A DNA stretch of 64,000 bases from positions 2,930,666 through 2,994,665 of the forward strand of contig KV440964.1 of the NCBI GenBank assembly GCA_001636495.1, written 5' to 3'. This document shows positions 1 through 64,000 of this stretch, in pieces. The first letter of the stretch is position 1. Every line of letters starts with the position of its first letter. This DNA is from Sutcliffiella horikoshii. GTDB lineage: Bacteria; Bacillota; Bacilli; Bacillales; Bacillaceae_I. The notes beneath the pieces were generated by a model that saw only the letters and a list, made by a program, of their open reading frames with translations, was not told the DNA's origin and ran no database searches. The position numbers and the translations under genes were made by a program.

Positions 1-168
1 GGATGTCGCAAGTAAGGAAGCAAGAAGGCTTTTTGATAAGGCGGAGCCGAAGCTCTCCACTGCTTCTTTGGAAAACTGCTCCGGTTTTCCCTTTCCCTCC
101 GCTTTCGTTGTTTGTCCTGAATGAGCGGCAGCGATATCTCCGGTAACAAAAAAGTTCACTTCGTTCAT
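1..168 (-). CDS. fliK: Flagellar hook-length control protein FliK, N-terminal fragment (runs off left edge)
   Basis: An open frame starts with ATG at 168 and stays open for 56 codons to the window edge. The peptide begins MNEVNFFVTGDIAAAHSG. A ribosome binding site (AGAAAGG) lies just upstream, and the start is 14 bases beyond the stop of the MotE-like gene. No FliK domain is visible in this fragment: the family's recognisable part is the C-terminal Flg_hook domain, outside the window. The assignment therefore rests on position, since fliK follows fliJ and ylxF in Bacillus fla/che operons. FliK is the secreted ruler that switches flagellar export from hook to filament substrates by contacting FlhB. 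Inference from context, moderately sure. Confidence 0.6.
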   Translation of the reverse strand, partial: MNEVNFFVTGDIAAAHSGQTTKAEGKGKPEQFSKEAVESFGSALSKSLLASLLATS

Positions 169-182
169 TCCTTTCTGGGAAC

Positions 183-761
183 CTATTGATTATTGGCTAA
201 TAATTCCGTGAACCTTGCCGCCTGTTCCGGTTCAAATTGCCCTAAAATAGAGGATGTTTTGGAAGCACTTAACTCTTTAAGAATTAAAAGGGCCATTTCT
301 TCCTCCAGTTCCAATATAATTTGGGCAGCTTTCTTCGTTGACATCCCTTCATATAGCTTTGCCAACTCACGTGTGGAGGTTTTCACCTCCTGTTGTTGCT
401 GTTCTAGGTTCTCAATCCGTTTATTTGCTTGATCAAGCTGGGAAACAAGCTTGGTTATTTCCCTTTGCTTTTCACTGATCTGTCGTTCAAGAAGGATGAC
501 CTCTTGAGAGGACCTCTCTTGGTCATTTCCGTCTCGGGGGGGTGTCTCCTTTTCCTCTTCGTCTTCTTCGGAGGAGCTCACTTCTACCTTTGCCGACGGT
601 AGGAAGGATTGGGCAACTTCAAACACATTCTTGCCTTCGTATGTCAGGTACCCCAGCACTACTACCACTGTAAAAAGAAGCGGTATGATAAAAAGGTATA
701 GCAGTTTCTGCATGAAGGAATATTTCCCTTCTACTTCTTCGGTTTGATAGTCTTTTTTCAT
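183..761 (-). CDS. ylxF: MotE-like flagellar protein (YlxF)
   Basis: 192-residue protein with one predicted membrane segment near residues 19-41, a Ser/Glu-rich acidic stretch (about 60-85), a long coiled coil (about 88-135, with QLDQANKRIENLEQQQQ) and a C-terminal helical domain resembling the MgtE intracellular N-domain/MotE family (STKKAAQIILELEEEMALL). MotE-type proteins are thought to chaperone or stabilise flagellar motor parts; the exact role in Bacillus is not settled. It lies 7 bases after fliJ and before fliK, as ylxF does in B. subtilis. Fold and context are clear, function is inferred. Confidence 0.8.
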   Translation of the reverse strand: MKKDYQTEEVEGKYSFMQKLLYLFIIPLLFTVVVVLGYLTYEGKNVFEVAQSFLPSAKVEVSSSEEDEEEKETPPRDGNDQERSSQEVILLERQISEKQREITKLVSQLDQANKRIENLEQQQQEVKTSTRELAKLYEGMSTKKAAQIILELEEEMALLILKELSASKTSSILGQFEPEQAARFTELLANNQ

Positions 762-768
762 GTTTTTT

Positions 769-1218
769 TCACCTATTTGCGTGTTGCGAATATTGAATAA
801 TGGAGAGTTCGTCTATATATGTTGACTCCACTTTGAGGTCATTTTGCTTCCAGAAAAGCTTCTCTTTATCATCCAATACTTCATATTTTTTGCATTCCAC
901 GGACTGCTCCTTAAGTTTTTCCTCCTTAAGGTTCATAAATGCTCTGGCATGGCTTACTTTTTTTTGTTGATGAAAGACGTTTTTTTCCAAGTTTCCCATA
1001 AAGAATTGCTGTTGTTTCAGCGTTTCGATAGGGATTCCTATCTGCAGCTTCTTTTGCAGTGCCTCTTCTAACTTTTCCTTTTTCTTTAATAGGTCATATA
1101 ACGCCTGTCCCTCGGATTCGAATAAGGAAATCGCTTGTTGATACTCCGAGCTTGCCTGATCTTTTTCTGCTTTCTTGACAACCAATATTTTCTCTAGGCG
1201 ACCTTTTCTTACTGCCAT
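769..1218 (-). CDS. fliJ: Flagellar export chaperone FliJ
   Basis: 149 residues, nearly all predicted alpha-helix with Lys/Glu/Gln-rich heptads, as in FliJ, the antiparallel coiled coil that docks on the FliI ATPase ring and links it to FlhA. An in-frame GTG nine bases upstream gives a longer frame, but the ATG at 1218 (MAVRKGRLEKIL) has AGGTG at good spacing and gives a length close to B. subtilis FliJ (about 147). It follows fliI by 14 bases. Assignment rests on order, size and coiled-coil character, since FliJ sequences diverge strongly. Confidence 0.85.
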   Translation of the reverse strand: MAVRKGRLEKILVVKKAEKDQASSEYQQAISLFESEGQALYDLLKKKEKLEEALQKKLQIGIPIETLKQQQFFMGNLEKNVFHQQKKVSHARAFMNLKEEKLKEQSVECKKYEVLDDKEKLFWKQNDLKVESTYIDELSIIQYSQHANR

Positions 1219-1232
1219 GCCTTTCACCTACT

Positions 1233-2546
1233 CTACTTCATTAATTTCGTAAGTTCTGCCAATGTATTCGCATATGTCCATTTGTCATCCACTTCCTGCT
1301 TCAGATAATGAATGATGGCAGGATAAGACTGAATGGCCTCGTCAATCTCCCTTGAACTCCCCCGTTTATAAGCACCAATATTAATTAGATCCTCCGCCTG
1401 ATAATACTTTGAAAGTTTTTCGCGCATGGCTTCTGCAGCTTTCTTATGTTCGTACTCCACAATGTTGTTCATTACGCGGCTCACACTCTTCAGGACATTT
1501 ATCGCTGGGTATTGCCCCTTATTGGCCAAGTCCCTATCCAAAACAAAATGGCCATCCAAAATCCCGCGAACCGTATCGGCAATCGGTTCATTCATGTCAT
1601 CCCCATCTACAAGAACCGTATAAAAAGCGGTAATGGAGCCATGTTGGTTCGTTCCTGTTCTTTCCAATAATTTAGGTAACATGGAAAAGACGGAGGGGGT
1701 GTAACCTTTAGTTGTCGGAGGTTCGCCTACAGCTAACCCAATCTCCCGTTGCGCCATTGCAACCCTTGTCACTGAGTCCATCATCAGCATCACGTTATAT
1801 CCTAAGTCACGAAAATATTCAGAAATGGCAGTTGCAGTATAAGCTCCCTTGATGCGCATAAGGGCTGGCTGGTCAGAAGTTGCAACAATGACGATGGACC
1901 GCTTTAGCCCTTCCGGCCCTAAATCCCGTTCCAGAAAATCGCGTACCTCTCTGCCACGTTCGCCTATGAGGGCAATGACGTTGATATCAGCATGAGTATT
2001 TCTGGCAATCATCCCGAGGAGTGTGCTTTTCCCAACCCCGCTTCCTGCAAATATACCGACCCTTTGCCCTTTTCCGACTGTCAGCAGTCCGTCAATTACC
2101 TTAACACCCACTTCCAATTCCTCTGTAATGGAGGGTCTTGTCATCGGATTTGGAGGCGACTGGTCTGTAGGATATTTACCTAACCCTATCGGCAATTCCT
2201 CATGCGGATTCAACGGATGGCCCAACGCATCCAACACCATGCCTCTAAGCTCTTCACCTATCCGGATTTCTAAGGGGTTGTTCGTAGCTTCCACCATGCA
2301 TCCCGGACCGATATCCTGGATCTCCGTGAATGGCATCAGGATTACATGTTCATCTCTGAAACCTACAACTTCCGCCTGAACAATCCTATTTTTCTTTTTA
2401 TTGATGATGATGTTACAAACATCTCCAATGGAGCTTTCTGGGCCTTTGGATTCAATCATCAATCCAATTACCCTTTTTACTTTTCCATAGCGTTTATAGG
2501 CGCTAATCCCTTCAATCTCCTGCAATAAGTCTTCTATGGTAATCAT
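1233..2546 (-). CDS. fliI: Flagellum-specific ATPase FliI
   Basis: 437-residue F1-beta-like ATPase of the flagellar type III export apparatus. The Walker A motif GSGVGKST is at about 168-175, followed by the family motif GERGREVRDFLERDLG and the Walker B region NVMLMMDSVTRVAMAQRE. It hydrolyses ATP at the membrane export gate to unload FliH/FliJ-bound substrates. The stop of fliH and the ATG overlap (TGATG), implying coupled translation; a GTG one codon upstream is possible, but GGAG is better spaced for the ATG. Confidence 0.95.
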   Translation of the reverse strand: MITIEDLLQEIEGISAYKRYGKVKRVIGLMIESKGPESSIGDVCNIIINKKKNRIVQAEVVGFRDEHVILMPFTEIQDIGPGCMVEATNNPLEIRIGEELRGMVLDALGHPLNPHEELPIGLGKYPTDQSPPNPMTRPSITEELEVGVKVIDGLLTVGKGQRVGIFAGSGVGKSTLLGMIARNTHADINVIALIGERGREVRDFLERDLGPEGLKRSIVIVATSDQPALMRIKGAYTATAISEYFRDLGYNVMLMMDSVTRVAMAQREIGLAVGEPPTTKGYTPSVFSMLPKLLERTGTNQHGSITAFYTVLVDGDDMNEPIADTVRGILDGHFVLDRDLANKGQYPAINVLKSVSRVMNNIVEYEHKKAAEAMREKLSKYYQAEDLINIGAYKRGSSREIDEAIQSYPAIIHYLKQEVDDKWTYANTLAELTKLMK

Positions 2547-3328
2547 CACTTGGACTCCACTCTCACCAATTGCAGTAAGTATTCTCTTATTTCAGCCAGT
2601 TGTGTCTGGATAGAAATTTCCATCCTCCCTGCAGAGGAATCAATCCAGCAGCCATCACCTGGCAGCTCCGATTCAGGGAAAATGGCAAGCTCGTATTGGC
2701 TATTAATTATATTTTGAAGTTGCTGTTTATTTTGCAGGAGATATGGGTATTGTTTAGTGCTTACATAAATTCTTATTTCTTCTTTTTCCTTTACTTCTTT
2801 AAGAGCCGTTTCTACTAATTTGGTATAGGAAGAAGGGTCAGCTTCGAGCGTACATCCAAGAATTTTCTCGGCGACTTTCATGCTTACGGTCACGATGGAC
2901 TCGATAGAGCTGTCCAGTTTTTTGTGATGTTCCACTTTAGCTAGCTCTATGATTCTTTGAGCTTCCGCTAAGCTAGCTTGATATTCGTTGCGGGCATTTT
3001 TTTCACCAGCCTGATAGCCTTGCTCATGGCCTTCAAGGTATGCCTGCTGCTTCCATCTTTCTTTTTCATCTTCCCATGCCTTTTTATCTTCTTCTATTTG
3101 CATGGCGGCCTTCTGCCGTTCCATAGCTGCCTGTTCCACAATGCTTGCAGCTTCTTGTTTGGCTTGTGCAATTGTCTGGTTGATAAATTCAATACTATGC
3201 CCAGTTCCGGACTCTGTTGTCATTTCCGATTGCTTCCTAGTGAAAATAGGAGCTACCTTGATGGAGACCGCACCTGTTCTCGCTTCTCCTAAACGGGAGG
3301 ATTTAATGAGTTTAGACAATGATGTCAT
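2546..3328 (-). CDS. fliH: Flagellar assembly protein FliH
   Basis: 260 residues from the ATG at 3328 (MTSLSKLIKSSR). It has a long charged helical middle with Ala/Gln-rich repeats (about 50-120), typical of the FliH stalk, and a C-terminal domain like the V/F-ATPase peripheral-stalk subunit (YTKLVETALKEVKEKEEIRI, PGDGCWID). FliH dimers regulate FliI and guide it to the C-ring. The start is uncertain: the reading frame opens at GTG 3340, ATG 3328 overlaps the last 17 bases of fliG with GGAGG almost touching it, and TTG 3319 has the best-spaced Shine-Dalgarno match (GGAGATGA). Confidence 0.88.
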   Translation of the reverse strand: MTSLSKLIKSSRLGEARTGAVSIKVAPIFTRKQSEMTTESGTGHSIEFINQTIAQAKQEAASIVEQAAMERQKAAMQIEEDKKAWEDEKERWKQQAYLEGHEQGYQAGEKNARNEYQASLAEAQRIIELAKVEHHKKLDSSIESIVTVSMKVAEKILGCTLEADPSSYTKLVETALKEVKEKEEIRIYVSTKQYPYLLQNKQQLQNIINSQYELAIFPESELPGDGCWIDSSAGRMEISIQTQLAEIREYLLQLVRVESK

Positions 3329-4331
3329 CTCCTCCACCACGGGCTATGACTATTTCCCCGGCTTCTTCAAGCTTCCTGATAATACCAACAATACGGGATT
3401 GCGATTCTTCTACATCCTTCAGACGGACAGGTCCCATGTATTCCATATCGTCCTTCATTGTTTCTACCATTCTCTTGGACATATTTTTAAAGACAATGTC
3501 TTTGACCTCTTCACTTGCGACCTTCAACGCAAGCATCAAATCTTCATTTTCCACATCACGGATGACCCGCTGGATGGCCATATTATCCAATGTGACAATA
3601 TCTTCGAATACAAACATACGTTTCTTAATTTCTTCCGCCAATTCTGGATCTTGTATTTCAAGTGAATCCAGAATGGTTCTTTCTGTGCTTCTGTCCACTT
3701 GATTTAAGACGTCCACTACAGAATCAATACCACCTGTGTTTGTGTAATCGCGTGTAACGGTGGTAGAAAGCTTCCGTTCGAGAATCTGTTCCACCTCATT
3801 GATGATTTCTGGTGAGGTGCTATCCATTACCGCTATTCTTTTCGCAATGTCAGCCTGAAGCTCTTGCGGCAATTCTGATAAGATCTGACCGGACTTAGTC
3901 GGCTCCAAATAGGATAATACCAGAGCAATTGTTTGCGGGTGCTCGTTCTGGATAAAATTAAGGATCTGGGATGCATCCGCTTTCCTGGCAAAATCAAAGG
4001 GCTTTACCTGCAACGAAGATGTCAAACGGGTAATAATTGCTGCCGCTTGGTCTTTCCCTAAGGCTTTTTCAAGTACTGTTTTGGCGTAACTGATTCCCCC
4101 TTGAGAAATATAATCCTGTGCAAGGGCAATCTGATGAAACTCTTCCAGAACGTCTTCCTTTATGTGACTATCAACGGTTCTTACACCGCTTATTTCCAGT
4201 GTCAGTTTCTCTATTTCGTCTTCTGAGAGATGCTTGTACACGGAAGCTGATACATCCGGACCGAGTGAGATCAATAATATGGCCGCTTTCTGTTTATTGG
4301 AAAAGGCTTTTGACTGGCTTGCTTTTGCCAT
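3312..4331 (-). CDS. fliG: Flagellar motor switch protein FliG
   Basis: 339 residues, the usual length for Bacillus FliG. The N-terminal FliF-binding domain starts KQKAAILLISLGPDVSASVY. The ARM-like middle domain carries the family signature EHPQTIALVLSYL at about 130-142. The C-terminal domain has the charged torque helix region (EEIKKRMFVFEDIVTLD). FliG forms the rotor ring that meets the MotA stator and binds FliM. It lies 13 bases after fliF, and its end overlaps fliH. Confidence 0.97.
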   Translation of the reverse strand: MAKASQSKAFSNKQKAAILLISLGPDVSASVYKHLSEDEIEKLTLEISGVRTVDSHIKEDVLEEFHQIALAQDYISQGGISYAKTVLEKALGKDQAAAIITRLTSSLQVKPFDFARKADASQILNFIQNEHPQTIALVLSYLEPTKSGQILSELPQELQADIAKRIAVMDSTSPEIINEVEQILERKLSTTVTRDYTNTGGIDSVVDVLNQVDRSTERTILDSLEIQDPELAEEIKKRMFVFEDIVTLDNMAIQRVIRDVENEDLMLALKVASEEVKDIVFKNMSKRMVETMKDDMEYMGPVRLKDVEESQSRIVGIIRKLEEAGEIVIARGGGDDIIV

Positions 4332-4344
4332 TTATATCTCCCCT

Positions 4345-5934
4345 TTACTCTGAGAGCCATGAGCGTAACAATTTTGCAAATTCATCCGGCTTTTCTTTTG
4401 CCATTTTTTCAAGTTGCTTTCTACGCGCAGTGCTTTCCGATTCTTTTTCATTGTTTATATCAGGCACACGGATTTGGACTGTTTCTTCTTCCAAAAGAAT
4501 TTCCTCTTCCTCTTCTTCGTCCCTATTACGTTTAAATAGCAGGAACAGTAGAAGTAGGATTACCGCAAGTAAAATTCCTGCTGCAACATATACCCACATT
4601 GGGATGGCAGCTGAAGTCGATTCTTCCATAGCCACTTTTCCGTTGAATGGTTGCACAGATACCACGACTTTATCATCAATATTTGCATTTTGAGGATCTT
4701 CCCCTAACATGTTCTTATCAATGGTGGTACGTACAATCGTACTTAATATCTGCCTGATATCGTCCACCGTGGTTGCCTGCATGGATAAAGGGTCATCTGC
4801 AATCGGCGGTTCCACCATTACCTGTATTCCCATGTCCCTTACCTTGTAGGGACTTTCCACTATTTCTTTTCTGATTCTATTTACATCATTATTGATTCTT
4901 TCTTCCATTTTTTCATAATCGCCAGTGCCACTTCCTCCACCTGCCACATATGCAGGAATGTCCGCCTCCCCGGTTCCCGGAACTCCTCCTGCTGCATCCT
5001 CATTGCCAGTATAAGTTTCCGTGATTCGTTCCACACTTACTGCAATACCTTCCATATTTTCAGGGTCAACCGGCGTTACAAGATTCTCTTCTCTGTTTTC
5101 CTGAGTAAAATCTATGTCAGTTGTAACGGAAACAACTACTTTGTTGTACCCCATCATCATACCCAGCATTTGCTGCACTTGCCTTTGAATATCTCTTTCT
5201 ATCTCTTTTTTCAGTTCCAATTGAGTTGCTATATTGAAGGAGTTTCCATTATTTTGATTATTTTTCAAATCAAAGTACTCAAAGTTTTGGTTCATGATGA
5301 CGATATTATCAGTAGCAAGATTAGGAATACTTTTTGAAACAAGATGATAGAGGGCATTTATATGATTCTGATCGAACTGATAACCAGGTTCGTTATGTAA
5401 GACGATGGATGCCGATGCCTCCTGAGTCGACTCTCTGACAAATACACCCTCTTCCGGAAGGCTTAGCATTACCTGAGCATCCTTTACTCCTTCTATACTT
5501 TTGACCAAGTTCGCCAATTCCGTTTGCATGGCATCAAGCTTCATAATCTGGAATTCATTATCCGTCATACCAAACCCAGATCTTTCACCAAAAAAGCCAT
5601 AGTCTATACTTCCGCTCTTAGGTACCCCTTCTGCGGCTAGCTCAACTTTCAGGGTATCTACTGTTTGCTGAGGGACGAGGATTGCGGTCCCGTTGCTCGT
5701 TATCTGTGACTGGATACCTCTTCCATCTAGCACCTCTTTGATCTGTCCGGTCTCCTGGACTGTCAGGTCTTTATAAAGGGGTGCCATATCTGTCTTTGTC
5801 AGAAAATATATGATTGTAAAGATTGCAAAAATTGATACGATTGCCGTACTGAGTATCGCTGTCTTTTGGGTTTTGTTTCTATTGTTCCAAAAGGAAGTAG
5901 TTGTTTTCTTTATCTCTTGTAATTTTTCTTTCAT
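4345..5934 (-). CDS. fliF: Flagellar MS-ring protein FliF
   Basis: 529 residues with two membrane segments, about 27-46 (AILSTAIVSIFAIFTIIYFL) and about 446-468, enclosing the large extracytoplasmic ring-building region. The cytoplasmic tail is very acidic (RDEEEEEEILLEEE) and ends in the FliG-binding helix (ARRKQLEKMAKEKPDEFAKL). FliF is the first structure built and houses the export gate. A 72-base gap separates it from fliE; it holds a hairpin described separately, and the ribosome site is GGGGGAA. Confidence 0.97.
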   Translation of the reverse strand: MKEKLQEIKKTTTSFWNNRNKTQKTAILSTAIVSIFAIFTIIYFLTKTDMAPLYKDLTVQETGQIKEVLDGRGIQSQITSNGTAILVPQQTVDTLKVELAAEGVPKSGSIDYGFFGERSGFGMTDNEFQIMKLDAMQTELANLVKSIEGVKDAQVMLSLPEEGVFVRESTQEASASIVLHNEPGYQFDQNHINALYHLVSKSIPNLATDNIVIMNQNFEYFDLKNNQNNGNSFNIATQLELKKEIERDIQRQVQQMLGMMMGYNKVVVSVTTDIDFTQENREENLVTPVDPENMEGIAVSVERITETYTGNEDAAGGVPGTGEADIPAYVAGGGSGTGDYEKMEERINNDVNRIRKEIVESPYKVRDMGIQVMVEPPIADDPLSMQATTVDDIRQILSTIVRTTIDKNMLGEDPQNANIDDKVVVSVQPFNGKVAMEESTSAAIPMWVYVAAGILLAVILLLLFLLFKRNRDEEEEEEILLEEETVQIRVPDINNEKESESTARRKQLEKMAKEKPDEFAKLLRSWLSE

Positions 5935-5948
5935 TACGTCAATTCCCC

Positions 5949-5988
5949 CGGTTATTATCTTGCAGCACAGTTATGCAGTGAATAACCG
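5949..5988 (-). other. Hairpin between fliE and fliF
   Basis: CGGTTATT and AATAACCG form perfect 8-bp arms around a 24-base loop that itself contains TGCA twice. The hairpin lies about 15 bases before the fliF start and just upstream of its ribosome binding site. There is no T-run after it, so it is not a classic terminator. It could modulate fliF translation or protect an mRNA end; this is inference. Confidence 0.4.
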
Positions 5989-6006
5989 CATTTTTTTCAT
6001 TCGTGA

Positions 6007-6303
6007 TTACACTTGCATTCTCATTATTTCTTGATAGGCTTCAACGCCTTTATTTCTTACTTCCATCGTCAATTGCATGGCTACACTTGCTTTTTGTTGG
6101 GCAATCAAGACATCATGAAGCTCGACCCCTTCATTATTGACCAGCTTTGTCGTAATTTGATTGGATGCCACTTGAGAATTGTTAACCTCATTGATTGCAT
6201 TCTTTAGATAGCTTGAGAATTGCTGATGCACATCACCGCTTGATTTTTGAATACTGTTTACATTTTGCACTAACTGATTAGCGCTTGTAATCTTGGAAAT
6301 CAT
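6007..6303 (-). CDS. fliE: Flagellar hook-basal body protein FliE
   Basis: 98 residues. The C-terminal two thirds match the FliE family (QQKASVAMQLTMEVRNKGVEAYQEIMRMQV region). FliE joins the MS ring to the proximal rod. AGGAGG lies 7 bases before the ATG at 6303. It lies between flgC (15-base gap) and fliF, the standard fla/che order. Confidence 0.95.
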   Translation of the reverse strand: MISKITSANQLVQNVNSIQKSSGDVHQQFSSYLKNAINEVNNSQVASNQITTKLVNNEGVELHDVLIAQQKASVAMQLTMEVRNKGVEAYQEIMRMQV

Positions 6304-6318
6304 CTAAGAACCTCCTGT

Positions 6319-6771
6319 TTATTTACCAAGTTCCAAAGTTTTCATCATTATTCCTTTTGAAGCATTAAAAACTGTTACATTCGCTTCATAGGACCTTGAA
6401 GCACTCATCAGGTCTACCATTTCTTTCAAAGGATCTACATTTGGCAATTCTACATATCCCTCTTCATTGGCATCTGGATGTTCCGGGTCAAACACAACTC
6501 TAAACGGAGCGTCATCTTCTTTTATTCTTGTAATATGTACTCCACTACCCATCCCATTGCTAGTTCCGGAGGCTTTTTGCAAGAACGACTGGAAACTGTT
6601 TTCTTTTGCTGCAGTTTCCACTACCTTCCTCCTGTATGGCTCCCATTGACCATTTCGGTATGTTCCTCTTGTAGAATCGACATTTGCCATGTTGGAAGAG
6701 ATGACATCCATTCTGAGCCTCTGGGCAGTAAGTGCAGAGGCAGAAATATTCATGCTTTTAAACATCGACAT
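6319..6771 (-). CDS. flgC: Flagellar basal-body rod protein FlgC
   Basis: 150 residues. The N-terminus SASALTAQRLRMDVISSNMA carries the conserved rod/hook family motif (the ANVDSTRG stretch follows), and the C-terminus ends in the matching helix (SRSYEANVTVFNASKGIMMK). FlgC is a proximal rod subunit exported by the flagellar system. Its ATG shares one base with the flgB stop (TAATG), suggesting translational coupling. Confidence 0.96.
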   Translation of the reverse strand: MSMFKSMNISASALTAQRLRMDVISSNMANVDSTRGTYRNGQWEPYRRKVVETAAKENSFQSFLQKASGTSNGMGSGVHITRIKEDDAPFRVVFDPEHPDANEEGYVELPNVDPLKEMVDLMSASRSYEANVTVFNASKGIMMKTLELGK

Positions 6772-7160
6772 TACGACCTGCCTCCTTTAATCACGGATTG
6801 CAGGGATTGAAACTTTCCATTCATCTGATCAATTAAAGTGTAATAATATATTTGATTTTCAGCCAAGTCTGACATTTCTTTATCGATGTCGACATTGTTT
6901 CCATTATGTGAATAGGAATGAGGCATTTTATCTGCTCTGTAAGAGCGATTGGAAGTCCCCGCAAAATCCTTATGTCTGGCATCTGTCTTCTGTGATTCGA
7001 GCTCGCGGCGAAAAGTTTCTCCAAAGTTAGGTGTTATTTCTCTACGCTTAAAATTTGGTGTATCTACATTTGCGATATTATGTGATATCGCCTTATGCTT
7101 TGCCCCTGAGTATTGTATTCCTTTTTCCAATGCTTGGATAGATGTCGAAAAAATATTCAT
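6771..7160 (-). CDS. flgB: Flagellar basal-body rod protein FlgB
   Basis: 129 residues from the ATG at 7160 (MNIFSTSIQALEKGI), the same length as I recall for B. subtilis FlgB. An ATG four codons upstream lacks a ribosome site, whereas GGGGGT precedes the chosen one. It contains the rod motif KAISHNIANVDTPNFKRR. First gene of the fla/che operon; a promoter region lies between it and the codY terminator. Confidence 0.95.
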   Translation of the reverse strand: MNIFSTSIQALEKGIQYSGAKHKAISHNIANVDTPNFKRREITPNFGETFRRELESQKTDARHKDFAGTSNRSYRADKMPHSYSHNGNNVDIDKEMSDLAENQIYYYTLIDQMNGKFQSLQSVIKGGRS

Positions 7161-7203
7161 TAGTACCCCCATAAACGAATCTTTTGTAACGTATTATATA
7201 AGT

Positions 7204-7230
7204 TTGTCGAAATATGTATGTATATTTTTA
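7204..7230 (-). promoter_or_regulatory. Possible sigma-D promoter of the fla/che operon
   Basis: On the minus strand, TAAA is separated by exactly 15 bases from TTCGACAA, close to the sigma-D pattern TAAA-N15-GCCGATAA. It lies about 45 bases before the flgB start. The same gap also holds a perfect TTGACA at 7261-7266 with only a weak -10 (CTTAAT, 18-base spacing) and a TATAAT near 7195. B. subtilis is known to use both sigma-A and sigma-D promoters here. Pattern seen by eye; which is used is unknown. Confidence 0.4.
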
Positions 7231-7360
7231 TTGTAAATTAAGGTAACCCATATGTCTATGTGTCAATTGTTAAAAAAAATCGATAATTCGACTCATTTTG
7301 CAAGGTGGGTATATAGACCTATTAAGGATTCAAGTAGAGGTAAAAGCTCTTAAAATGAAC

Positions 7361-7408
7361 AAAAAAGGGCCTGACCAGCTGCTATTTTAGCAGTCAATGG
7401 TCAGACCC
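7361..7408 (-). terminator. Terminator after codY
   Basis: An 11-bp outer stem (GGGTCTGACCA pairing with TGGTCAGGCCC, one G-U pair) surrounds an inner stem CTGCT/AGCAG and is followed by TTTTTT on the minus strand. It ends the xerC-hslV-hslU-codY unit and separates it from fla/che. Confidence 0.9.
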
Positions 7409-7428
7409 AACTTCCTCAATAAAAAATA

Positions 7429-8208
7429 TTAGTGTGATTTTAATTTTGAAAGCTCAAACAAGAATTTATCGTTCAACACTTTAATGTAAGTACCTTTCAT
7501 CCCCAATGAACGGGATTCGATAACTCCTGCACTTTCTAGTTTACGAAGCGCATTTACAATAACAGAACGGGTAATTCCCACTCTATCGGCAATCTTACTT
7601 GCTACAAGCAGACCTTCTTTGCCATCAAGCTCTTCGAAAATATGCTCGATTGCTTCAAGCTCACTGTATGAAAGGGAGCTGATAGCCATTTGTACGACAG
7701 CTTTGCTTCTAGCTTCCTCTTCGATTTCTTCCGATTTCTCGCGAAGGATTTCCATTCCTACTACAGTCGCACCATATTCAGCTAAAATTAGATCATCATC
7801 AGAAAATGGTTCTTGCAGACGAGCAAGAATTAACGTACCAAGGCGCTCACCACCACCGATGATTGGAACGATAGTTGTTAGGCCTGACTTGAATAAGTCC
7901 TTGTTCTCAACAGGGAAAGCAGTATATTCACTATCCACATCCAAGTTGGAGGATGTTTCAGAGACATTGAATAGGTTCTTTGTGTATTCTTCCGGGAACT
8001 GGCGGTCTTCAAGCATTTTGATCATACGTTCGTTTTCAATTTGCTGGTTGATGGAATAACCCAAAAGTTTTCCACGGCGGGATAGCACAAATACATTGGC
8101 TTCAATTACGTTACATAATGTTTCAGACATCTCTTTGAAATTAACCGGTTTTCCAGCTGCTCTCTGTAGCATTGCATTGATTGTTCTTGTTTTTTGTAAT
8201 AATGGCAT
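7429..8208 (-). CDS. codY: GTP- and branched-chain-amino-acid-sensing transcriptional regulator CodY
   Basis: 259 residues, identical in length to B. subtilis CodY. The N-terminal GAF-type domain binds isoleucine, leucine or valine, and the C-terminal winged helix (about 203-226, [20 protein letters not shown]) binds DNA. The G-motif-like sequences expected for the GTP response are not obvious as canonical P-loops, as in the family. CodY represses amino-acid uptake, biosynthesis and motility genes in rich conditions. It is the last gene of the xerC-hslVU-codY unit. Confidence 0.98.
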
Positions 8209-8234
8209 TTTAATTTTCCTCCTGTAATCTGCTT

Positions 8235-9635
8235 CTATAAAATAAATTGGCTTAAATCTTTGTTTTTAACGATATTCCCTAGTTTTTCGTCCACATACTT
8301 TGGCGTTATGACAATCTTTTCAAGATTAATGTCTGGCGCTTCAAAAGATAGATCCTCTAAAAGTTTTTCGAGAATCGTATGTAGGCGTCGGGCTCCGATG
8401 TTATCCGTATCCTGATTTACCTGAAACGCAACTTCTGCTATTTTACGAATAGCATCGTCAGAAAATTCGACTTTTATACCTTCCGTTTCCAATAATGCCG
8501 TATATTGCTTAAGTAATGCATTATCTGGCTCAACCAAAATCCTGACAAAATCTTCGATGGACAGTTTCGTTAATTCCACACGAATCGGAAAACGCCCTTG
8601 AAGTTCAGGGATAAGGTCAGAAGGCTTGGCAATATGAAAGGCCCCTGCCGATATGAAAAGGACATGATCTGTTTTCACCTGTCCATATTTCGTCACTACA
8701 GTTGATCCTTCCACGATAGGAAGAATATCTCGTTGTACTCCTTCACGGGAAACGTCGGCAGAAGATCCGCTGTTCTTTTTGGCTATCTTATCGATTTCAT
8801 CAATGAAGATGATTCCGCTCTGCTCCGCGCGCATAATTGCATCTTGGGTAACTTCATCCATATCAATCAGCTTTTGTGCTTCTTCATGGGTCAGCACAGG
8901 TCTTGCTTCACGGACTGTAAGCTTCCTTTTTTTCTTTTTCTTTGGCATCAGGTTGCTTAAGGCGTCCTGCATGTTCATGCCCATCTGTTCCATACCAGAC
9001 CCTTGAAGCATGTCAAACATGGATCCTTGCTGCTCTTCCACTTCAACCGTCACATAGCGGTCTTCCAATTCTCCCAATGCAAGTTGATGGCCCATTCTTC
9101 TTCTTTGCTCTTTAATGGACACTTCTTCTTGCTTTTCCTGCTCTTCTGTGTCCGTGGTGTTTCCATTTCCTCCAAAAAACATCTCAAGAGGATTCTTGTA
9201 TGACGTATTTTTTTGCTTACCTGGAACCAGCAGTTCCACAATTCGTTTGTTTGCATTTTCCAAAGCTTTATCTTTAACGCTTGCCATTTTTTCTTCTTTT
9301 ACAAGGCGGACGGACGTTTCCATTAAATCACGGACCATCGATTCCACATCTCGGCCTACGTATCCAACTTCTGTAAACTTCGTAGCTTCGACCTTGATGA
9401 ACGGTGCACCTACAAGCTTAGCGATCCTTCGGGCAATTTCCGTCTTCCCGACACCGGTCGGACCGATCATCAGGATGTTCTTAGGTACCACTTCATCACG
9501 GAGGCTGCCTTTTAGCAGGCTTCTTCTGTACCTGTTTCTCAATGCTACAGCTACAGCCTTCTTGGCATTTGTCTGGCCTACAATATATTGATCAAGCATT
9601 TCTACTATTTGCCTAGGGGTCAATTTTGTACTCAT
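8235..9635 (-). CDS. hslU: ATP-dependent protease ATPase subunit HslU (ClpY)
   Basis: 466-residue AAA+ unfoldase. The N-domain starts [17 protein letters not shown], Walker A is GPTGVGKTE, the pore loop is GYVGRD, Walker B is [13 protein letters not shown], and the C-terminal tail SQFIL docks into HslV. An inserted I-domain, rich in Lys and Met, lies about 110-240. A GTG two codons earlier is possible, but GGCGG is better spaced for the ATG at 9635. It lies 17 bases after hslV; the two form the HslVU (ClpYQ) two-component protease. Confidence 0.97.
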
Positions 9636-9652
9636 GTCCACAACCGCCTTTT

Positions 9653-10195
9653 CTATAGTTCTTCTACAATGATATTGTCATTAGTGTACACGCAAATCTC
9701 TCCTGCCGTTTCCAGGGAAGCCTTTGCAATTTCACGTGCCGTCATGTGCTCTCCAGCATACCTCTTCAATGCACGGCCTGCAGCAAGTGCATAGTTTCCA
9801 CCGGAGCCTATTGCCAGTATCCCGTCATCGGGTTCAATCACTTCTCCCGTCCCAGATACCAATAACATGCTCGATTCATCCATTACAATCAACATCGCTT
9901 CCAATTTCCTCAGCACTTTGTCACTCCGCCATTCTTTGGCAAGCTCGACGGCAGAACGTTGGATATTCCCGTTATATTCCTCAAGCTTTGCCTCGAACAT
10001 TTCGAACAAGGTGAATGCATCTGCTACGGACCCGGCAAACCCTGCTAATATCCTGCCATTAAAAAGTTTACGCACCTTCCGAGCTGTATGCTTCATAACA
10101 ACCGCATTGCCAAATGTAACCTGACCGTCACCTGACATCGCACTTTGTCCATTATGTTGGACTGCAAATATCGTGGTAGCATGAAAAGATGACAT
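9653..10195 (-). CDS. hslV: ATP-dependent protease proteolytic subunit HslV (ClpQ)
   Basis: 180-residue proteasome-beta-like peptidase. It starts [16 protein letters not shown]. As in B. subtilis ClpQ, the mature N-terminal nucleophile would be a serine (Ser2), where most HslV proteins use threonine. The [20 protein letters not shown] and [14 protein letters not shown] motifs are typical of the family. It assembles as double hexamers capped by HslU. The frame and length are unambiguous. Confidence 0.97.
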
Positions 10196-10216
10196 TGTTT
10201 ATCCTCCATTCGTTCC

Positions 10217-11125
10217 TCATGCACGAGGATGAAATTGATTATAGGTCTTTTGCAAATGTTCTTTTGTCACATGTGTATAGATCTGAGTGGATGAAAGACT
10301 GGCATGACCTAGCAGTTCCTGCACCACACGAAGGTCTGCCCCTTCATTCAGCATATGTGTAGCAAAAGTATGACGAAGCATATGCGGACTAATATGTAAG
10401 GTTGTGCATGCCTGTTTCACCAGATCGTTCAGCACCACTCTTACCCCGCGGGTAGTAAGGGCTCCACCACGAAAATTCAAAAAAAGATGTTTGGTGGGAT
10501 TTGGCGTCTTCTGCTTCTCTAGCAGCGTTCTTCGCCCGTCCTCCATATAGATCTTCAAAGCATCCTGTGCAAAGCTTCCAAATGGAACATAGCGTTGTTT
10601 GTTCCCTTTTCCTGTAACAAGGATGGTTCCTACTTGAAAGTCGATATCCTGAACTTGTATGTGACAACATTCACTTATTCGGATACCCGTAGCATAGAGC
10701 AATTCAAGCAGGGCTTGATTCCTCTGCCCAAGGGCAGTAGTAAGATCGGAAACAGCAAACAACTTCTCCAGTTCTTCACTATACAAGAACTGCGGAAGAC
10801 GCTTTTCCTGCTTGGGGAGAGAAACCATGGAAAAAGGGTTCTGCTCTATTTTTTCCTCGCGGAGCAAAAACTTAAAAAAACTTCGCAAACTGGAGGTCTT
10901 CCTTGCTACCGATTTTCGGGCATATTTTTTTTGATGAAGCTTGGTCAAATACAAACGTGCTTCTGTATGAGTGACTTCATTGATGCTTGAAATGGCTTCC
11001 TCTTTCATAAAATCAAAAAAATCTTCAATATCCTTTTGATAAAATACAACAGTATATTTTGAATAGTTTTTCTCAATTTGTAAATATTCCAGAAAAGAAA
11101 TTAACGAAACGTTAACATTTTGCAT
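10217..11125 (-). CDS. xerC: Tyrosine recombinase XerC (CodV)
   Basis: 302 residues from the ATG at 11125, preceded by a near-perfect GAGGTGAT; the longer frame start at 11161 is not supported and would begin inside a hairpin. The N-terminal SAM-like core-binding domain is followed by the catalytic domain with RISE (Arg in ATGIRISE), H248-x-x-R251, H274 and nucleophile Y283 (STQIYTHV). With XerD it resolves chromosome dimers at dif. It heads the xerC-hslV-hslU-codY unit. Confidence 0.95.
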   Translation of the reverse strand: MQNVNVSLISFLEYLQIEKNYSKYTVVFYQKDIEDFFDFMKEEAISSINEVTHTEARLYLTKLHQKKYARKSVARKTSSLRSFFKFLLREEKIEQNPFSMVSLPKQEKRLPQFLYSEELEKLFAVSDLTTALGQRNQALLELLYATGIRISECCHIQVQDIDFQVGTILVTGKGNKQRYVPFGSFAQDALKIYMEDGRRTLLEKQKTPNPTKHLFLNFRGGALTTRGVRVVLNDLVKQACTTLHISPHMLRHTFATHMLNEGADLRVVQELLGHASLSSTQIYTHVTKEHLQKTYNQFHPRA

Positions 11126-11138
11126 ACTTATCACCTCA

Positions 11139-11177
11139 CAAGGGCTACTAAATATTATCACAATTTAGTAGCCCTTG
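11139..11177 (-). other. 15-bp perfect inverted repeat before xerC
   Basis: CAAGGGCTACTAAAT and its exact complement flank a 9-base loop. The repeat lies between the trmFO stop (11190) and the xerC ribosome site, which begins directly at its foot on the minus strand (TGAGGTGAT). There is no T-run, so termination is uncertain; it could stabilise or process the mRNA, or act as an attenuator. Confidence 0.6.
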
Positions 11178-11189
11178 CAATTAATTTGA

Positions 11190-12491
11190 TTAATTTTTTA
11201 CAAAATTCTGAATTGTTTCCAACGCTCTCCTAGCATGGGCTTCATTGCGTTCTTGCTTGTTCTTGATTTTCTTCGGAAGTTCAGGGAATAATCCGAAGTT
11301 TGCATTCATTGGCTGGAAATTCTTCGCATTTGTCGAAGTGATGTAGTTCGCCATGCTGCCGATGGCCGTTTCCTTTGGAAAAACAAGTGGCTCAAGACCT
11401 TGAACCAGACGGGCAGCATTAAGCCCTGCTACAAGACCTGATGCTGCAGACTCCACATATCCTTCCACCCCGGTCATTTGTCCGGCAAAGAACAAGTCTT
11501 CTCTTGCCTTGAATTGATAGGTAGGCTTAAGGAGGTTAGGTGAGTTGATGAACGTATTTCGGTGCATCACGCCATATCGTACGATTTCCGCATTCTCTAA
11601 ACCTGGAATTAATCGGATAACTTCTTTTTGCGGGCCCCATTTTAAATGTGTCTGAAAACCAACAATGTTATACAAGGTACCTGCAGCATCGTCTTGACGA
11701 AGTTGTACTACCGCATATGGACGTTTATCCGTTTTCGGGTCTTCGAGTCCTACAGGTTTCATAGGTCCAAACAACATTGTTTTCTTCCCACGGTTAGCCA
11801 TTACTTCAATCGGCATGCAGCCTTCAAAGAAGATTTCCTTCTCGAACTCTTTTAAAGGAACTGTCTCTGCCTCTACCAATGCATTGTAGAAACGATCAAA
11901 CTGTTCTTCCGTCATTGGACAGTTTAAATAGGCCGCTTCACCTTTATCGTATCTGGATTTCAAATACACGATATCCATGTTGATGCTGTCCTTTTCAATA
12001 ATTGGTGCAGCTGCATCATAGAAATAAAGGTATTCCTCTCCTGTTAATGAACGAAGTTGGTCTGATAGTGATTTGGAAGTCAATGGTCCGGTTGCAATGA
12101 TGGTCGGGCCTTCTGGAATCTGGTCCATTTCTTCATTGAATACCGTCACATTCGGATGTTCTTTAACGCGTTCCGTTACTTTTGCAGCAAATTCATGCCT
12201 GTCCACTGCCAAGGCACCGCCAGCTGGTACAGCGCAGTCATCTGCAGAGCGTATGATGACGGAATCCAACATCCGCATTTCTTCCTTCAATACTCCTACT
12301 GCATTTGTCAGGTTGTTGGCACGAAGCGAATTCGAGCAAACAAGCTCGGCAAATTTATCTGTATGGTGGGCCGGTGTCTGTTTCACTGGACGCATTTCAT
12401 ATAGATGAACTTGAATCCCTTTGTTAGCCAGCTGCCATGCTGCTTCACTGCCTGCAAGGCCTGCACCGATTACATTAACTATTGTTGTCAT
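11190..12491 (-). CDS. trmFO: Methylenetetrahydrofolate-tRNA (uracil-5-)-methyltransferase TrmFO
   Basis: 433 residues. It opens with the FAD dinucleotide-binding motif [16 protein letters not shown] and has the family signatures [27 protein letters not shown] and [19 protein letters not shown]. The flavoenzyme makes 5-methyluridine at position 54 of tRNA using methylene-THF. It was formerly called Gid because of its likeness to GidA/MnmG, which is longer (about 620 residues). It lies downstream of topA and upstream of xerC as in B. subtilis. Confidence 0.96.
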
Positions 12492-12561
12492 AATTAGATT
12501 CCTCCAAATACGTTGTAAAGATTTAATCTATGAGTTAGGACGTTCCTTCCTCTACACAAAG

Positions 12562-12599
12562 GAAAAAGGGCTGACATAACCGCTTAAGTGTCAGTCCCC
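12562..12599 (-). terminator. Terminator after topA
   Basis: On the minus strand GGGACTGACA pairs with TGTCAGCCC (one bulged A), followed by TTTTT. It lies 40 bases past the topA stop. Confidence 0.75.
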
Positions 12600-12638
12600 T
12601 CTACCTAAAAAGGTTATTTCCGCCTACTTTGATGCTTT

Positions 12639-14717
12639 TTATCCTTGTGGTTCTTCTTTGTAGTCACACTCCACGCACTGGACCTGAACACCTTTTTTAA
12701 GCTTCTTCTCCACCATTAATGCGTCACACTTCGGACATTTTCTGGCGATAGGCTTATCCCACGAGAGGAACTCACAGGAAGGGTATTGGTCACAACCATA
12801 GAAAATACGTTTCTTTTTGCTTTTTCTTTCCACAATGTTCCCTTTTTCACACTTCGGACAAGGAACTCCTATATCTTTTACAATTGGTTTTGTGTTACGG
12901 CAGTCAGGAAAGTTAGAGCATGCCATGAACTTGCCGTACCTTCCCATTTTGAAGACCATTTCATGACCGCATAATTCACAATCTTCACCGGCAGGTTCAT
13001 CCTTGATCTCAATTTCCTGCATTTCAAGTTCCGCTTTCTCTAGACGTTTGGCAAATTCGTGATAGAAACCATCTATTATATTAACCCAATTCACTTTTCC
13101 ATCTTCCACATTATCAAGGTTGGTCTCAAGATCGGCTGTAAATTCGACATTGATGATTTCAGGGAAGAACTCCAAGATAAGCTGAATAACAATCTCCCCA
13201 AGCTCTGTAGGAACAAATCGTTTATTATCAAGTGCTACATAGCCACGCTTTTGGATGGTATCAAGAGTTGGAGCATAAGTGGATGGTCTCCCTATTCCCA
13301 ATTCCTCTAGCGTCCTTACTAACCTTGCCTCTGTGTACCTCGGCGGTGGTTGTGTGAAATGTTGCTTTGGATCGATATCTTTAGAAAAGACGGTGTCCCC
13401 CTTCTCTAAAGGAGGAAGCAGGTTTTCCTTTTCCTCTTGCTGATCATCATTTCCTTCCACGTACACTTTCATGAAGCCGGGGAACTTTACAGTGGAGCCA
13501 GTCGCCCGGAATTGTACATCATTCTGAGTTAGGTCCACACTCACTGTATCAAGTATTGCTGGAGACATTTGGCTTGCAACAAATCGCTCCCAAATCAGTT
13601 TGTAGAGACGGAATTGGTCTCGTGATAAATATTCTTTAATGGATTGCGGATCTTTCAGCGTGGCGGTAGGACGAATAGCTTCATGGGCATCTTGAGCATT
13701 GCTCTTTTTCGTCTCTTTTCTTTCCTCCGTGGAAACAAATTGTTTGCCATAGGTTTTTTCAATATATTCCACCGCTTCTTTTTTTGCGGTTTCAGAAATA
13801 CGTGTCGAATCTGTACGCATGTAGGTAATGAGACCGACAGTCCCTTCTTTACCAAGCTCAATTCCCTCGTATAGCTGTTGAGCCATCATCATTGTTTTCT
13901 TTGCGCGGAAGTTGAGCTTGCGTGCCGCTTCCTGTTGTAGAGAAGAGGTAATGAAAGGAAGAGCTGGATTCCGCTTGCGTTCCTTTTTCGTTACACTTTT
14001 CACTTCAAATGAATTGCCCTCAAGTTTCCCTAATACGTCTTGTACTTCCGCTTCTGACTTCAATTCCGTCTTCTTTCCATTTAAGCCGTAGAAGCTCGCT
14101 TCAAATTCCTTAGATTTACCTGTAAGAAACGCACTCTTAATGGACCAGTATTCTTCCGGAACAAAAGCATTTATTTCTTGTTCTCTTTCAATGACCAGGC
14201 GGACTGCGACGGATTGAACCCTGCCTGCACTTAAACCTTTTTTCACTTTCTTCCATAATAGAGGGCTGATATTGTAACCAACGAGACGATCAAGGATCCT
14301 TCTTGCCTGTTGGGCATCCACTACATCCAGATTGATCGGCCTAGGATGCTTGAAAGATTCTTTGATGGCATCTTTGGTTATCTCATTGAAAACCACTCTG
14401 CAATCTGAGTTTATATCGATATCCAGACTATGGGCAAGATGCCAAGCAATCGCTTCCCCTTCACGATCCGGGTCAGCCGCGAGAAAGATTTTTTTCGCTT
14501 TTTTTGCCGCTGTCTTAAGTTCTTTCAGTACAGGACCTTTACCTCGGATGGTAATATATTTGGGTTCAAACTCATGATCAACATTCACGCCCATTTGGCT
14601 TTTGGGGAGATCTCTTACGTGTCCCATGGATGCTTTCACTTTATATTTTTTCCCTAAATATCTTTCAATTGTTTTCGCTTTAGCTGGTGATTCCACAATA
14701 ACTAAGTAATCTGACAT
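12639..14717 (-). CDS. topA: DNA topoisomerase I
   Basis: 692-residue type IA topoisomerase that relaxes negative supercoils. The N-terminal TOPRIM domain has [15 protein letters not shown] and [14 protein letters not shown] (acidic metal ligands). The active tyrosine lies in [13 protein letters not shown], near residue 300. The C-terminus has three zinc-ribbon modules with CELC..CSNFPDC, CPKC..CDQYPSC and CPKC..CVEC. The length matches B. subtilis TopA (691). A strong sigma-A-like promoter lies upstream, so it can be expressed apart from dprA. Confidence 0.98.
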
Positions 14718-14832
14718 TCAATAATCCTCCTCAAGAGGGTAAATTCTTTAGAAAAAACAATATGTAGCGTTTTCTCAAAGTTTTTAGCTTCTATGTTTAA
14801 TTTTAGGTATGTTTAAGTTTGAAATCTTCCCC

Positions 14833-14862
14833 ATTATCAAATAGGTTGTAACCGTTTGTCAA
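14833..14862 (-). promoter_or_regulatory. Probable sigma-A promoter of topA
   Basis: TTGACA (14857-14862) and GATAAT (14833-14838) are separated by 18 bases, about 115 bases before topA. The rest of the 482-base gap between topA and dprA (14718-15199) shows only the dprA terminator and AT-rich sequence. Confidence 0.6.
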
Positions 14863-15063
14863 ACAGGACTGTTCGTTTTTTATTCTATTTACCTAGTTTT
14901 TCACTACATAAACATTCCCGATTATCCTTATGTATTATATGTAGACACAGAATCTTCTTTATATACTTGACTTCCATAACTTTTCTCACGGTTGCTCATT
15001 TCATGTGCGTTATTCAGTCATGCAAAGCATACCGTCATCTCGAAACATATAATGTAGAAACAG

Positions 15064-15095
15064 AAAAAAGGTACAATTCGCAATATCATTGTACC
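15064..15095 (-). terminator. Terminator after dprA
   Basis: GGTACAAT and ATTGTACC form perfect 8-bp arms around a 10-base loop, followed by TTTTTT on the minus strand. It is about 105 bases beyond the dprA stop. Confidence 0.75.
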
Positions 15096-15199
15096 CTATA
15101 ATAATATAGACATATATTCATTTGTAAAGCAAAATCCAAAAATTCTATTAAAAAGTGAAAGTTTTTTGTCATTCCCGTGTAATTTATTTGAATCTTTAT

Positions 15200-16087
15200 T
15201 TAATTGACCGATATATATGCATTCAACTCTTCCAAGATATCATGAGAATCCGAAACCAGCTTCGCCCCTTGCTTTATTAGGGAGTTTGTCCCTTTTGAAG
15301 TATCCAATAGGATGGAACCTGGGACAGCAAATACCTCTCTGCCTTGCTCGATTGCCTGATCGGCTGTTATGAGCGAACCACTTCTCTCTTTTGCTTCAAT
15401 TACCAGCACACCTTCACTTAACCCGCTGATAATGCGGTTTCTTTTCGGGAAATTCCATTTTGTTGGAGCAGCATATGGAGGATATTCGGAAAGGAGTAAG
15501 TGATTTGCGGATATAGAATCTGCAATTGCCTTATGTTCTTTCGGGTAAATGTTGAATATCCCGCTTCCAAGTACAGCAATCGTACTTCCGCCTTGATCCA
15601 TCGTAAGACAATGTGCATGGATGTCCACCCCTTTTGCCAGCCCGCTGACAATCGTAAAATTCTCATGAAGGAGTGGCAGTATCAATTTTCTTAACGCCTC
15701 TCTGCCATAGGGAGACATCATTCTGGCACCTACGACCCCTAACATCCTTGTCTTCAATAAGGCCGGGTTGCCTTTGACATATAATACTAGAGGTGGGTCA
15801 TAAATTTCCTTCAGGAGCGTCGGATATGAGTGATCAAAGATGGTTATTAGCTGAATGTTTTGTTCGTTGTAGATGTAAAGGAGTTGGGACAGGTTGTTTT
15901 TTCGGATGTACTGGTGGATTACGTCTGCCTGTTGTTTAGTGATGGAGTAGAAGGAAGCAATCTCGGTTGGGGAGAGCACATAAAGACGTTCTAGGCTGGG
16001 GTCTTTTCTTAGAAGGTTTCGTATAAGCTTGCAGTTTAATTGTGGACAATGGTGAAGGGTGATCAATCTCTCTTTCAACATCTGCAT
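15200..16087 (-). CDS. dprA: DNA-processing protein DprA (Smf)
   Basis: 295 residues. The Rossmann-like core has VVGARMMSPYGREALRK, VSGLAKGVDIHAHCLT, STIAVLGSGIFNIYPKEH and the lysine/glycine-rich RSGSLITADQAIEQGREVFAVPG region. A helical N-terminal extension (about 1-80) precedes it. DprA loads RecA on incoming single-stranded DNA during natural transformation. AGAGGTG precedes the ATG at 16087. It lies between sucD and topA as in B. subtilis. Confidence 0.95.
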   Translation of the reverse strand: MQMLKERLITLHHCPQLNCKLIRNLLRKDPSLERLYVLSPTEIASFYSITKQQADVIHQYIRKNNLSQLLYIYNEQNIQLITIFDHSYPTLLKEIYDPPLVLYVKGNPALLKTRMLGVVGARMMSPYGREALRKLILPLLHENFTIVSGLAKGVDIHAHCLTMDQGGSTIAVLGSGIFNIYPKEHKAIADSISANHLLLSEYPPYAAPTKWNFPKRNRIISGLSEGVLVIEAKERSGSLITADQAIEQGREVFAVPGSILLDTSKGTNSLIKQGAKLVSDSHDILEELNAYISVN

Positions 16088-16128
16088 AAAATGGAAGCAC
16101 CTCTTTTTATATTTTATTAACAGAAGTA

Positions 16129-16151
16129 GGGATAGCCTGCTAGACTATCCC
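16129..16151 (-). terminator. Hairpin after sucD
   Basis: GGGATAG and CTATCCC form 7-bp arms with a 9-base loop directly after the sucD stop. The minus-strand bases that follow are not T-rich, so it may be a weak terminator or a 3'-end stabilising hairpin with read-through into dprA. Confidence 0.45.
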
Positions 16152-16163
16152 ATTTCTAATCTA

Positions 16164-17066
16164 TTAGTGAGTTTTACATTTTTCGTAAATGCCTTGATCC
16201 TTGATTACTTTAATAAGCGTCTCACCCATAACAGATGGAGTATCTGCTACTTCAATGCCACACTCGTTCATCACACGGATCTTCTCATCTGCAGTACCTT
16301 TACCGCCTGAGATAATTGCTCCTGCGTGACCCATACGCTTACCAGGAGGTGCAGTACGGCCGCCGATGAAGCCTACAACTGGCTTTGTCATGTTCTCTTT
16401 TACCCAAAGAGCTGCTTCTTCTTCGGCTGTTCCACCGATTTCACCGATCATGATAACTGCATACGTATCTTCATCTTCATTGAATGCTTTTAACACATCA
16501 ATGAAATCCGTACCGTTAACAGGATCTCCACCGATACCTACTGCTGTAGATTGTCCGATACCTTCTTGGGATAATTGGTGAACCGCTTCGTACGTTAATG
16601 TACCAGAACGGGAAACAACCCCAACATGGCCTTTAGTGTGGATATAACCAGGCATGATTCCGATTTTGCACTCGCCAGGAGTGATAACGCCAGGGCAGTT
16701 AGGACCAACTAGGCGGGTCTTTTTCCCTTCCATATAACGCTTCACTTTTACCATATCTAGTACAGGAATATGCTCTGTAATACAAATTGCTAAATCTAGC
16801 TCTGCGTCTACAGCTTCCATGATTGCATCCGCAGCAAACGGAGCAGGTACATAGATAACAGATGCATTTGCACCAGTAGCCTTGACAGCTTCTTCAACTG
16901 TATTAAATACAGGTACACCTTCAACCTCAGTGCCACCCTTACCAGGTGTTACCCCGCCAACGATTTGTGTACCATATTCAAGCATTTGTTTCGTATGGAA
17001 CAATGCTGTGGAACCAGTAATACCTTGAACGATTACTTTTGTATCTTTATTAATGAATACACTCAT
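16164..17066 (-). CDS. sucD: Succinyl-CoA synthetase alpha subunit
   Basis: 300 residues. The CoA-binding Rossmann domain starts [20 protein letters not shown], and the ligase domain has [20 protein letters not shown]. The phosphorylated histidine lies in [12 protein letters not shown]. With SucC it converts succinyl-CoA to succinate with substrate-level phosphorylation in the TCA cycle. It lies 18 bases after sucC. Very secure. Confidence 0.98.
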
Positions 17067-17084
17067 GAATGTCCCCTGCCTTTC

Positions 17085-18245
17085 TTATCCTACTTGCGCT
17101 ACGATTTTTTGTGCACCATCAGCCATGGATTCTGCTGCAACGATATTTAATCCAGACTCACGTAAGATTTGTTTTCCTAAGTCTACGTTCGTACCTTCCA
17201 AACGTACTACTAGAGGAACTTCAAGTCCTACTTGCTTCGCTGCTTCCACAACACCTGTAGCAATGATGTCACACTTCATAATTCCACCGAAAATGTTAAC
17301 GAAAATACCTTTTACATTATCATCAGAAAGGATAATTTTGAAAGCTTCTGTTACTTTCTCAGCAGTCGCACCGCCCCCAACGTCCAGGAAGTTAGCGGGG
17401 TCTCCACCATAGTGCTTGATGATATCCATCGTAGCCATTGCAAGTCCGGCACCATTTACCATACAACCGATGTTACCATCTAGCGAGATGTAGCTTAGGT
17501 CATATTTGGATGCTTCAATTTCTTTTGCATCTTCTTCTTCCAAGTCACGATATTCTACGATGTCCTTATGACGGTATAGAGCATTGGCATCAAAGTTAAG
17601 CTTCGCATCCAGTGCCATTACCTTCGCATCACCTGTAACCACTAGAGGATTGATTTCTGCGATAGAGCAGTCCTTTTCCACAAACGCAGTGTATAGGCTC
17701 ATCATGAATTTAACTGCTTGTCCAACCAATTCTTTCGGAATGTTGATGTTAAATGCAATACGGCGAGCTTGGAAGCCAGTTAAACCAACAACAGGATCCA
17801 CTACTTCTTTGAAGATTTTTTCAGGCGTTTGCTCTGCCACTTCTTCAATTTCCGTTCCGCCTTCTTCAGATGCCATTAACACGACACGGGAAGTTGCACG
17901 ATCTAATACAAGACCGATATAGTATTCTTTCTTGATGTCGCAACCTTCTTCGATAAGTAAGCGTTTTACTTCTTTTCCTTCTGGACCAGTTTGATGAGTG
18001 ATCAACGTTTTACCCAGGATTTCACCTGCGTATTCGCGAACTTCATCCAGGTTTTTAGCTACTTTAACTCCGCCGGCTTTACCGCGGCCACCTGCGTGAA
18101 TTTGCGCTTTCACAACACAAACTTCTGTTCCTAGTTCTTTCGCAGCTTCTACTGCTTCTTCCACAGTGAATGCTACACGGCCGTTTGGAACAGCTACCCC
18201 GTATTTTCTGAGGATCTCTTTTCCTTGATATTCATGGATATTCAT
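17085..18245 (-). CDS. sucC: Succinyl-CoA synthetase beta subunit
   Basis: 386 residues with an ATP-grasp domain ([39 protein letters not shown]) and a C-terminal CoA-ligase domain ([28 protein letters not shown]). GGAGGATG precedes the ATG. The leader of about 100 bases carries a CcpA-type cre site, fitting catabolite repression of the TCA branch. Confidence 0.98.
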
Positions 18246-18291
18246 TTCCCATCCTCCAATCTTATGTATAACAGAACATTATTTAAAAAAT

Positions 18292-18306
18292 AGACTGCGC
18301 TTTCAT
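18292..18306 (-). promoter_or_regulatory. CcpA-binding cre site in sucCD leader
   Basis: ATGAAAGCGCAGTCT on the minus strand matches every position of the degenerate cre pattern WTGNAANCGNWNNCW. It lies downstream of a TATAAT at 18349-18354 (no clear -35), about 35-50 bases into the predicted transcript, where CcpA would act as a roadblock. Confidence 0.6.
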
Positions 18307-18317
18307 TTTATTAAATG

Positions 18318-18332
18318 AGACATCAAATGTCT
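18318..18332 (-). promoter_or_regulatory. Operator-like palindrome in sucCD leader
   Basis: AGACAT-CAA-ATGTCT is a perfect 6-bp inverted repeat with a 3-base centre, lying between the predicted -10 (18349-18354) and the cre site. I do not recognise the binding factor. Confidence 0.35.
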
Positions 18333-18472
18333 ACCTTTCTGCAAAAATATTATACTATTTTCAAAAAATTAATAGATTGACATCTGATATTGCCGAAAAA
18401 AACAACTTCTGGCGCAAAAACGAGCTAAATTTTACAGATAATTCAATCTTCTTTCATTATGCTGAAAAACTT

Positions 18473-18769
18473 TCACGTGGATTTTTTCACATTCTTTTGC
18501 GCTTCATTATGGAGGTTGTAAACATATGCCAGAACCTCTGCCACTACCTCATACAACTCCTCAGGTATGCTTTCATTCAGCTCCATTTCCATCAGAACCT
18601 CCAAAAGCGCTCCGTCTTCTTGGACCGGAATTTGATGTTTTTTGGCTTCTAGCATTATATTTTCTGCAATAATACCCGCACCCTTCGCTTTGACAACCGG
18701 CGCAATTGTTTTCGCTTGATCATATTTTATGGCAACGGCTTTTTTTCTCTTATCTTGCTTCTTGTTCAT
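18473..18769 (-). CDS. ylqH: FlhB C-terminal-domain-like protein (YlqH)
   Basis: 98 residues resembling the cytoplasmic domain of the flagellar export switch protein FlhB without its membrane part: AVAIKYDQAKTIAPVVKAKG, then IAENIMLEAKKHQIPVQED and a final helical stretch. The NPTH autocleavage motif of true FlhB is absent; the protein begins just after where it would lie. Its start overlaps the ylqG stop by four bases (ATGA), so the two are probably translated together. YlqG looks FliK-like, which makes an export-switch-related role plausible but unproven. Confidence 0.85.
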   Translation of the reverse strand: MNKKQDKRKKAVAIKYDQAKTIAPVVKAKGAGIIAENIMLEAKKHQIPVQEDGALLEVLMEMELNESIPEELYEVVAEVLAYVYNLHNEAQKNVKKST

Positions 18770-20091
18770 ATTTTAATATCCAACCCTTTCTCGTTAGGAG
18801 TCAGAATTACCTTTAAAAAATCAACAGGTATGCCATCGTTTTCTTCATGTTCCCTCCACTCCGTTTTAACCGCGCTTAGAGTAAAGCCTTTAACGGATAG
18901 ACTTTTCTTAAGAAGTGGTGCACTATTATCCACCAACTTCTCCATTGAAGGATAGGAGTGATGAAGTGATATGCTTACCACTTTCTGTTGCACAAATACA
19001 TCCACCATGACAGAAGAAAATACAGGCATGTCTAACATAAGAACGATCCTGCAATAATCGGGATCAAGCATTTCATTCTTTTTCTTTGAACTTATATGTA
19101 CATACCACTCTTTCGTTTCTTCATGCATTTTGATAGGGATTGGTAAAAAGATGTGGTGCAGATTGCCTTCTTCTCTTGAAAGCAACTGAAAGCCTGTCAA
19201 TTTGGAGATAAGCTGCGTTACTGTTGCTTTCTCTTCAGGGGTCGACACTTGTTGTAAATAATTCATCAATAAAGGCTTCAACTGTTCCACTTTCCCCTCA
19301 GAAAAAGGCTGCCCCTGCCGGATGAGGTCACTGAGGCCTTTTTCGAAGTCTAAGCCAAGCAACGTCACAGCCTGTCTGATAAATTGCAACACCTCCGCTT
19401 TTGTATGCATCGTTGAGGGCTGCTGCATCTTTTGAATAACGTCCATGAGTTTTTCCTGGGCAGGAGTTGGTAGAGTTATCTTTTGAAGGCTTGCTTCCAC
19501 TTTTGTAAGGGCCTGTATGGTTGTTTCTTTATCAGATAAACCTGTTATCATCATTTGCAGTTTTTCAGGTATGTTCGTGATGCCGGTCCGGTTAGCCAGC
19601 ACTTTCAGGAATTCTATAGCCTTCTCCTTTTCGGTTGCAGGAAGGCGGTCTATCACTGCTACGAGTTCTTTTATAGTCGTTGCAGGCATGTTCTCCCCTT
19701 TTTGTGTAACAATCGCCAGAATGCGCTCCTGTGTCGTTTGTAAGGGGGTGGGTGTTTGCGGAGGTCGGACGGTCGTCATTCCAACAGTTTTATTTTCGAC
19801 TTGTCCTGGGAGTTCCCTGGATACAGCAGGTATTTTTTCTGCAGGTGTCAAAAACAAACCTTCCGGGCCCTTCTTAACCTGAAATAGATATTCCTTCCCG
19901 ACCTCCACTTCGCCCTGTATGACAGCCTTAGAGGAGACTGTACCTTTTTGAATAGCAAAAAGAGCACCATTAAGCTGCTCTGTTACCTTTGCTTGGAACA
20001 CCCTTCCTGGTGTTATGGGTAGAAAATCGAGGGAAGTTTTACTTAACATCGACTCAGGAACTTTGGACTGGATTAATTGCCAGAGGTTCAT
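18766..20091 (-). CDS. ylqG: FliK-like protein YlqG
   Basis: 441 residues; B. subtilis YlqG is longer, as I recall. A low-complexity Pro/Thr/Gln-rich middle (about 100-300) leads to a C-terminal domain of about 90 residues that resembles the FliK hook-length-control domain (a short beta/alpha unit with QQKVVSISLHHSYPSMEKL and APLLKKSLSVKGFTLS). I infer the likeness from pattern and length, not a search. It lies between rnhB (17-base gap) and ylqH (4-base overlap). Unknown function; no signal peptide or membrane segment seen. Confidence 0.75.
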   Translation of the reverse strand: MNLWQLIQSKVPESMLSKTSLDFLPITPGRVFQAKVTEQLNGALFAIQKGTVSSKAVIQGEVEVGKEYLFQVKKGPEGLFLTPAEKIPAVSRELPGQVENKTVGMTTVRPPQTPTPLQTTQERILAIVTQKGENMPATTIKELVAVIDRLPATEKEKAIEFLKVLANRTGITNIPEKLQMMITGLSDKETTIQALTKVEASLQKITLPTPAQEKLMDVIQKMQQPSTMHTKAEVLQFIRQAVTLLGLDFEKGLSDLIRQGQPFSEGKVEQLKPLLMNYLQQVSTPEEKATVTQLISKLTGFQLLSREEGNLHHIFLPIPIKMHEETKEWYVHISSKKKNEMLDPDYCRIVLMLDMPVFSSVMVDVFVQQKVVSISLHHSYPSMEKLVDNSAPLLKKSLSVKGFTLSAVKTEWREHEENDGIPVDFLKVILTPNEKGLDIKI

Positions 20092-20108
20092 AGCTAACTC
20101 CTTTTATC

Positions 20109-20879
20109 TCAGTCAACCATCTCTTTTACCGGGGAGAATGATTGACGGTGTTCACGGGTCACCCCTATCTCCTGTAAAGCGAGAAGATGTTCTTGTGTGC
20201 CATATCCCATATTTTTGTCAAATCCATAGTGCGGAAATTCTTGGGCTAGGTCCTTCATATAGGTATCCCGGGTCTCTTTTGCCAACACTGATGCTGCAGC
20301 AATGGATATGCTTGTTGCATCGCCTTTTATGATGGGTGTCTGCTCGATGTCAAGATCCAGATTCATTGCGTCTATCAGCAGGTGGTCTGGTGTGAGCTGG
20401 AGATTCTTCACAGCTTCCATCATCGCAAGTTTTGTCGCTTCATAAATATTGACTTGATCAATTGTTCTTGAATCTACCATCCCGATTCCGTAGCTGATGG
20501 CATGCTCTTTAATAAAACATAAAAAGTGTTCTCTTTTCTTCGGGCTCAGTTTCTTGGAATCAGTGAGTCCCGGTAGATGGAAATCCTTGGGTAAAACGAC
20601 TGCCGCGGCGACTACAGGGCCGGCAAGCGGTCCGCGACCCACTTCATCTATCCCAGCAATAAATTGACACCCGCTTTGCCAAAGTGGACGTTCATACTTT
20701 TTCATCTCTTCAAACTGTTCGAGAAGTTGCTGACTTTCCAACCTTCTCTTTTTCCACCTGTTAAAAAGCGTTTGGACACCCTTTCGCTCATCCTCTTTGA
20801 TAGATAGGATAAAGGGATCTTTTTCACTTTCTATTTTAACTAGCATTCTCTCTATATCTTTTATCGACTTCTTCTCCAT
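20109..20879 (-). CDS. rnhB: Ribonuclease HII
   Basis: 256 residues from the ATG at 20879 (MEKKSIKDIERML), which has GGAG 8 bases upstream; an in-frame upstream start at 20900 lacks one. The catalytic core starts IAGIDEVGRGPLAGPVVAAA (first acidic pair Asp-Glu) and has further acidic residues in HLLIDAMNLDLD. It removes single ribonucleotides and RNA primers from RNA:DNA hybrids. An N-terminal extension of about 70 residues is usual for Bacillus RnhB. Confidence 0.96.
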   Translation of the reverse strand: MEKKSIKDIERMLVKIESEKDPFILSIKEDERKGVQTLFNRWKKRRLESQQLLEQFEEMKKYERPLWQSGCQFIAGIDEVGRGPLAGPVVAAAVVLPKDFHLPGLTDSKKLSPKKREHFLCFIKEHAISYGIGMVDSRTIDQVNIYEATKLAMMEAVKNLQLTPDHLLIDAMNLDLDIEQTPIIKGDATSISIAAASVLAKETRDTYMKDLAQEFPHYGFDKNMGYGTQEHLLALQEIGVTREHRQSFSPVKEMVD

Positions 20880-20904
20880 GTTCTTAACTCCATTCCCCAA
20901 AAAG

Positions 20905-20933
20905 AAAAAGGCTGCACAGTTGACAGCCTTTTT
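20905..20933 (-). terminator. Terminator after rbgA
   Basis: AAAAAGGCTG and CAGCCTTTTT form a stem around a 9-base loop with T-runs on both strands, immediately after the rbgA stop. rnhB downstream has its own start region, so partial read-through is likely. Confidence 0.75.
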
Positions 20934-21791
20934 CTAAAGTTTTTCCGGTTTTTCGAAACTGAGCTTGCCAAGCTTCTCAGAACGGATCTCCCGTATGATC
21001 AGTTCAGCGGTCTTATCGTAATCGATCAGTCCACCACTCATCTTACACCCGCGTTTGGAGCCAATCGCGTCAAAGAGTTCCACGATATCCTCAGGTATTT
21101 CCTCGAGTCCATATCTTTCCTTCAATCTCTCTGGGTAAGCCTCCGTCAGGAACCTTAATGCAAATACCGCTATGTCCTGCAGATTAATGATGGTGTCTTT
21201 AATGGCACCGGTTGTAGCCAGTCGATAGCCTACCTCTTGGTCCTCAAATTTCGGCCAAAGAATCCCCGGGGTATCAAGGAGTTCCAATTCTTTTCCTACT
21301 TTAACCCATTGTTGTGCTTTTGTGACACCAGGTCTATCTCCTGTTTGAGCGATATTTTTCTTAGCTAGCCTGTTAATGAGGGTTGATTTCCCTACATTTG
21401 GGATACCCACAATTAAAGCCCTGATTGCTCTTGGTCTGATTCCGCGGGATTGCATTTTATCGAACTTCTCTTTTAATAGTTCTTTAGATAAAGTTGCAAT
21501 CTGTTGAATCCCTTTACCAGTTTGTGAATCAATTGCAATGGCCTTGGTCGTGGAACCGGCAAGGTTAAAATAATCCAGCCATTCACGTGTCACTTTACCA
21601 TCTGCCATATCTGCTTTGTTCAACAGAATGATTCTTGGTTTATTGGAAATGATTTCGTCAATCATCGGGTTCCGGGATGAAACGGGAATACGCGCATCCA
21701 CCAATTCATACACGATATCAATCAATTTAAGTTTTTCTGTTACTTGTCTTCGGGCTTTCGCCATATGCCCTGGAAACCACTGTATTGTCAT
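20934..21791 (-). CDS. rbgA: Ribosome biogenesis GTPase RbgA (YlqF)
   Basis: 285-residue circularly permuted GTPase: G4 motif NKAD at 58-61 precedes the P-loop GIPNVGKS at 129-136 and DTPG at 173-176. AGGAGG sits 8 bases before the ATG at 21791 ([10 protein letters not shown]), which rules out the upstream start at 21818. RbgA acts late in 50S subunit assembly. A C-terminal ANTAR-like helical domain follows. Confidence 0.96.
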
Positions 21792-21851
21792 GAAAATTGC
21801 CTCCTGAAGTCCTTGCACACATTTAAAGCTATTTTTATATCTGTCAAACTC

Positions 21852-21889
21852 AGCTGTTGATTTCCGCCATTGGCTCCAATCAACAGCTG
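21852..21889. repeat. Internally deleted remnant of family-B palindromic repeat
   Basis: AGCTGTTGATT and AATCAACAGCT form 11-bp perfect inverted arms separated by only about 15 bases. The left arm plus TTCCG and the right arm plus GCTCC match the two ends of the larger family-B repeats at 33123-33253 and 56989-57115; the GC-rich interior is missing. It lies 20 bases after lepB and could fold as a hairpin at its 3' end. Confidence 0.7.
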
Positions 21890-21909
21890 GGGTTCTTATA
21901 GTATGATAT

Positions 21910-22461
21910 TTATTTTACCCTTCTCAGGTCTGATATCGGCCAGTAGACGATATTTGTTTTCCCTAATACCTCGTCTTGTGGGACCGTCCCAATATGGCGT
22001 CCATCCCTACTGAATCGGCGGTTATCGCCCAGTACAAAGATATGCCCTTCCGGTACAACTTTGTGACCAGTTTTTTCTTCCAGAGTGAAATCCTCTGTCA
22101 AAGGTCCATCCGGATATTGTTCCTTAAACTCATCTAGATACGGTTCATCGTACGCTTCTCCGTTAATATAGAGGACATCGTCCCGATACTCCACTTCCTC
22201 ACCAGGCAAGCCGATGACACGTTTGATATAATCCTTGTCCACTGTCGCATGAAACACGACAATGTCAAAGCGCTCCGGTTCACCAATTTTGTAGCCAATT
22301 TTATTTACAATCATTCTATCCTGATTATGAAGGGTAGGCATCATAGAATCGCCATCCACTACAATGGGAGCAAAAAAGAAATAACGAATTGCTGCTGCAA
22401 GAATGATCGCTATTGCCAGTGCTTTAATCCATTCCCACAGCTCATTTTTAGAACGTGCCAT
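21910..22461 (-). CDS. lepB: Signal peptidase I
   Basis: 183 residues. One membrane segment (about 12-32) is followed by the catalytic serine S39 in [11 protein letters not shown] and the lysine base K80 in [12 protein letters not shown]. The box E motif is [14 protein letters not shown], where most family members have GDNR-x-S-x-DSR. It cleaves signal peptides of secreted preproteins on the outer face of the membrane. In B. subtilis no lepB lies between rplS and rbgA; several other Bacillaceae have it here. Confidence 0.96.
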
Positions 22462-22529
22462 ATTTGTTCCTCCGCCGTTTCGGTTATGTTTCTCGTGTGT
22501 GTCGAGAATCTATATGTATCATTACCTCT

Positions 22530-22558
22530 ATTATATACTTTGTTAATGCATATGGAAA
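22530..22558 (-). promoter_or_regulatory. Possible sigma-A promoter of lepB
   Basis: TTTCCA (22553-22558), 17 bases, then TATAAT (22530-22535), about 70 bases before lepB. The -10 is perfect and the -35 weak. Confidence 0.4.
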
Positions 22559-22622
22559 ACTAATAACCGGCTTGTAAAATAGCTTTTTGAAACCTATATA
22601 TATTTAAGGTAGCTTTTTTTTG

Positions 22623-22652
22623 TAAAAAAAGAGAGCTTGTCACCAAGCTCTC
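22623..22652 (-). terminator. Terminator after rplS
   Basis: GAGAGCTTG and CAAGCTCTC enclose a 4-base loop and are followed by TTTTTTT on the minus strand, directly after the rplS stop. Confidence 0.92.
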
Positions 22653-22659
22653 CCTTCTA

Positions 22660-23004
22660 TTATCGAATTTCTTTAATACGCGCTTTTTTACCACGTAATG
22701 CACGTAGGTAGTAAAGTTTCGCACGACGTACTTTACCACGACGAACAACATCAATTCCCTCGATCTTTGGAGAATGCACAGGGAATGCACGCTCAACACC
22801 AACACCGTAAGAAATCTTACGTACTGTGAATGTTTCGCTGATACCACCGCCACGACGCTTGATTACTACTCCTTCATACACCTGAATACGCTCACGTGTA
22901 CCCTCTACAACCCTAACGTTAACACGTACAGTGTCACCGGAACGGAAAGAAGGAAGATCAGTTTTTAACTGTTCTTGAGTAATTTCTTGAATTAATTTTT
23001 GCAT
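22660..23004 (-). CDS. rplS: 50S ribosomal protein L19
   Basis: 114 residues, standard length. The signatures [20 protein letters not shown] and [11 protein letters not shown] (here [18 protein letters not shown]) are typical. L19 sits at the 30S-50S interface. It has its own promoter and a leader of about 100 bases, where a ribosomal-protein leader is known in Bacillus (L19 leader). Confidence 0.99.
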
Positions 23005-23100
23005 AGTTTTCTACTCCTTTTCCACAGATGCTCATACCATACTTGTTTAATGCAGCGGAACATCGTTTTTAGACATAGCGATAGCTAAGTCACAAAGAGT

Positions 23101-23129
23101 ATAATAGCATACTGAAAGAATAAAATCAA
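23101..23129 (-). promoter_or_regulatory. Sigma-A promoter and leader of rplS
   Basis: TTGATT (23124-23129), 17 bases and TATTAT (23101-23106), with TGC just before the -10 (extended form). The -35 overlaps the trmD stop. The leader down to 23005 is where the L19 leader element of Bacillus would lie; I did not resolve its fold. Confidence 0.55.
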
Positions 23130-23875
23130 TATGACTTATCCTCTTTTTTTATCTCTTGCAACCACTCCCGTTGTTCTTCCGTCAACGGATACTTATCGAA
23201 TAAGTCGGGTCTTCTGCTCCAAGTTCTTCTTAAGGACTCTTTCGTCCGCCATTCTTCTATATGAGCATGATTACCTGAAAGAAGAACATCCGGAACTTTC
23301 ATCCCACGAAAATCAGCCGGTCTTGTATAATGGGGGTGTTCAAGAAGCCCCGTGCTGAAGCTGTCCTGTTCGTGGGAAGCCGCCTTTCCTAACACATCCG
23401 GTAGCAGACGGACCACACTGTCCACAATGACCATGGAAGCCAATTCCCCACCCGTCAGGACATAGTCACCTATGGATATCTCGTCTGTTACAACATGTTC
23501 TCTGATTCGTTCATCATAGCCTTCGTAATGACCACAGATGAATATCAGGTGTTCTTCTTGCGCAAGTTCTTCGGCTTTTTTTTGAGTGTAACGTTCTCCC
23601 TGAGGACACATGAGGATGACCCTTGGTTTTTTGGCAGTCTGCCGGCCTTCCGTGAGAGATAGAACGGCATCAAAGATAGGTTGTGCCTTCAACACCATTC
23701 CTGCTCCTCCTCCATATGGGTAATCGTCCACCGTCCTATGTTTATTGTCGGCAAACTCCCTGAAGTCAGTCACACTGTATTCCACCGCGCCTTTTTCCGC
23801 CGCTTTATTTAAGATGGAAGAGTTCAGAACTCCCTTGAACATTTCAGGAAAAATGGAAAGAATATCAATCTTCAT
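23126..23875 (-). CDS. trmD: tRNA (guanine-N1)-methyltransferase TrmD
   Basis: 249-residue SPOUT (knotted) methyltransferase that makes m1G37 in tRNAs to prevent +1 frameshifting. It starts [13 protein letters not shown] and has [31 protein letters not shown] and the SAM-knot motif [13 protein letters not shown]. It follows rimM with a 1-base gap, the usual rimM-trmD coupling. Confidence 0.98.
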
Positions 23876-23876
23876 A

Positions 23877-24395
23877 TTAGAACAGCCCCTCTAGCGGCTC
23901 AATGATTATCGTTTTTTCCTTTATATCCACTTTCTTGACCACTTGGTCGATATATGGAATCAAAATGTCTTTACCCTTTTTTGCTTTGACGACCCAAACA
24001 TCGTTCGCTCCTGGAGTCAACACTTCCTTAACCGTTCCGATTTCCTCCATCGTTTCCTGAAGGATGACTTTACAGCCGACGATTTCATGGAAATAATATT
24101 CCCCTTCTTCAAGATCCCCAAGCTGGTCTTCTGGCACTCTGACAATGGCACCTTTAAATTTCTCCACTTCGTTTACATTATGGAAACCTTCAAACGTGAG
24201 AAGATCGAAAGATTTATGCACCCTTCTAGATGCCACTTTTACTTCTACCGGTTCCTTTTCATTTGGCAAGAATAAGTATAGAAGATTTCCCTTTTTGTAA
24301 CGTTCATCAGGAAAGTCCGTTCTGGAAACAACACGTACTTCGCCTTTTATTCCGTGCGTATTAACAAGCTTACCTACGTTGAACCACTTTGACAT
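23877..24395 (-). CDS. rimM: Ribosome maturation factor RimM
   Basis: 172 residues from the second ATG (24395, [15 protein letters not shown]). GGAGGTG lies about 7 bases upstream of it but touches the first ATG (24401). The N-terminal RimM barrel carries [10 protein letters not shown], and the C-terminal PRC-barrel has [18 protein letters not shown]. It helps 30S head assembly by binding S19. ylqD, which lies between khpA and rimM in B. subtilis, is absent here. Confidence 0.96.
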
Positions 24396-24518
24396 TTTCA
24401 TGCACCTCCATGTACAGCATCTAACTGTTCTATGTATCCATAGCGTACCCCTTTAGGGGAACACTTTAATCTTTTTCGCTTGTATCCCGTCATTATCATT
24501 TCCATTCTTCAACCATAA

Positions 24519-24545
24519 GAAAAGGGGAAGCTCTAAGCCTCCCCT
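24519..24545 (-). terminator. Terminator after khpA
   Basis: AGGGGA and TCCCCT close an outer stem, GCT/AGC an inner one, followed by TTTTC on the minus strand. The stem overlaps the khpA stop codon. Confidence 0.7.
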
Positions 24546-24774
24546 ACTCCATAATCTCTAATTGCACTCGTTTATTCTCGTGAGAGGCAGCAGCGAACAA
24601 CACTGTCCGGATTGCTTTAGCAATTCTGCCCTGCTTGCCGATCACTTTCCCTAAATCATCTTGATGTACAGTAAGTTGATACGTGAGGACATTACCTGTT
24701 TCCTTTTCCGTAACCACTACATTTTCTGGATGATCTACCAACGACGTCACAATTGTTTGGATTAATTCTGTCAT
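24544..24774 (-). CDS. khpA: KH-domain RNA-binding protein KhpA (YlqC)
   Basis: 76-residue single KH domain with the GxxG loop GKQGRIAKAIRTVL preceded by LTVHQDDLGKVI. KhpA partners KhpB (Jag) in RNA binding and cell-division control in Firmicutes. It lies 8 bases after rpsP, in the same transcript. Confidence 0.95.
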   Translation of the reverse strand: MTELIQTIVTSLVDHPENVVVTEKETGNVLTYQLTVHQDDLGKVIGKQGRIAKAIRTVLFAAASHENKRVQLEIME

Positions 24775-24782
24775 TTTGCCTC

Positions 24783-25055
<273 letters not shown>

Positions 25056-25094
25056 TTAATATAGCACCTCCGAAAATATTTCACACAAGATAGT

Positions 25095-25123
25095 ATGATA
25101 ACAAGTTGTTACTTGTTTGTAAA
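25095..25123 (-). promoter_or_regulatory. Sigma-A promoter of rpsP with spacer palindrome
   Basis: TTTACA (25118-25123), 17 bases and TATCAT (25095-25100). The spacer is almost entirely an inverted repeat, AACAAGT-N4-ACTTGTT at 25100-25117, so a protein bound there would block the promoter. Confidence 0.6.
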
Positions 25124-25174
25124 GTGTTTTTTCTTGTCACTTCATTTATTAAGAGAAAAAATGGTGTCGATACC

Positions 25175-26521
25175 TTACATGAAAGGAAATTTGAAGCCGC
25201 CTTTTTTGCCTTTTCCTTTTTGCATGGTTGTCATCTGTTTCATCATTTTTTTCATCTCTTCAAATTGTTTCAGTAGACGGTTGACTTCCTGAATCGGACG
25301 TCCGCTACCTTTTGCTATCCGTTTTTTGCGGCTAGCATTTAGCAAATCCGGGTTTTCTTTTTCCGTCTTGGTCATCGATTGGATAATCGCCTCGACATGA
25401 CCGATCTGCTTTTCATCCACCTGGACATTTTTTAAGCCCTTCATCTTGTTGGCTCCAGGTATCATTCCCAAGATTTCATCAAGCGGGCCCATGTTTTTCA
25501 CTTGCCCAAGCTGTTCTAAGAAATCATCAAACGTAAAGTTCATCGTACGCAGCTTCTGTTCGAGCTCTTTGGCTTTCTCTTCGTCCACATTCGATTGCGC
25601 TTTCTCAATAAGAGTCAGCACATCTCCCATACCTAAAATACGGGAAGCCATACGTTCAGGGTGAAAAGGTTCGATGGCATCCAACTTTTCTCCCATACCA
25701 ATGTACTTGATAGGAGTATTCGTTACCGCCTTAACGGATAAAGCCGCTCCACCACGGGTGTCGCCATCCAGCTTTGTTAATACTACACCTGTCAATCCAA
25801 GCTGCTCATTGAAGCTTTGCGCCACATTTACAGCGTCTTGACCTGTCATTGCATCAACTACTAGGAAGATTTCATCCGGATTGGAAATTTCTTTTACCTG
25901 TTTCAGTTCATCCATTAATGTTTCATCGACATGTAGGCGTCCCGCGGTATCAATCAGCACATAATCATGATGCTCATCTTTTGCTTTTTGGATGGCCTGC
26001 TTGGCGATTTCAACTGGACTTACCTGATCTCCTAAAGAGAAAACAGGCATGCTTAGCTGTTTACCAAGAGTTTCAAGCTGTTTGATAGCTGCCGGTCGAT
26101 AAATATCCGCTGCAACTAAAAGCGGCTTTCTATTGTGCTTTTTACGCAATAGGTTTGCAAGCTTTCCTGTTGTCGTCGTTTTACCTGCACCTTGAAGACC
26201 TACCATCATGATAACGGTCGGCGGTCGGCTGCTTACAGCAATTTTACTTTGTTCCCCGCCCATAAGCGCGGTGAGTTCTTCTTTAACCACTTTGATAACT
26301 TGCTGACCGGGTGTAAGACTTTTCATGACTTCTTGTCCAACTGCACGCTCATTTACGCGTTTCACAAAGTCTTTCACTACTTTGAAGTTTACATCCGCTT
26401 CAAGTAAAGCCAGTCGAACTTCACGCATCATTTCTTTAACGTCCTGCTCGCTTACCTTACCTTTTCCGCGAATCTTCTGTATCGTATTTTGCAAACGGTC
26501 GGCTAAACCTTCAAATGCCAT
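25175..26521 (-). CDS. ffh: Signal recognition particle protein Ffh
   Basis: 448 residues. The N-domain starts MAFEGLADRLQNTIQ; the GTPase G-domain has GLQGAGKTTTTGKLA, DTAGRLHVDE and TKLDGDTRGGAAL; the methionine-rich M-domain ends MKQMTTMQKGKGKKGGF and binds SRP RNA and signal peptides. It targets nascent membrane proteins to FtsY. It lies 12 bases after ylxM, its regular partner. Confidence 0.98.
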   Translation of the reverse strand: MAFEGLADRLQNTIQKIRGKGKVSEQDVKEMMREVRLALLEADVNFKVVKDFVKRVNERAVGQEVMKSLTPGQQVIKVVKEELTALMGGEQSKIAVSSRPPTVIMMVGLQGAGKTTTTGKLANLLRKKHNRKPLLVAADIYRPAAIKQLETLGKQLSMPVFSLGDQVSPVEIAKQAIQKAKDEHHDYVLIDTAGRLHVDETLMDELKQVKEISNPDEIFLVVDAMTGQDAVNVAQSFNEQLGLTGVVLTKLDGDTRGGAALSVKAVTNTPIKYIGMGEKLDAIEPFHPERMASRILGMGDVLTLIEKAQSNVDEEKAKELEQKLRTMNFTFDDFLEQLGQVKNMGPLDEILGMIPGANKMKGLKNVQVDEKQIGHVEAIIQSMTKTEKENPDLLNASRKKRIAKGSGRPIQEVNRLLKQFEEMKKMMKQMTTMQKGKGKKGGFKFPFM

Positions 26522-26533
26522 GTATGCCGCCCC

Positions 26534-26872
26534 CTAATCTAATTTCTCAAGCGACTCGATCAGTGTAAAAAGAGTTTGGCCGGCAGAGGTGTTGTCCACC
26601 TTTTCGACTTCATCCTTCAACTGCTGTAAAAGCGACTGCCGCTCTTGAAACTTTTGAAATAACAAAAGCTTTTCTTCATATTGCTCAAGCATCTGTTCTG
26701 TACGTTTTATGTTATCATACACTGCTTGACGACTTATGTTATATTCCTCTGCTATCTCACCAAGGGAGTGATCATCTAAGTAATACAAAGACATATAGCT
26801 TCGTTGCTTTGGTGTCAACAACGACTGATAGAAATCATATAGATAGTTCATTCTCGTTGTTTTTTCAAGCAT
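26534..26872 (-). CDS. ylxM: SRP-associated HTH protein YlxM
   Basis: 112 residues from the ATG at 26872 ([19 protein letters not shown]); a GTG at 26881 has its ribosome site too close. A sigma-70 region-4-like helix-turn-helix ([20 protein letters not shown]) is followed by a coiled coil. YlxM stimulates SRP/FtsY GTPase activity in streptococci. It is cotranscribed with ffh. Confidence 0.93.
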
Positions 26873-26917
26873 CCTCTTCACTCTCCCTTGTTAAGTGAAA
26901 TGCCTTTACAATAGCTT

Positions 26918-26946
26918 AGTTTACAGGGTGGGAAAGGGAATGTCAA
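26918..26946 (-). promoter_or_regulatory. Sigma-A promoter of ylxM-ffh
   Basis: TTGACA (26941-26946), 17 bases and TAAACT (26918-26923). It lies between the ftsY terminator and ylxM, so SRP genes can be expressed separately from ftsY. Confidence 0.55.
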
Positions 26947-26961
26947 GTTTTTTTCTTGACC

Positions 26962-26998
26962 AAAAAAGGCCGCCCCCAACCATAGACTGGGACGACCT
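26962..26998 (-). terminator. Terminator after ftsY
   Basis: GGTCGTCCCA pairs with TGGGGGCGGCC (some G-U pairs) and is followed by TTTTTT on the minus strand, 12 bases after the ftsY stop. Confidence 0.85.
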
Positions 26999-27010
26999 GC
27001 ATTCAAACTA

Positions 27011-28015
27011 TTATCCTTGATTTCCCTCTACCTCTTCTGTTTCCATCATATCCGCAAACAGTCCGTATACATACTGTTCTGCATTGAATTCCTGCAGGTC
27101 GTCGGCTTTTTCACCCAAACCTACAAACTTAACAGGAATGCGCATTTCATTACGTATCGCCAAGACGATCCCGCCTTTTGCAGTTCCGTCAAGTTTGGTC
27201 AACACAATTCCCGATACATTGGTTGCTTCAGAGAAGATCTTCGCCTGGCTAAGGGCGTTCTGACCAGTGGTTGCATCCAATACAAGCAGAACTTCGTGAG
27301 GAGCACCAGGTACTTCACGCTCTATTACACGATTCACCTTTTCAAGCTCTTTCATCAGGTTTACTTTATTCTGCAAGCGACCAGCTGTATCACAAAGCAA
27401 AACATCGACCTTACGTGCTTTTGCCGCTTGGAGGGCATCATACATGACCGCTGCAGGATCTGACCCAGCTGATTGCTTGATGACGTCTACTCCTACACGG
27501 TCTCCCCATACTTCAAGTTGTTCAATGGCACCTGCGCGGAATGTATCCCCCGCAGCAAGCAGGACACTCTTCCCATCCTGCTTCAGCTTCTTGGCGATTT
27601 TACCGATGGAAGTGGTTTTCCCTACCCCATTTACACCAACTACAAGGACAACAGTCAATCCATCCTGTTGGAAGTTGATGGTTGGGGAGATGTCTTCTCC
27701 GGATTGATAGATTTCTACCAACTTTTCAGAAATAACACTTTGAACCTCACGCGGATCCTGGATGTTACGGCGTTTCACTTCCATTCTAAGCTCGTCGATC
27801 AGTTCCATTACTGTATTTACACCAACGTCTGCGCCGATTAGGATCTCCTCCAACTCCTCGAAGAAGTCCTCATCCACTTTGCGGTAACGTGCAACAAGAT
27901 CATTGACTTTTCCAGAGAAGGAATCACGGGTTTTCCTCAACCCTTCTCTGAATTTTTCCGTCACTGACTCTGTTTGGTTAGTAAGCTTATCTTTCAACTT
28001 TTTAAAGAAACTCAT
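27011..28015 (-). CDS. ftsY: SRP receptor FtsY
   Basis: 334 residues from the ATG at 28015 (MSFFKKLKDKLTNQ); the open frame continues upstream into smc but without a ribosome site. N-domain helices are followed by the G-domain with GVNGVGKTTSIGKIAK, DTAGRLQNKVNLM and TKLDGTAKGG. It lacks the long acidic A-domain of E. coli FtsY, as usual in Bacillus. It lies 19 bases after smc. Confidence 0.97.
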   Translation of the reverse strand: MSFFKKLKDKLTNQTESVTEKFREGLRKTRDSFSGKVNDLVARYRKVDEDFFEELEEILIGADVGVNTVMELIDELRMEVKRRNIQDPREVQSVISEKLVEIYQSGEDISPTINFQQDGLTVVLVVGVNGVGKTTSIGKIAKKLKQDGKSVLLAAGDTFRAGAIEQLEVWGDRVGVDVIKQSAGSDPAAVMYDALQAAKARKVDVLLCDTAGRLQNKVNLMKELEKVNRVIEREVPGAPHEVLLVLDATTGQNALSQAKIFSEATNVSGIVLTKLDGTAKGGIVLAIRNEMRIPVKFVGLGEKADDLQEFNAEQYVYGLFADMMETEEVEGNQG

Positions 28016-28034
28016 TTTAATATTCTCTTCCTCT

Positions 28035-31000
28035 CTATTGAACAAGTTCTTTTGATTCTTCCAAACGGACTGAAACCAGCTTGGATACACCTGATTCTTG
28101 CATCGTCACTCCATAAAGGACGTCACTGAATTCCATCGTACCCTTACGGTGGGTGATGACGATGAACTGGGTTTCTTTGCTGAACTGTTTCAAGTATTGG
28201 GCAAAACGGTGAACGTTCGCTTCATCAAGCGCCGCTTCCACTTCATCCAAAATGCAAAATGGTACCGGTCTAACTTTCAGAATTGAGAATAGCAGCGCAA
28301 TGGCAGTCAATGCTCGTTCTCCCCCTGACAAAAGGCCAAGATTTTGAAGCTTTTTACCCGGCGGCTGAGCCACGATATCAACACCGGTATTCAGCATATC
28401 TGTCGGGTCGGTAAGTACCAGGTCCGCTCTCCCACCACCAAACAGGGAACGAAATACATCATGAAAATGTGCCCGAATATTGGTAAAGGTCGTTTCAAAC
28501 CTTTTTTTCATTTCCTCGTCCATCTCCCCGATAACTTGGAACAGAGTATCCTTCGCTTCTTGAAGATCATCTTTCTGTTCCTTCAAGAATGTGTATCGTT
28601 CATTGACCCTGTCATACTCCTCAATGGCCGCTATGTTGACCGTACCGAGCTCCTCTATTGCAAGCTTGATCAGTCGTACTTTTTTACGTGCATCGTCAAT
28701 ATCGATTTCAAGTGGATACGCTTCTTTTGCCGCTTCAAAGGACAGCATATACTCTTCCCTTAAATGTTGAAGTCTATTATCCAACTCCACATCTAGGCGG
28801 TTCAATTTCACTTCTTCCGCCTTCAGCACTTCTGAGAGCTGCTTGTACTGACGCTTCAACTCTTTCAGTTCAAGCTCCTCTTGTTCTACTTTCTCGTAGA
28901 AGGATAGGCGTTCTGCACGGCGCTCGGCTATCAATTTCATGGTGGTGTTTTTATCGTGGAGCTTTTCTTCCGCTGCCACTTCCAACTTCTGTTCGCCGGA
29001 AGAGTTATCATTCATCTCACTTTGTAAAAGAGCGAGGTCTTCCTGAATATCCGTCAGCCTCTCCTGAGCTTGATTCAAGTCCGTTTCTATGGTCTCGACT
29101 TTTTCCGTCTGGTTCAGAAGCTTTTCTTTTTTGCCGGCATACTCCACTTTCAGTTGCGTCAGTTCATTTTGAACGGTTTCTTTTGTTGCATGTTGCTCCA
29201 CCTTCAAAGAGTTAAGAGCAGCAATTTCCTTGTCGAGCGATACAATCTGGATCCCTACGTTTTTCAGTTCGGTTTCCAAAATCCCTTTTCTATCGCCAGC
29301 ATCTTTAATGGAAGTGGTAAGCTGCTGTTTTTCATAATCATACAAGCTTAGATGCTCATTTATATTCTTTTCTTCCAGTTCTACTTCCCGCAGAAGGCTG
29401 GTAACTTGCTGCTCCTTGTAACGAAGCTCTTCACCTGAGCCTTTGAGTTCCATTACTTGCGTTTCTTTTTCATCTATTTTCTTCTTTAACGTCTTTACTT
29501 GATCCTCCAAGAGGGCTGTTTTATGTTCCATCTCTTCTAGCTTTGCTGAGATGGAGTCAAGCTCACGACCTCGACTTAAAAGTGAGTTCGATTTTTGTTT
29601 TACTGCCCCACCTGTCATGGAACCACCAGGGTTGACAACATCTCCCTCTAGCGTCACGATTCGGAAACGATGTTGAAGAATTCCGGCTAGCGCATTAGCA
29701 CCTTTAAGATCTTTCGCTATTACGATGGTTCCCAAGAGATTATAAACGATATTTTCATACGATGCATCAAAGTCCACCAACGTAGCTGCTATACCCACAA
29801 AGGAATCATGCTTGCTAATCTGATTCACTTGATAGTCTGATAAAGTACGAGGTTTCATGACTGTCATCGGAAGAAAGGTGGCACGCCCAAATCCGTTCTT
29901 CTTCAGATACTGGATGGATGTTCTGGCATTCTGTTCATTATCCACCACGATATGTTGTGTCGCACTGCCAAGAGCAATTTCAATGGCAGTTTCCACATCC
30001 TGCTTTACTTGGATAATCTCCGCCACGGCCCCCTTGATTCCAGATAGCCTGTTTTCGTCCCTTGCCTTCAAAATCTCTTTTACACCTTGGAAGAAACCGG
30101 TAAAATCACCTTGCATGGTTTCAAGCATTTCTTTTCTTGCACGCGTCTGTTGCAGGAACTGATAGGCTTGATATAAGGTGGTCTCCTTCTTCTGATAGGA
30201 CTGCTTGAACTGTTCCAAAGCCGCCTGTTCCGATCTAAAACGATCCACGGTTTGATTTAGCTCCTCCTGAACCTGTTTTTGGTTAGCCAGAACCTCTTCT
30301 TTCTTCTGTTGGGTACTATTGCGCATATCCACATATTTCTGGTTCCCCTCATCAAGGCGAGACACCTTCAAACTTTCTTGTTTTTCCTGTTGTTCCAGAT
30401 AGGAAAATTCATTGCGGATGGATGCCTGTTTATTTAATAGTTCAATATAGTCGCTTTTTAACGCATCAATTTTCTCTTCGATATTCTGATCGAACTGTTC
30501 ATTGATGACCTGTTTTTCTTTCAGCTGCTGTTCTGTTAACACCAATTCCTTGCGGAGTGCATCCAACAACTTGCTTTCCGCCGTGAGTTTCTCCTTTTGG
30601 ACTTTAAGGAATTCTGCGAGCTCGATAGAGGACTTTTCCAATTGGGCACGGTTAGTAGTAGCGTTCTTTTTACGCTCCTTGAGCACTTCTTTTCGACCTT
30701 CCAGTTTTTCAAGCTCGGAACTTGCTACAAGAAGGGCTTGTTGCAACGAATCGATAGATTCATCCAGTGCCGCCACTTGGTCTTTGTATTTTTCAAGCGT
30801 TGCTTCTTTTTGTGAGAGTTCGGAAGATAGGATTAACTCTTTCTCCGTACTGTTTTTCACTTCCAAGGAATGCTGTTCCCACTTTTGGTGCAACTCTTCT
30901 ATTTCATAGACCGTCACGCCGACTTCTATTTGTTCAAGCTCTTCTTTTTTCTCCAGATAGTCCTTAGCAATGGATGCCTGAATTTTCAGAGGCTCAACTT

Positions 31001-31601
31001 GCCCTTCCAGTTCATGTAAAATATCGGATACACGATTCAAGTTTTCCTGTGTATCCCACAACTTACTTTCTGCCTTCTTTTTTCTGGATTTGTATTTAAG
31101 GACACCTGCCGCCTCTTCAAAAATACTGCGGCGCTCTTCCGATTTACTGCTAAGAATTTCTTCCACTTTCCCTTGACTGATGATGGAGAAAGCTTCCTTA
31201 CCAAGACCGGAATCCATAAACAGGTCCACAATATCCTTAAGTCGGCAAGTCTGCTTGTTAATCAGGAACTCACTATCCCCTGAACGCAACGCCCTTCGAG
31301 TGACACTCACTTCCATATAATCAATCGGAAGAATTCGGTTACTGTTATCGAGTGTCAATGTCACCTCTGCCATATTCAAGGCCTTTCTGCTATCGCTTCC
31401 GGCAAAAATGATGTCTTCCATTTTGGAACCGCGCAGAGATTTCGCTGATTGTTCCCCAAGAACCCATCTGATGGCATCTATAATATTACTTTTTCCGCTT
31501 CCATTCGGTCCTACCACGGCAGTGACGCCCGGGACAAAATCTACGGATATTTTTTCAGCAAACGACTTAAACCCTACCACTTCTAATCGTTTGAGGTACA
31601 T
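28035..31601 (-). CDS. smc: Chromosome partition protein Smc
   Basis: 1188 residues. Walker A GPNGSGKSN is at about 31-39, two long coiled coils flank a hinge (about 510-680, with GDVVNPGGSMTGGA), and the C-terminal head carries the ABC signature LLSGGERALTAIAL and Walker B PFCILDEVEAALDEAN. The start at 31601 (MYLKRLEVVGFKSFAE) has a strong GAGGTGAAG; the frame open to 31694 is not used. With ScpAB it loads at parS and compacts the chromosome. Confidence 0.98.
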   Translation of the reverse strand: MYLKRLEVVGFKSFAEKISVDFVPGVTAVVGPNGSGKSNIIDAIRWVLGEQSAKSLRGSKMEDIIFAGSDSRKALNMAEVTLTLDNSNRILPIDYMEVSVTRRALRSGDSEFLINKQTCRLKDIVDLFMDSGLGKEAFSIISQGKVEEILSSKSEERRSIFEEAAGVLKYKSRKKKAESKLWDTQENLNRVSDILHELEGQVEPLKIQASIAKDYLEKKEELEQIEVGVTVYEIEELHQKWEQHSLEVKNSTEKELILSSELSQKEATLEKYKDQVAALDESIDSLQQALLVASSELEKLEGRKEVLKERKKNATTNRAQLEKSSIELAEFLKVQKEKLTAESKLLDALRKELVLTEQQLKEKQVINEQFDQNIEEKIDALKSDYIELLNKQASIRNEFSYLEQQEKQESLKVSRLDEGNQKYVDMRNSTQQKKEEVLANQKQVQEELNQTVDRFRSEQAALEQFKQSYQKKETTLYQAYQFLQQTRARKEMLETMQGDFTGFFQGVKEILKARDENRLSGIKGAVAEIIQVKQDVETAIEIALGSATQHIVVDNEQNARTSIQYLKKNGFGRATFLPMTVMKPRTLSDYQVNQISKHDSFVGIAATLVDFDASYENIVYNLLGTIVIAKDLKGANALAGILQHRFRIVTLEGDVVNPGGSMTGGAVKQKSNSLLSRGRELDSISAKLEEMEHKTALLEDQVKTLKKKIDEKETQVMELKGSGEELRYKEQQVTSLLREVELEEKNINEHLSLYDYEKQQLTTSIKDAGDRKGILETELKNVGIQIVSLDKEIAALNSLKVEQHATKETVQNELTQLKVEYAGKKEKLLNQTEKVETIETDLNQAQERLTDIQEDLALLQSEMNDNSSGEQKLEVAAEEKLHDKNTTMKLIAERRAERLSFYEKVEQEELELKELKRQYKQLSEVLKAEEVKLNRLDVELDNRLQHLREEYMLSFEAAKEAYPLEIDIDDARKKVRLIKLAIEELGTVNIAAIEEYDRVNERYTFLKEQKDDLQEAKDTLFQVIGEMDEEMKKRFETTFTNIRAHFHDVFRSLFGGGRADLVLTDPTDMLNTGVDIVAQPPGKKLQNLGLLSGGERALTAIALLFSILKVRPVPFCILDEVEAALDEANVHRFAQYLKQFSKETQFIVITHRKGTMEFSDVLYGVTMQESGVSKLVSVRLEESKELVQ

Positions 31602-31676
31602 AATCTTCACCTCATCTATACTCGTTAAGTTTCTTAGTTGGTTACTTCCTGCTGCAATTATGTAATAGGAAAGAAA

Positions 31677-31713
31677 GCGACCGTTTTGGCACACATGTGC
31701 ACCAACGGATCGC
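31677..31713 (-). terminator. Terminator or attenuator between rnc and smc
   Basis: GCGATCCGTT pairs with AACGGTCGC (bulged T), with a further inner stem in GGTGCACATGTGTGCC, followed by TTTCTTTCC. No clear promoter follows before smc, so partial read-through or RNase processing is likely. Confidence 0.5.
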
Positions 31714-31719
31714 CCACTT

Positions 31720-32463
31720 TCATTTCTTAACTTGTTTCAATTTCTGAAGAGCAAATTGAGCTGCATGTTGTTCCGCCTCTTTTTTGGAGCGGCCTACACC
31801 TATTCCCATTTCTTCTTTATTCAACGAAACCTTTGAGACAAACTCCCGGTTATGCGCCGGTCCCTTTTCTTCAAGCACTTCATATTCGATGATACCAAGC
31901 GCATTACGCTGAATCATCTCTTGTAACTGGCTCTTAAAATCCATCACATGAGAAAAAGCACCTTCATTAATTTTAGGGTAGACATACTTTTCAAGGAATT
32001 GAAATACGGTATCCAGCCCAAGATCCAGATATAATGCCCCGATAAATGCTTCAAATACATCGGCAAGCAAAGCTGGTCTGGCTCGTCCACCTGTGATTTC
32101 CTCCCCTTTTCCAAGCAATACATATTTCCCGAACGAAAGATCATTTGCGAATGAAACCAAGGATGGTTCGCATACGATCGATGCTCTCAGTTTTGTCAAT
32201 TGACCTTCACTCATCATTGGATACTTCTTATACAGAAACTGTGAAATGGTCAACTCCAGAACAGCATCTCCCAAAAATTCCAAGCGCTCATTGTCTTCGT
32301 AAGGTTTTCTCCGATGCTCATTCACATACGATGAATGGGTGAAAGCTTGATATAACAGTTTCTCATTTTGAAACTTAACTCCTAAATTTTCTTGAAGGAA
32401 AGCAAAATTCTTTCTTATTGCTTCATTTTTAATTTCATTTATTCTACTTCTATTCCTAGTCAT
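31720..32463 (-). CDS. rnc: Ribonuclease III
   Basis: 247 residues. The RNase III signature [14 protein letters not shown] holds the catalytic acidic residues, with further ligands in [15 protein letters not shown]. The double-stranded RNA-binding domain starts about residue 165 ([12 protein letters not shown]) and ends with [16 protein letters not shown]. It cuts rRNA precursors and SRP RNA. Confidence 0.98.
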
Positions 32464-32545
32464 GTAAAGGAGCCTCCAACATACAATCTTCTTTCACTAG
32501 ATGGCATCATTCTTTTCTGGATGATGAAAGTTGTATAACATTACT

Positions 32546-32573
32546 ATTTTAACAAATTATTTAGAGGATACAA
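32546..32573 (-). promoter_or_regulatory. Possible sigma-A promoter of rnc
   Basis: TTGTAT (32568-32573), 16 bases and TAAAAT (32546-32551), about 85 bases before rnc and after the acpP terminator. Confidence 0.4.
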
Positions 32574-32666
32574 ATAGCAACTTTCACGATTCAAGCAGTT
32601 TCTGTTAACTTTTATGGGGAATTGTACCTGTTTTGACATCAATCTCTTTGACTTTATCACAGAAAA

Positions 32667-32692
32667 AACAAAAAGTCCCACCTGAGTGGGAC
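32667..32692 (-). terminator. Terminator after acpP
   Basis: GTCCCAC and its near complement TGGGAC enclose a 5-base loop, followed by TTTTTGTTTTTT on the minus strand. It ends the fatty-acid unit. Confidence 0.88.
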
Positions 32693-32705
32693 AATCAAAA
32701 AACTA

Positions 32706-32939
32706 TTAAGTGTTCGCTTTTATGTAGTTTACCGCATCGGCAACCGTTGTAATGTTTTCCGCTTCGTCGTCTGAAATTTCCATATCAAACTCATCTTCAA
32801 GCTCCATTACTAGTTCTACTACATCAAGAGAGTCAGCACCTAAATCGTCTTTGAATTTAGAATCAAGCTTTACCTCGGACTCGTCAACACCTAAACGATC
32901 AACAATGATCTTTGTTACACGCTCTAATACATCTGCCAT
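32706..32939 (-). CDS. acpP: Acyl carrier protein
   Basis: 77 residues from the ATG at 32939 with GGGAGGTG upstream. Ser37 in the motif [12 protein letters not shown] receives the phosphopantetheine arm. The helices are acidic, as is typical. It carries growing acyl chains for the FabD/FabG enzymes encoded upstream. It is separated from fabG by a 446-base repeat-filled gap, so it may rely on its own promoter. Confidence 0.99.
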
Positions 32940-32960
32940 AACTTTCACCTCCCCTCAAGT

Positions 32961-32966
32961 ATTATA
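32961..32966 (-). promoter_or_regulatory. Possible acpP -10 hexamer
   Basis: A perfect TATAAT lies 21 bases upstream of the acpP start, just outside the nested repeat; the -35 region is poor (TAGTTT at 17 bases). A second TATAAT at 33003-33008 lies at the edge of the repeat. Either could drive acpP alone. Confidence 0.35.
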
Positions 32967-33010
32967 GTGAATTTGGTTTTAAAAAACTAGTGTAAGTTGT
33001 ATATTATACT

Positions 33011-33372
33011 CCCTGTTGACTTCCGTTCCAGGTGTTCGCTTTCCGCGGGGCGGTGCTTGAGCCTCCTCGGCTTCGCGAAGGCCACTGAAAAAGTAACGAA
33101 CTTTAATAATCTGATTAACACCGCTGTTAATTTCCGCAAACGGCTTCGCTTTCCGCGGGGCGACCTTGAGCCTCCTCGGGCTACGCCCTGCGGGGTCTCA
33201 AGATTGTCGCTCTCCCCCCGCTGGAGTCTTCGCCTATTGCTCCAATCAACAGCTAGAAACCATAAAAAATACAAGTTTTTAGGTTTTTCAGTGGCCTCGC
33301 TTCGCCTTCGGGGTCTCAAGACTACCGTTACCTCCCGCAGGAGTCTCTCACCTTGCACTTCAGTCAACAGGG
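33011..33372. repeat. Family-A palindromic repeat, interrupted by a family-B element
   Basis: The ends are CCCTGTTGACT and AGTCAACAGGG, an 11-bp perfect inverted repeat. The left half carries GTTCGCTTTCCGCGGGGCG and TTGAGCCTCCTC, the right half GGGGTCTCAAG, CTCCCGCAGGAGTCTC and CACCTTGCACT. The uninterrupted copy at 56632-56762 has the same blocks in the same order. The unit is split at about 33077-33299 by the family-B element. No gene is supported in this gap between acpP and fabG. Confidence 0.85.
33080..33296. mobile_element. Family-B MITE-like element inserted in family-A repeat
   Basis: The 217-base unit has 13-bp perfect terminal inverted repeats GGCCACTGAAAAA/TTTTTCAGTGGCC. CTTCGC occurs on both sides (33071-33076 and 33300-33305) as a candidate 6-bp target duplication. 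The interior (33123-33253) is a second palindrome with GCTTTCCGCGGGGCGACCT, GAGCCTCCTCG, GGGGTCTCAAGATTGTCGC and CTCCAATCAACAGC. It encodes no transposase, so movement would need help in trans. Confidence 0.7.
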
Positions 33373-33385
33373 GAAAATGTTCTAA

Positions 33386-34126
33386 TTACATCACCATACC
33401 GCCGTCGACGTGGATGGTTTGGCCTGTGATGTAGGCACTTTTTTCGGATGCAAGGAAAGATACGACAGCTGCAATGTCTTTCGCATCCCCAAATCGCGCA
33501 AGAGGGATCTGCTTCAGCATTTCCGCTTTTATATCTTCTGTCAATTTGTCCGTCATATCCGTTGTGATAAAGCCTGGCGCAATAGCATTGACGGTAATGT
33601 GTCGAGAAGCCAGTTCACGGGCAGTTGATTTTGTCAGACCGATCACTCCCGCTTTTGCCGCTACATAGTTAGCTTGTCCGGCATTCCCCATCACTCCGAC
33701 AATGGAAGCGATGTTGATGATTCTTCCTGAACGTTGCTTCATCATTTGGCGTGTTACGGCCTTTGTCGCGTTGAAGACACCTTTAAGGTTGATATTGATT
33801 ACATCATCCCACTCGTCTTCCTTCATACGCATCAATAGGTTATCACGGGTAATACCGGCATTATTCACTAAAATGTCAATTGTATCGAATTGAGAAAGGG
33901 CTTCTTTCATCATTGCCTGAACGTCTTCTGAGTTTCCGACATTCGCACGGACTGCGATGGCTTGGCCACCCATCTCTTTAATCGCTTCCACTACCTCATG
34001 CGCTTTCGCTTCACTTCCTGAGTAGTTCACAACCACATTGGCACCTTGTTCTGCCAGTTCTAGTGCAACGGCACGTCCGATTCCACGGGATGCCCCTGTT
34101 ACAACCGCTGTTTTTCCTTTAAGCAT
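33386..34126 (-). CDS. fabG: 3-oxoacyl-[acyl-carrier-protein] reductase FabG
   Basis: 246-residue short-chain dehydrogenase. The NADPH-binding motif [10 protein letters not shown] starts at about residue 10, and the catalytic set is S141, Y154 and K158 (NYVAAKAG). It ends with [13 protein letters not shown]. It reduces beta-ketoacyl-ACP in fatty-acid elongation. Its start overlaps the end of fabD by eight bases. Confidence 0.98.
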
Positions 34127-35075
34127 TGGATGAGTCCCCCTCTTTAAAGTGATCGATGGCTTTTTTCAGTGTTTCGTTATCATATACCGGAATGGTCGTT
34201 ACTTTCCGATTCACTTTTTTTATTAGACCTGATAGAACCTTACCTGGACCTACTTCTATAAAAGTATCCACGCCAAGGTCTATCATTTTTTCAACAGATT
34301 GTTCCCATTGAACAGGTGAATAGAGTTGTTCCACCAGTTTAACAGGGATGTCGTTAGCGCTTGTCATTTCGCTGGCATCCACATTTGCAATGACAGGAAT
34401 TTTTGCTTCATTCATGGTAATGGAGGATAATGTGTCCTCAAGCTTGGATGCCGCCGGTTTCATCAGGCTGGAATGGAATGGTCCACTGACTACCAATGGA
34501 ATAACCCGCTTGGCACCCTTTTCCTTGGCTTTTTCAGAGGCAGCAGCTACACCTTCCGCAGTTCCCGAGATCACAATCTGTCCTGGGCAATTCAGGTTTG
34601 CAAGTTGAACAGGGCCGGTATCGTTTGTTGCTTCCTCACATGCTTCTTTTAAAAGCTGTTCATCCAGACCCAATACAGCCGCCATGGAACCAACGCCTGC
34701 CGGGACAGCTTCTTCCATATACTTCCCGCGCATATGAACCGTTTGGACTGCATCCTCAAATGAGATCGCTCCAGCGGCCACCAATGCGGTGTATTCTCCC
34801 AGGCTGTGACCTGCAGCATAATCCGCTTTGATTCCCGCCTTTTTCAGCATCTGCAAAATCGCTATGCTTGAGGTTAAAAGGGCTGGTTGGGCGTTGTATG
34901 TCAGAGTTAGTTCTTCTTGTGGACCTTCAAACATTAATTTTGACAGTTTATAGCCGAGCTTTTCATCCGCTTGTGCAATCACGCGTTGTACTTCTTCATT
35001 GTGATTGGCCAATTCTTGGGCCATGCCCACAATTTGTGATCCTTGTCCCGGAAAAACAAAAGCGACCTTCCCCAT
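34119..35075 (-). CDS. fabD: Malonyl-CoA:ACP transacylase FabD
   Basis: 318 residues. The motif FVFPGQGSQ lies near the N-terminus, the catalytic serine S91 is in [12 protein letters not shown], and the partner histidine is in SGPFHSSLM. It loads malonyl groups onto AcpP. The plsX stop and fabD ATG share one base (TAATG). Confidence 0.98.
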
Positions 35076-36094
35076 TATTCTCCCCCGTTCTCTTGTGTAG
35101 TCACAAACTCCATTTTTTCTATAGTTCGTGTGATTATTCCGACCATGTCCGTTTCAACCATTTCTCTTGTCTGACGGATTGTATTGAACACAGCGTTCTC
35201 ATCTGATGAACCATGAGCCTTCACAACTGGTGCCTTTAAGCCAAACAAAGCGGCGCCGCCGTATTCGGAGTAGTCCATTTTATTCTTGATCGTTTTCAGC
35301 TTCGGTTTTAATACCGCAGCTGCCAGCTTACTTTTAAAGTCGCTCGTTAAAGCGTCTTTCAGCATCGCAAACACAGATAATGCCGTCCCTTCAATCGCTT
35401 TTAAGGTGACATTTCCGGTAAAGCCGTCTGTTACCACGACATCTGCCACACCATTCAACAAGTCACGCGCTTCCACATTTCCGATGAAGTGAACCGCATT
35501 AGACTCTTTAATATACTCAAAAGCAGCCTTTGTCAGCTCATTCCCTTTCTTATCTTCGGTTCCAACATTTAAAAGACCCAACCTTGGAGCTTTTACTCCC
35601 CGTACTTTTTCCGCATAGATGGATCCCATCAATGCGTATTGGAACAAGTGTTCAGGCTTGGCATCAGCATTTGCCCCGACATCAAGCATCACGAAGCCTT
35701 TTCCATCTACTGTAGGAAGTGTTGGCGAAAGAGCAGGACGCTCAATCCCTTTGATCCGGCCGACTATTAATAGGCCTGCCGTCATTAAAGCACCTGTGTT
35801 CCCTGCAGAGATGCAAGCATCCGCTCTTCCCTCTTTGACTTCTTTGGCCATAAGGACCATGGAAGCATTCTTTTTACGGCGAACAGCCCTTACCGGCTCT
35901 TCATCGCTTGAAATGACTTCTTCTGTATGTAAAATAGTTATATTCTTTTCGTTAGTTAAAAAAGGTCTGATTTTATTTTCATCCCCAACAAGGGTATATG
36001 TCACATCATCGTATTTCTCTACAGCTTTCATTACGCCTTCCACGATCGACTTCGGCGCATGGTCGCCACCCATTGCATCAATGGCAATTCTCAT
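35075..36094 (-). CDS. plsX: Acyl-ACP:phosphate acyltransferase PlsX
   Basis: 339 residues beginning [20 protein letters not shown], with [12 protein letters not shown] and [17 protein letters not shown]. It converts acyl-ACP to acyl-phosphate for PlsY, the first step of phospholipid synthesis. It follows fapR by 21 bases. Confidence 0.97.
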
Positions 36095-36115
36095 AGCTTT
36101 TAACCTACCTTTTGA

Positions 36116-36682
36116 TTAAGAACTTGTAGAACGGAACATCTCGAACTCTCCGTGAAAAACTTTCTCGCTTCCGACAGAGCTTTTCACCTCTACTGTTGTT
36201 CTTCCTTTTTCTTTATCTACCTTACTCACGACTGCCTTTGCGACAATTCTTTCACCGAGTTTTACCGGCCTTGTAAAGCGAATAGTCGCTTTTGCCGTCA
36301 GCGCAAGCTCATCATTGATGACTGCAACCGCCAATGAATTGGCCTGGGCAAACAAATGGTGTCCTCTTGTAATCTGATTTCTCTTAAAGACATGCTCGCT
36401 TTGCACATCAAAGATGGAAATAGCACTCTCGTCCAATTGCAGATCAATAATTTCACCGATCACTTCATCGAGGGGCAGGGATCTAACCTCTTTGTCGAGT
36501 GTACGGGCTGCTACGTTTTTAATTCTCTCCCGTAATTCTGGAATGCTTAACTCCAAGCGGTCCAGCCGTACTGTCTGGATGCTTACCTGAAAGAGGTCGG
36601 CCAGTTCTTCATCTGTTATAAAAGGGTTCTCCTGTATCTTGTCCTTTAAAGATAACTGACGCTCCTTTTTGTTTCTTCTCAT
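36116..36682 (-). CDS. fapR: Fatty acid/phospholipid biosynthesis repressor FapR
   Basis: 188 residues from the ATG at 36682 (MRRNKKERQ), the B. subtilis length. The frame continues upstream to 36754, but the operator and promoter lie in that stretch. An N-terminal HTH ([20 protein letters not shown]) joins by a linker helix to a hot-dog-fold domain that binds malonyl-CoA, which releases FapR from DNA. It heads fapR-plsX-fabD-fabG-acpP and is autoregulated by the operator at 36705-36721. Confidence 0.97.
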
Positions 36683-36704
36683 AAAATACACACCATCCGA
36701 ACTA

Positions 36705-36721
36705 TTATGACTAGGTACTAA
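36705..36721 (-). promoter_or_regulatory. FapR operator
   Basis: TTAGTACCTAGTCATAA differs at one position from the 17-bp FapR box I recall (TTAGTACCTAGTCTTAA). It overlaps the predicted transcription start of fapR. Confidence 0.85.
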
Positions 36722-36725
36722 TAGT

Positions 36726-36754
36726 AGTATATATACTAAAAAAGCAGATTGCAA
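36726..36754 (-). promoter_or_regulatory. Sigma-A promoter of the fap/fab operon
   Basis: TTGCAA (36749-36754), 17 bases and TATACT (36726-36731). The FapR box begins 5 bases downstream of the -10, so bound FapR would cover the start site. Confidence 0.75.
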
Positions 36755-36784
36755 GAAAAAATATCAGACCAGACTGCAAAATAA

Positions 36785-36818
36785 GTAGAGGTAAGCCAAC
36801 TAACTGACTTTCCTCTAC
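36785..36818 (-). terminator. Hairpin after recG
   Basis: GTAGAGG and CCTCTAC form 7-bp arms with a 20-base loop just past the recG stop, followed by TTATTTT. Moderate terminator. Confidence 0.5.
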
Positions 36819-36823
36819 CTGGG

Positions 36824-38872
36824 TTAATCCAACTTATCGCCATCGAGGATACCTGACTGTTCAATCATATCCCTTAATCCTCTATATTCCTCGTCTTCCC
36901 AAAAACTTTGGGAATATAGAAGCTCATGGGCATCCTGTCTGGCCACCTCAAGTGCTCTATAATCATGCACCATGTCTGCCACTTTAAATTCTGGAACACC
37001 ACTTTGCTTCCTTCCAAAGAAATCTCCAGGACCTCTAAGTTCCAAGTCTTTCTCAGAAAGCACGAACCCATCATTCGTTTCTGTCATAATCTTCATCCGT
37101 TCCTTCCCTACTTCCGACTTAGGGTCGGCAAGAAGGATGCAGTAGGATTGTTCACTGCCACGCCCCACACGTCCACGGAGTTGGTGCAACTGGGAAAGAC
37201 CGAAACGTTCAGCATCATAGATCACCATCATCGTCGCATTCGGAACGTTCACACCTACCTCGACAACTGTTGTGGATACAAGCAACTGCACCTCATTTTT
37301 ACTGAAGGCTTCCATCACTTTTTCTTTCTCATCCGAACTTAATCTCCCGTGCATCAATCCTATTTTCCAATTGCCTCGATAGTAATGGGTAAGCATATCA
37401 TGAACATCAATGGCATTTTGAACATCCAGCTTTTCGGACTCTTCGATAAGAGGACAGATAACATAGGCCTGCCTTCCTTTTTGCAGTTCTTTTTCCACAA
37501 AGCCAAGCACCCTATCAATCATCTGATGCTTAGCCCAGTAAGTCTCAATGGCTTTTCTACCAGCAGGCATTTCATCGATGATGGAAACGTCCATCTCTCC
37601 GAATGCAGTGATGGCAAGCGTCCTTGGTATTGGTGTCGCCGTCATGAACAAGACATCAGGGTTTGAGCCCTTTTCTCTGAGTACTCTCCGTTGCTCTACC
37701 CCGAAACGATGCTGTTCATCTGTTATTACTAGCCCCAGTTTGAAAAAGTTCACTTCTTCCTGAATTAAGGCGTGGGTACCTACCAGAATATCAATTTCCC
37801 CTTTTTGTAGCCTTTCCAAAAGCTCTCTTCGTCGTTTTCCTTTTACTGAACTTGTTAACAGCTCAATGTTAACAGGCGTTTGGTCAAAAAGACTTGTTAA
37901 CGATTGCTCGTGCTGCTCTGCCAGTATTTCTGTCGGAACCATCAACGCTCCTTGATAGCCTGATAGATATGCCGCATAGAGACTGATGGCTGCCACCACC
38001 GTTTTACCTGATCCCACATCCCCTTGTAAGAGACGATTCATCCGGTATGGCGACGTCATATCGCTATTTATCTCTCCCAGAACCCTCTCCTGAGCTCCTG
38101 TGAGGGGAAATGGGAGTGTGTGAATGAACTGATCAAGCGCGTCTTTTGAAAAAAGGTGTATCAAACCTTCTGTCTGTTCCCGTTTGTACTTGCGCAAGGC
38201 TTGGATCTTCAGCTGAAAAAGTAGAAATTCCTCGTAAACGAAGTACCTTCTGGCATGCTTCAATATGTCTTGATTATTAGGATTATGTAGGGCCCTTATC
38301 GAATCACTTTTTGTTGGAAGTTTGTATTTTTGAAGCAAAGAATGCGGAAGCGCACTTTCCACATGACTACCATAGGCATTCAGTGCATTTGCGATAAACT
38401 TGCGCATCTGTTTGACGGTGATGTTTCCCTTGACCGAATAGACTGGCTCCACTTCACTTTCCTTCACGAACGGCCCGAAATGAATTTCCATCACAGTGAT
38501 GGTTTGACGATGTTGATCCCATTTTCCAGTTATGGTGATGGTATCATTGATGGAGAGTTTATTTTTATAGTAGGGACGATTAAAGCAAACTGCCTTGACC
38601 AAAAAACGACCCACGAAAAAACGGAAGGTAAGCCGGGATTTCTTTTTTCCAAAATACATAAGAGAAGGCTCGCCATGAACCTTCCCTTCCACCGTTATCT
38701 TCTCATCATGTTTGACTTCTGATATATCTCTTAAACGATAATCTTCATATCTGTAAGGAAAATGCATGAGCAGGTCATCCACGGAAAATATCCTCATTGC
38801 ATGCAGGGAGTTTGCCGTTTCTTCTCCAATGCCTTTTAAGGTTGTTACGGTTATCTCAGATAAATTAGTCAC
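36824..38872 (-). CDS. recG: ATP-dependent DNA helicase RecG
   Basis: 682 residues if started at GTG 38872, the B. subtilis length; a TTG at 38893 is also in frame, and neither has a strong ribosome site. The wedge/OB domain (HDEKITVEGKVHGEPSL) is followed by helicase motifs LLQGDVGSGKTVVAAI, ITDEQHRFGVEQR, MTATPIPRTLAITAFGEMD and QLHQLRGRVGRG. It remodels stalled forks and Holliday junctions. The start overlaps the end of sdaAA, hinting at coupling. Confidence 0.95.
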   Translation of the reverse strand: MTNLSEITVTTLKGIGEETANSLHAMRIFSVDDLLMHFPYRYEDYRLRDISEVKHDEKITVEGKVHGEPSLMYFGKKKSRLTFRFFVGRFLVKAVCFNRPYYKNKLSINDTITITGKWDQHRQTITVMEIHFGPFVKESEVEPVYSVKGNITVKQMRKFIANALNAYGSHVESALPHSLLQKYKLPTKSDSIRALHNPNNQDILKHARRYFVYEEFLLFQLKIQALRKYKREQTEGLIHLFSKDALDQFIHTLPFPLTGAQERVLGEINSDMTSPYRMNRLLQGDVGSGKTVVAAISLYAAYLSGYQGALMVPTEILAEQHEQSLTSLFDQTPVNIELLTSSVKGKRRRELLERLQKGEIDILVGTHALIQEEVNFFKLGLVITDEQHRFGVEQRRVLREKGSNPDVLFMTATPIPRTLAITAFGEMDVSIIDEMPAGRKAIETYWAKHQMIDRVLGFVEKELQKGRQAYVICPLIEESEKLDVQNAIDVHDMLTHYYRGNWKIGLMHGRLSSDEKEKVMEAFSKNEVQLLVSTTVVEVGVNVPNATMMVIYDAERFGLSQLHQLRGRVGRGSEQSYCILLADPKSEVGKERMKIMTETNDGFVLSEKDLELRGPGDFFGRKQSGVPEFKVADMVHDYRALEVARQDAHELLYSQSFWEDEEYRGLRDMIEQSGILDGDKLD

Positions 38873-39752
38873 CTTTTTGTAAGGGAACACCAAATATTTT
38901 CGCTTCTAGCTCACGTCCAGTTGGTGTTGCCGCCAACCCTCCTTGTGCAGTTTCTTTAAGTGCAGTAGGCATTGTCTGTCCGATTTTATACATAGCATCA
39001 ATTACTTCATCACATGGAATTCTGCTTGTAATTCCGGCAAGTGCCATATCTGCCGCGACCATCGCATTTGCTGCTCCCATGGCATTCCGTTTCACACACG
39101 GAACTTCCACAAGTCCAGCAACAGGATCACATACTAATCCTAACATGTTTTTGAGGGTGATGGCCATTGCTTGCGCACATTGATCAGGTGTTCCACCAGC
39201 CATTTCAACAATGGCCGCAGCAGCCATCCCGGAAGCGGAACCCACTTCAGCCTGGCATCCTCCAGCAGCTCCTGAAATGGACGCATTGTTTGCAACAACG
39301 AATCCGAAAGCTCCTGAAGTGAAAAGGAAATTAATCATCTCTTCTCTTGTCGGGTTAAGAACATTCTTCACCGCAAACAAAGTACCCGGAACCACTCCGG
39401 CGGAACCGGCAGTCGGTGTAGCACAGATAGTACCCATGGCAGCGTTCACTTCATTTGTGGCAACCGCTTTGCTTACTGCATCCAAAATGTTCTTACCAGT
39501 AAGGAAGTTGCCTTTTTCAATATACTTTTGAAGAAGCACTGCATCCCCACCGGTCAATCCAGAAACCGATCTCACTCCTTCAAGCCCTCTTTCCACTGCC
39601 TGTTCCATGATTTCTAGATTCTTATCCATCTGTGCAAAGATGTCCTCACGGCTTTTCCCCGTGAATTCCATTTCTTGTTCTATCATGATTTCTGAGATTT
39701 TCTTGTTACTGCTTTCGGCTATTTCTATAAGTTCTGCAACATTACGAAACAT
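38865..39752 (-). CDS. sdaAA: L-serine dehydratase, iron-sulfur alpha chain
   Basis: 295 residues. Cysteines for the 4Fe-4S cluster lie in TICATPTAGSAGVVPG, AAGGCQAEVGSASGMAAA and LVCDPVAGLVEVPCVKRNA. With SdaAB it deaminates L-serine to pyruvate. It follows sdaAB after a 59-base gap that contains a cre-like site. Confidence 0.96.
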   Translation of the reverse strand: MFRNVAELIEIAESSNKKISEIMIEQEMEFTGKSREDIFAQMDKNLEIMEQAVERGLEGVRSVSGLTGGDAVLLQKYIEKGNFLTGKNILDAVSKAVATNEVNAAMGTICATPTAGSAGVVPGTLFAVKNVLNPTREEMINFLFTSGAFGFVVANNASISGAAGGCQAEVGSASGMAAAAIVEMAGGTPDQCAQAMAITLKNMLGLVCDPVAGLVEVPCVKRNAMGAANAMVAADMALAGITSRIPCDEVIDAMYKIGQTMPTALKETAQGGLAATPTGRELEAKIFGVPLQKGD

Positions 39753-39782
39753 CCTTTTCCCCCCTTAGAGCTATATCTCCAT

Positions 39783-39796
39783 TGTAAGCGCTATCA
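39783..39796. promoter_or_regulatory. cre-like CcpA site between sdaAB and sdaAA
   Basis: TGTAAGCGCTATCA fits every fixed position of the cre pattern TGWNANCGNTNWCA and is nearly palindromic. It lies in the middle of the sdaAB-sdaAA gap, where CcpA could block elongation or an internal promoter. Confidence 0.55.
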
Positions 39797-39811
39797 TTAT
39801 TATTCCAAAAG

Positions 39812-40474
39812 CTAGTCCACTATCTTTGTGACCTGAGTGATGTTAGGCAGTGCGGATAATTCTTGAATAACCACGTCATCAATATTCTGGTCGACTTCAA
39901 TTGTCATCAAAGCTTTTTGACCTTTTTCCTTGCGTGAAACCTCCATATGGCCGATATTGATTGCGAATTTCGCCAATACGTTCGCCACTCCTGCAATTGC
40001 TCCATAACGGTCATCATGAACAACAAGCAACGCCGGGTGATTTCCGGAAAGTTTGAGTGCAAACCCGTTCAATTCCGTGATTTCGATTTTCCCGCCACCA
40101 ATTGATATCCCTACTAATTCCAATTCGCCATCCTCATCACCTATGACCACTTTTGCGGTATTGGGATGATCTGTTATAGCATCTTCTTCTTGGAATGTTA
40201 TTTCTACTCCCAGTGAGTCTGCAATTTGAAGGGATGTTTTGATTCTCTCATCGAACGTATCAAAGTCGAGTAGTCCACCGACTATCGCTACATCTGTACC
40301 GTGTCCTTTGTATGTTTTGGCGAATGATCCGTAAAAGGATATGTTTGCCCACTTAGGCTGCCTGCCGAACAAACTTCTTGCGACACGCCCAATTCTGGCT
40401 GCTCCTGCCGTATGGGAACTTGAAGGTCCTATCATGATTGGGCCAATTATATCAAATACACTTTTATATTTCAT
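39812..40474 (-). CDS. sdaAB: L-serine dehydratase beta chain
   Basis: 220 residues. The N-terminal serine dehydratase beta domain has DIIGPIMIGPSSSHTAGAAR, and the C-terminal ACT domain (about 148-220, HPALLVVHDDRYGAIAGVAN) probably senses serine. AAAGGGGAGTGG precedes the ATG. First gene of the pair after the fakA terminator. Confidence 0.96.
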   Translation of the reverse strand: MKYKSVFDIIGPIMIGPSSSHTAGAARIGRVARSLFGRQPKWANISFYGSFAKTYKGHGTDVAIVGGLLDFDTFDERIKTSLQIADSLGVEITFQEEDAITDHPNTAKVVIGDEDGELELVGISIGGGKIEITELNGFALKLSGNHPALLVVHDDRYGAIAGVANVLAKFAINIGHMEVSRKEKGQKALMTIEVDQNIDDVVIQELSALPNITQVTKIVD

Positions 40475-40540
40475 CTCTGCCCACTCCCCTTTACTGAATT
40501 CTAATCGTCGTTAAATTTTCATAAATCTTTTATCACATAC

Positions 40541-40566
40541 AAAAGAAGGGTATTACCCCTTCTTTG
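40541..40566 (-). terminator. Terminator after fakA
   Basis: AAAGAAGGG and CCCTTCTTT enclose a short loop with TTTTG downstream on the minus strand; it lies 20 bases past the fakA stop. Confidence 0.75.
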
Positions 40567-40586
40567 TTTGCAAGTATTATATTAGC

Positions 40587-42263
40587 CTACTCAATAGAAA
40601 AGATAAAGGAATATAGTGGCTGTTTTCCGTTATGGACTTCCACTTCGGCATCTGGATAAGTTTCTTCAAGCTCGCTCACTAATTCTTCCACATCTTCTTC
40701 AGATACATCTTCACCGTAAATAACTGTCAAGATTTCTGCATCGTCATCCATCATGGTAGTAAGGAGTTCTTTTGCAGCAGCTTTTTTGTCCTTATTAGTC
40801 AGGACGATTTTGCCGTCCGCAATTCCCATGAAGTCATCTTTTTGAATTTCCACGCCATCAATATTTGTATCTCTGACAGCAAATGTGATTTGACCGGTCT
40901 TTACAGATTTTAAAGCTTCTTTCATGGTCGCTTCATTGTCAGCGAGTTCCCCTGTAGGGTTGAATGCAAGAATAGCAGCCATTCCTTGTGGAACAGTTTT
41001 ACTTTCTACAACGGCCACATTCTGCTCCGCAACTTCCGCAGCCTGTTTTGCTGCCATGATGATGTTGCTGTTATTAGGCAGGATGATCACGTTGTCCGCA
41101 TTCACTTCATCGATTGCTTTCAGGATATCCTCTGTGCTAGGGTTCATTGTCTGGCCGCCTTCAATGACCGCCTTTGCTCCGATGCTCTTGAATAGCTCGG
41201 CAATACCTTCACCCATTGTAACCGTGATGATTCCGAATTTCTCGCGCTTTTTGTTCACTTCAGGTTTTGGAGCAGGGTATGCCTCTTCTTCAAAAAGAAG
41301 GTTGCTGTGCTGCTCTCTCATATTTTCAATCTTCATGTTGATCAGGCTGCCGTACTTTTGAGCATAGGTCAAAACATCGCCAGGCTGTTCTGCATGAATG
41401 TGTACTTTTACGATTTCTTCATCGGCTATTACTAAGAGGGAATCCCCGTACTCAGACAGGTCATTACGGAAGTTCTCTTCTGTGAAAGGATTTCCTTTCA
41501 CCTTTTCCTCTTCAAACTTCACCATGAATTCTGTACAATAACCAAACTCGATATCTTCTGTATTTATTGCAGAATGAACACTTTTATGGTGTTCAGCATT
41601 AACAAGCTCGTTCATAGTGGTAGTCGGAACGATATCTTCAATTCTCTGGCCTTTTAATTCTGCCAAGAATCCTTCATAGATATAAACCAGACCTTGTCCA
41701 CCGCTATCCACTACTCCAACTTCTTTTAAAACTGGAAGTAGATCAGGGGTGCGTTTAAGGGAAGCATTCGCCTCTTTTAACGTTTCCTCCATCAATACGA
41801 TGATGTCCTCTTCGTTTTTAGCGACAGCAACCGCTTTTTTTGCAGCATCTTTTGCCACTGTTAAAATAGTTCCTTCCACAGGTTTCATGACCGCCTTGTA
41901 TGCCGTCTGTACACCCGCTTCTAAAGCTTGTGCAAAGTCTTTACTTGTGATTGTTTCTTTCGCTTCAATATGCTTAGAGAATCCTCGGAATAATTGAGAA
42001 AGAATAACCCCAGAGTTACCTCTTGCACCCATAAGTAAGCCTTTAGCCAGAGCAGAACCGACCTTTCCGATATGTTCAGAAACGTTGCCTTTTACTTCTT
42101 TCGCTCCTGAAGTAATGGAAAGATTCATATTCGTTCCCGTATCTCCATCTGGAACCGGAAAAACGTTCAACGCGTCCACTGTTTTGGCGTTGTTTGATAA
42201 ATGATTTGCACCTTGGATGATCATCTGTGCAAAACGTTTCCCATTTAGAACTTTTACTGACAC
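40587..42263 (-). CDS. fakA: Fatty acid kinase subunit A (DegV-partner kinase, YloV)
   Basis: 558 residues from the GTG at 42263, which has AAGGAGG 8 bases upstream; the open frame to 42311 lacks a site. The N-terminal Dak-type ATP-binding domain has DALNVFPVPDGDTGTNMNLS, and GARGNSGVILSQLFRGF follows. The middle and C-terminal domains are those of the FakA family. It phosphorylates fatty acids held by FakB (DegV-family) proteins, feeding PlsY/PlsX lipid synthesis. Confidence 0.94.
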   Translation of the reverse strand: MSVKVLNGKRFAQMIIQGANHLSNNAKTVDALNVFPVPDGDTGTNMNLSITSGAKEVKGNVSEHIGKVGSALAKGLLMGARGNSGVILSQLFRGFSKHIEAKETITSKDFAQALEAGVQTAYKAVMKPVEGTILTVAKDAAKKAVAVAKNEEDIIVLMEETLKEANASLKRTPDLLPVLKEVGVVDSGGQGLVYIYEGFLAELKGQRIEDIVPTTTMNELVNAEHHKSVHSAINTEDIEFGYCTEFMVKFEEEKVKGNPFTEENFRNDLSEYGDSLLVIADEEIVKVHIHAEQPGDVLTYAQKYGSLINMKIENMREQHSNLLFEEEAYPAPKPEVNKKREKFGIITVTMGEGIAELFKSIGAKAVIEGGQTMNPSTEDILKAIDEVNADNVIILPNNSNIIMAAKQAAEVAEQNVAVVESKTVPQGMAAILAFNPTGELADNEATMKEALKSVKTGQITFAVRDTNIDGVEIQKDDFMGIADGKIVLTNKDKKAAAKELLTTMMDDDAEILTVIYGEDVSEEDVEELVSELEETYPDAEVEVHNGKQPLYSFIFSIE

Positions 42264-42279
42264 TAAATTTTCCTCCTTA

Positions 42280-42642
42280 TTACGGGTTCGTAACTCGAAC
42301 TCCCTGTACATAAATATTTAAAGAATCAACGGAAAGCCCGAGCATTTGATTCAGGGTATATTTCACTTTAGTTTGTACATTGTGAGCCACTTCGGAAATC
42401 TTCGTTCCATAGCTGACGATGATGTACATATCAATATGTAGCTGATCTTCTTCTTGGCGCACAAGCACACCTTTTGTAAAGTTCTCTTTTCTAAGTATCT
42501 CAGATAACCCATCTTTCAATTGGCTTTTGGAAGCCATGCCTACTATTCCATAACAATCTATTGCAGCTCCACCAGCGATGGTAGCAACTACATCGTTTGA
42601 AATATCTATTTGACCATAAGATGTTTTTAGTTCGATGGACAT
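42280..42642 (-). CDS. yloU: Asp23/Gls24 family envelope stress protein YloU
   Basis: 120 residues from the ATG at 42642 (MSIELKTSYGQIDIS), with GGGGGA upstream; same length as B. subtilis YloU. It has the Asp23 fold features VVATIAGGAAIDCYGIVGM and a C-terminal YTLNQMLGLSVDSLNIYVQG. It lies 16 bases before fakA, and the two are cotranscribed in many Firmicutes. Exact function is unknown. Confidence 0.93.
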   Translation of the reverse strand: MSIELKTSYGQIDISNDVVATIAGGAAIDCYGIVGMASKSQLKDGLSEILRKENFTKGVLVRQEEDQLHIDMYIIVSYGTKISEVAHNVQTKVKYTLNQMLGLSVDSLNIYVQGVRVTNP

Positions 42643-42745
42643 ATAGGTTCCCCCTTCGATTGGATTTTTCACCTAGTCTACTCGCTATTTTACTATAAAT
42701 TCATTCATTTTAAAAGCAGGCGGATACTATTGTATCAATACTATT

Positions 42746-42777
42746 ATTATACTGAATGCTAAAAACATGTATGTCAA
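42746..42777 (-). promoter_or_regulatory. Promoter region of yloU-fakA
   Basis: A perfect TATAAT (42746-42751) and a perfect TTGACA (42772-42777) are 20 bases apart, longer than the usual 17. A GATAC-N4-GTATC palindrome (42723-42736) lies just after. Either the spacing is tolerated or another -35 is used. Confidence 0.4.
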
Positions 42778-42809
42778 GGTTTTTTTCTTGAAAGCTTTCT
42801 TTAGAACTA

Positions 42810-42838
42810 TTGCAAAGTCCGGGGTAGTATGTTAAATT
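42810..42838 (+). promoter_or_regulatory. Possible sigma-A promoter of rpmB
   Basis: TTGCAA (42810-42815), 17 bases and TAAATT (42833-42838), giving a leader of about 160 bases. With the yloU promoter this makes the 364-base gap 42643-43006 a divergent control region. Confidence 0.4.
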
Positions 42839-42932
42839 ATATAAGTATTTTCAAGAGATTATTTTGGTAAAGAAAAACGGTACGGAAGTGTACTTCTTCA
42901 GACGTAGAGCTAATGTATGGTTTTTCTCGCAA

Positions 42933-42956
42933 TAATAAGAATGTACTTTCTTATTA
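42933..42956 (+). other. Inverted repeat in rpmB leader
   Basis: TAATAAGAA and TTCTTATTA form 9-bp perfect arms with a 6-base loop, about 50 bases before the rpmB start. No T-run follows. It may be a leader structure or operator. Confidence 0.45.
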
Positions 42957-43006
42957 CTAATGAAAATATTGAATGATGTTTCTTTGTAGTTAGGAGGGAA
43001 TTGAAC

Positions 43007-43195
43007 ATGGCACGTAAATGTGTAATTACAGGCAAAAAGACTGGTTCTGGAAACTCACGTTCTCACGCAATGAACTCTACTCGTCGTACTTGGGGTGCAA
43101 ACCTTCAAAAAGTTCGCATCTTAGTAGATGGTAAGCCAAAGCGTGTATACGTTTCCGCAAGAGCTTTAAAATCAGGTAAAGTAGAGCGCGTTTAA
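43007..43195 (+). CDS. rpmB: 50S ribosomal protein L28
   Basis: 62 residues from the ATG at 43007 ([16 protein letters not shown]), with AGGAGG 9 bases upstream; the ATG two codons earlier (43001) is less well placed. One cysteine only (C5), so no zinc ribbon: a zinc-independent form. It is the only complete plus-strand gene in the window, as rpmB is inverted relative to its neighbours in B. subtilis. Confidence 0.98.
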
Positions 43196-43211
43196 TATCA
43201 GCGCACATACG

Positions 43212-43243
43212 AAAGCGACAGGGAGTTTCCCCTGTCGCTTTTT
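43212..43243 (+). terminator. Terminator after rpmB
   Basis: AAAGCGACAGGG and CCCTGTCGCTTT form a 12-bp perfect stem with a 6-base loop and trailing T-run. Confidence 0.93.
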
Positions 43244-43394
43244 ACTTTTGGGAGAAGATATTGGATTGTTGGGTCGGGATGGTATAGATTTGGTTTTGGA
43301 CATTATGGTTTACATAACTTATTTATCGTTTACATCAATACGTTATGTGTGCGTAAAGCCATAGAAATACGTATTTTTCAGCTTGTAAAAAGCA

Positions 43395-43602
43395 TTCGGA
43401 CAATCTTTTTATAGTTTCGGACATTTTGCTAGTATGTTAAAGGGGGGTTCGGACATTGCACTTCCTTGTTTGGACAAGAATTCTTTGTGTTTGGACAAAT
43501 GAAAAATTGGTTCAGACATTTGCCGGCAAACTTTGGACAACTTTGCAAATTCTTCGGTCAACTTTTGAAAAACTTCGGACAAGTTCAACAAAACTTCGGA
43601 CA
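43395..43602. repeat. Ten-copy, 21-bp-periodic TTYGGACA motif array
   Basis: The octamer TTCGGACA/TTTGGACA (two copies with one change) starts at 43395, 43416, 43448, 43469, 43490, 43511, 43532, 43553, 43574 and 43595. Spacings are 21, 32, then seven of exactly 21. The 13 bases between motifs are not conserved. An outlying copy starts at 43295. The array fills the gap (43244-43650) between the terminators of convergent rpmB and spoVM. Read on the minus strand, eight units keep one frame open as heptads of the form [LM]S[EK]xxxx, but there is no good ribosome site and the plus strand is also open. Confidence 0.85.
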
Positions 43603-43650
43603 TTCTCCAACACACAGCCTCTATTGACTAAATTTCATCGTTGCATTTAT

Positions 43651-43674
43651 AAAAAAAGCACCCTTTCGAGGTGC
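43651..43674 (-). terminator. Terminator after spoVM
   Basis: GCACC and GGTGC with a 7-base loop, followed by TTTTTTT on the minus strand, 2 bases past the spoVM stop. Confidence 0.85.
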
Positions 43675-43675
43675 C

Positions 43676-43756
43676 TTACTCCTTCTTAAACGACCCAAGC
43701 ATAGCTCGGATTATTCCCCCCAAGAATCTAGGTAGCTTGATTGTATAAAATTTCAT
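43676..43756 (-). CDS. spoVM: Stage V sporulation protein M
   Basis: 26-residue peptide starting MKFYTIKLPRFLGG and ending with MLGSFKKE, almost identical to B. subtilis SpoVM and exactly its length. It is an amphipathic helix that recognises the convex forespore membrane and recruits SpoIVA for spore coat assembly. GAGGAGG lies 7 bases before the ATG. It lies between thiN and rpmB as in B. subtilis. I found no convincing sigma-E promoter by eye. Confidence 0.96.
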   Translation of the reverse strand: MKFYTIKLPRFLGGIIRAMLGSFKKE

Positions 43757-43827
43757 TACATTCCCTCCTCCGAACTTTTACCTTTTTATTAATTCAGGTT
43801 GCAAATTAGCGGATCGCTGGGACCGTG

Positions 43828-44484
43828 TTAGGATAATGGATGATAATCACGGCTCCTTATCACCATTAATATGCCTTCATCAAATGAAAAAGTACCACTT
43901 TCCACTTCAAGTTCATTACTAATACATAGTGTGTCTCCGAAGCGAATATGCTTTTTTTCTAGAGGATATTTAAATCCTTTTAATGTAATTCCCTTCACAT
44001 GAGGAGTTATGGGTATGAATGAGATAAATGGCAATGATTCATCTTTGGTAATGGAGTATGTACCTTCCTTAAGAGCATATAGTTTATTTTGAATATCATG
44101 CATCTCAACTAACGTGCCTCTCTCTAACCCTTTTAATAGGAGTTGTATGTTCCCCAAGAAATGGTCCAGCCTTCCGCCGGTCCCCCCATATATTCGAATG
44201 AGTTCAGGTTTTTGTTCGAGTGCCCAATTGACTGCAATTTCTGTATCTGTTTCATCTTTTTCGCTAGGATAGATTTCTGCCTGTGGGAGCTTTACTTTTA
44301 TGTCGTGAAGCTCTCGGCTAGTAATCGAATCAAAGTCTCCGAAAGCTTTGACTGGTTGGATATTCTGCTCTAATAGGTACGCCACTCCTCTATCGACCCC
44401 AACCCATATCACATCTTCTAGTTGTAGATATTTAAGCTCTGGGATCCGGTCCGTCGGGCCTCCTGCAACAATATGTATAATCAA
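43828..44484 (-). CDS. thiN: Thiamine pyrophosphokinase
   Basis: 218 residues. It has HIVAGGPTDRIPELKYLQ, the catalytic KAFGDFDSITSRE, EKDETDTEIAVNWAL and YGGTGGRLDHFLGN (thiamine and Mg-ATP site). It makes thiamine pyrophosphate directly from thiamine. A C-terminal beta-rich thiamine-binding domain follows (about 140-218). No TPP riboswitch is seen upstream. Confidence 0.96.
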   Translation of the reverse strand: MIIHIVAGGPTDRIPELKYLQLEDVIWVGVDRGVAYLLEQNIQPVKAFGDFDSITSRELHDIKVKLPQAEIYPSEKDETDTEIAVNWALEQKPELIRIYGGTGGRLDHFLGNIQLLLKGLERGTLVEMHDIQNKLYALKEGTYSITKDESLPFISFIPITPHVKGITLKGFKYPLEKKHIRFGDTLCISNELEVESGTFSFDEGILMVIRSRDYHPLS

Positions 44485-44522
44485 CTTCTTCTCTCCCTTT
44501 CTTTTTTATATCAGCTTAACGT

Positions 44523-44546
44523 AAAAAAGCCTTCTGTACGAAGACT
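44523..44546 (-). terminator. Terminator after the small gene at 44548
   Basis: AGTCTTC pairs with GAAGGCT (one G-U) around a 5-base loop, followed by TTTTTT on the minus strand. Confidence 0.7.
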
Positions 44547-44547
44547 T

Positions 44548-44727
44548 TTACGTGCTGGAGGAGTCGTCATAGTCATAACGGAATCCGTCCAGATTTTTAT
44601 TTTCCACTTCTGAAAATTTCTTTAGCAGCTGTTCATACATGTCAATTTCGCTATAGTCGGTGCTATTGGCCAATGCGGAATGCAACGCCTGTTCAAGAAT
44701 TGCCTGGTCATCCTTCGAAATATTCAT
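44548..44727 (-). CDS. Small acidic protein of unknown function
   Basis: 59 residues from the ATG at 44727 (MNISKDDQAILEQALHSALA), with GGGAGG about 10 bases upstream. It is helical by appearance, acidic, and ends in a Tyr/Asp/Ser-rich tail (FRYDYDDSSST). The frame continues upstream without a better ribosome site. It lies between rpe and thiN, where B. subtilis has no gene as I recall, and has its own terminator. I do not recognise a family. Confidence 0.6.
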   Translation of the reverse strand: MNISKDDQAILEQALHSALANSTDYSEIDMYEQLLKKFSEVENKNLDGFRYDYDDSSST

Positions 44728-44780
44728 CTCAGATATTCCTCCCATAACATTTACCATTAGCTTTCCGCACAAAAGCAATA

Positions 44781-45434
44781 TTATGACAAGTTAGTTCTGA
44801 TGGAGGAGATTGCCTGTTTGCGATCTTCCTTATTGTATATAGCAGAACCTGCAACAAGAACATTTGCACCGGCTTCTACGCATAACTTAGCCGTTTCCGG
44901 ATTGACGCCACCGTCCACCTCTATATCAATGGACAAGCTTCGCTCTTCCACTAAAGATGCCACCTGTTTAATTTTCGGCAACACATCGTGAATAAAAGCC
45001 TGGCCACCAAATCCAGGATTGACTGTCATTAAAAGAACCAAATCCACATCATTCAATATAGGAATAATGCTTTCTACCGGTGTAGCAGGATTGATGACAA
45101 CCCCAGCTTTCACACCATGTGATTTAATAAGCTGAATGGTCCGATGAAGATGACGGCATGCCTCTACGTGAACAGAAATAATATCCGCTCCAGCTTTAGC
45201 GAAATCCGCAATATATGCATCAGGATTTTCAATCATCAGGTGCACGTCCAATGGCAGTTTCGTGATGGGGCGTACTGCTTCCACAATTAAAGGCCCAATA
45301 GTGATATTGGGTACAAAATGTCCATCCATCACATCAATATGAATATAGTCTGCTCCTCCTTGTTCCACATCTAGAATGTCCTTTCCTAAGTTGGCGAAAT
45401 CTGCACTCAGGATCGAAGGGGCGATTTTTATCAT
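44781..45434 (-). CDS. rpe: Ribulose-phosphate 3-epimerase
   Basis: 217-residue TIM barrel from the ATG at 45434 ([17 protein letters not shown]), the B. subtilis length. It has [17 protein letters not shown] (metal-binding His/Asp), [11 protein letters not shown]-type [15 protein letters not shown], and the [12 protein letters not shown] phosphate site. It interconverts ribulose-5-P and xylulose-5-P in the pentose phosphate pathway. It lies 4 bases after rsgA. Confidence 0.97.
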
Positions 45435-45438
45435 ATGC

Positions 45439-46317
45439 TCAGTACCTCGGCTTTCTATCTTTAATTTCTTCCACAAATGAAATGTAGTGCTTATATCGGT
45501 AGGAAGCTATCTCTCCATTTTCTACAGCTTCTTTCACAGCACATTTTGGTTCTTTCAGGTGGGTACAGCCACGGAACTTGCAGTCATGGCTTTTCTCCAC
45601 GAATTCAGGAAAGCAATCTTTCACATCTTCCGCTTCCAATTCCAAAAATTCCAGTGAACTAAACCCTGGAGTATCAGCGACAAAACCGTGGTTGATTTCC
45701 ATCAATTCCACATGTCTTGTTGTATGCTTTCCTCTTCCCAAGTGGGAGGAGATATTGTCTGTTTTCAATTCCAGTTCGGGACGCAACACGTTAAGCAGCG
45801 AGGATTTCCCCACTCCGGATTGTCCCGCAATAACGGAGGTTTTCCCCTTCAGATATGGCAGTATATCCTTTAACTGTTCCGGCTCCTTTGTGGAAGTTAG
45901 CAACACTTCATACCCGATGGAGCGATAGTACTCGGCATACTCGATCAGGGCTGCCTCTTCATCCAAAAGATCCATTTTGGAAATACAGATGAGAGGACTT
46001 ACACCTTTAGATTCAATTAAAACTAAGAACCTGTCCAATAGAACCGTACTGAAATCGGGCTCCAATGCAGAAAAAACGAGAATTGCCTGATCGATATTTG
46101 CGATTGGAGGTCTTACAAGCTCATTTTTGCGAGGCAATACGTCCATAATGTAGCCTTCTCGGTCGTTTTCCGCTTGAAATACAACGGAGTCCCCAACAAG
46201 AGGGGTTATCTTATTTTTCCGAAAAACTCCTCTTCCTCTACATTGGGTTATATCGCCATCTGCCGTCAAAACATAATAAAAACCGCTCAATGCTTTGACA
46301 ATCTTGCCTTCTGGCAT
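45439..46317 (-). CDS. rsgA: Ribosome small-subunit GTPase RsgA (CpgA)
   Basis: 292 residues. The N-terminal OB fold ([15 protein letters not shown]) is followed by a circularly permuted GTPase with SKMDLL before [12 protein letters not shown] and [12 protein letters not shown]. The C-terminal zinc site is [16 protein letters not shown]. It checks 30S maturation. It lies between prkC (19 bases) and rpe in the PrpC/PrkC cluster. Confidence 0.97.
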
Positions 46318-46336
46318 ACACTCACTCCTTAGTTTA

Positions 46337-48310
46337 TTACTCTATATCATCATAATCGATGGTCACGTTTTCGATCTCTTCCCCGTCGACTACAATCCTA
46401 TATTTAGCTTGTTGCTTATAAGCGACTGTGACAGTAAATCCTGCAATAAGGTCTTCGGTAATAATGAAGGTCTCTTTAGGTTCATCCATATTCGTATTCA
46501 GATCCTCCACATAGACTTCTACCGTCTGTTCAGCGCCTTCTTCTTCCGGATCGTACTTCACTTCTAACGGGACGTCCACCGTCTTATCCTCTGGCTGTGG
46601 TCCGTCTGAAACAATAAGCTTTATTGTATCCCCTTTTCGGACCTGTGATTCCGGAGCAGGGTCTTGCTTGATGATATTCCCTTCTGAAACGGAATCATTA
46701 TACTCATTGGAAATATCAGGAACCAACCCTAACCCTGCAAGGTGTCTTTGAGCAAAATCGATAGAAGATCCTTGATAGTTATCCAAGGTGATGGGACTTG
46801 ATCCCATCGAGACAACTAGTTTAACTTCTGTCTCTTCCGGAATGACCATCGTACCCTCTACAGGCTCCTGCCGTATTACCCTGCCCTCAGGAACATCTTC
46901 CGAATGGACTTCTTCCACGTTAACTCTCTTAAAGTCCTTATCTTTTATCCTTTGACTCGCCTCTTCCACTGAAAGATCTGTGTAGTCATCCATTTCCACT
47001 TCTTCTTTACCAAGGCTTCTAAAAATCGTGATGGATTTGCCTTCTTTAACTATATCTCCAGCTTTAGGGAATGTTCTGATTACTTTCCCTTTTTCTATTT
47101 CATCGCTTTGCTCTTCTTTTGGTTCTTCTAAAACAAAGCCTTGATCAATTAGAACCCTCACCGCTTCGTCATATTCGTAGTCTGTCACATCAGGAACCGT
47201 AACATCCTTCGGTAAAAGCATGGATGGAAGGACGGTAAAGGCTGCAATCGCTCCTCCTATTAACAGAAAAAGGATAACCAATAGGGCAACTACCCATTTT
47301 TTCTTCTTCTTTTTCTTTTGCTTTGGAGGAGGTGTTTCTTTTTCTTCTTTGACTGGTTTTTCCTCTGGTGGGCGGATTCTTGTTTCCTCTTCATTTGAAA
47401 GGTTTCCAAGACTCCCTTTTATAATCGGGATTGCTTTTGTTGCCTCATCATCATCATCCGGAATGATGAATTTAGGCTCATTCATGCGACTTGGATCAAG
47501 TGCCGTCATCAGGTCGGATTGCATTTCATCTACAGATGCAAAGCGATGAAGCGGATCCTTCGCCATCGCCTTCAATACCACGTTCTCCATACTTTGTGGT
47601 AAAGTCGGATTCCATCGTTTCGGAGACGGAGTTTCTGACTGAAGGTGCTTTAAAGCGATGGAAACGGCAGATTCGCCACTGAACGGAAGTCGACCTGTCA
47701 ATAGTTCGAACATAACAATTCCAAGTGCATATACATCCGATTTCTTCGTGGCCAAGCTCCCTCTTGCCTGCTCAGGAGATAAATAATGAACAGATCCCAA
47801 TAGGGAATTTGTCTGAGTAATGGTAGTGGAGCTAAGGGCCATTGCAATACCGAAATCTGTTACTTTTACCGTTCCATAATCATCCATTAGAATATTTTGT
47901 GGCTTAATATCTCGATGGATAATTCCATTTTCATGGGCATGGGAAATCGCAGATGTCAGCTGATTCATAATTTCCACCGCATTGTACTGTTCCACGGGAG
48001 CATATTGCTGAATATACTGCTTTAATGTTTTCCCCTTGACGTGCTCCATGACGATGTAATAAATGTCGTCTTCTTCCCCAATATCGTAGATGCTGACAAT
48101 ATTCGGATGGTCTAAACTTGTTGCCGATTGTGCTTCCCTTCTGAAGCGGCGAATAAATTCTTCATCATTTGCAAAATCTAATCGTAATACTTTGACCGCA
48201 ACATCACGGTCTAAAATCATGTCGTGGGCAAGGTAAACATTCGCCATTCCTCCGCCACCGATGACTTCCAAAATTTTATAGCGATCATTTAATCTTTTGC
48301 CTATTAACAC
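46337..48310 (-). CDS. prkC: PASTA-domain serine/threonine protein kinase PrkC
   Basis: 657 residues. The N-terminal kinase has Gly-rich GGGGMANVYLAHD, K40, HRDIKPQN with D134, and DFG at 152-154. The activation loop holds several threonines (162, 163, 165, 167) at the positions phosphorylated in B. subtilis PrkC. A Lys-rich juxtamembrane stretch and membrane helix (about 339-360) precede three PASTA repeats (about 367-570) and a further beta-rich C-terminal domain. It senses muropeptides for germination and growth control. PrpC is its phosphatase, 5 bases upstream. Confidence 0.98.
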   Translation of the reverse strand: MLIGKRLNDRYKILEVIGGGGMANVYLAHDMILDRDVAVKVLRLDFANDEEFIRRFRREAQSATSLDHPNIVSIYDIGEEDDIYYIVMEHVKGKTLKQYIQQYAPVEQYNAVEIMNQLTSAISHAHENGIIHRDIKPQNILMDDYGTVKVTDFGIAMALSSTTITQTNSLLGSVHYLSPEQARGSLATKKSDVYALGIVMFELLTGRLPFSGESAVSIALKHLQSETPSPKRWNPTLPQSMENVVLKAMAKDPLHRFASVDEMQSDLMTALDPSRMNEPKFIIPDDDDEATKAIPIIKGSLGNLSNEEETRIRPPEEKPVKEEKETPPPKQKKKKKKKWVVALLVILFLLIGGAIAAFTVLPSMLLPKDVTVPDVTDYEYDEAVRVLIDQGFVLEEPKEEQSDEIEKGKVIRTFPKAGDIVKEGKSITIFRSLGKEEVEMDDYTDLSVEEASQRIKDKDFKRVNVEEVHSEDVPEGRVIRQEPVEGTMVIPEETEVKLVVSMGSSPITLDNYQGSSIDFAQRHLAGLGLVPDISNEYNDSVSEGNIIKQDPAPESQVRKGDTIKLIVSDGPQPEDKTVDVPLEVKYDPEEEGAEQTVEVYVEDLNTNMDEPKETFIITEDLIAGFTVTVAYKQQAKYRIVVDGEEIENVTIDYDDIE

Positions 48311-48315
48311 CTATA

Positions 48316-49065
48316 TCACCCACTCCCAGCTTCGGAGACAGATAATTCCAAAATGGCTACCGTGATATTATCTTCCCCACCGTAATGGTTGGCGCGTCTT
48401 ATTAATTCCTCCGCCTTGGCAGATAAAGTCTGGCTTCCATTGTTCAACACCTCGACAATCTCCCTATCGTTGACTTTATCAGTCAAACCATCTGAACAAA
48501 GGAGCATATATCCAGGATCATCATATGTAATCGTTTTAATATCTATCTTTACTGATTTCTCTGTCCCTAAAGCCTGTAGTATAACATTTTTTCTAGGATG
48601 ATGCTCTGCATCTTCTTTTGATATCTGTCCAGTTTTAACAAGTTCATTAACAAATGTATGATCTTCTGTTAATTGCTTGGCACCATTTTCAGAAATTAGG
48701 TAGATTCTGCTATCCCCTACATGTGCAAGGGTAACAAAAGAATCCCCCAAAATTGCAGCTACAATCGTTGTTCCCATCCCAAGACATTCCTCATGAGAAT
48801 TTGCATGTTCAAAAAGCAATTGATTGGTTTGAAGAATAAATGTCTTCAACCAAATTTCGGCAGGTTCAGGGGAAGAGATGTGAATTGTCTCCTCCCACAT
48901 TTCCTTGATGTGGCTAACTGCTCTTTCGCTTGCCACTTCACCTGCCTGATGACCCCCCATGCCGTCACAGACAACTGCTAGCATCGTGCCGTCTTTATTA
49001 ACAAAAATTCCCCCATTGTCTTCATTGTGTGAACGAACTCTCCCTCTATCTGTTAAAAAGACCAT
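48316..49065 (-). CDS. prpC: PP2C-family protein phosphatase PrpC
   Basis: 249 residues from the ATG at 49065 (MVFLTDRGRVRSHNED); a TTG two codons upstream is less well spaced from AGGTGA. Metal-binding motifs: RSHNEDNGGIF, VVCDGMGGHQAGEVAS, LLCSDGLTDKV and GGEDNITVAI. It removes phosphate from PrkC and its targets. It lies 9 bases after rlmN. Confidence 0.97.
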   Translation of the reverse strand: MVFLTDRGRVRSHNEDNGGIFVNKDGTMLAVVCDGMGGHQAGEVASERAVSHIKEMWEETIHISSPEPAEIWLKTFILQTNQLLFEHANSHEECLGMGTTIVAAILGDSFVTLAHVGDSRIYLISENGAKQLTEDHTFVNELVKTGQISKEDAEHHPRKNVILQALGTEKSVKIDIKTITYDDPGYMLLCSDGLTDKVNDREIVEVLNNGSQTLSAKAEELIRRANHYGGEDNITVAILELSVSEAGSG

Positions 49066-49074
49066 TAACAATTG

Positions 49075-50166
49075 TCACCTCGTCTCTTCTTTCCGCTCCT
49101 TTGCACGCAGCTGACCGCATGCAGCATCAATGTCGTGGCCTTGCTCACGACGAACTGTTACGTTAACTCCTAGGTTTTTCAAGGTTTTTTCAAACAAGTT
49201 GATTTGTTCCTTTGGCGTTCTTACATAATCCCGTTCCGGAACATAGTTAACTGGAATCAAGTTAACATGACATTTCATCCCTTTAAGAAGTTGAGCCAAT
49301 TCTTCGGCATGTTCCACCTGATCGTTTACCCCACCGAATAGACCATATTCAAAGCTTACTCGGCGACCTGTCTTGTTGATGTAATAACGGATGGATTCCA
49401 TCAGTTCAGGAAGTTTATAGGCTCTATTGATCGGCATCAATCTTGAACGTATCTCCGTGTTTGGTGCATGCAGGGATACTGCAAAGTTGATTTGCATGTT
49501 TTCATCAGCAAACTTATAGATTTTTGGAATGATTCCGCTTGTTGAAACCGTAATATGACGGGCACCGATGTTAAGCGCCTTGTCGTGGTTGATGATTTTC
49601 AAGAAGTCCATCATTTCCTCAAAGTTATCGAATGGTTCTCCAATCCCCATGATAACGACATGACTTACACGTTCTTCCATTTCATCAAGGGCCTGTTGTA
49701 CCTTCACTACTTGCGCGACGATTTCCCCTGCTTCTAGATTACGTTTCAAGCCACCAAGAGTGGAGGCACAGAACGTACAACCTATACGGCAGCCAACCTG
49801 CGTTGTCACACAGACTGAATTCCCGTATTCATGCTTCATCAGAACTGTTTCAATGGAATAGCCATCATGCAATTCAAACAGGAACTTCATCGTTCCATCA
49901 GTAGATGTTTGCTGTACAATTGTTTTCAGCGTGGTGAGCGCATATGTCTCCTCCAGCTTGTCTCTAAGCCCTTTGGAAAGGTTGGACATTTCCTCAAACG
50001 ATGTCACTCGCTTTTGATAGAGCCATTCAAAAATCTGTGTCGTTCTAAATTTTTTCTCTCCAATACTTAGTAACCATTCTTCCAATTCGTGCAATTGTAG
50101 AGAATAGATGGACGGTTTACGAGTTGCTTCCTCTTGCTTGTTCTGTTCTTTTGTTTTATGTTCCAT
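49075..50166 (-). CDS. rlmN: 23S rRNA (adenine-2503-C2)/tRNA methyltransferase RlmN
   Basis: 363-residue radical-SAM enzyme. The CxxxCxxC motif is in [14 protein letters not shown], with [29 protein letters not shown] and a conserved C-terminal cysteine in [11 protein letters not shown]. It methylates A2503 in 23S rRNA and A37 in some tRNAs. It follows rsmB by 3 bases. Confidence 0.97.
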
Positions 50167-50169
50167 CTT

Positions 50170-51507
50170 TTACACCTGCCTTTTTAGTCTAACAATAAAA
50201 AATCCATCCGTACCAAAATAGTGAGGCAATAGCTGGAGCATACCTTCATTAACATAGCTGTCTAGCTTTTCTGGCAATAAATCTTTTATGTTGAAATCTA
50301 TTTCAAACTCTTTGTTTTCCTCAAGGAATGCATGAACAACATCAGCATTTTCTTCTTTATCAATTGTACATGTACTATAGACCAAAGTTCCACCTTTTTT
50401 TACAAGAGGTGCCACTTCCTTTAGTATAGCCAATTGAATGGAAGCTAATTGCTTGATGTCCTGCATGGTTTTTGTATATTTAAGATCTGGTTTTCTCCGG
50501 ATGACACCGAAGCCTGAGCATGGTGCATCCACAAGGACCTTATCAAATTGTTCCGCTTGGAATATTTCCTGTGCTTTCCTGCTATCAAGGGCCTGTATTT
50601 CAATGTTAGAAAGCTGTAAGCGTTCGGCTTGCTCTTTAATAAGCTTTACTTTGTGCTCGTGCAGATCCGTCGATATGACCGTACCAGTACCCTTCAACAG
50701 TTCCGCGATATGAGTCGTCTTTCCCCCAGGGGCTGCACAGCAATCATAGACCATGTCGTCCTGTTCTACACCAAGCGTTTTCGCAACAAGCATGGAGCTT
50801 TCATCTTGAATGGTCATATATCCATTCTTATATGCATTGGAGTATGCCATATTTCCTTTTAGGGAAATGACACTTTCTTCTGCCAGCTCTCCTTTTTCCA
50901 CATTGAACCCTTGATCGGTCAGCATTTGCAATACTTCTTCCACTTCCGCCTTGGCCGTATTGGCCCTGGCCGATTGATGCGGAGGCACAAGGTTCATCTC
51001 GCACATTCTCTCCGTATCATGTACGCCGTATTGTTCGACCCATTTTTCCACCAGCCATTTCGGGTGGCTGGTCGAAATGGAGATCCGTTCTATATCGTTC
51101 TCCATTTTCTCAAGGTCTGGGATACCGTTACGCTGAATTGACCTTAACACTCCATTAACAACAGACGCCACACCTTTGTGTCCTCTTTTTTTGGCAATTT
51201 CGACCGCTTCATAGATGGCTGCACGGGCAGGAACTTTGTCCAAATAAAGCATTTGATACAAGGTCATCTTTAACAGGATTTTAACCCAATCTTGTAGTTT
51301 TTTTTGTTTTTCTATATATGGTGTCAGGTAATATTCAATGGTGATGGACCGCTGGATGGTACCATAGACAATTTCCGTGAAAAGTCCTGCATCTTTTTTG
51401 GTCAATTTACCCGAATCCAGATAGTTGTTCAATAATAGGTTGCTGTACGCTTGCTTTTTCTCGACATTCAACAATGCTTCCAAAGCAAGTTCTCTTACAT
51501 TTTTCAT
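50170..51507 (-). CDS. rsmB: 16S rRNA (cytosine-967-C5)-methyltransferase RsmB
   Basis: 445 residues. The N-terminal NusB-like RNA-binding domain (about 1-135) precedes a SAM methyltransferase with CCAAPGGKTTHIAELL, the cysteine of VDAPCSGFGVIRRKPD and the nucleophile in VYSTCTIDKEENADVV. It is in the coaBC-priA-def-fmt-rsmB-rlmN run, where small gaps and overlaps suggest one transcript. Confidence 0.97.
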   Translation of the reverse strand: MKNVRELALEALLNVEKKQAYSNLLLNNYLDSGKLTKKDAGLFTEIVYGTIQRSITIEYYLTPYIEKQKKLQDWVKILLKMTLYQMLYLDKVPARAAIYEAVEIAKKRGHKGVASVVNGVLRSIQRNGIPDLEKMENDIERISISTSHPKWLVEKWVEQYGVHDTERMCEMNLVPPHQSARANTAKAEVEEVLQMLTDQGFNVEKGELAEESVISLKGNMAYSNAYKNGYMTIQDESSMLVAKTLGVEQDDMVYDCCAAPGGKTTHIAELLKGTGTVISTDLHEHKVKLIKEQAERLQLSNIEIQALDSRKAQEIFQAEQFDKVLVDAPCSGFGVIRRKPDLKYTKTMQDIKQLASIQLAILKEVAPLVKKGGTLVYSTCTIDKEENADVVHAFLEENKEFEIDFNIKDLLPEKLDSYVNEGMLQLLPHYFGTDGFFIVRLKRQV

Positions 51508-51508
51508 T

Positions 51509-52453
51509 TTAGTCTCCTAGCTTTGTGCCTTCTGATAAGGACGCTCCTGCACCGTTTAAATATTGCACTCCGTTCATTCGCTTTTTACCAGCCAGCTGCA
51601 AATCTGTAATTTTTATACCAGTAGTATTGCCTGTTTTTACAATAAATCCATCTTCTTCTATGCCAATGATGGTTCCCGGAGCTGCTTCTTTGGCTGAATC
51701 CACTTTCACTCCCCACCAAACTTTCATGACTTGGCCTTCCATCGTTGTATAGGCAACAGGCCAAGGATGCAAACCGCGAATATGATTATAAATTTCCTCA
51801 CCATCTTTTGTCCAATCAATCTTTTCCTGTTCGCGTTTGATATTGGAAGCAAAGGTGGCTTCTTCATGATTCTGGACTACTGCCTCAAGCTTGTCATCAA
51901 ACAACTGCGGGAGTGTTTCAGAAAGAAGCTCGGAGCCGGCAGCACTCAATTTATCGTGCAGCGTTCCGACATGGTCATTTTCTTCAATCTTCACTTCCAC
52001 TTGCGTCAGCATGTCACCTGCATCCAGCTTTTCGACCATATACATGATAGTAACACCTGTCTTCTCATGTCCCTGTATGATGGAATAATGAATCGGCGCT
52101 CCACCTCTTAATTTTGGCAGGAGGGATGCATGTACATTGATACAGCCATATTCAGGCGCATCAAGGAGCGGTTTAGGTAAAATCTGTCCAAAAGCGGCCG
52201 TAACAATCAAATCAGGCTTCAATGAAGTGATTTTCTCATATTCTGCAGGTTCTTTAATTTTCTCCGGCTGATACACAGGAATATTATGTTTTTCCGCTTC
52301 CACTTTTACAGGAGGAGGGGTCAATACTTTTTTTCTTCCTTTTGGACGATCAGGCTGGGTCACAACAGCAATCACTTCATAGCCATCCTGTAAAATTTGT
52401 TGCAAGACAGGTACCGCAAAGTCCGGTGTTCCCATAAATACGATTTTTTTCAT
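51509..52453 (-). CDS. fmt: Methionyl-tRNA formyltransferase
   Basis: 314 residues. It has [26 protein letters not shown] and the active-site [19 protein letters not shown] (Asn, His). The C-terminal OB domain ends [15 protein letters not shown]. It formylates initiator Met-tRNA. It lies between def (5 bases) and rsmB (1 base), so formylation and deformylation genes are coupled. Confidence 0.97.
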
Positions 52454-52458
52454 CTATA

Positions 52459-52938
52459 TCACCCTTCTACTTCCAGCTCTTCTTCTTTAAAATATCTCAA
52501 CACTTTTGATGTGAACAGGACTCCGTTCAAATGGTCGATTTCATGCTGGATGGCACGTGCAAGGAAACCGCGAGCCTCCAATTCATACCATTTACCTTTC
52601 CGGTTTTGAGCACGTACCTTTACATAGTTGGAACGCTTCACTTCTCCGTAAAGATCAGGAAAACTCAAACAGCCCTCGGGACCGACCTGTTCTCCTTCTT
52701 CTTCCACAATTTCCGGATTGATCAGTTCAATCTTTCCATGTTGGTCATCTATATCCACAATGGCGATTCTTTTGGCTATTCCGATCTGGGGAGCTGCAAG
52801 CCCAACCCCATCCGCTTCAAGCATCGTATCATACATATTGGATAATAGTCGAACCAACCTTTTATCGAAGACGGTGACCGCCTCACAGTTTTGCTCCAAT
52901 ACAGGAGCCGGGTATTTAACAATAGCTAAAATAGTCAA
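52459..52938 (-). CDS. def: Peptide deformylase
   Basis: 159 residues if started at TTG 52938: GGAGGT lies exactly 7 bases upstream, and the ATG at 52953 overlaps that site. Motifs: GVGLAAPQIG at 44-53, EGCLSFP (metal Cys) and QHEIDHLNG (metal His pair and catalytic Glu). It removes the formyl group from nascent proteins. It lies 18 bases after priA. Confidence 0.96.
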   Translation of the reverse strand: MTILAIVKYPAPVLEQNCEAVTVFDKRLVRLLSNMYDTMLEADGVGLAAPQIGIAKRIAIVDIDDQHGKIELINPEIVEEEGEQVGPEGCLSFPDLYGEVKRSNYVKVRAQNRKGKWYELEARGFLARAIQHEIDHLNGVLFTSKVLRYFKEEELEVEG

Positions 52939-52956
52939 TCTTGTTACCTCCATCTA

Positions 52957-55368
52957 TTACATAAGCATATATGGATTCAAATCAATATGGATGGCAAGTT
53001 TCTCCTGATCCATCTGGGCTTGATACTTTTCCACCACTCGTTTTAATGCTTCATGTAAATTTGGTTCCTTTTTATATTTAACAATGCACTGATACCTGTA
53101 ACGATCCTTGATTCTCGCAATAGGAGAAGCAACCGGTCCAAGTATAACAGCCTCTTTGGATAATTGCATGTTTAAGAAATGGGTAATTTTTTCTGTAACT
53201 GTCACAACCTTTGTGAGTTCCTGATGTGTCACGGTTACAAGCGCCAAATAGTAAAATGGCGGATACTGGTGCAGCTTTCTTACCTGCATTTCTTTTTGAT
53301 AAAAGTCCAGATAGTTATGCGTTCCGGCAAGCTCCACACTGTAATGTTCCGGGCTATAAGTCTGGACAACCACTTCTCCTGCCAATTCATGTCTGCCTGC
53401 ACGACCACTTACTTGTGTAAGTAGTTGGAATGTTTTCTCGGAAGAACGGAAATCCGGAATATTGAGCATCGTGTCTGCCGTCAACACTCCAACAAGCGTT
53501 ACAAACGGGAAGTCCAAGCCTTTTGCAATCATCTGAGTACCAAGTAGGATGTCCGCATTCCGGTCTCCAAACTGCTGTAAAAGCCTTTCATGTGATCCTT
53601 TTCTACTTGTGGTGTCAACGTCCATCCGAATGACTCTTGCTTCAGGAAGGAGCTTTGTCAACTCTTCCTCCACCTTCTGTGTTCCTGTTCCAAAAAAGCG
53701 GAAATGCTCACTGTCACAGGATGGACAAGTGGACCTAACAGGTTCTTCATACCCGCAATAATGACATTTCAATTGGTTGCTACTGCGGTGATAAGTCAGG
53801 GAAATGTCGCAATGCGGGCATTCCACCACATATCCACAGTCTCGACACATTACAAAGGAAGAATAACCCCTTTTATTTAAAAACAAAACGGATTGTTCGC
53901 CTCGTTCAAGCCTTGTTTGAAGTTTCTCAAGCAAGCTCCTAGAGAACATGGACCTATTCCCTTCCCGCAATTCTTCTCTCATATCGACAATTTCCACTGC
54001 CGGCATTCCTTGTTCACTCATTCTTTTATCCATCGTCAGAAGCTTGTACACCCCTTTGGATGCACGGGCGAAGGTTTCAAGTGTGGGGGTGGCACTGCCA
54101 AGAACAACTGGGCACTCATGATATCTGCCCCTTTCCAACGCAATGTCACGGGCATGATAACGCGGGGTATCCTCTTGTTTATAGCTTGTTTCATGTTCTT
54201 CATCAATGATGATAATTCCTAGATTCTCAAATGGCGCGAAGATTGCCGAACGTGCTCCTACCACCACTCTTACTTCTTTCCGATGAATCTTTCGCCATTC
54301 ATCGTATTTCTCCCCCATTCCAAGTCCGCTATGCATAACAGCAACCTCAGAACCAAATCTTGACTTGAATCGGTTTACCATTTGGGGGGTCAGGGCAATT
54401 TCAGGAACAAGCACGATCGCTTCCTTCCCTTGTTGTAAGACTGCATCCACTGCCTGCATATAAACCTCTGTTTTTCCACTTCCAGTCACACCGAACATGA
54501 CAAATGCCTCATACCTATGCTGCTCAATCGAATCGAGGATCGGCGTGATGGCCGCTTGTTGCTGTTGGGTTAGTGGAAGGGGTTGAGATTGCTCGAATTT
54601 CCTATTTTCATAGGGGTCCCTATAAATTTCTTCGTCTTTTTCATCAAGAATACCAAATTTGACTAATGCTTGGACAGCACTCGTCCCGATCTGCAGCTCT
54701 TCCAATAACGATTTTTTATCGATCAGCTCATGCTTTGTTTCAAGAAAATAGTCAAGAAGTTTATGTTGTGCTGCCGCGCGGGCCGAGAGCTTGCCTTTTG
54801 CCTCGATTATAGCCTCTTCTGAAGCTTCTAGTCGAATCATTCTTCTCGTTTTCTTTGAAAGCTTATCCTTCACTTCATAATATACTTCCAAAACATCCTC
54901 TTCCATCAAATGCTTTATCGTTTTGAAATGAGCGGTACCTGCTACTTCTTCAAATTTGACACGGTTGGTGGTTTCAAAGAAAAGTTGAAGTTCAGCAGGT
55001 ACCTTCTCAATATCCCTAGCAATGAGCCATTTTTCGTATTTGGCTTTCAAAGCGGCTGGAAGCATAGCCTGATAGGCTGAGATAGTAAAGCACAATGTAT
55101 GGTCTCTAAGCCAAATTGCCAGTTGCATAAGTTCCTTCGTAAGTATCGGCTGGATATCAATCAAGGAAGTGATGGGACGCGTTTTGGGCACCGTGGTGCT
55201 GTTTTTCACTTCCACCACAAACCCTTGTATCTGCCTTGGACCAAAAGGAACATTGACCCTCATACCGGGTTGGATGAAACCGTTCCATTTTGCAGGAATC
55301 TCATAGTCAAAGGCTCTATCCGTCTGTTTGGCGGGAACATCAACAATCACACTGGCGTAATAAGTCAT
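52957..55368 (-). CDS. priA: Primosomal protein N' (replication restart helicase PriA)
   Basis: 803 residues. The DNA-binding N-terminus precedes helicase motifs GVTGSGKTEVYMQAVDA and IIIDEEHETSYKQED. Zinc cysteines lie in CRDCGYVVECPHCD and KCHYCGYEEPVRSTCPSC, inserted between helicase domains, and QVSGRAGRHELAG is motif VI. It reloads DnaB-type helicase at stalled forks. It overlaps coaBC by four bases. Confidence 0.97.
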   Translation of the reverse strand: MTYYASVIVDVPAKQTDRAFDYEIPAKWNGFIQPGMRVNVPFGPRQIQGFVVEVKNSTTVPKTRPITSLIDIQPILTKELMQLAIWLRDHTLCFTISAYQAMLPAALKAKYEKWLIARDIEKVPAELQLFFETTNRVKFEEVAGTAHFKTIKHLMEEDVLEVYYEVKDKLSKKTRRMIRLEASEEAIIEAKGKLSARAAAQHKLLDYFLETKHELIDKKSLLEELQIGTSAVQALVKFGILDEKDEEIYRDPYENRKFEQSQPLPLTQQQQAAITPILDSIEQHRYEAFVMFGVTGSGKTEVYMQAVDAVLQQGKEAIVLVPEIALTPQMVNRFKSRFGSEVAVMHSGLGMGEKYDEWRKIHRKEVRVVVGARSAIFAPFENLGIIIIDEEHETSYKQEDTPRYHARDIALERGRYHECPVVLGSATPTLETFARASKGVYKLLTMDKRMSEQGMPAVEIVDMREELREGNRSMFSRSLLEKLQTRLERGEQSVLFLNKRGYSSFVMCRDCGYVVECPHCDISLTYHRSSNQLKCHYCGYEEPVRSTCPSCDSEHFRFFGTGTQKVEEELTKLLPEARVIRMDVDTTSRKGSHERLLQQFGDRNADILLGTQMIAKGLDFPFVTLVGVLTADTMLNIPDFRSSEKTFQLLTQVSGRAGRHELAGEVVVQTYSPEHYSVELAGTHNYLDFYQKEMQVRKLHQYPPFYYLALVTVTHQELTKVVTVTEKITHFLNMQLSKEAVILGPVASPIARIKDRYRYQCIVKYKKEPNLHEALKRVVEKYQAQMDQEKLAIHIDLNPYMLM

Positions 55369-56573
55369 CGCTTTTCCTCAAAGGTAGTTGCGACTTCCTC
55401 CAGCAGCGCAAAAGCAACATCCTGCTTGGACATCATCGGTAAAGAAATGCTAGTGCCATCTTTTTTATAGATGGTTACTAGGTTAGTTTCCGTTCCAAAT
55501 CCTGCACCAGAGACTGTTACGTTGTTTGCTACCACATAATCCAGGTTCTTCTTTATAAGCTTACCCTTGGCATACTCTTCTACATTATCCGTTTCGGCAG
55601 CAAAGCCCACTAGAAGCTGATGGGTTTTTCTTTCACCAAGTGTTTGGAGAATGTCTTGTGTCCGCTCAAGTTCCAGAACACTGTCCCCGTCCCTTTTTTT
55701 CATTTTAATATCTGACACAAATTTAGGGCGGTAATCGGCAACAGCCGCTGATTTGATGACAACATCCGTTTGTTCATAAAAGTCCATCACCGCATCATAC
55801 ATTTCCTGGGCAGATTCCACCCTGATCGTCTGTACGGAAGGAGGATCTTGCAGCTGGGTTGGACCTGATACCAGCGTAACTTCTGCGCCTAAGCTTACAG
55901 CCGCTTCAGCAATGGCATACCCCATCTTTCCAGTCGAACGGTTAGTAAAGAATCGAACAGGGTCCACTTTTTCAACAGTTGGTCCTGCAGTTACAAGTAC
56001 CCGTTTTCCTGCAAGTGGTCTCTCGTTATTTTTTTGAAAAAAACGATGAAGCCCCTTCACTATGGTTTCCGGCTCTTCCAGTCTGCCTTTTCCAACATAG
56101 CCACATGCCAAAAAGCCTTCACCAGGTTCGATAAATCGATATCCAAAAGAAGCAAGTCTGTTCATATTCGTTTTGACGGCAGGATGGTCATACATATGTA
56201 CATTCATCGCAGGTGCAATCCAGACAGGAGCCGTGCTGGCAAGAAGCGTTGTCGTAATCATATCATCTGCCAATCCATTTGCCAGCTTCCCGATTACATT
56301 TGCCGTTGCTGGGGCAACCAGTACAACATCCGCCCAGTCAGCCAGGTCGATATGGGAGATGACGGCAGGATTCTTTTCTTCGAATGTATCTGTGAATACA
56401 TCGTTTCGTGATAAAGCTTGAAAAGACAATGGTGTAACAAATTTGCAGGCGGACTGGCTCATGATGACCTTCACTTGTGCACCTTGTTGAACAAGCTTGC
56501 TTGTTAGTGCCACCGCTTTATATACGGCAATTCCACCAGTAACACACAATAGGATTTTTTTGTTATTTAGCAT
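55365..56573 (-). CDS. coaBC: Bifunctional phosphopantothenoylcysteine decarboxylase/synthetase
   Basis: 402 residues. The N-terminal CoaC half is a flavin decarboxylase (KILLCVTGGIAVYKAVALTS, APAMNVHMYDHPAV). The C-terminal CoaB ligase half begins near 190 (VLVTAGPTVEKVDPVRFFTN) with the catalytic lysine region IKSAAVADYRPK. It performs two steps of CoA synthesis. A candidate promoter about 250 bases upstream lies beyond a palindromic repeat. Confidence 0.97.
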   Translation of the reverse strand: MLNNKKILLCVTGGIAVYKAVALTSKLVQQGAQVKVIMSQSACKFVTPLSFQALSRNDVFTDTFEEKNPAVISHIDLADWADVVLVAPATANVIGKLANGLADDMITTTLLASTAPVWIAPAMNVHMYDHPAVKTNMNRLASFGYRFIEPGEGFLACGYVGKGRLEEPETIVKGLHRFFQKNNERPLAGKRVLVTAGPTVEKVDPVRFFTNRSTGKMGYAIAEAAVSLGAEVTLVSGPTQLQDPPSVQTIRVESAQEMYDAVMDFYEQTDVVIKSAAVADYRPKFVSDIKMKKRDGDSVLELERTQDILQTLGERKTHQLLVGFAAETDNVEEYAKGKLIKKNLDYVVANNVTVSGAGFGTETNLVTIYKKDGTSISLPMMSKQDVAFALLEEVATTFEEKR

Positions 56574-56631
56574 TCCACTGACCCCCGTCCGGTTTGTATT
56601 TGGTCAAAATAAATGGGTATTTTGTACAACT

Positions 56632-56762
56632 CCCAGTAGATTTCCGTTCCAGGTGTTCGCTTTCCGAGGGGCGATGCTTGAGCCTCCTCACAACGCTTCA
56701 GGGGTCTCAACCTACCGCTACCTCCCGCTGGAGTCTCACACCTTGCACTCCAATCTACTGGG
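56632..56762. repeat. Family-A palindromic repeat, uninterrupted copy
   Basis: The 131-base unit has 11-bp perfect inverted ends CCCAGTAGATT/AATCTACTGGG. Interior blocks match the copy at 33011-33372: TTCCGTTCCAGGTGTTCGC, GATGCTTGAGCCTCCTC, GGGGTCTCAA, CTCCCGCTGGAGTCTCACAC and CTTGCACT. The end arms differ from the other copy at several bases, but both arms changed together and still pair. It lies inside the predicted coaBC leader. Confidence 0.85.
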
Positions 56763-56823
56763 TAGAATAGAAAATTACTATTAAAAAACTCTTTTAGCAT
56801 AATTGATGTGTTCTTCTGCATTA

Positions 56824-56851
56824 ATAATACTATGCAATTCAACAATGTCAT
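56824..56851 (-). promoter_or_regulatory. Possible sigma-A promoter of coaBC
   Basis: ATGACA (56846-56851), 16 bases and TATTAT (56824-56829). It lies between the two repeats in the 614-base rpoZ-coaBC gap. If used, the family-A palindrome falls in the 5' leader. Confidence 0.4.
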
Positions 56852-56947
56852 AAGTAAAGAGTACTATTGCATTATTGTTTTGAACTATAAATAGTCTAAG
56901 CTATGTAAAAAATCAGTTGATGAAGTGGAAGTCGCGCAGCAAAGGAG

Positions 56948-57147
56948 ACCACTAAAAACCTAAAACGTATAATGATTAATGATTTCTAGCTGTGGATTGG
57001 AGCAAATGGCGTAGACTCCTGCTGGGGAGTAGCGACAATCTTGAGACCCCGCAGTGAAACGAGGAGGCTCAAGGTCGCCCCGCGGAAAGCGGAGCCATTT
57101 GCGGAAATCAACAGCGGTCTCTGACCAAAACCAAAAATTACTTTTCA
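56948..57147. repeat. Family-B palindromic repeat, second copy (opposite orientation)
   Basis: The core 56989-57115 is the reverse complement of the element inside the fabG-acpP gap: GGATTGGAGCAAATGGCG, GCGACAATCTTGAGACCCCG, GAGGCTCAAGGTCGCCCCG and ATTTGCGGAAATCAACAGC. The flanks also match beyond the core (CCACTAAAAACCTAAAA on the left, TTACTTTTCACT on the right), as degraded versions of the 13-bp terminal repeats. Confidence 0.8.
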
Positions 57148-57153
57148 CTCACT

Positions 57154-57190
57154 AAAAAAATAACAACCTATCTCTAGGTTGTTATTTTTA
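57154..57190 (-). terminator. Terminator after rpoZ
   Basis: TAACAACCTA and TAGGTTGTTA pair exactly around a 4-base loop, flanked by A-run and T-run, abutting the rpoZ stop. It implies that coaBC needs its own promoter. Confidence 0.92.
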
Positions 57191-57421
57191 CTTGTGATTA
57201 AGAATGCCTTCGCTTCTTTCTGCAGTTTTGATTGTTTTGGCAGATAGTAGTCCCGCGTCAATCTCTTCAAGGGCTTTCCCTACGAACTTATGGGAAACTG
57301 TTTTTTCGATCATTTGATCATTCACCTGTTGAAGTTCGCGCGCACGTCTGGCGGAAACTGTTACAAGTGTATATTTTGAGTCCAACTTTTGCATCAGTGA
57401 GTCAATGGATGGGTATAGCAT
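57188..57421 (-). CDS. rpoZ: DNA-directed RNA polymerase subunit omega
   Basis: 77 residues from the ATG at 57421 ([20 protein letters not shown]), with GGAGG 9 bases upstream. The long upstream reading frame overlaps gmk and is not the start. The omega motif [12 protein letters not shown] is present. It is one base after gmk. It stabilises the beta' subunit. Confidence 0.96.
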
Positions 57422-57422
57422 A

Positions 57423-58052
<630 letters not shown>

Positions 58053-58316
58053 CTACCCTTCATCAGACATATCATCTTTATTTACCAGTCGTTGTGCAAC
58101 AGTTTCCGGCTGCACCGCCGATAAGATAACATGATCGCTATCCATTATTAGTACTGCTCTAGTTCGTCTTCCATAGGTTGCATCTATTAGCATTCCCTGA
58201 TCTCTCGCATCTTGGATGATTCGTTTGATCGGAGCAGATTCAGGACTAACAATAGATATGATACGGTTTGCTGATACGATGTTTCCAAAGCCAATATTTA
58301 TCAACTTTATACTCAT
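58053..58316 (-). CDS. remA: Extracellular matrix regulator RemA
   Basis: 87 residues from the ATG at 58316 ([20 protein letters not shown]), with AGGTG 6 bases upstream; a GTG three codons earlier is a poorer choice. RemA activates biofilm matrix and osmoprotection genes in B. subtilis by binding clustered sites. It lies between yicC and gmk as in B. subtilis. Confidence 0.96.
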
Positions 58317-58376
58317 GGGTTCCACCTCTAGTTACAAACTCTATTCTAACCGTGTTTTTTGGTTGGTAATCAACGA

Positions 58377-59252
58377 TTATTCAATGTTTTGCACCTGTTC
58401 TTTAATTTTTTCCAGGCACGCTTTCATTTCGACTACCAAATTTGCAATCTTTGCGTCATTAGCCTTGGAGCCGATGGTATTCACTTCCCTGTTCAATTCC
58501 TGGACAAGAAAATCAAGCTTCCTGCCCACAGGAGCAGTCGACTGAAGGGACTGGGTGAATTGACCAAGGTGGCTATGAATTCGTTTCAGTTCTTCATTAA
58601 TGTCCGCTCTGTCCGCAAATATGGCAGCCTCTGCCATAATCCGTTGTTCATCAATCTGGGAACCGATGAATTCCTTCATCTTTTTCTCTAGTCGATTACG
58701 GTAGGCAACCACCACCGCCGGAGCAAACTGTTGAAGCTGTTGGGCCATGTTTTCGATATATGTAAGGTGACTGATAATGTCCTCTTTCAGCTGTTCCCCT
58801 TCAAGGATCCGCATGGAAACTAATTGCTCTGTCGCCAATAGCACCTGTTCGAGCAGTGATTTTTCTATCGCTTCCATACCGGCCTGAGCCTCTTTTATGG
58901 TAAAAACATTCTCTAGTTTAAGTATATCATTAATTTCGATGGAACCGGAAATTTGATATCTATCCTTTACTTTATATAATGCGTCTATGTATGCAGAGAG
59001 CAATTGCCAATCTACATCCAATTGATTCTCATGGATGTCATGCCCTTCGATGGTAATAAAGATCTCGACTCTCCCTCTTTGCAGATAAGAGCCTACTGCT
59101 TTTTTCATCTTTTCTTCCATTGCTAGAAACTGCTTAGGCATTCTAATATTAATTTCACAAAAGCGGTGGTTGACAGATTTCATTTCGACAAGAATCTGAT
59201 ACGCCTCTTGTCTAGCTTCCGCCCGTCCAAAGCCTGTCATACTTTTCACCAT
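58377..59252 (-). CDS. yicC: YicC/YloC family endoribonuclease
   Basis: 291 residues from the ATG at 59252 (MVKSMTGFGRAEAR), B. subtilis length. The N-terminal YicC domain (VEMKSVNHRFCEINIRMP) and C-terminal DUF1732-type domain (GRKLDFLVQELNREVNTIGS, KANDAKI) are both present. Members act as endoribonucleases on structured RNA and small RNAs. It lies 60 bases upstream of remA. Confidence 0.94.
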   Translation of the reverse strand: MVKSMTGFGRAEARQEAYQILVEMKSVNHRFCEINIRMPKQFLAMEEKMKKAVGSYLQRGRVEIFITIEGHDIHENQLDVDWQLLSAYIDALYKVKDRYQISGSIEINDILKLENVFTIKEAQAGMEAIEKSLLEQVLLATEQLVSMRILEGEQLKEDIISHLTYIENMAQQLQQFAPAVVVAYRNRLEKKMKEFIGSQIDEQRIMAEAAIFADRADINEELKRIHSHLGQFTQSLQSTAPVGRKLDFLVQELNREVNTIGSKANDAKIANLVVEMKACLEKIKEQVQNIE

Positions 59253-59272
59253 TATACTCACTTCCGTTCTGA

Positions 59273-59281
59273 AGTATAGCA
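59273..59281 (-). promoter_or_regulatory. Possible extended -10 promoter of yicC
   Basis: TGC-TATACT (extended -10) lies 21 bases before the yicC start, with no clear -35. The remainder of the 257-base gap to the ATPase shows only AT-rich sequence and the ATPase terminator. Confidence 0.35.
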
Positions 59282-59473
59282 GAGCTGTTTTTTAAAAAAA
59301 TTGAGTAGTTAACTGGCTATTCTTGATGCTAAGCAACCACTATATTAGCATTGTTTTCCCCATTTTAAAAGCTATTTTTATGCTTGCAGCACGAATTCCT
59401 TCATTCCATTTGAAACAACTCAGACATCCTGATATACCAGAGCCCAAACAAACCACTCACTAGAAAGAAGGAA

Positions 59474-59502
59474 AAGGCAATAGAGAAAACCTCTACTACC
59501 TT
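59474..59502 (-). terminator. Terminator after the Ca2+ ATPase gene
   Basis: AAGGTAGTAGAG pairs with CTCTATTGCCTT (two G-U) around a 5-base loop, followed by TTCCTTC. It lies 8 bases past the stop. Confidence 0.65.
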
Positions 59503-59509
59503 TCATAAA

Positions 59510-62197
59510 TTATACCATATTCTTTTTTGCTTTTCCTGTAAAAAGAGTACCCACAAGCAAAAATGTTGGGAGGGAAGCCATTCCCAGAATCAACAACCAC
59601 TCTTTTGGATCAAGTGCCACTGTATGGAAAATACCCTGCAGTGGTGGATAATAGATGACAATTAACATCAGGATGATACTAGAGATAACTGCAGCAACTA
59701 GGTACATATTCTGGAATGGGTTGCGATGGAAAATCGACCTTTCACTTCTGCAGTCAAATACATGGATGAGCTGCGCCATGACAAGTGTCGCAAAAGCAAC
59801 CGTCTGGGCATACATTAAATTGTCCGGATGTTGCTTATAGACAATGATGAACGCAATCAGTGTGGCCAGTCCGATAAGGAATCCACGTGATACGATTTTC
59901 CACCATAGCCCTCTCGCAAATACTCCTTCACGAGGATGTCTAGGCTTACGCTTCATTACGTCACCTTCTGCCTGATCAAGACCCAGCGCCATGGCAGGAA
60001 GTCCATCTGTTACGAGATTCACCCATAAAATCTGGATTGGAACAAGCGGCAGCGGCAATGCCAAAAGCATGGCGAATAGCATCACTAGAATTTCACCGAC
60101 GTTTGAAGCCAGCAGATAGCGGATGAACTTTCTTATATTTTCATAGATGTTTCGCCCTTCCTTGATGGCTGATTTGATGGTGGCGAAATTGTCATCCAGC
60201 AGGACAAGCGAAGAAGCTTCCTTGGCCACATCCGTTCCGGTAATACCCATTGCTATTCCGATATCTGATGCTTTTATTGCCGGAGCGTCGTTCACCCCGT
60301 CCCCGGTCATTGCAACAATATGGCCTTTCTTCTGGAGAGCTTTTACGATGGACAGCTTATGCTGAGGCGAAACTCTGGCGAACACGTACACATCGTCCAC
60401 CATGTCCTCGAGCTGATCCTGTGTCATCGTTTGAAGTGTTTTTCCTTCGAGCACCTTTCCTCCCATCGGAAGAATACCGATTTCGGTTGCAATTGCTTTT
60501 GCCGTCACAATATGATCCCCAGTGATCATGACCGTCCTGATCCCTGCCTCTTTACACTCCCTGACAGCCTGTTTCACTTCCGGGCGAGGAGGGTCGATCA
60601 TCCCCTGGATTCCGATAAACACCAAGTCCTTTTCAATGTCTTTTTCTAACATAGAATGATGGAAATTGGATATTGGCTTAAATGCGACGGCGATATTTCT
60701 TAGTGCTTGTGAAGCCAATGTATGAACCATCTCTTTTACGATGTTTTCATATTTGGCTGAGAAGAGCTCTCTTTTTCCGTCCCATAGTAGCGCTTCACTT
60801 ACATTTGTAATTACATCTGGTGCACCCTTGGTTATAACAAACATATTACCCTGCTTGTCTTTTACGACAATACTCATCATTTTTCTTTCCGAATCAAACG
60901 GATATTCTTTCACTATCTGGAATTCGCTTAAAAGACTTTCACGAGTGTACCCTGCCTTCATGGCGGCGACGGCTAGGGCCCCTTCTGTTGGATCACCATC
61001 AAGGATATACTGTTTGTTTTTCTGTATGATGTTAGCATGATTACATAACAGCCCGAATGTCAACAGCTGTTGGAGAGATTTGTTTTTACTTGAGCTCATC
61101 TCCCCCTCTGCATGAAAGTCGCCTTTTGGTTCATACCCGTTACCGGTCACACTCCATGTTGTTCCTCCAGACCAAACATGTGTCACTGTCATTTTGTTCT
61201 GGGTGAGCGTTCCTGTTTTATCTGAACAAATGACAGACGCACATCCAAGCGTCTCTACGGCTGGCAGCTTTCTGACTATGGACTTCTGCTTGATCATCCT
61301 TTGGACACCAAGGGACAGGGCAACCGTCACAATCGCCGGCAAACCTTCCGGGATAGCTGCTACAGCCAAAGAAACACCGGCAAGAAACATATCATATAAG
61401 CTATGGCCCTGCAGCACTCCCACTACAACGACCAGCATTGTGAGGATCAAGGCAACCGTAATCAATATCTTTCCGAGCTGCTCTAGCTTCCTTTGCAGTG
61501 GAGTAATGGTTGTTTCGGCAGATTGCAGCAAGTCGGCAATTTGCCCCATGGCGGTGTTCATTCCTGTGGCAACTACTACACCTACTCCGGTTCCGCGCGT
61601 TACAAGCGTCCCCATGAAGGCCATATTTTCCTGATCCCCAATGGCAACATCTGAACCATGTACAGGTTTATCGCTCTTTACCGACGGAACTGATTCACCC
61701 GTTAAAGCGGACTCTTCAATTTCCAGTGAACTGGCCTGTACAATCCGAAGATCTGCACCGATCCGGTCACCACTTCCAAACTTAATAATGTCACCTACAA
61801 CCACTTCCTTTGATGCCACTTTACGCCATTCCTTCTCCCTGAGCACTATCACCTGGGGAGCAGACAGTTCTTTCAGGGCCTGAAGAGATTTCTCCGCCTT
61901 TCTCTCCTGAAAAAATCCCAGAAAAGCATTAATGACAACGATAGCAATGATGGCAACTGCATCAATATATTCACCAAGAAGCCCAGATATCAATGTTGCC
62001 GCAAGTAATACAACCACCATGAAATCCTTGAACTGCTCTAAAAACAATAAAAAGGCGTTCGGCCGCTCCGCCTCTTGAAGTTCATTCGTCCCGTACTGCA
62101 ACAGACGATTTTTTGCTTCATTTTCGCTTAACCCTGCTTCTAAATCTGAATTGATCTGTTCTTCGACTTCATCTGCTCTCATTTCATGCCATTTCAT
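59510..62197 (-). CDS. yloB: Calcium-translocating P-type ATPase (YloB)
   Basis: 895 residues from the ATG at 62197, with GAGGTGG upstream. SERCA-like: N-terminal actuator loop SLEIEESALTGESVP, membrane motif IPEGLPAIVTVALS, phosphorylated aspartate in CSDKTGTLTQNKM, KGAPDVI, MTGDGVNDAPAIKASDIG, and six further membrane helices at the end. It expels Ca2+; B. subtilis YloB is spore-associated. It is divergent from rqcH across a 157-base gap. Confidence 0.95.
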   Translation of the reverse strand: MKWHEMRADEVEEQINSDLEAGLSENEAKNRLLQYGTNELQEAERPNAFLLFLEQFKDFMVVVLLAATLISGLLGEYIDAVAIIAIVVINAFLGFFQERKAEKSLQALKELSAPQVIVLREKEWRKVASKEVVVGDIIKFGSGDRIGADLRIVQASSLEIEESALTGESVPSVKSDKPVHGSDVAIGDQENMAFMGTLVTRGTGVGVVVATGMNTAMGQIADLLQSAETTITPLQRKLEQLGKILITVALILTMLVVVVGVLQGHSLYDMFLAGVSLAVAAIPEGLPAIVTVALSLGVQRMIKQKSIVRKLPAVETLGCASVICSDKTGTLTQNKMTVTHVWSGGTTWSVTGNGYEPKGDFHAEGEMSSSKNKSLQQLLTFGLLCNHANIIQKNKQYILDGDPTEGALAVAAMKAGYTRESLLSEFQIVKEYPFDSERKMMSIVVKDKQGNMFVITKGAPDVITNVSEALLWDGKRELFSAKYENIVKEMVHTLASQALRNIAVAFKPISNFHHSMLEKDIEKDLVFIGIQGMIDPPRPEVKQAVRECKEAGIRTVMITGDHIVTAKAIATEIGILPMGGKVLEGKTLQTMTQDQLEDMVDDVYVFARVSPQHKLSIVKALQKKGHIVAMTGDGVNDAPAIKASDIGIAMGITGTDVAKEASSLVLLDDNFATIKSAIKEGRNIYENIRKFIRYLLASNVGEILVMLFAMLLALPLPLVPIQILWVNLVTDGLPAMALGLDQAEGDVMKRKPRHPREGVFARGLWWKIVSRGFLIGLATLIAFIIVYKQHPDNLMYAQTVAFATLVMAQLIHVFDCRSERSIFHRNPFQNMYLVAAVISSIILMLIVIYYPPLQGIFHTVALDPKEWLLILGMASLPTFLLVGTLFTGKAKKNMV

Positions 62198-62244
62198 CTG
62201 TCCCACCTCACAACCTTTGCACAAAATCTATCTACCAAAGCATA

Positions 62245-62260
62245 TTCGGACTCGTCCAAA
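62245..62260. promoter_or_regulatory. TTCGGAC/GTCCAAA dyad between yloB and rqcH
   Basis: TTCGGAC and GTCCAAA face each other across TC, an inverted pair of the same heptamer repeated at 43395-43602. It lies between the divergent genes. It may be chance. Confidence 0.4.
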
Positions 62261-62267
62261 AAAATGA

Positions 62268-62306
62268 TATACTTTTTGGGCGTTTCCAGGATTGTTGAGC
62301 TATAAT
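62268..62306 (+). promoter_or_regulatory. Candidate rqcH promoter hexamers
   Basis: An extended -10 (TGA-TATACT, hexamer 62268-62273) and a perfect TATAAT (62301-62306) both lie before rqcH; neither has a strong -35 at 17 bases. Confidence 0.35.
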
Positions 62307-62354
62307 GGGAAAAGAAATATCCTAGTTATGAGTGCAGAAGGGAAGTTTACATAT

Positions 62355-64000
62355 ATGAGTTTTGATGGAATTTTTACATACGCAATGACTAACGAGCTGA
62401 AGGAGAAGCTTGAAAGCGGAAGGATTACGAAGATCTACCAGCCTTATAAAAATGAGCTTGTGCTCACCATTCGCTCTGGACGGACAAATCATAAGTTGCT
62501 CATCAGTGCCCACCCAAGCTATGCAAGGATGCATTTGACAGAGGAATCCTACGAGAATCCATCCGAGCCGCCTATGTTTTGCATGCTCCTGCGAAAGCAT
62601 CTTGAAGGAAGTATCATCACAAGCATCCATCAAGTGGACATGGACCGGATCATTGTCTTTGATGTTAAAGCACGAAACGAAATAGGAGACGTTTCCTACA
62701 AACAACTAATTGTAGAAATCATGGGGCGCCACTCCAATATCATTTTCATCGATAAAGAAAAGCAGATGATTCTAGATAGCATCAAGCATGTCCCGATGGC
62801 ACAAAACAGGCACCGAAGCCTGACACCGGGCCAAACCTATGTCCTTCCACCTGCTCAGGATAAAATAAATCCATTTGAAGCAACAGAAGAAACCGTACAA
62901 AGGAAACTGGACTATATCGGTGGAAAACTCGATAAGCAGCTTGTGAGCACTTTTGCCGGCGTATCCCCTTTATTCGCCAAAGAAGCTGTCCATCTGGCTG
63001 GACTTGCTAATCGAGACACCCTTCCCAAAAGCTTTATTGCATTAGTGGATAAAATAAAAAATGGGGACTTCTCCCCTCAAATCATTACAGCAAATAACAA
63101 AGAGGTCTTTTACTTACTTGATCTAACCCATCTTAAGGGAGAAAGCAAACGATACTCCACCTTAAGCGAAACACTTGACCGTTTCTATTTCGGAAAAGCA
63201 TCAAGAGACAGGGTCAAACAGCAGGCCAACGATCTGGAACGTTTTATCACAAACGAAATCCAGAAGAATGAGAAGAAAATCGTGAAACTCGAACAGACAC
63301 TAGTGGATGCAAGGGACGCGGAGAAGTTCCAATTATATGGGGAACTCCTCACCGCAAACCTTTATCAAATCTCCCGAGGGGATTCCGAAGTAACCGTCGT
63401 GAACTATTATGATGAAGATGGAGGAAACATTACCATTGCGCTTGACCCGCAACGGTCACCTTCAAGCAACGCACAACGTTACTTCAACAAATACCAGAAA
63501 GCGAAGAACTCTCTGGCTATCGTGGAAGAGCAAATCGAAAAAGCGAAGGCAGAAATCGATTATTTCGAAATGCTGAACCAGCAGGTGGAAACGGCCTCCC
63601 CTAAGGATATTCAAGAAATTCGGGAAGAACTGATGGAGGAAGGCTACTTGCGCATGAAACAGAAACGCAAAAAGATCAAGCCACAAAAACCAGTTCTTGA
63701 AAGCTACACCGCTAGCGACGGAACAGAAATTCTGGTTGGGAAAAACAACAAACAAAACGACCATCTTACCAACAGAATTGCACGCCGAGACGACGTTTGG
63801 CTCCATACAAAAGATATACCCGGTTCCCATGTCGTCATCAGAAATCCCGAACCGACAGAAGACACGATCAAGGAAGCTGCTACCATTGCGGCCTACTTCA
63901 GCAAGGCACGCCATTCAAGCTCCGTTCCGGTCGACTTTACCAAAGTAAGGCATGTAAAAAAACCTTCCGGATCCAAGCCGGGATTTGTCATCTATGACCA
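62355..64000 (+). CDS. rqcH: Rqc2 homologue RqcH (ribosome-associated quality control), C-terminus cut by window edge
   Basis: An open frame from the ATG at 62355 reaches the edge (548 codons; the B. subtilis protein is about 570). The NFACT-N domain holds D97-R98 ([11 protein letters not shown]), the pair needed for alanine tailing in B. subtilis RqcH. A long coiled coil (about 290-440) leads to the NFACT-R domain with [33 protein letters not shown]. It binds obstructed 50S subunits and adds alanine tails as degrons. Formerly annotated FbpA (fibronectin-binding). Confidence 0.97.

Follow-up and report, generated by a model that had tools for sequence, protein, structure and literature searches.

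The window analysed here, a 64,000-bp stretch of the 4.26-Mb genome of Sutcliffiella horikoshii, contains between the convergent genes rpmB and spoVM an array of ten short direct repeats (Table 1). The predicted proteins around it are L28, SpoVM, a thiamin pyrophosphokinase, and Asp23. Eight of the ten octamers are exact copies of TTYGGACA, and the positions given for all ten in a preliminary description of this DNA were reproduced, with successive steps of 21, 32, and then seven times 21 bp. That description also had the array filling the space between the terminators of the two genes, which does not hold, since 412 bases separate the two hairpins and the array takes up 208 of them. An eleventh exact TTTGGACA is found at 43295–43302, 100 bp upstream of c1 and out of phase. 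Single octamers with up to one mismatch show no excess over chance in the window (124 versus a shuffle mean of 120); the signal resides in the spacing. The repetition at this spacing goes well past what chance would give: over the host genome, the exact two-copy pattern TTYGGACA-N13-TTYGGACA was retrieved 22 times, versus none for the reversed control, and with up to two mismatches 83 times (41 forward and 42 reverse), versus 20 (9 and 11) for the control.

Table 1. Features of the region between rpmB and spoVM (positions in the window).
Feature	Position	Strand	Sequence or remark
rpmB, ribosomal protein L28	43007..43195	+	Ribosomal_L28, PF00830
rpmB terminator-like hairpin	43211..43242	+	Hairpin prediction
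Leader	43343..43394	+	Weak conservation across array family; A/T tracts every ~10–12 bp
Site c1	43395..43402	+	TTCGGACA
Site c2	43416..43423	+	TTCGGACA
c2–c3 long spacer (32-bp step)	43424..43447	+	Same location in complete Sutcliffiella arrays
Site c3	43448..43455	+	TTCGGACA
Site c4	43469..43476	+	TTTGGACA
Site c5	43490..43497	+	TTTGGACA; spacer after c5 similar to the c5 spacer of the array family
Site c6	43511..43518	+	TTCAGACA, one off
Site c7	43532..43539	+	TTTGGACA
Site c8	43553..43560	+	TTCGGTCA; T at position 6, frequent at c8 in related species
Site c9	43574..43581	+	TTCGGACA
Site c10	43595..43602	+	TTCGGACA; family-wide conservation stops ~3 bp beyond
spoVM terminator-like hairpin	43655..43677	-	Hairpin prediction
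spoVM, 26 aa	43676..43756	-	SpoVM, PF08183

The arrays represented among the two-copy matches of the host genome are found at about ten loci, plus three of a second type (see below). Exact pairs were found in 13 of 16 Sutcliffiella genomes, ranging from 0 to 126 per genome (0 or 1 in five of them, G001, G002, G007, G011, and G015), and all controls gave 0. Within the family, the three-copy pattern appeared in 13 of 18 genomes, every one of them Sutcliffiella. Among 153 arrays of any kind in the loci covered, 59, all from Sutcliffiella, consist of ten octamers on a common plan of steps (21, 31–33, 21/22, 21/22, and five times 21 bp), from which single-base departures are rare. The search that yielded these 59 arrays permitted listed spacings only, and the spacings were then re-measured without constraint. 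Measured in this way (569 spacings in 92 clusters), steps of 21 bp occur 416 times, 22 bp 47 times, and 32 bp 51 times, and 558 lie at most 1 bp off a multiple of 10.5, the 11 off-phase values being 9, 12, 12, 14, 23, 54, 54, 60, 60, 60, and 75 bp. The helical phasing and the dispersed repeat class suggested from the window alone are therefore both borne out, the latter by 59 arrays of the same plan in Sutcliffiella together with relatives of other plans elsewhere in the order. The 558 in-phase spacings represent a phase that has been kept and not hundreds of independent trials, since the arrays share an ancestor, and the phasing could be inherited rather than required. A 19-bp step in arrays of Halobacillus also counts against strict phasing.

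The sites also have positional identity. The c5 spacer is similar to ATTTGAAAATTTGG and differs from the c6–c9 spacers, which mostly have A at the start and AAA(A/T)C at the end, while conservation extends only through the TTT that comes after c10. The profile of the 59 arrays shows A/T tracts every ~10–12 bp, weakly conserved, in the ~50 bp 5′ of c1. A literature search by motif and by description, with most subscription journals outside its coverage, gave, among the titles and abstracts listed, no account of a phased ten-site array, and the dispersed ten-site element is apparently undescribed. In some long stretches of chromosome no arrays were detected (~1.0–2.6 Mb in G014, the rpmB array excepted, 2.75–4.28 Mb in G005, and 1.0–2.97 Mb in G000). 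A rule of chromosomal position was rejected. With dnaA placed in three genomes, these stretches lie at different distances from it, and those of G014 and G005 do not coincide.

Comparison of orthologous arrays indicates which bases matter. In 46 orthologous pairs from 16 groups of complete arrays, the core (the six fixed octamer bases) has diverged at 66 of 2760 positions (2.4%), versus 248 of 920 (27%) at octamer positions 3 and 6, where variation is concentrated, and 1386 of 5597 (25%) in the spacers, a core-spacer contrast of about tenfold in which the pairs have species in common and are not independent. A wider set of 23 orthologous groups, which takes in shortened and misregistered arrays, gave 7.0% for the core, 32.6% for positions 3 and 6, and 29.6% for the spacers. 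At the rpmB-spoVM locus itself, nine chosen comparisons among seven orthologous arrays gave 15/540 (2.8%) for the core, 60/180 (33%) for positions 3 and 6, 307/1154 (27%) for the spacers, 272/767 (36%) for the 90-bp leader before c1, 202/454 (45%) for the tail, and 199/1023 (20%) for the remaining gap. With 2.4% divergence against 25% in the spacers, the core is under selection in place, and as judged from these alignments the selection is purifying. This agrees with the earlier preference for DNA recognition over recent duplication, binding by a protein being the probable form of such recognition. The statement that the 13 spacer bases are unconserved is not fully right, as positions 9, 18, 19, and 21 of the repeat in sites 6–9 come near core conservation.

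Octamer position 6 behaves in a different way in one species. At c6–c9, it is mainly T in G004, G005, G006, G010, G012, and G013, and A prevails in G000 and G008. The 18 arrays sampled from G014 have A in 176 of their 180 sites, even at those where orthologues carry T or C, a count biased by the loci having been fetched, the rpmB one apart, with a motif that has A at this position. The rpmB array of G014, which was not selected by motif, has A in all six of its remaining octamers, and c1–c5 of the sister genome G008 read T, T, T, T, and C. Over 11 orthologous arrays, changes from T/C to A in G014 number 24 and the reverse 0, compared to 81 versus 66 in the spacers (p = 4e-6). For the other focal species the overall outcome was mixed, with changes to A versus to T/C of 3 and 11 in G012 (p = 0.04), 11 and 2 in G000 (p = 0.10), 6 and 16 in G008 (p = 0.11), 5 and 14 in G013 (p = 0.13), 2 and 6 in G005 (p = 0.44), and 7 and 8 in G004 (p = 1), p values that are uncorrected and come from overlapping pairs. 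Three-copy matches with up to two mismatches number 105 in G014, of which 73 are exact, and 100 in G004, of which 18 carry a single mismatch and none is exact. Without a trans-acting reader, it is difficult to see how a degenerate base could change at many loci with no matching change in the spacers, and the G014 shift resembles the trace that co-evolution with such a reader would leave.

The arrays have been both gained and lost. The rpmB-spoVM gap, compared in 16 genomes, has ten sites in seven of them, five in G005, three in G003, and six in G014, while it is short and array-free in G002, G007, G009, G011, and G015. In G001, it holds an unrelated insert (L085, 1690–1958). According to a tree of the flanks, the array was gained by the ancestor of 11 species that form one clade (support 100/100), and was lost again in G007, which is nested in this clade. 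We located in G007 13 of 14 array flanks from G005 or G006, where eight sites are closed up (no octamer by eye), one is replaced by other sequence, two keep arrays, and two could not be bridged. Of the 11 sites with an array in G005 or G006 that could be judged, nine are thus without one in G007, and so the element is dispensable. The arrays of L307, L310, L314, and L317 were lost in G007, because an orthologous array is present outside the G005-G006-G007 group. Of the eight missing stretches, six start 72–138 bp ahead of c1, that of L310 starts 417 bp ahead of it, and that of L314 past a neighbouring ORF, and they end 34–91 bp beyond the last octamer. A single precise excision unit was rejected on account of these variable ends. 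At least four arrays are retained in G007 (L048, L092, L328, and L331).

Such a history might suggest a selfish, non-autonomous mobile element, whose octamers would bind the transposase or recombinase moving the whole leader-array-tail unit. Consistent with this are the wide variation of copy number by species (0–126 exact pairs per genome), the gain on one branch and the loss in G007 at rpmB-spoVM, the nine of 11 judged G007 sites without array, and the finding of complete leader-array-tail units in tandem, 291–323 bp apart, at L314 (1516–2048) and L187 (~1192–1880), both on reverse strands. However, the profile of the 59 arrays shows no terminal inverted repeat, as conservation stops ~3 bp past c10 and the right end has no match in the left leader. 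The ends of the G007 missing stretches vary, and orthologues retain the core as the spacers decay, which is unexpected for a dead insertion. The recurrent neighbours of non-orthologous arrays, as seen in the 40 largest neighbour-protein clusters, are an internal insertion sequence (IS) and large common families such as ABC ATPases, with no helper gene among these clusters, and the analysis as a whole brought up no candidate for a reader protein. Where array-bearing and array-free sites were compared, the borders were too diverged to place any target-site duplication. Overall, we regard such a mobile element as rather unlikely. Mobility of the element, or selection against it in some lineages, is possible.

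With regard to placement, 16 of 49 arrays lie in convergent gaps, versus 10 of 90 controls with a minimum length of 100 bp (p = 0.003) and 31 of all 239 controls (p = 0.002), and four of 49 in divergent gaps, versus 23 of 90 (p = 0.014) and 38 of 239 (p = 0.19, non-significant), rough counts in which neighbours are predicted ORFs of at least 80 aa, small genes are missed, and orthologues and IS-split arrays are included. Considering the 73 arrays with both neighbours called, those in codirectional gaps are oriented with the genes in 24 cases and against them in 24, and 22 further arrays lie in convergent gaps and three in divergent ones. A position between convergent genes, as first described, is therefore true for the window array and enriched in the class, but codirectional gaps are more frequent. 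This preference for 3′ gaps, and the GGA present in every unit, would also fit a 3′ RNA element recognised by an RNA-binding protein. Against it, there is no strand preference relative to codirectional neighbours, neither in the raw split of 24:24 nor in the 21:17 that remains after removing three IS-neighbour arrays (called “with”) and seven rpmB copies, miscalled as “against” because both rpmB and spoVM are shorter than 80 aa. Folding of the window array is at shuffle level on both strands (z of 0.18 and 0.59), and no Rfam family came near its cut-off between 42600 and 44500 in the window, so we find an RNA element very improbable.

A functionless minisatellite, grown by tandem duplication, would account for the 21-bp unit in direct repeat and for the shortened rpmB arrays of G005 (five sites), G003 (three), and G014 (six), but it is largely refuted, and would now be quite surprising, in view of the ten-site plan with one 32-bp step common to 59 arrays, the different identity of the c5 and c6–c9 spacers, and a core ~tenfold more conserved than the spacers. 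The weakest alternative, a translated heptad-repeat peptide (minus-strand LSE, as formerly proposed, or plus-strand FGQ), hardly deserves credence, as the open ORFs seen in the window (minus 43409–43615, 68 aa, and plus 43466–43627, 53 aa), the coincidence of octamer positions 3 and 6 with the third base of codons when the plus strand is read as FGQ, and the frame-dependent 16–57 of 73 arrays in which the c6–c10 part alone is open, are set against 32- and 22-bp steps that shift the frame, only 6–13 of 73 complete arrays open throughout in any single one of the six frames (6–7 per minus frame), an FGQ-frame spacer divergence of 0.23, 0.19, and 0.11 by codon position, the third being the least, and variable octamer bases that fall on first codon positions in the LSE frame. 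Open frames over arrays may presumably be found catalogued as hypothetical proteins with LSE or FGQ heptads.

The explanation that we favour, and that we consider rather probable, is that the ten-site element is a double-stranded docking array for a putative oligomeric, sequence-specific DNA-binding protein, with a preference for 3′ gaps. The element would be composed of a weakly conserved A/T-tract leader and ten directly repeated TTYGGHCA sites, two helical turns apart except for one three-turn step after site 2, so that the putative oligomer could dock on a single side of the helix, and would probably bend or wrap the 208 bp. Docking would favour the gaps lying 3′ of transcription units, where the complex may have an architectural, boundary, or torsional role. 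More tentatively, and with somewhat less than even confidence, we propose an undescribed element in which the ten-site phased array would serve a dedicated oligomeric wrapping reader at transcription-unit ends, the recognised base would drift genome-wide together with the reader, and lineages might discard the whole system. If the docking explanation is true, the arrays would be a ready bait for a new architectural or regulatory DNA protein, and nature would provide the controls, in the form of sister species with and without arrays and of a species with the recognised base changed across its arrays.

Several known systems invite comparison. The bcr repeats of the Bacillus cereus group, likened here by description alone, are also dispersed repeats in bacilli. 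The iterons of plasmid origins are direct repeats about two turns apart next to A/T-rich DNA, but no replication gene adjoins the window array, and the element has many chromosomal copies. The 59-array profile lacks the terminal inverted repeats of a MITE, and, unlike CRISPR, the arrays have an 8-bp core and 13-bp spacers with a consensus, related between species. REPs are reported to have many dispersed extragenic copies, often between convergent genes, and to be targeted by IS3-family elements such as IS1397, ISKpn1, and ISPsy8 (PMC1525189). The Sutcliffiella arrays are likewise dispersed, extragenic, and IS3-targeted, but REP and BIME sequences are palindromic and form stem-loops, whereas these are non-palindromic direct octamers on a ten-site plan with no RNA fold. 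The TAACTGA direct repeats of Beggiatoaceae, Cyanobacteria, and Bacteroidetes form intergenic dispersed sets with no known reader and a patchy distribution, a set having two to six heptamers in the main genome and up to 43 elsewhere, mostly immediately 5′ of start codons (PMC4679880). The likeness lies in a short direct repeat occurring in dispersed sets with patchy distribution, and the difference in the ten octamers at 21 bp and their rarity in divergent (promoter) gaps. BldC of Streptomyces binds head-to-tail on direct repeats with the consensus AATTXXXX(C), and the optimised oligo, which includes TTCGGACA, has a 9-bp spacing (PMC5859096). Our units of 21 bp and the absence of AATT from the c6–c9 consensus set the arrays apart, and the TTCGGACA of the oligo looks like a chance match.

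Several arrays of the host genome are interrupted by a ~1.4-kb IS3-family element. Its orfB matches NF033516 with 287 bits (cut-off of 160), while orfA reaches just 31 bits, the domains found are rve, HTH_21, and HTH_Tnp_1, and the termini are TGGAGG...CTCCA, in accordance with the two-ORF transposase, TG...CA ends, and short target duplication of IS3. The insertion point is within the array octamer, NNTT^YGGHCA. All five full copies of the host genome are inside arrays, in the same orientation and directly 3′ of an octamer NNTT, four of them with matching 4-bp duplications (TGTT, GCTT, ACTT, and GGTT) and the fifth, in L034, with mismatched TGTT/ACTT and six array sites remaining. In G006, G012, and G013, the seven right ends with flanking DNA (only right ends were considered) are all inside arrays, with an unchanged octamer position in five cases and with the reverse orientation and another offset in two, both from G013. 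A copy in G009 lies outside any array, and the copies in G005 are 77% identical. The IS thus targets the arrays, and the best explanation is that an IS3-family element has evolved separately to land in the octamer. The arrays offer a clear case of an IS3-family transposase that homes to a dispersed repeat without palindromic symmetry. A mobile unit composed of array plus IS was discarded, since the paired arrays of the host result from interruption by an IS, which has its own termini and target duplications. In L032 (~845–2734), a single array carries two IS copies two sites apart, one full and one with an internal deletion, and two IS copies, in L032 and L036, have an early orfA stop that is absent from the others. 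Both ends of the main contig are in IS sequence beside array sites (L031, 1–103, and L040, 2518–2602), and so the contig was probably cut there.

Arrays also appear beyond Sutcliffiella. Across the order (397 genomes, 135 genera), the three-copy pattern with up to one mismatch was found in 24 genomes belonging to 12 genera. Reversed controls gave one match in G083 and two in G193, and the single match of several genomes could be chance. In Halobacillus locisalis (G160), arrays such as L282 and L285 hold eight TTCGGACA-like sites, the fifth of which is followed by a 19-bp step, and this is another genus with another fixed plan. The arrays of G040 and G083 are made of TTTGGACAGTAAA-like units in up to 40 copies. 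It is evident that the octamer and the 21-bp step recur across genera, with the remaining features, including the spacers, being different. A search across other phyla gave at least 119 stretches, and 26 loci were inspected, all outside Sutcliffiella, five of them from Bacillales-type genera (L119, L124, L131, L150, and L195) and most of the rest either plain 21-bp tandem repeats whose spacers are almost identical, or located within long ORFs. Viral contigs gave 18 matches, none of them resembling this class of array, 16 being within open frames longer than 200 codons and those of L381 and L385 having identical units. A Bacteroidetes assembly has seven TTTGGACA-like sites at 21 bp with variable spacers (L192, 401–535). 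Two 20–21-bp arrays, L290 from 1548 and L293 (reverse) from 1734, attain 40 and 33 sites with up to two mismatches, and in the long arrays of G040 and G083 blocks of units are repeated at a higher order. The second, sparser type of the host genome is built on TTTGGACAGTAW in steps of ~21 bp (L041, 1152–1201, L042, 1367–1482, and L043, 1131–1201), and arrays of this type reach 40 copies in G040.
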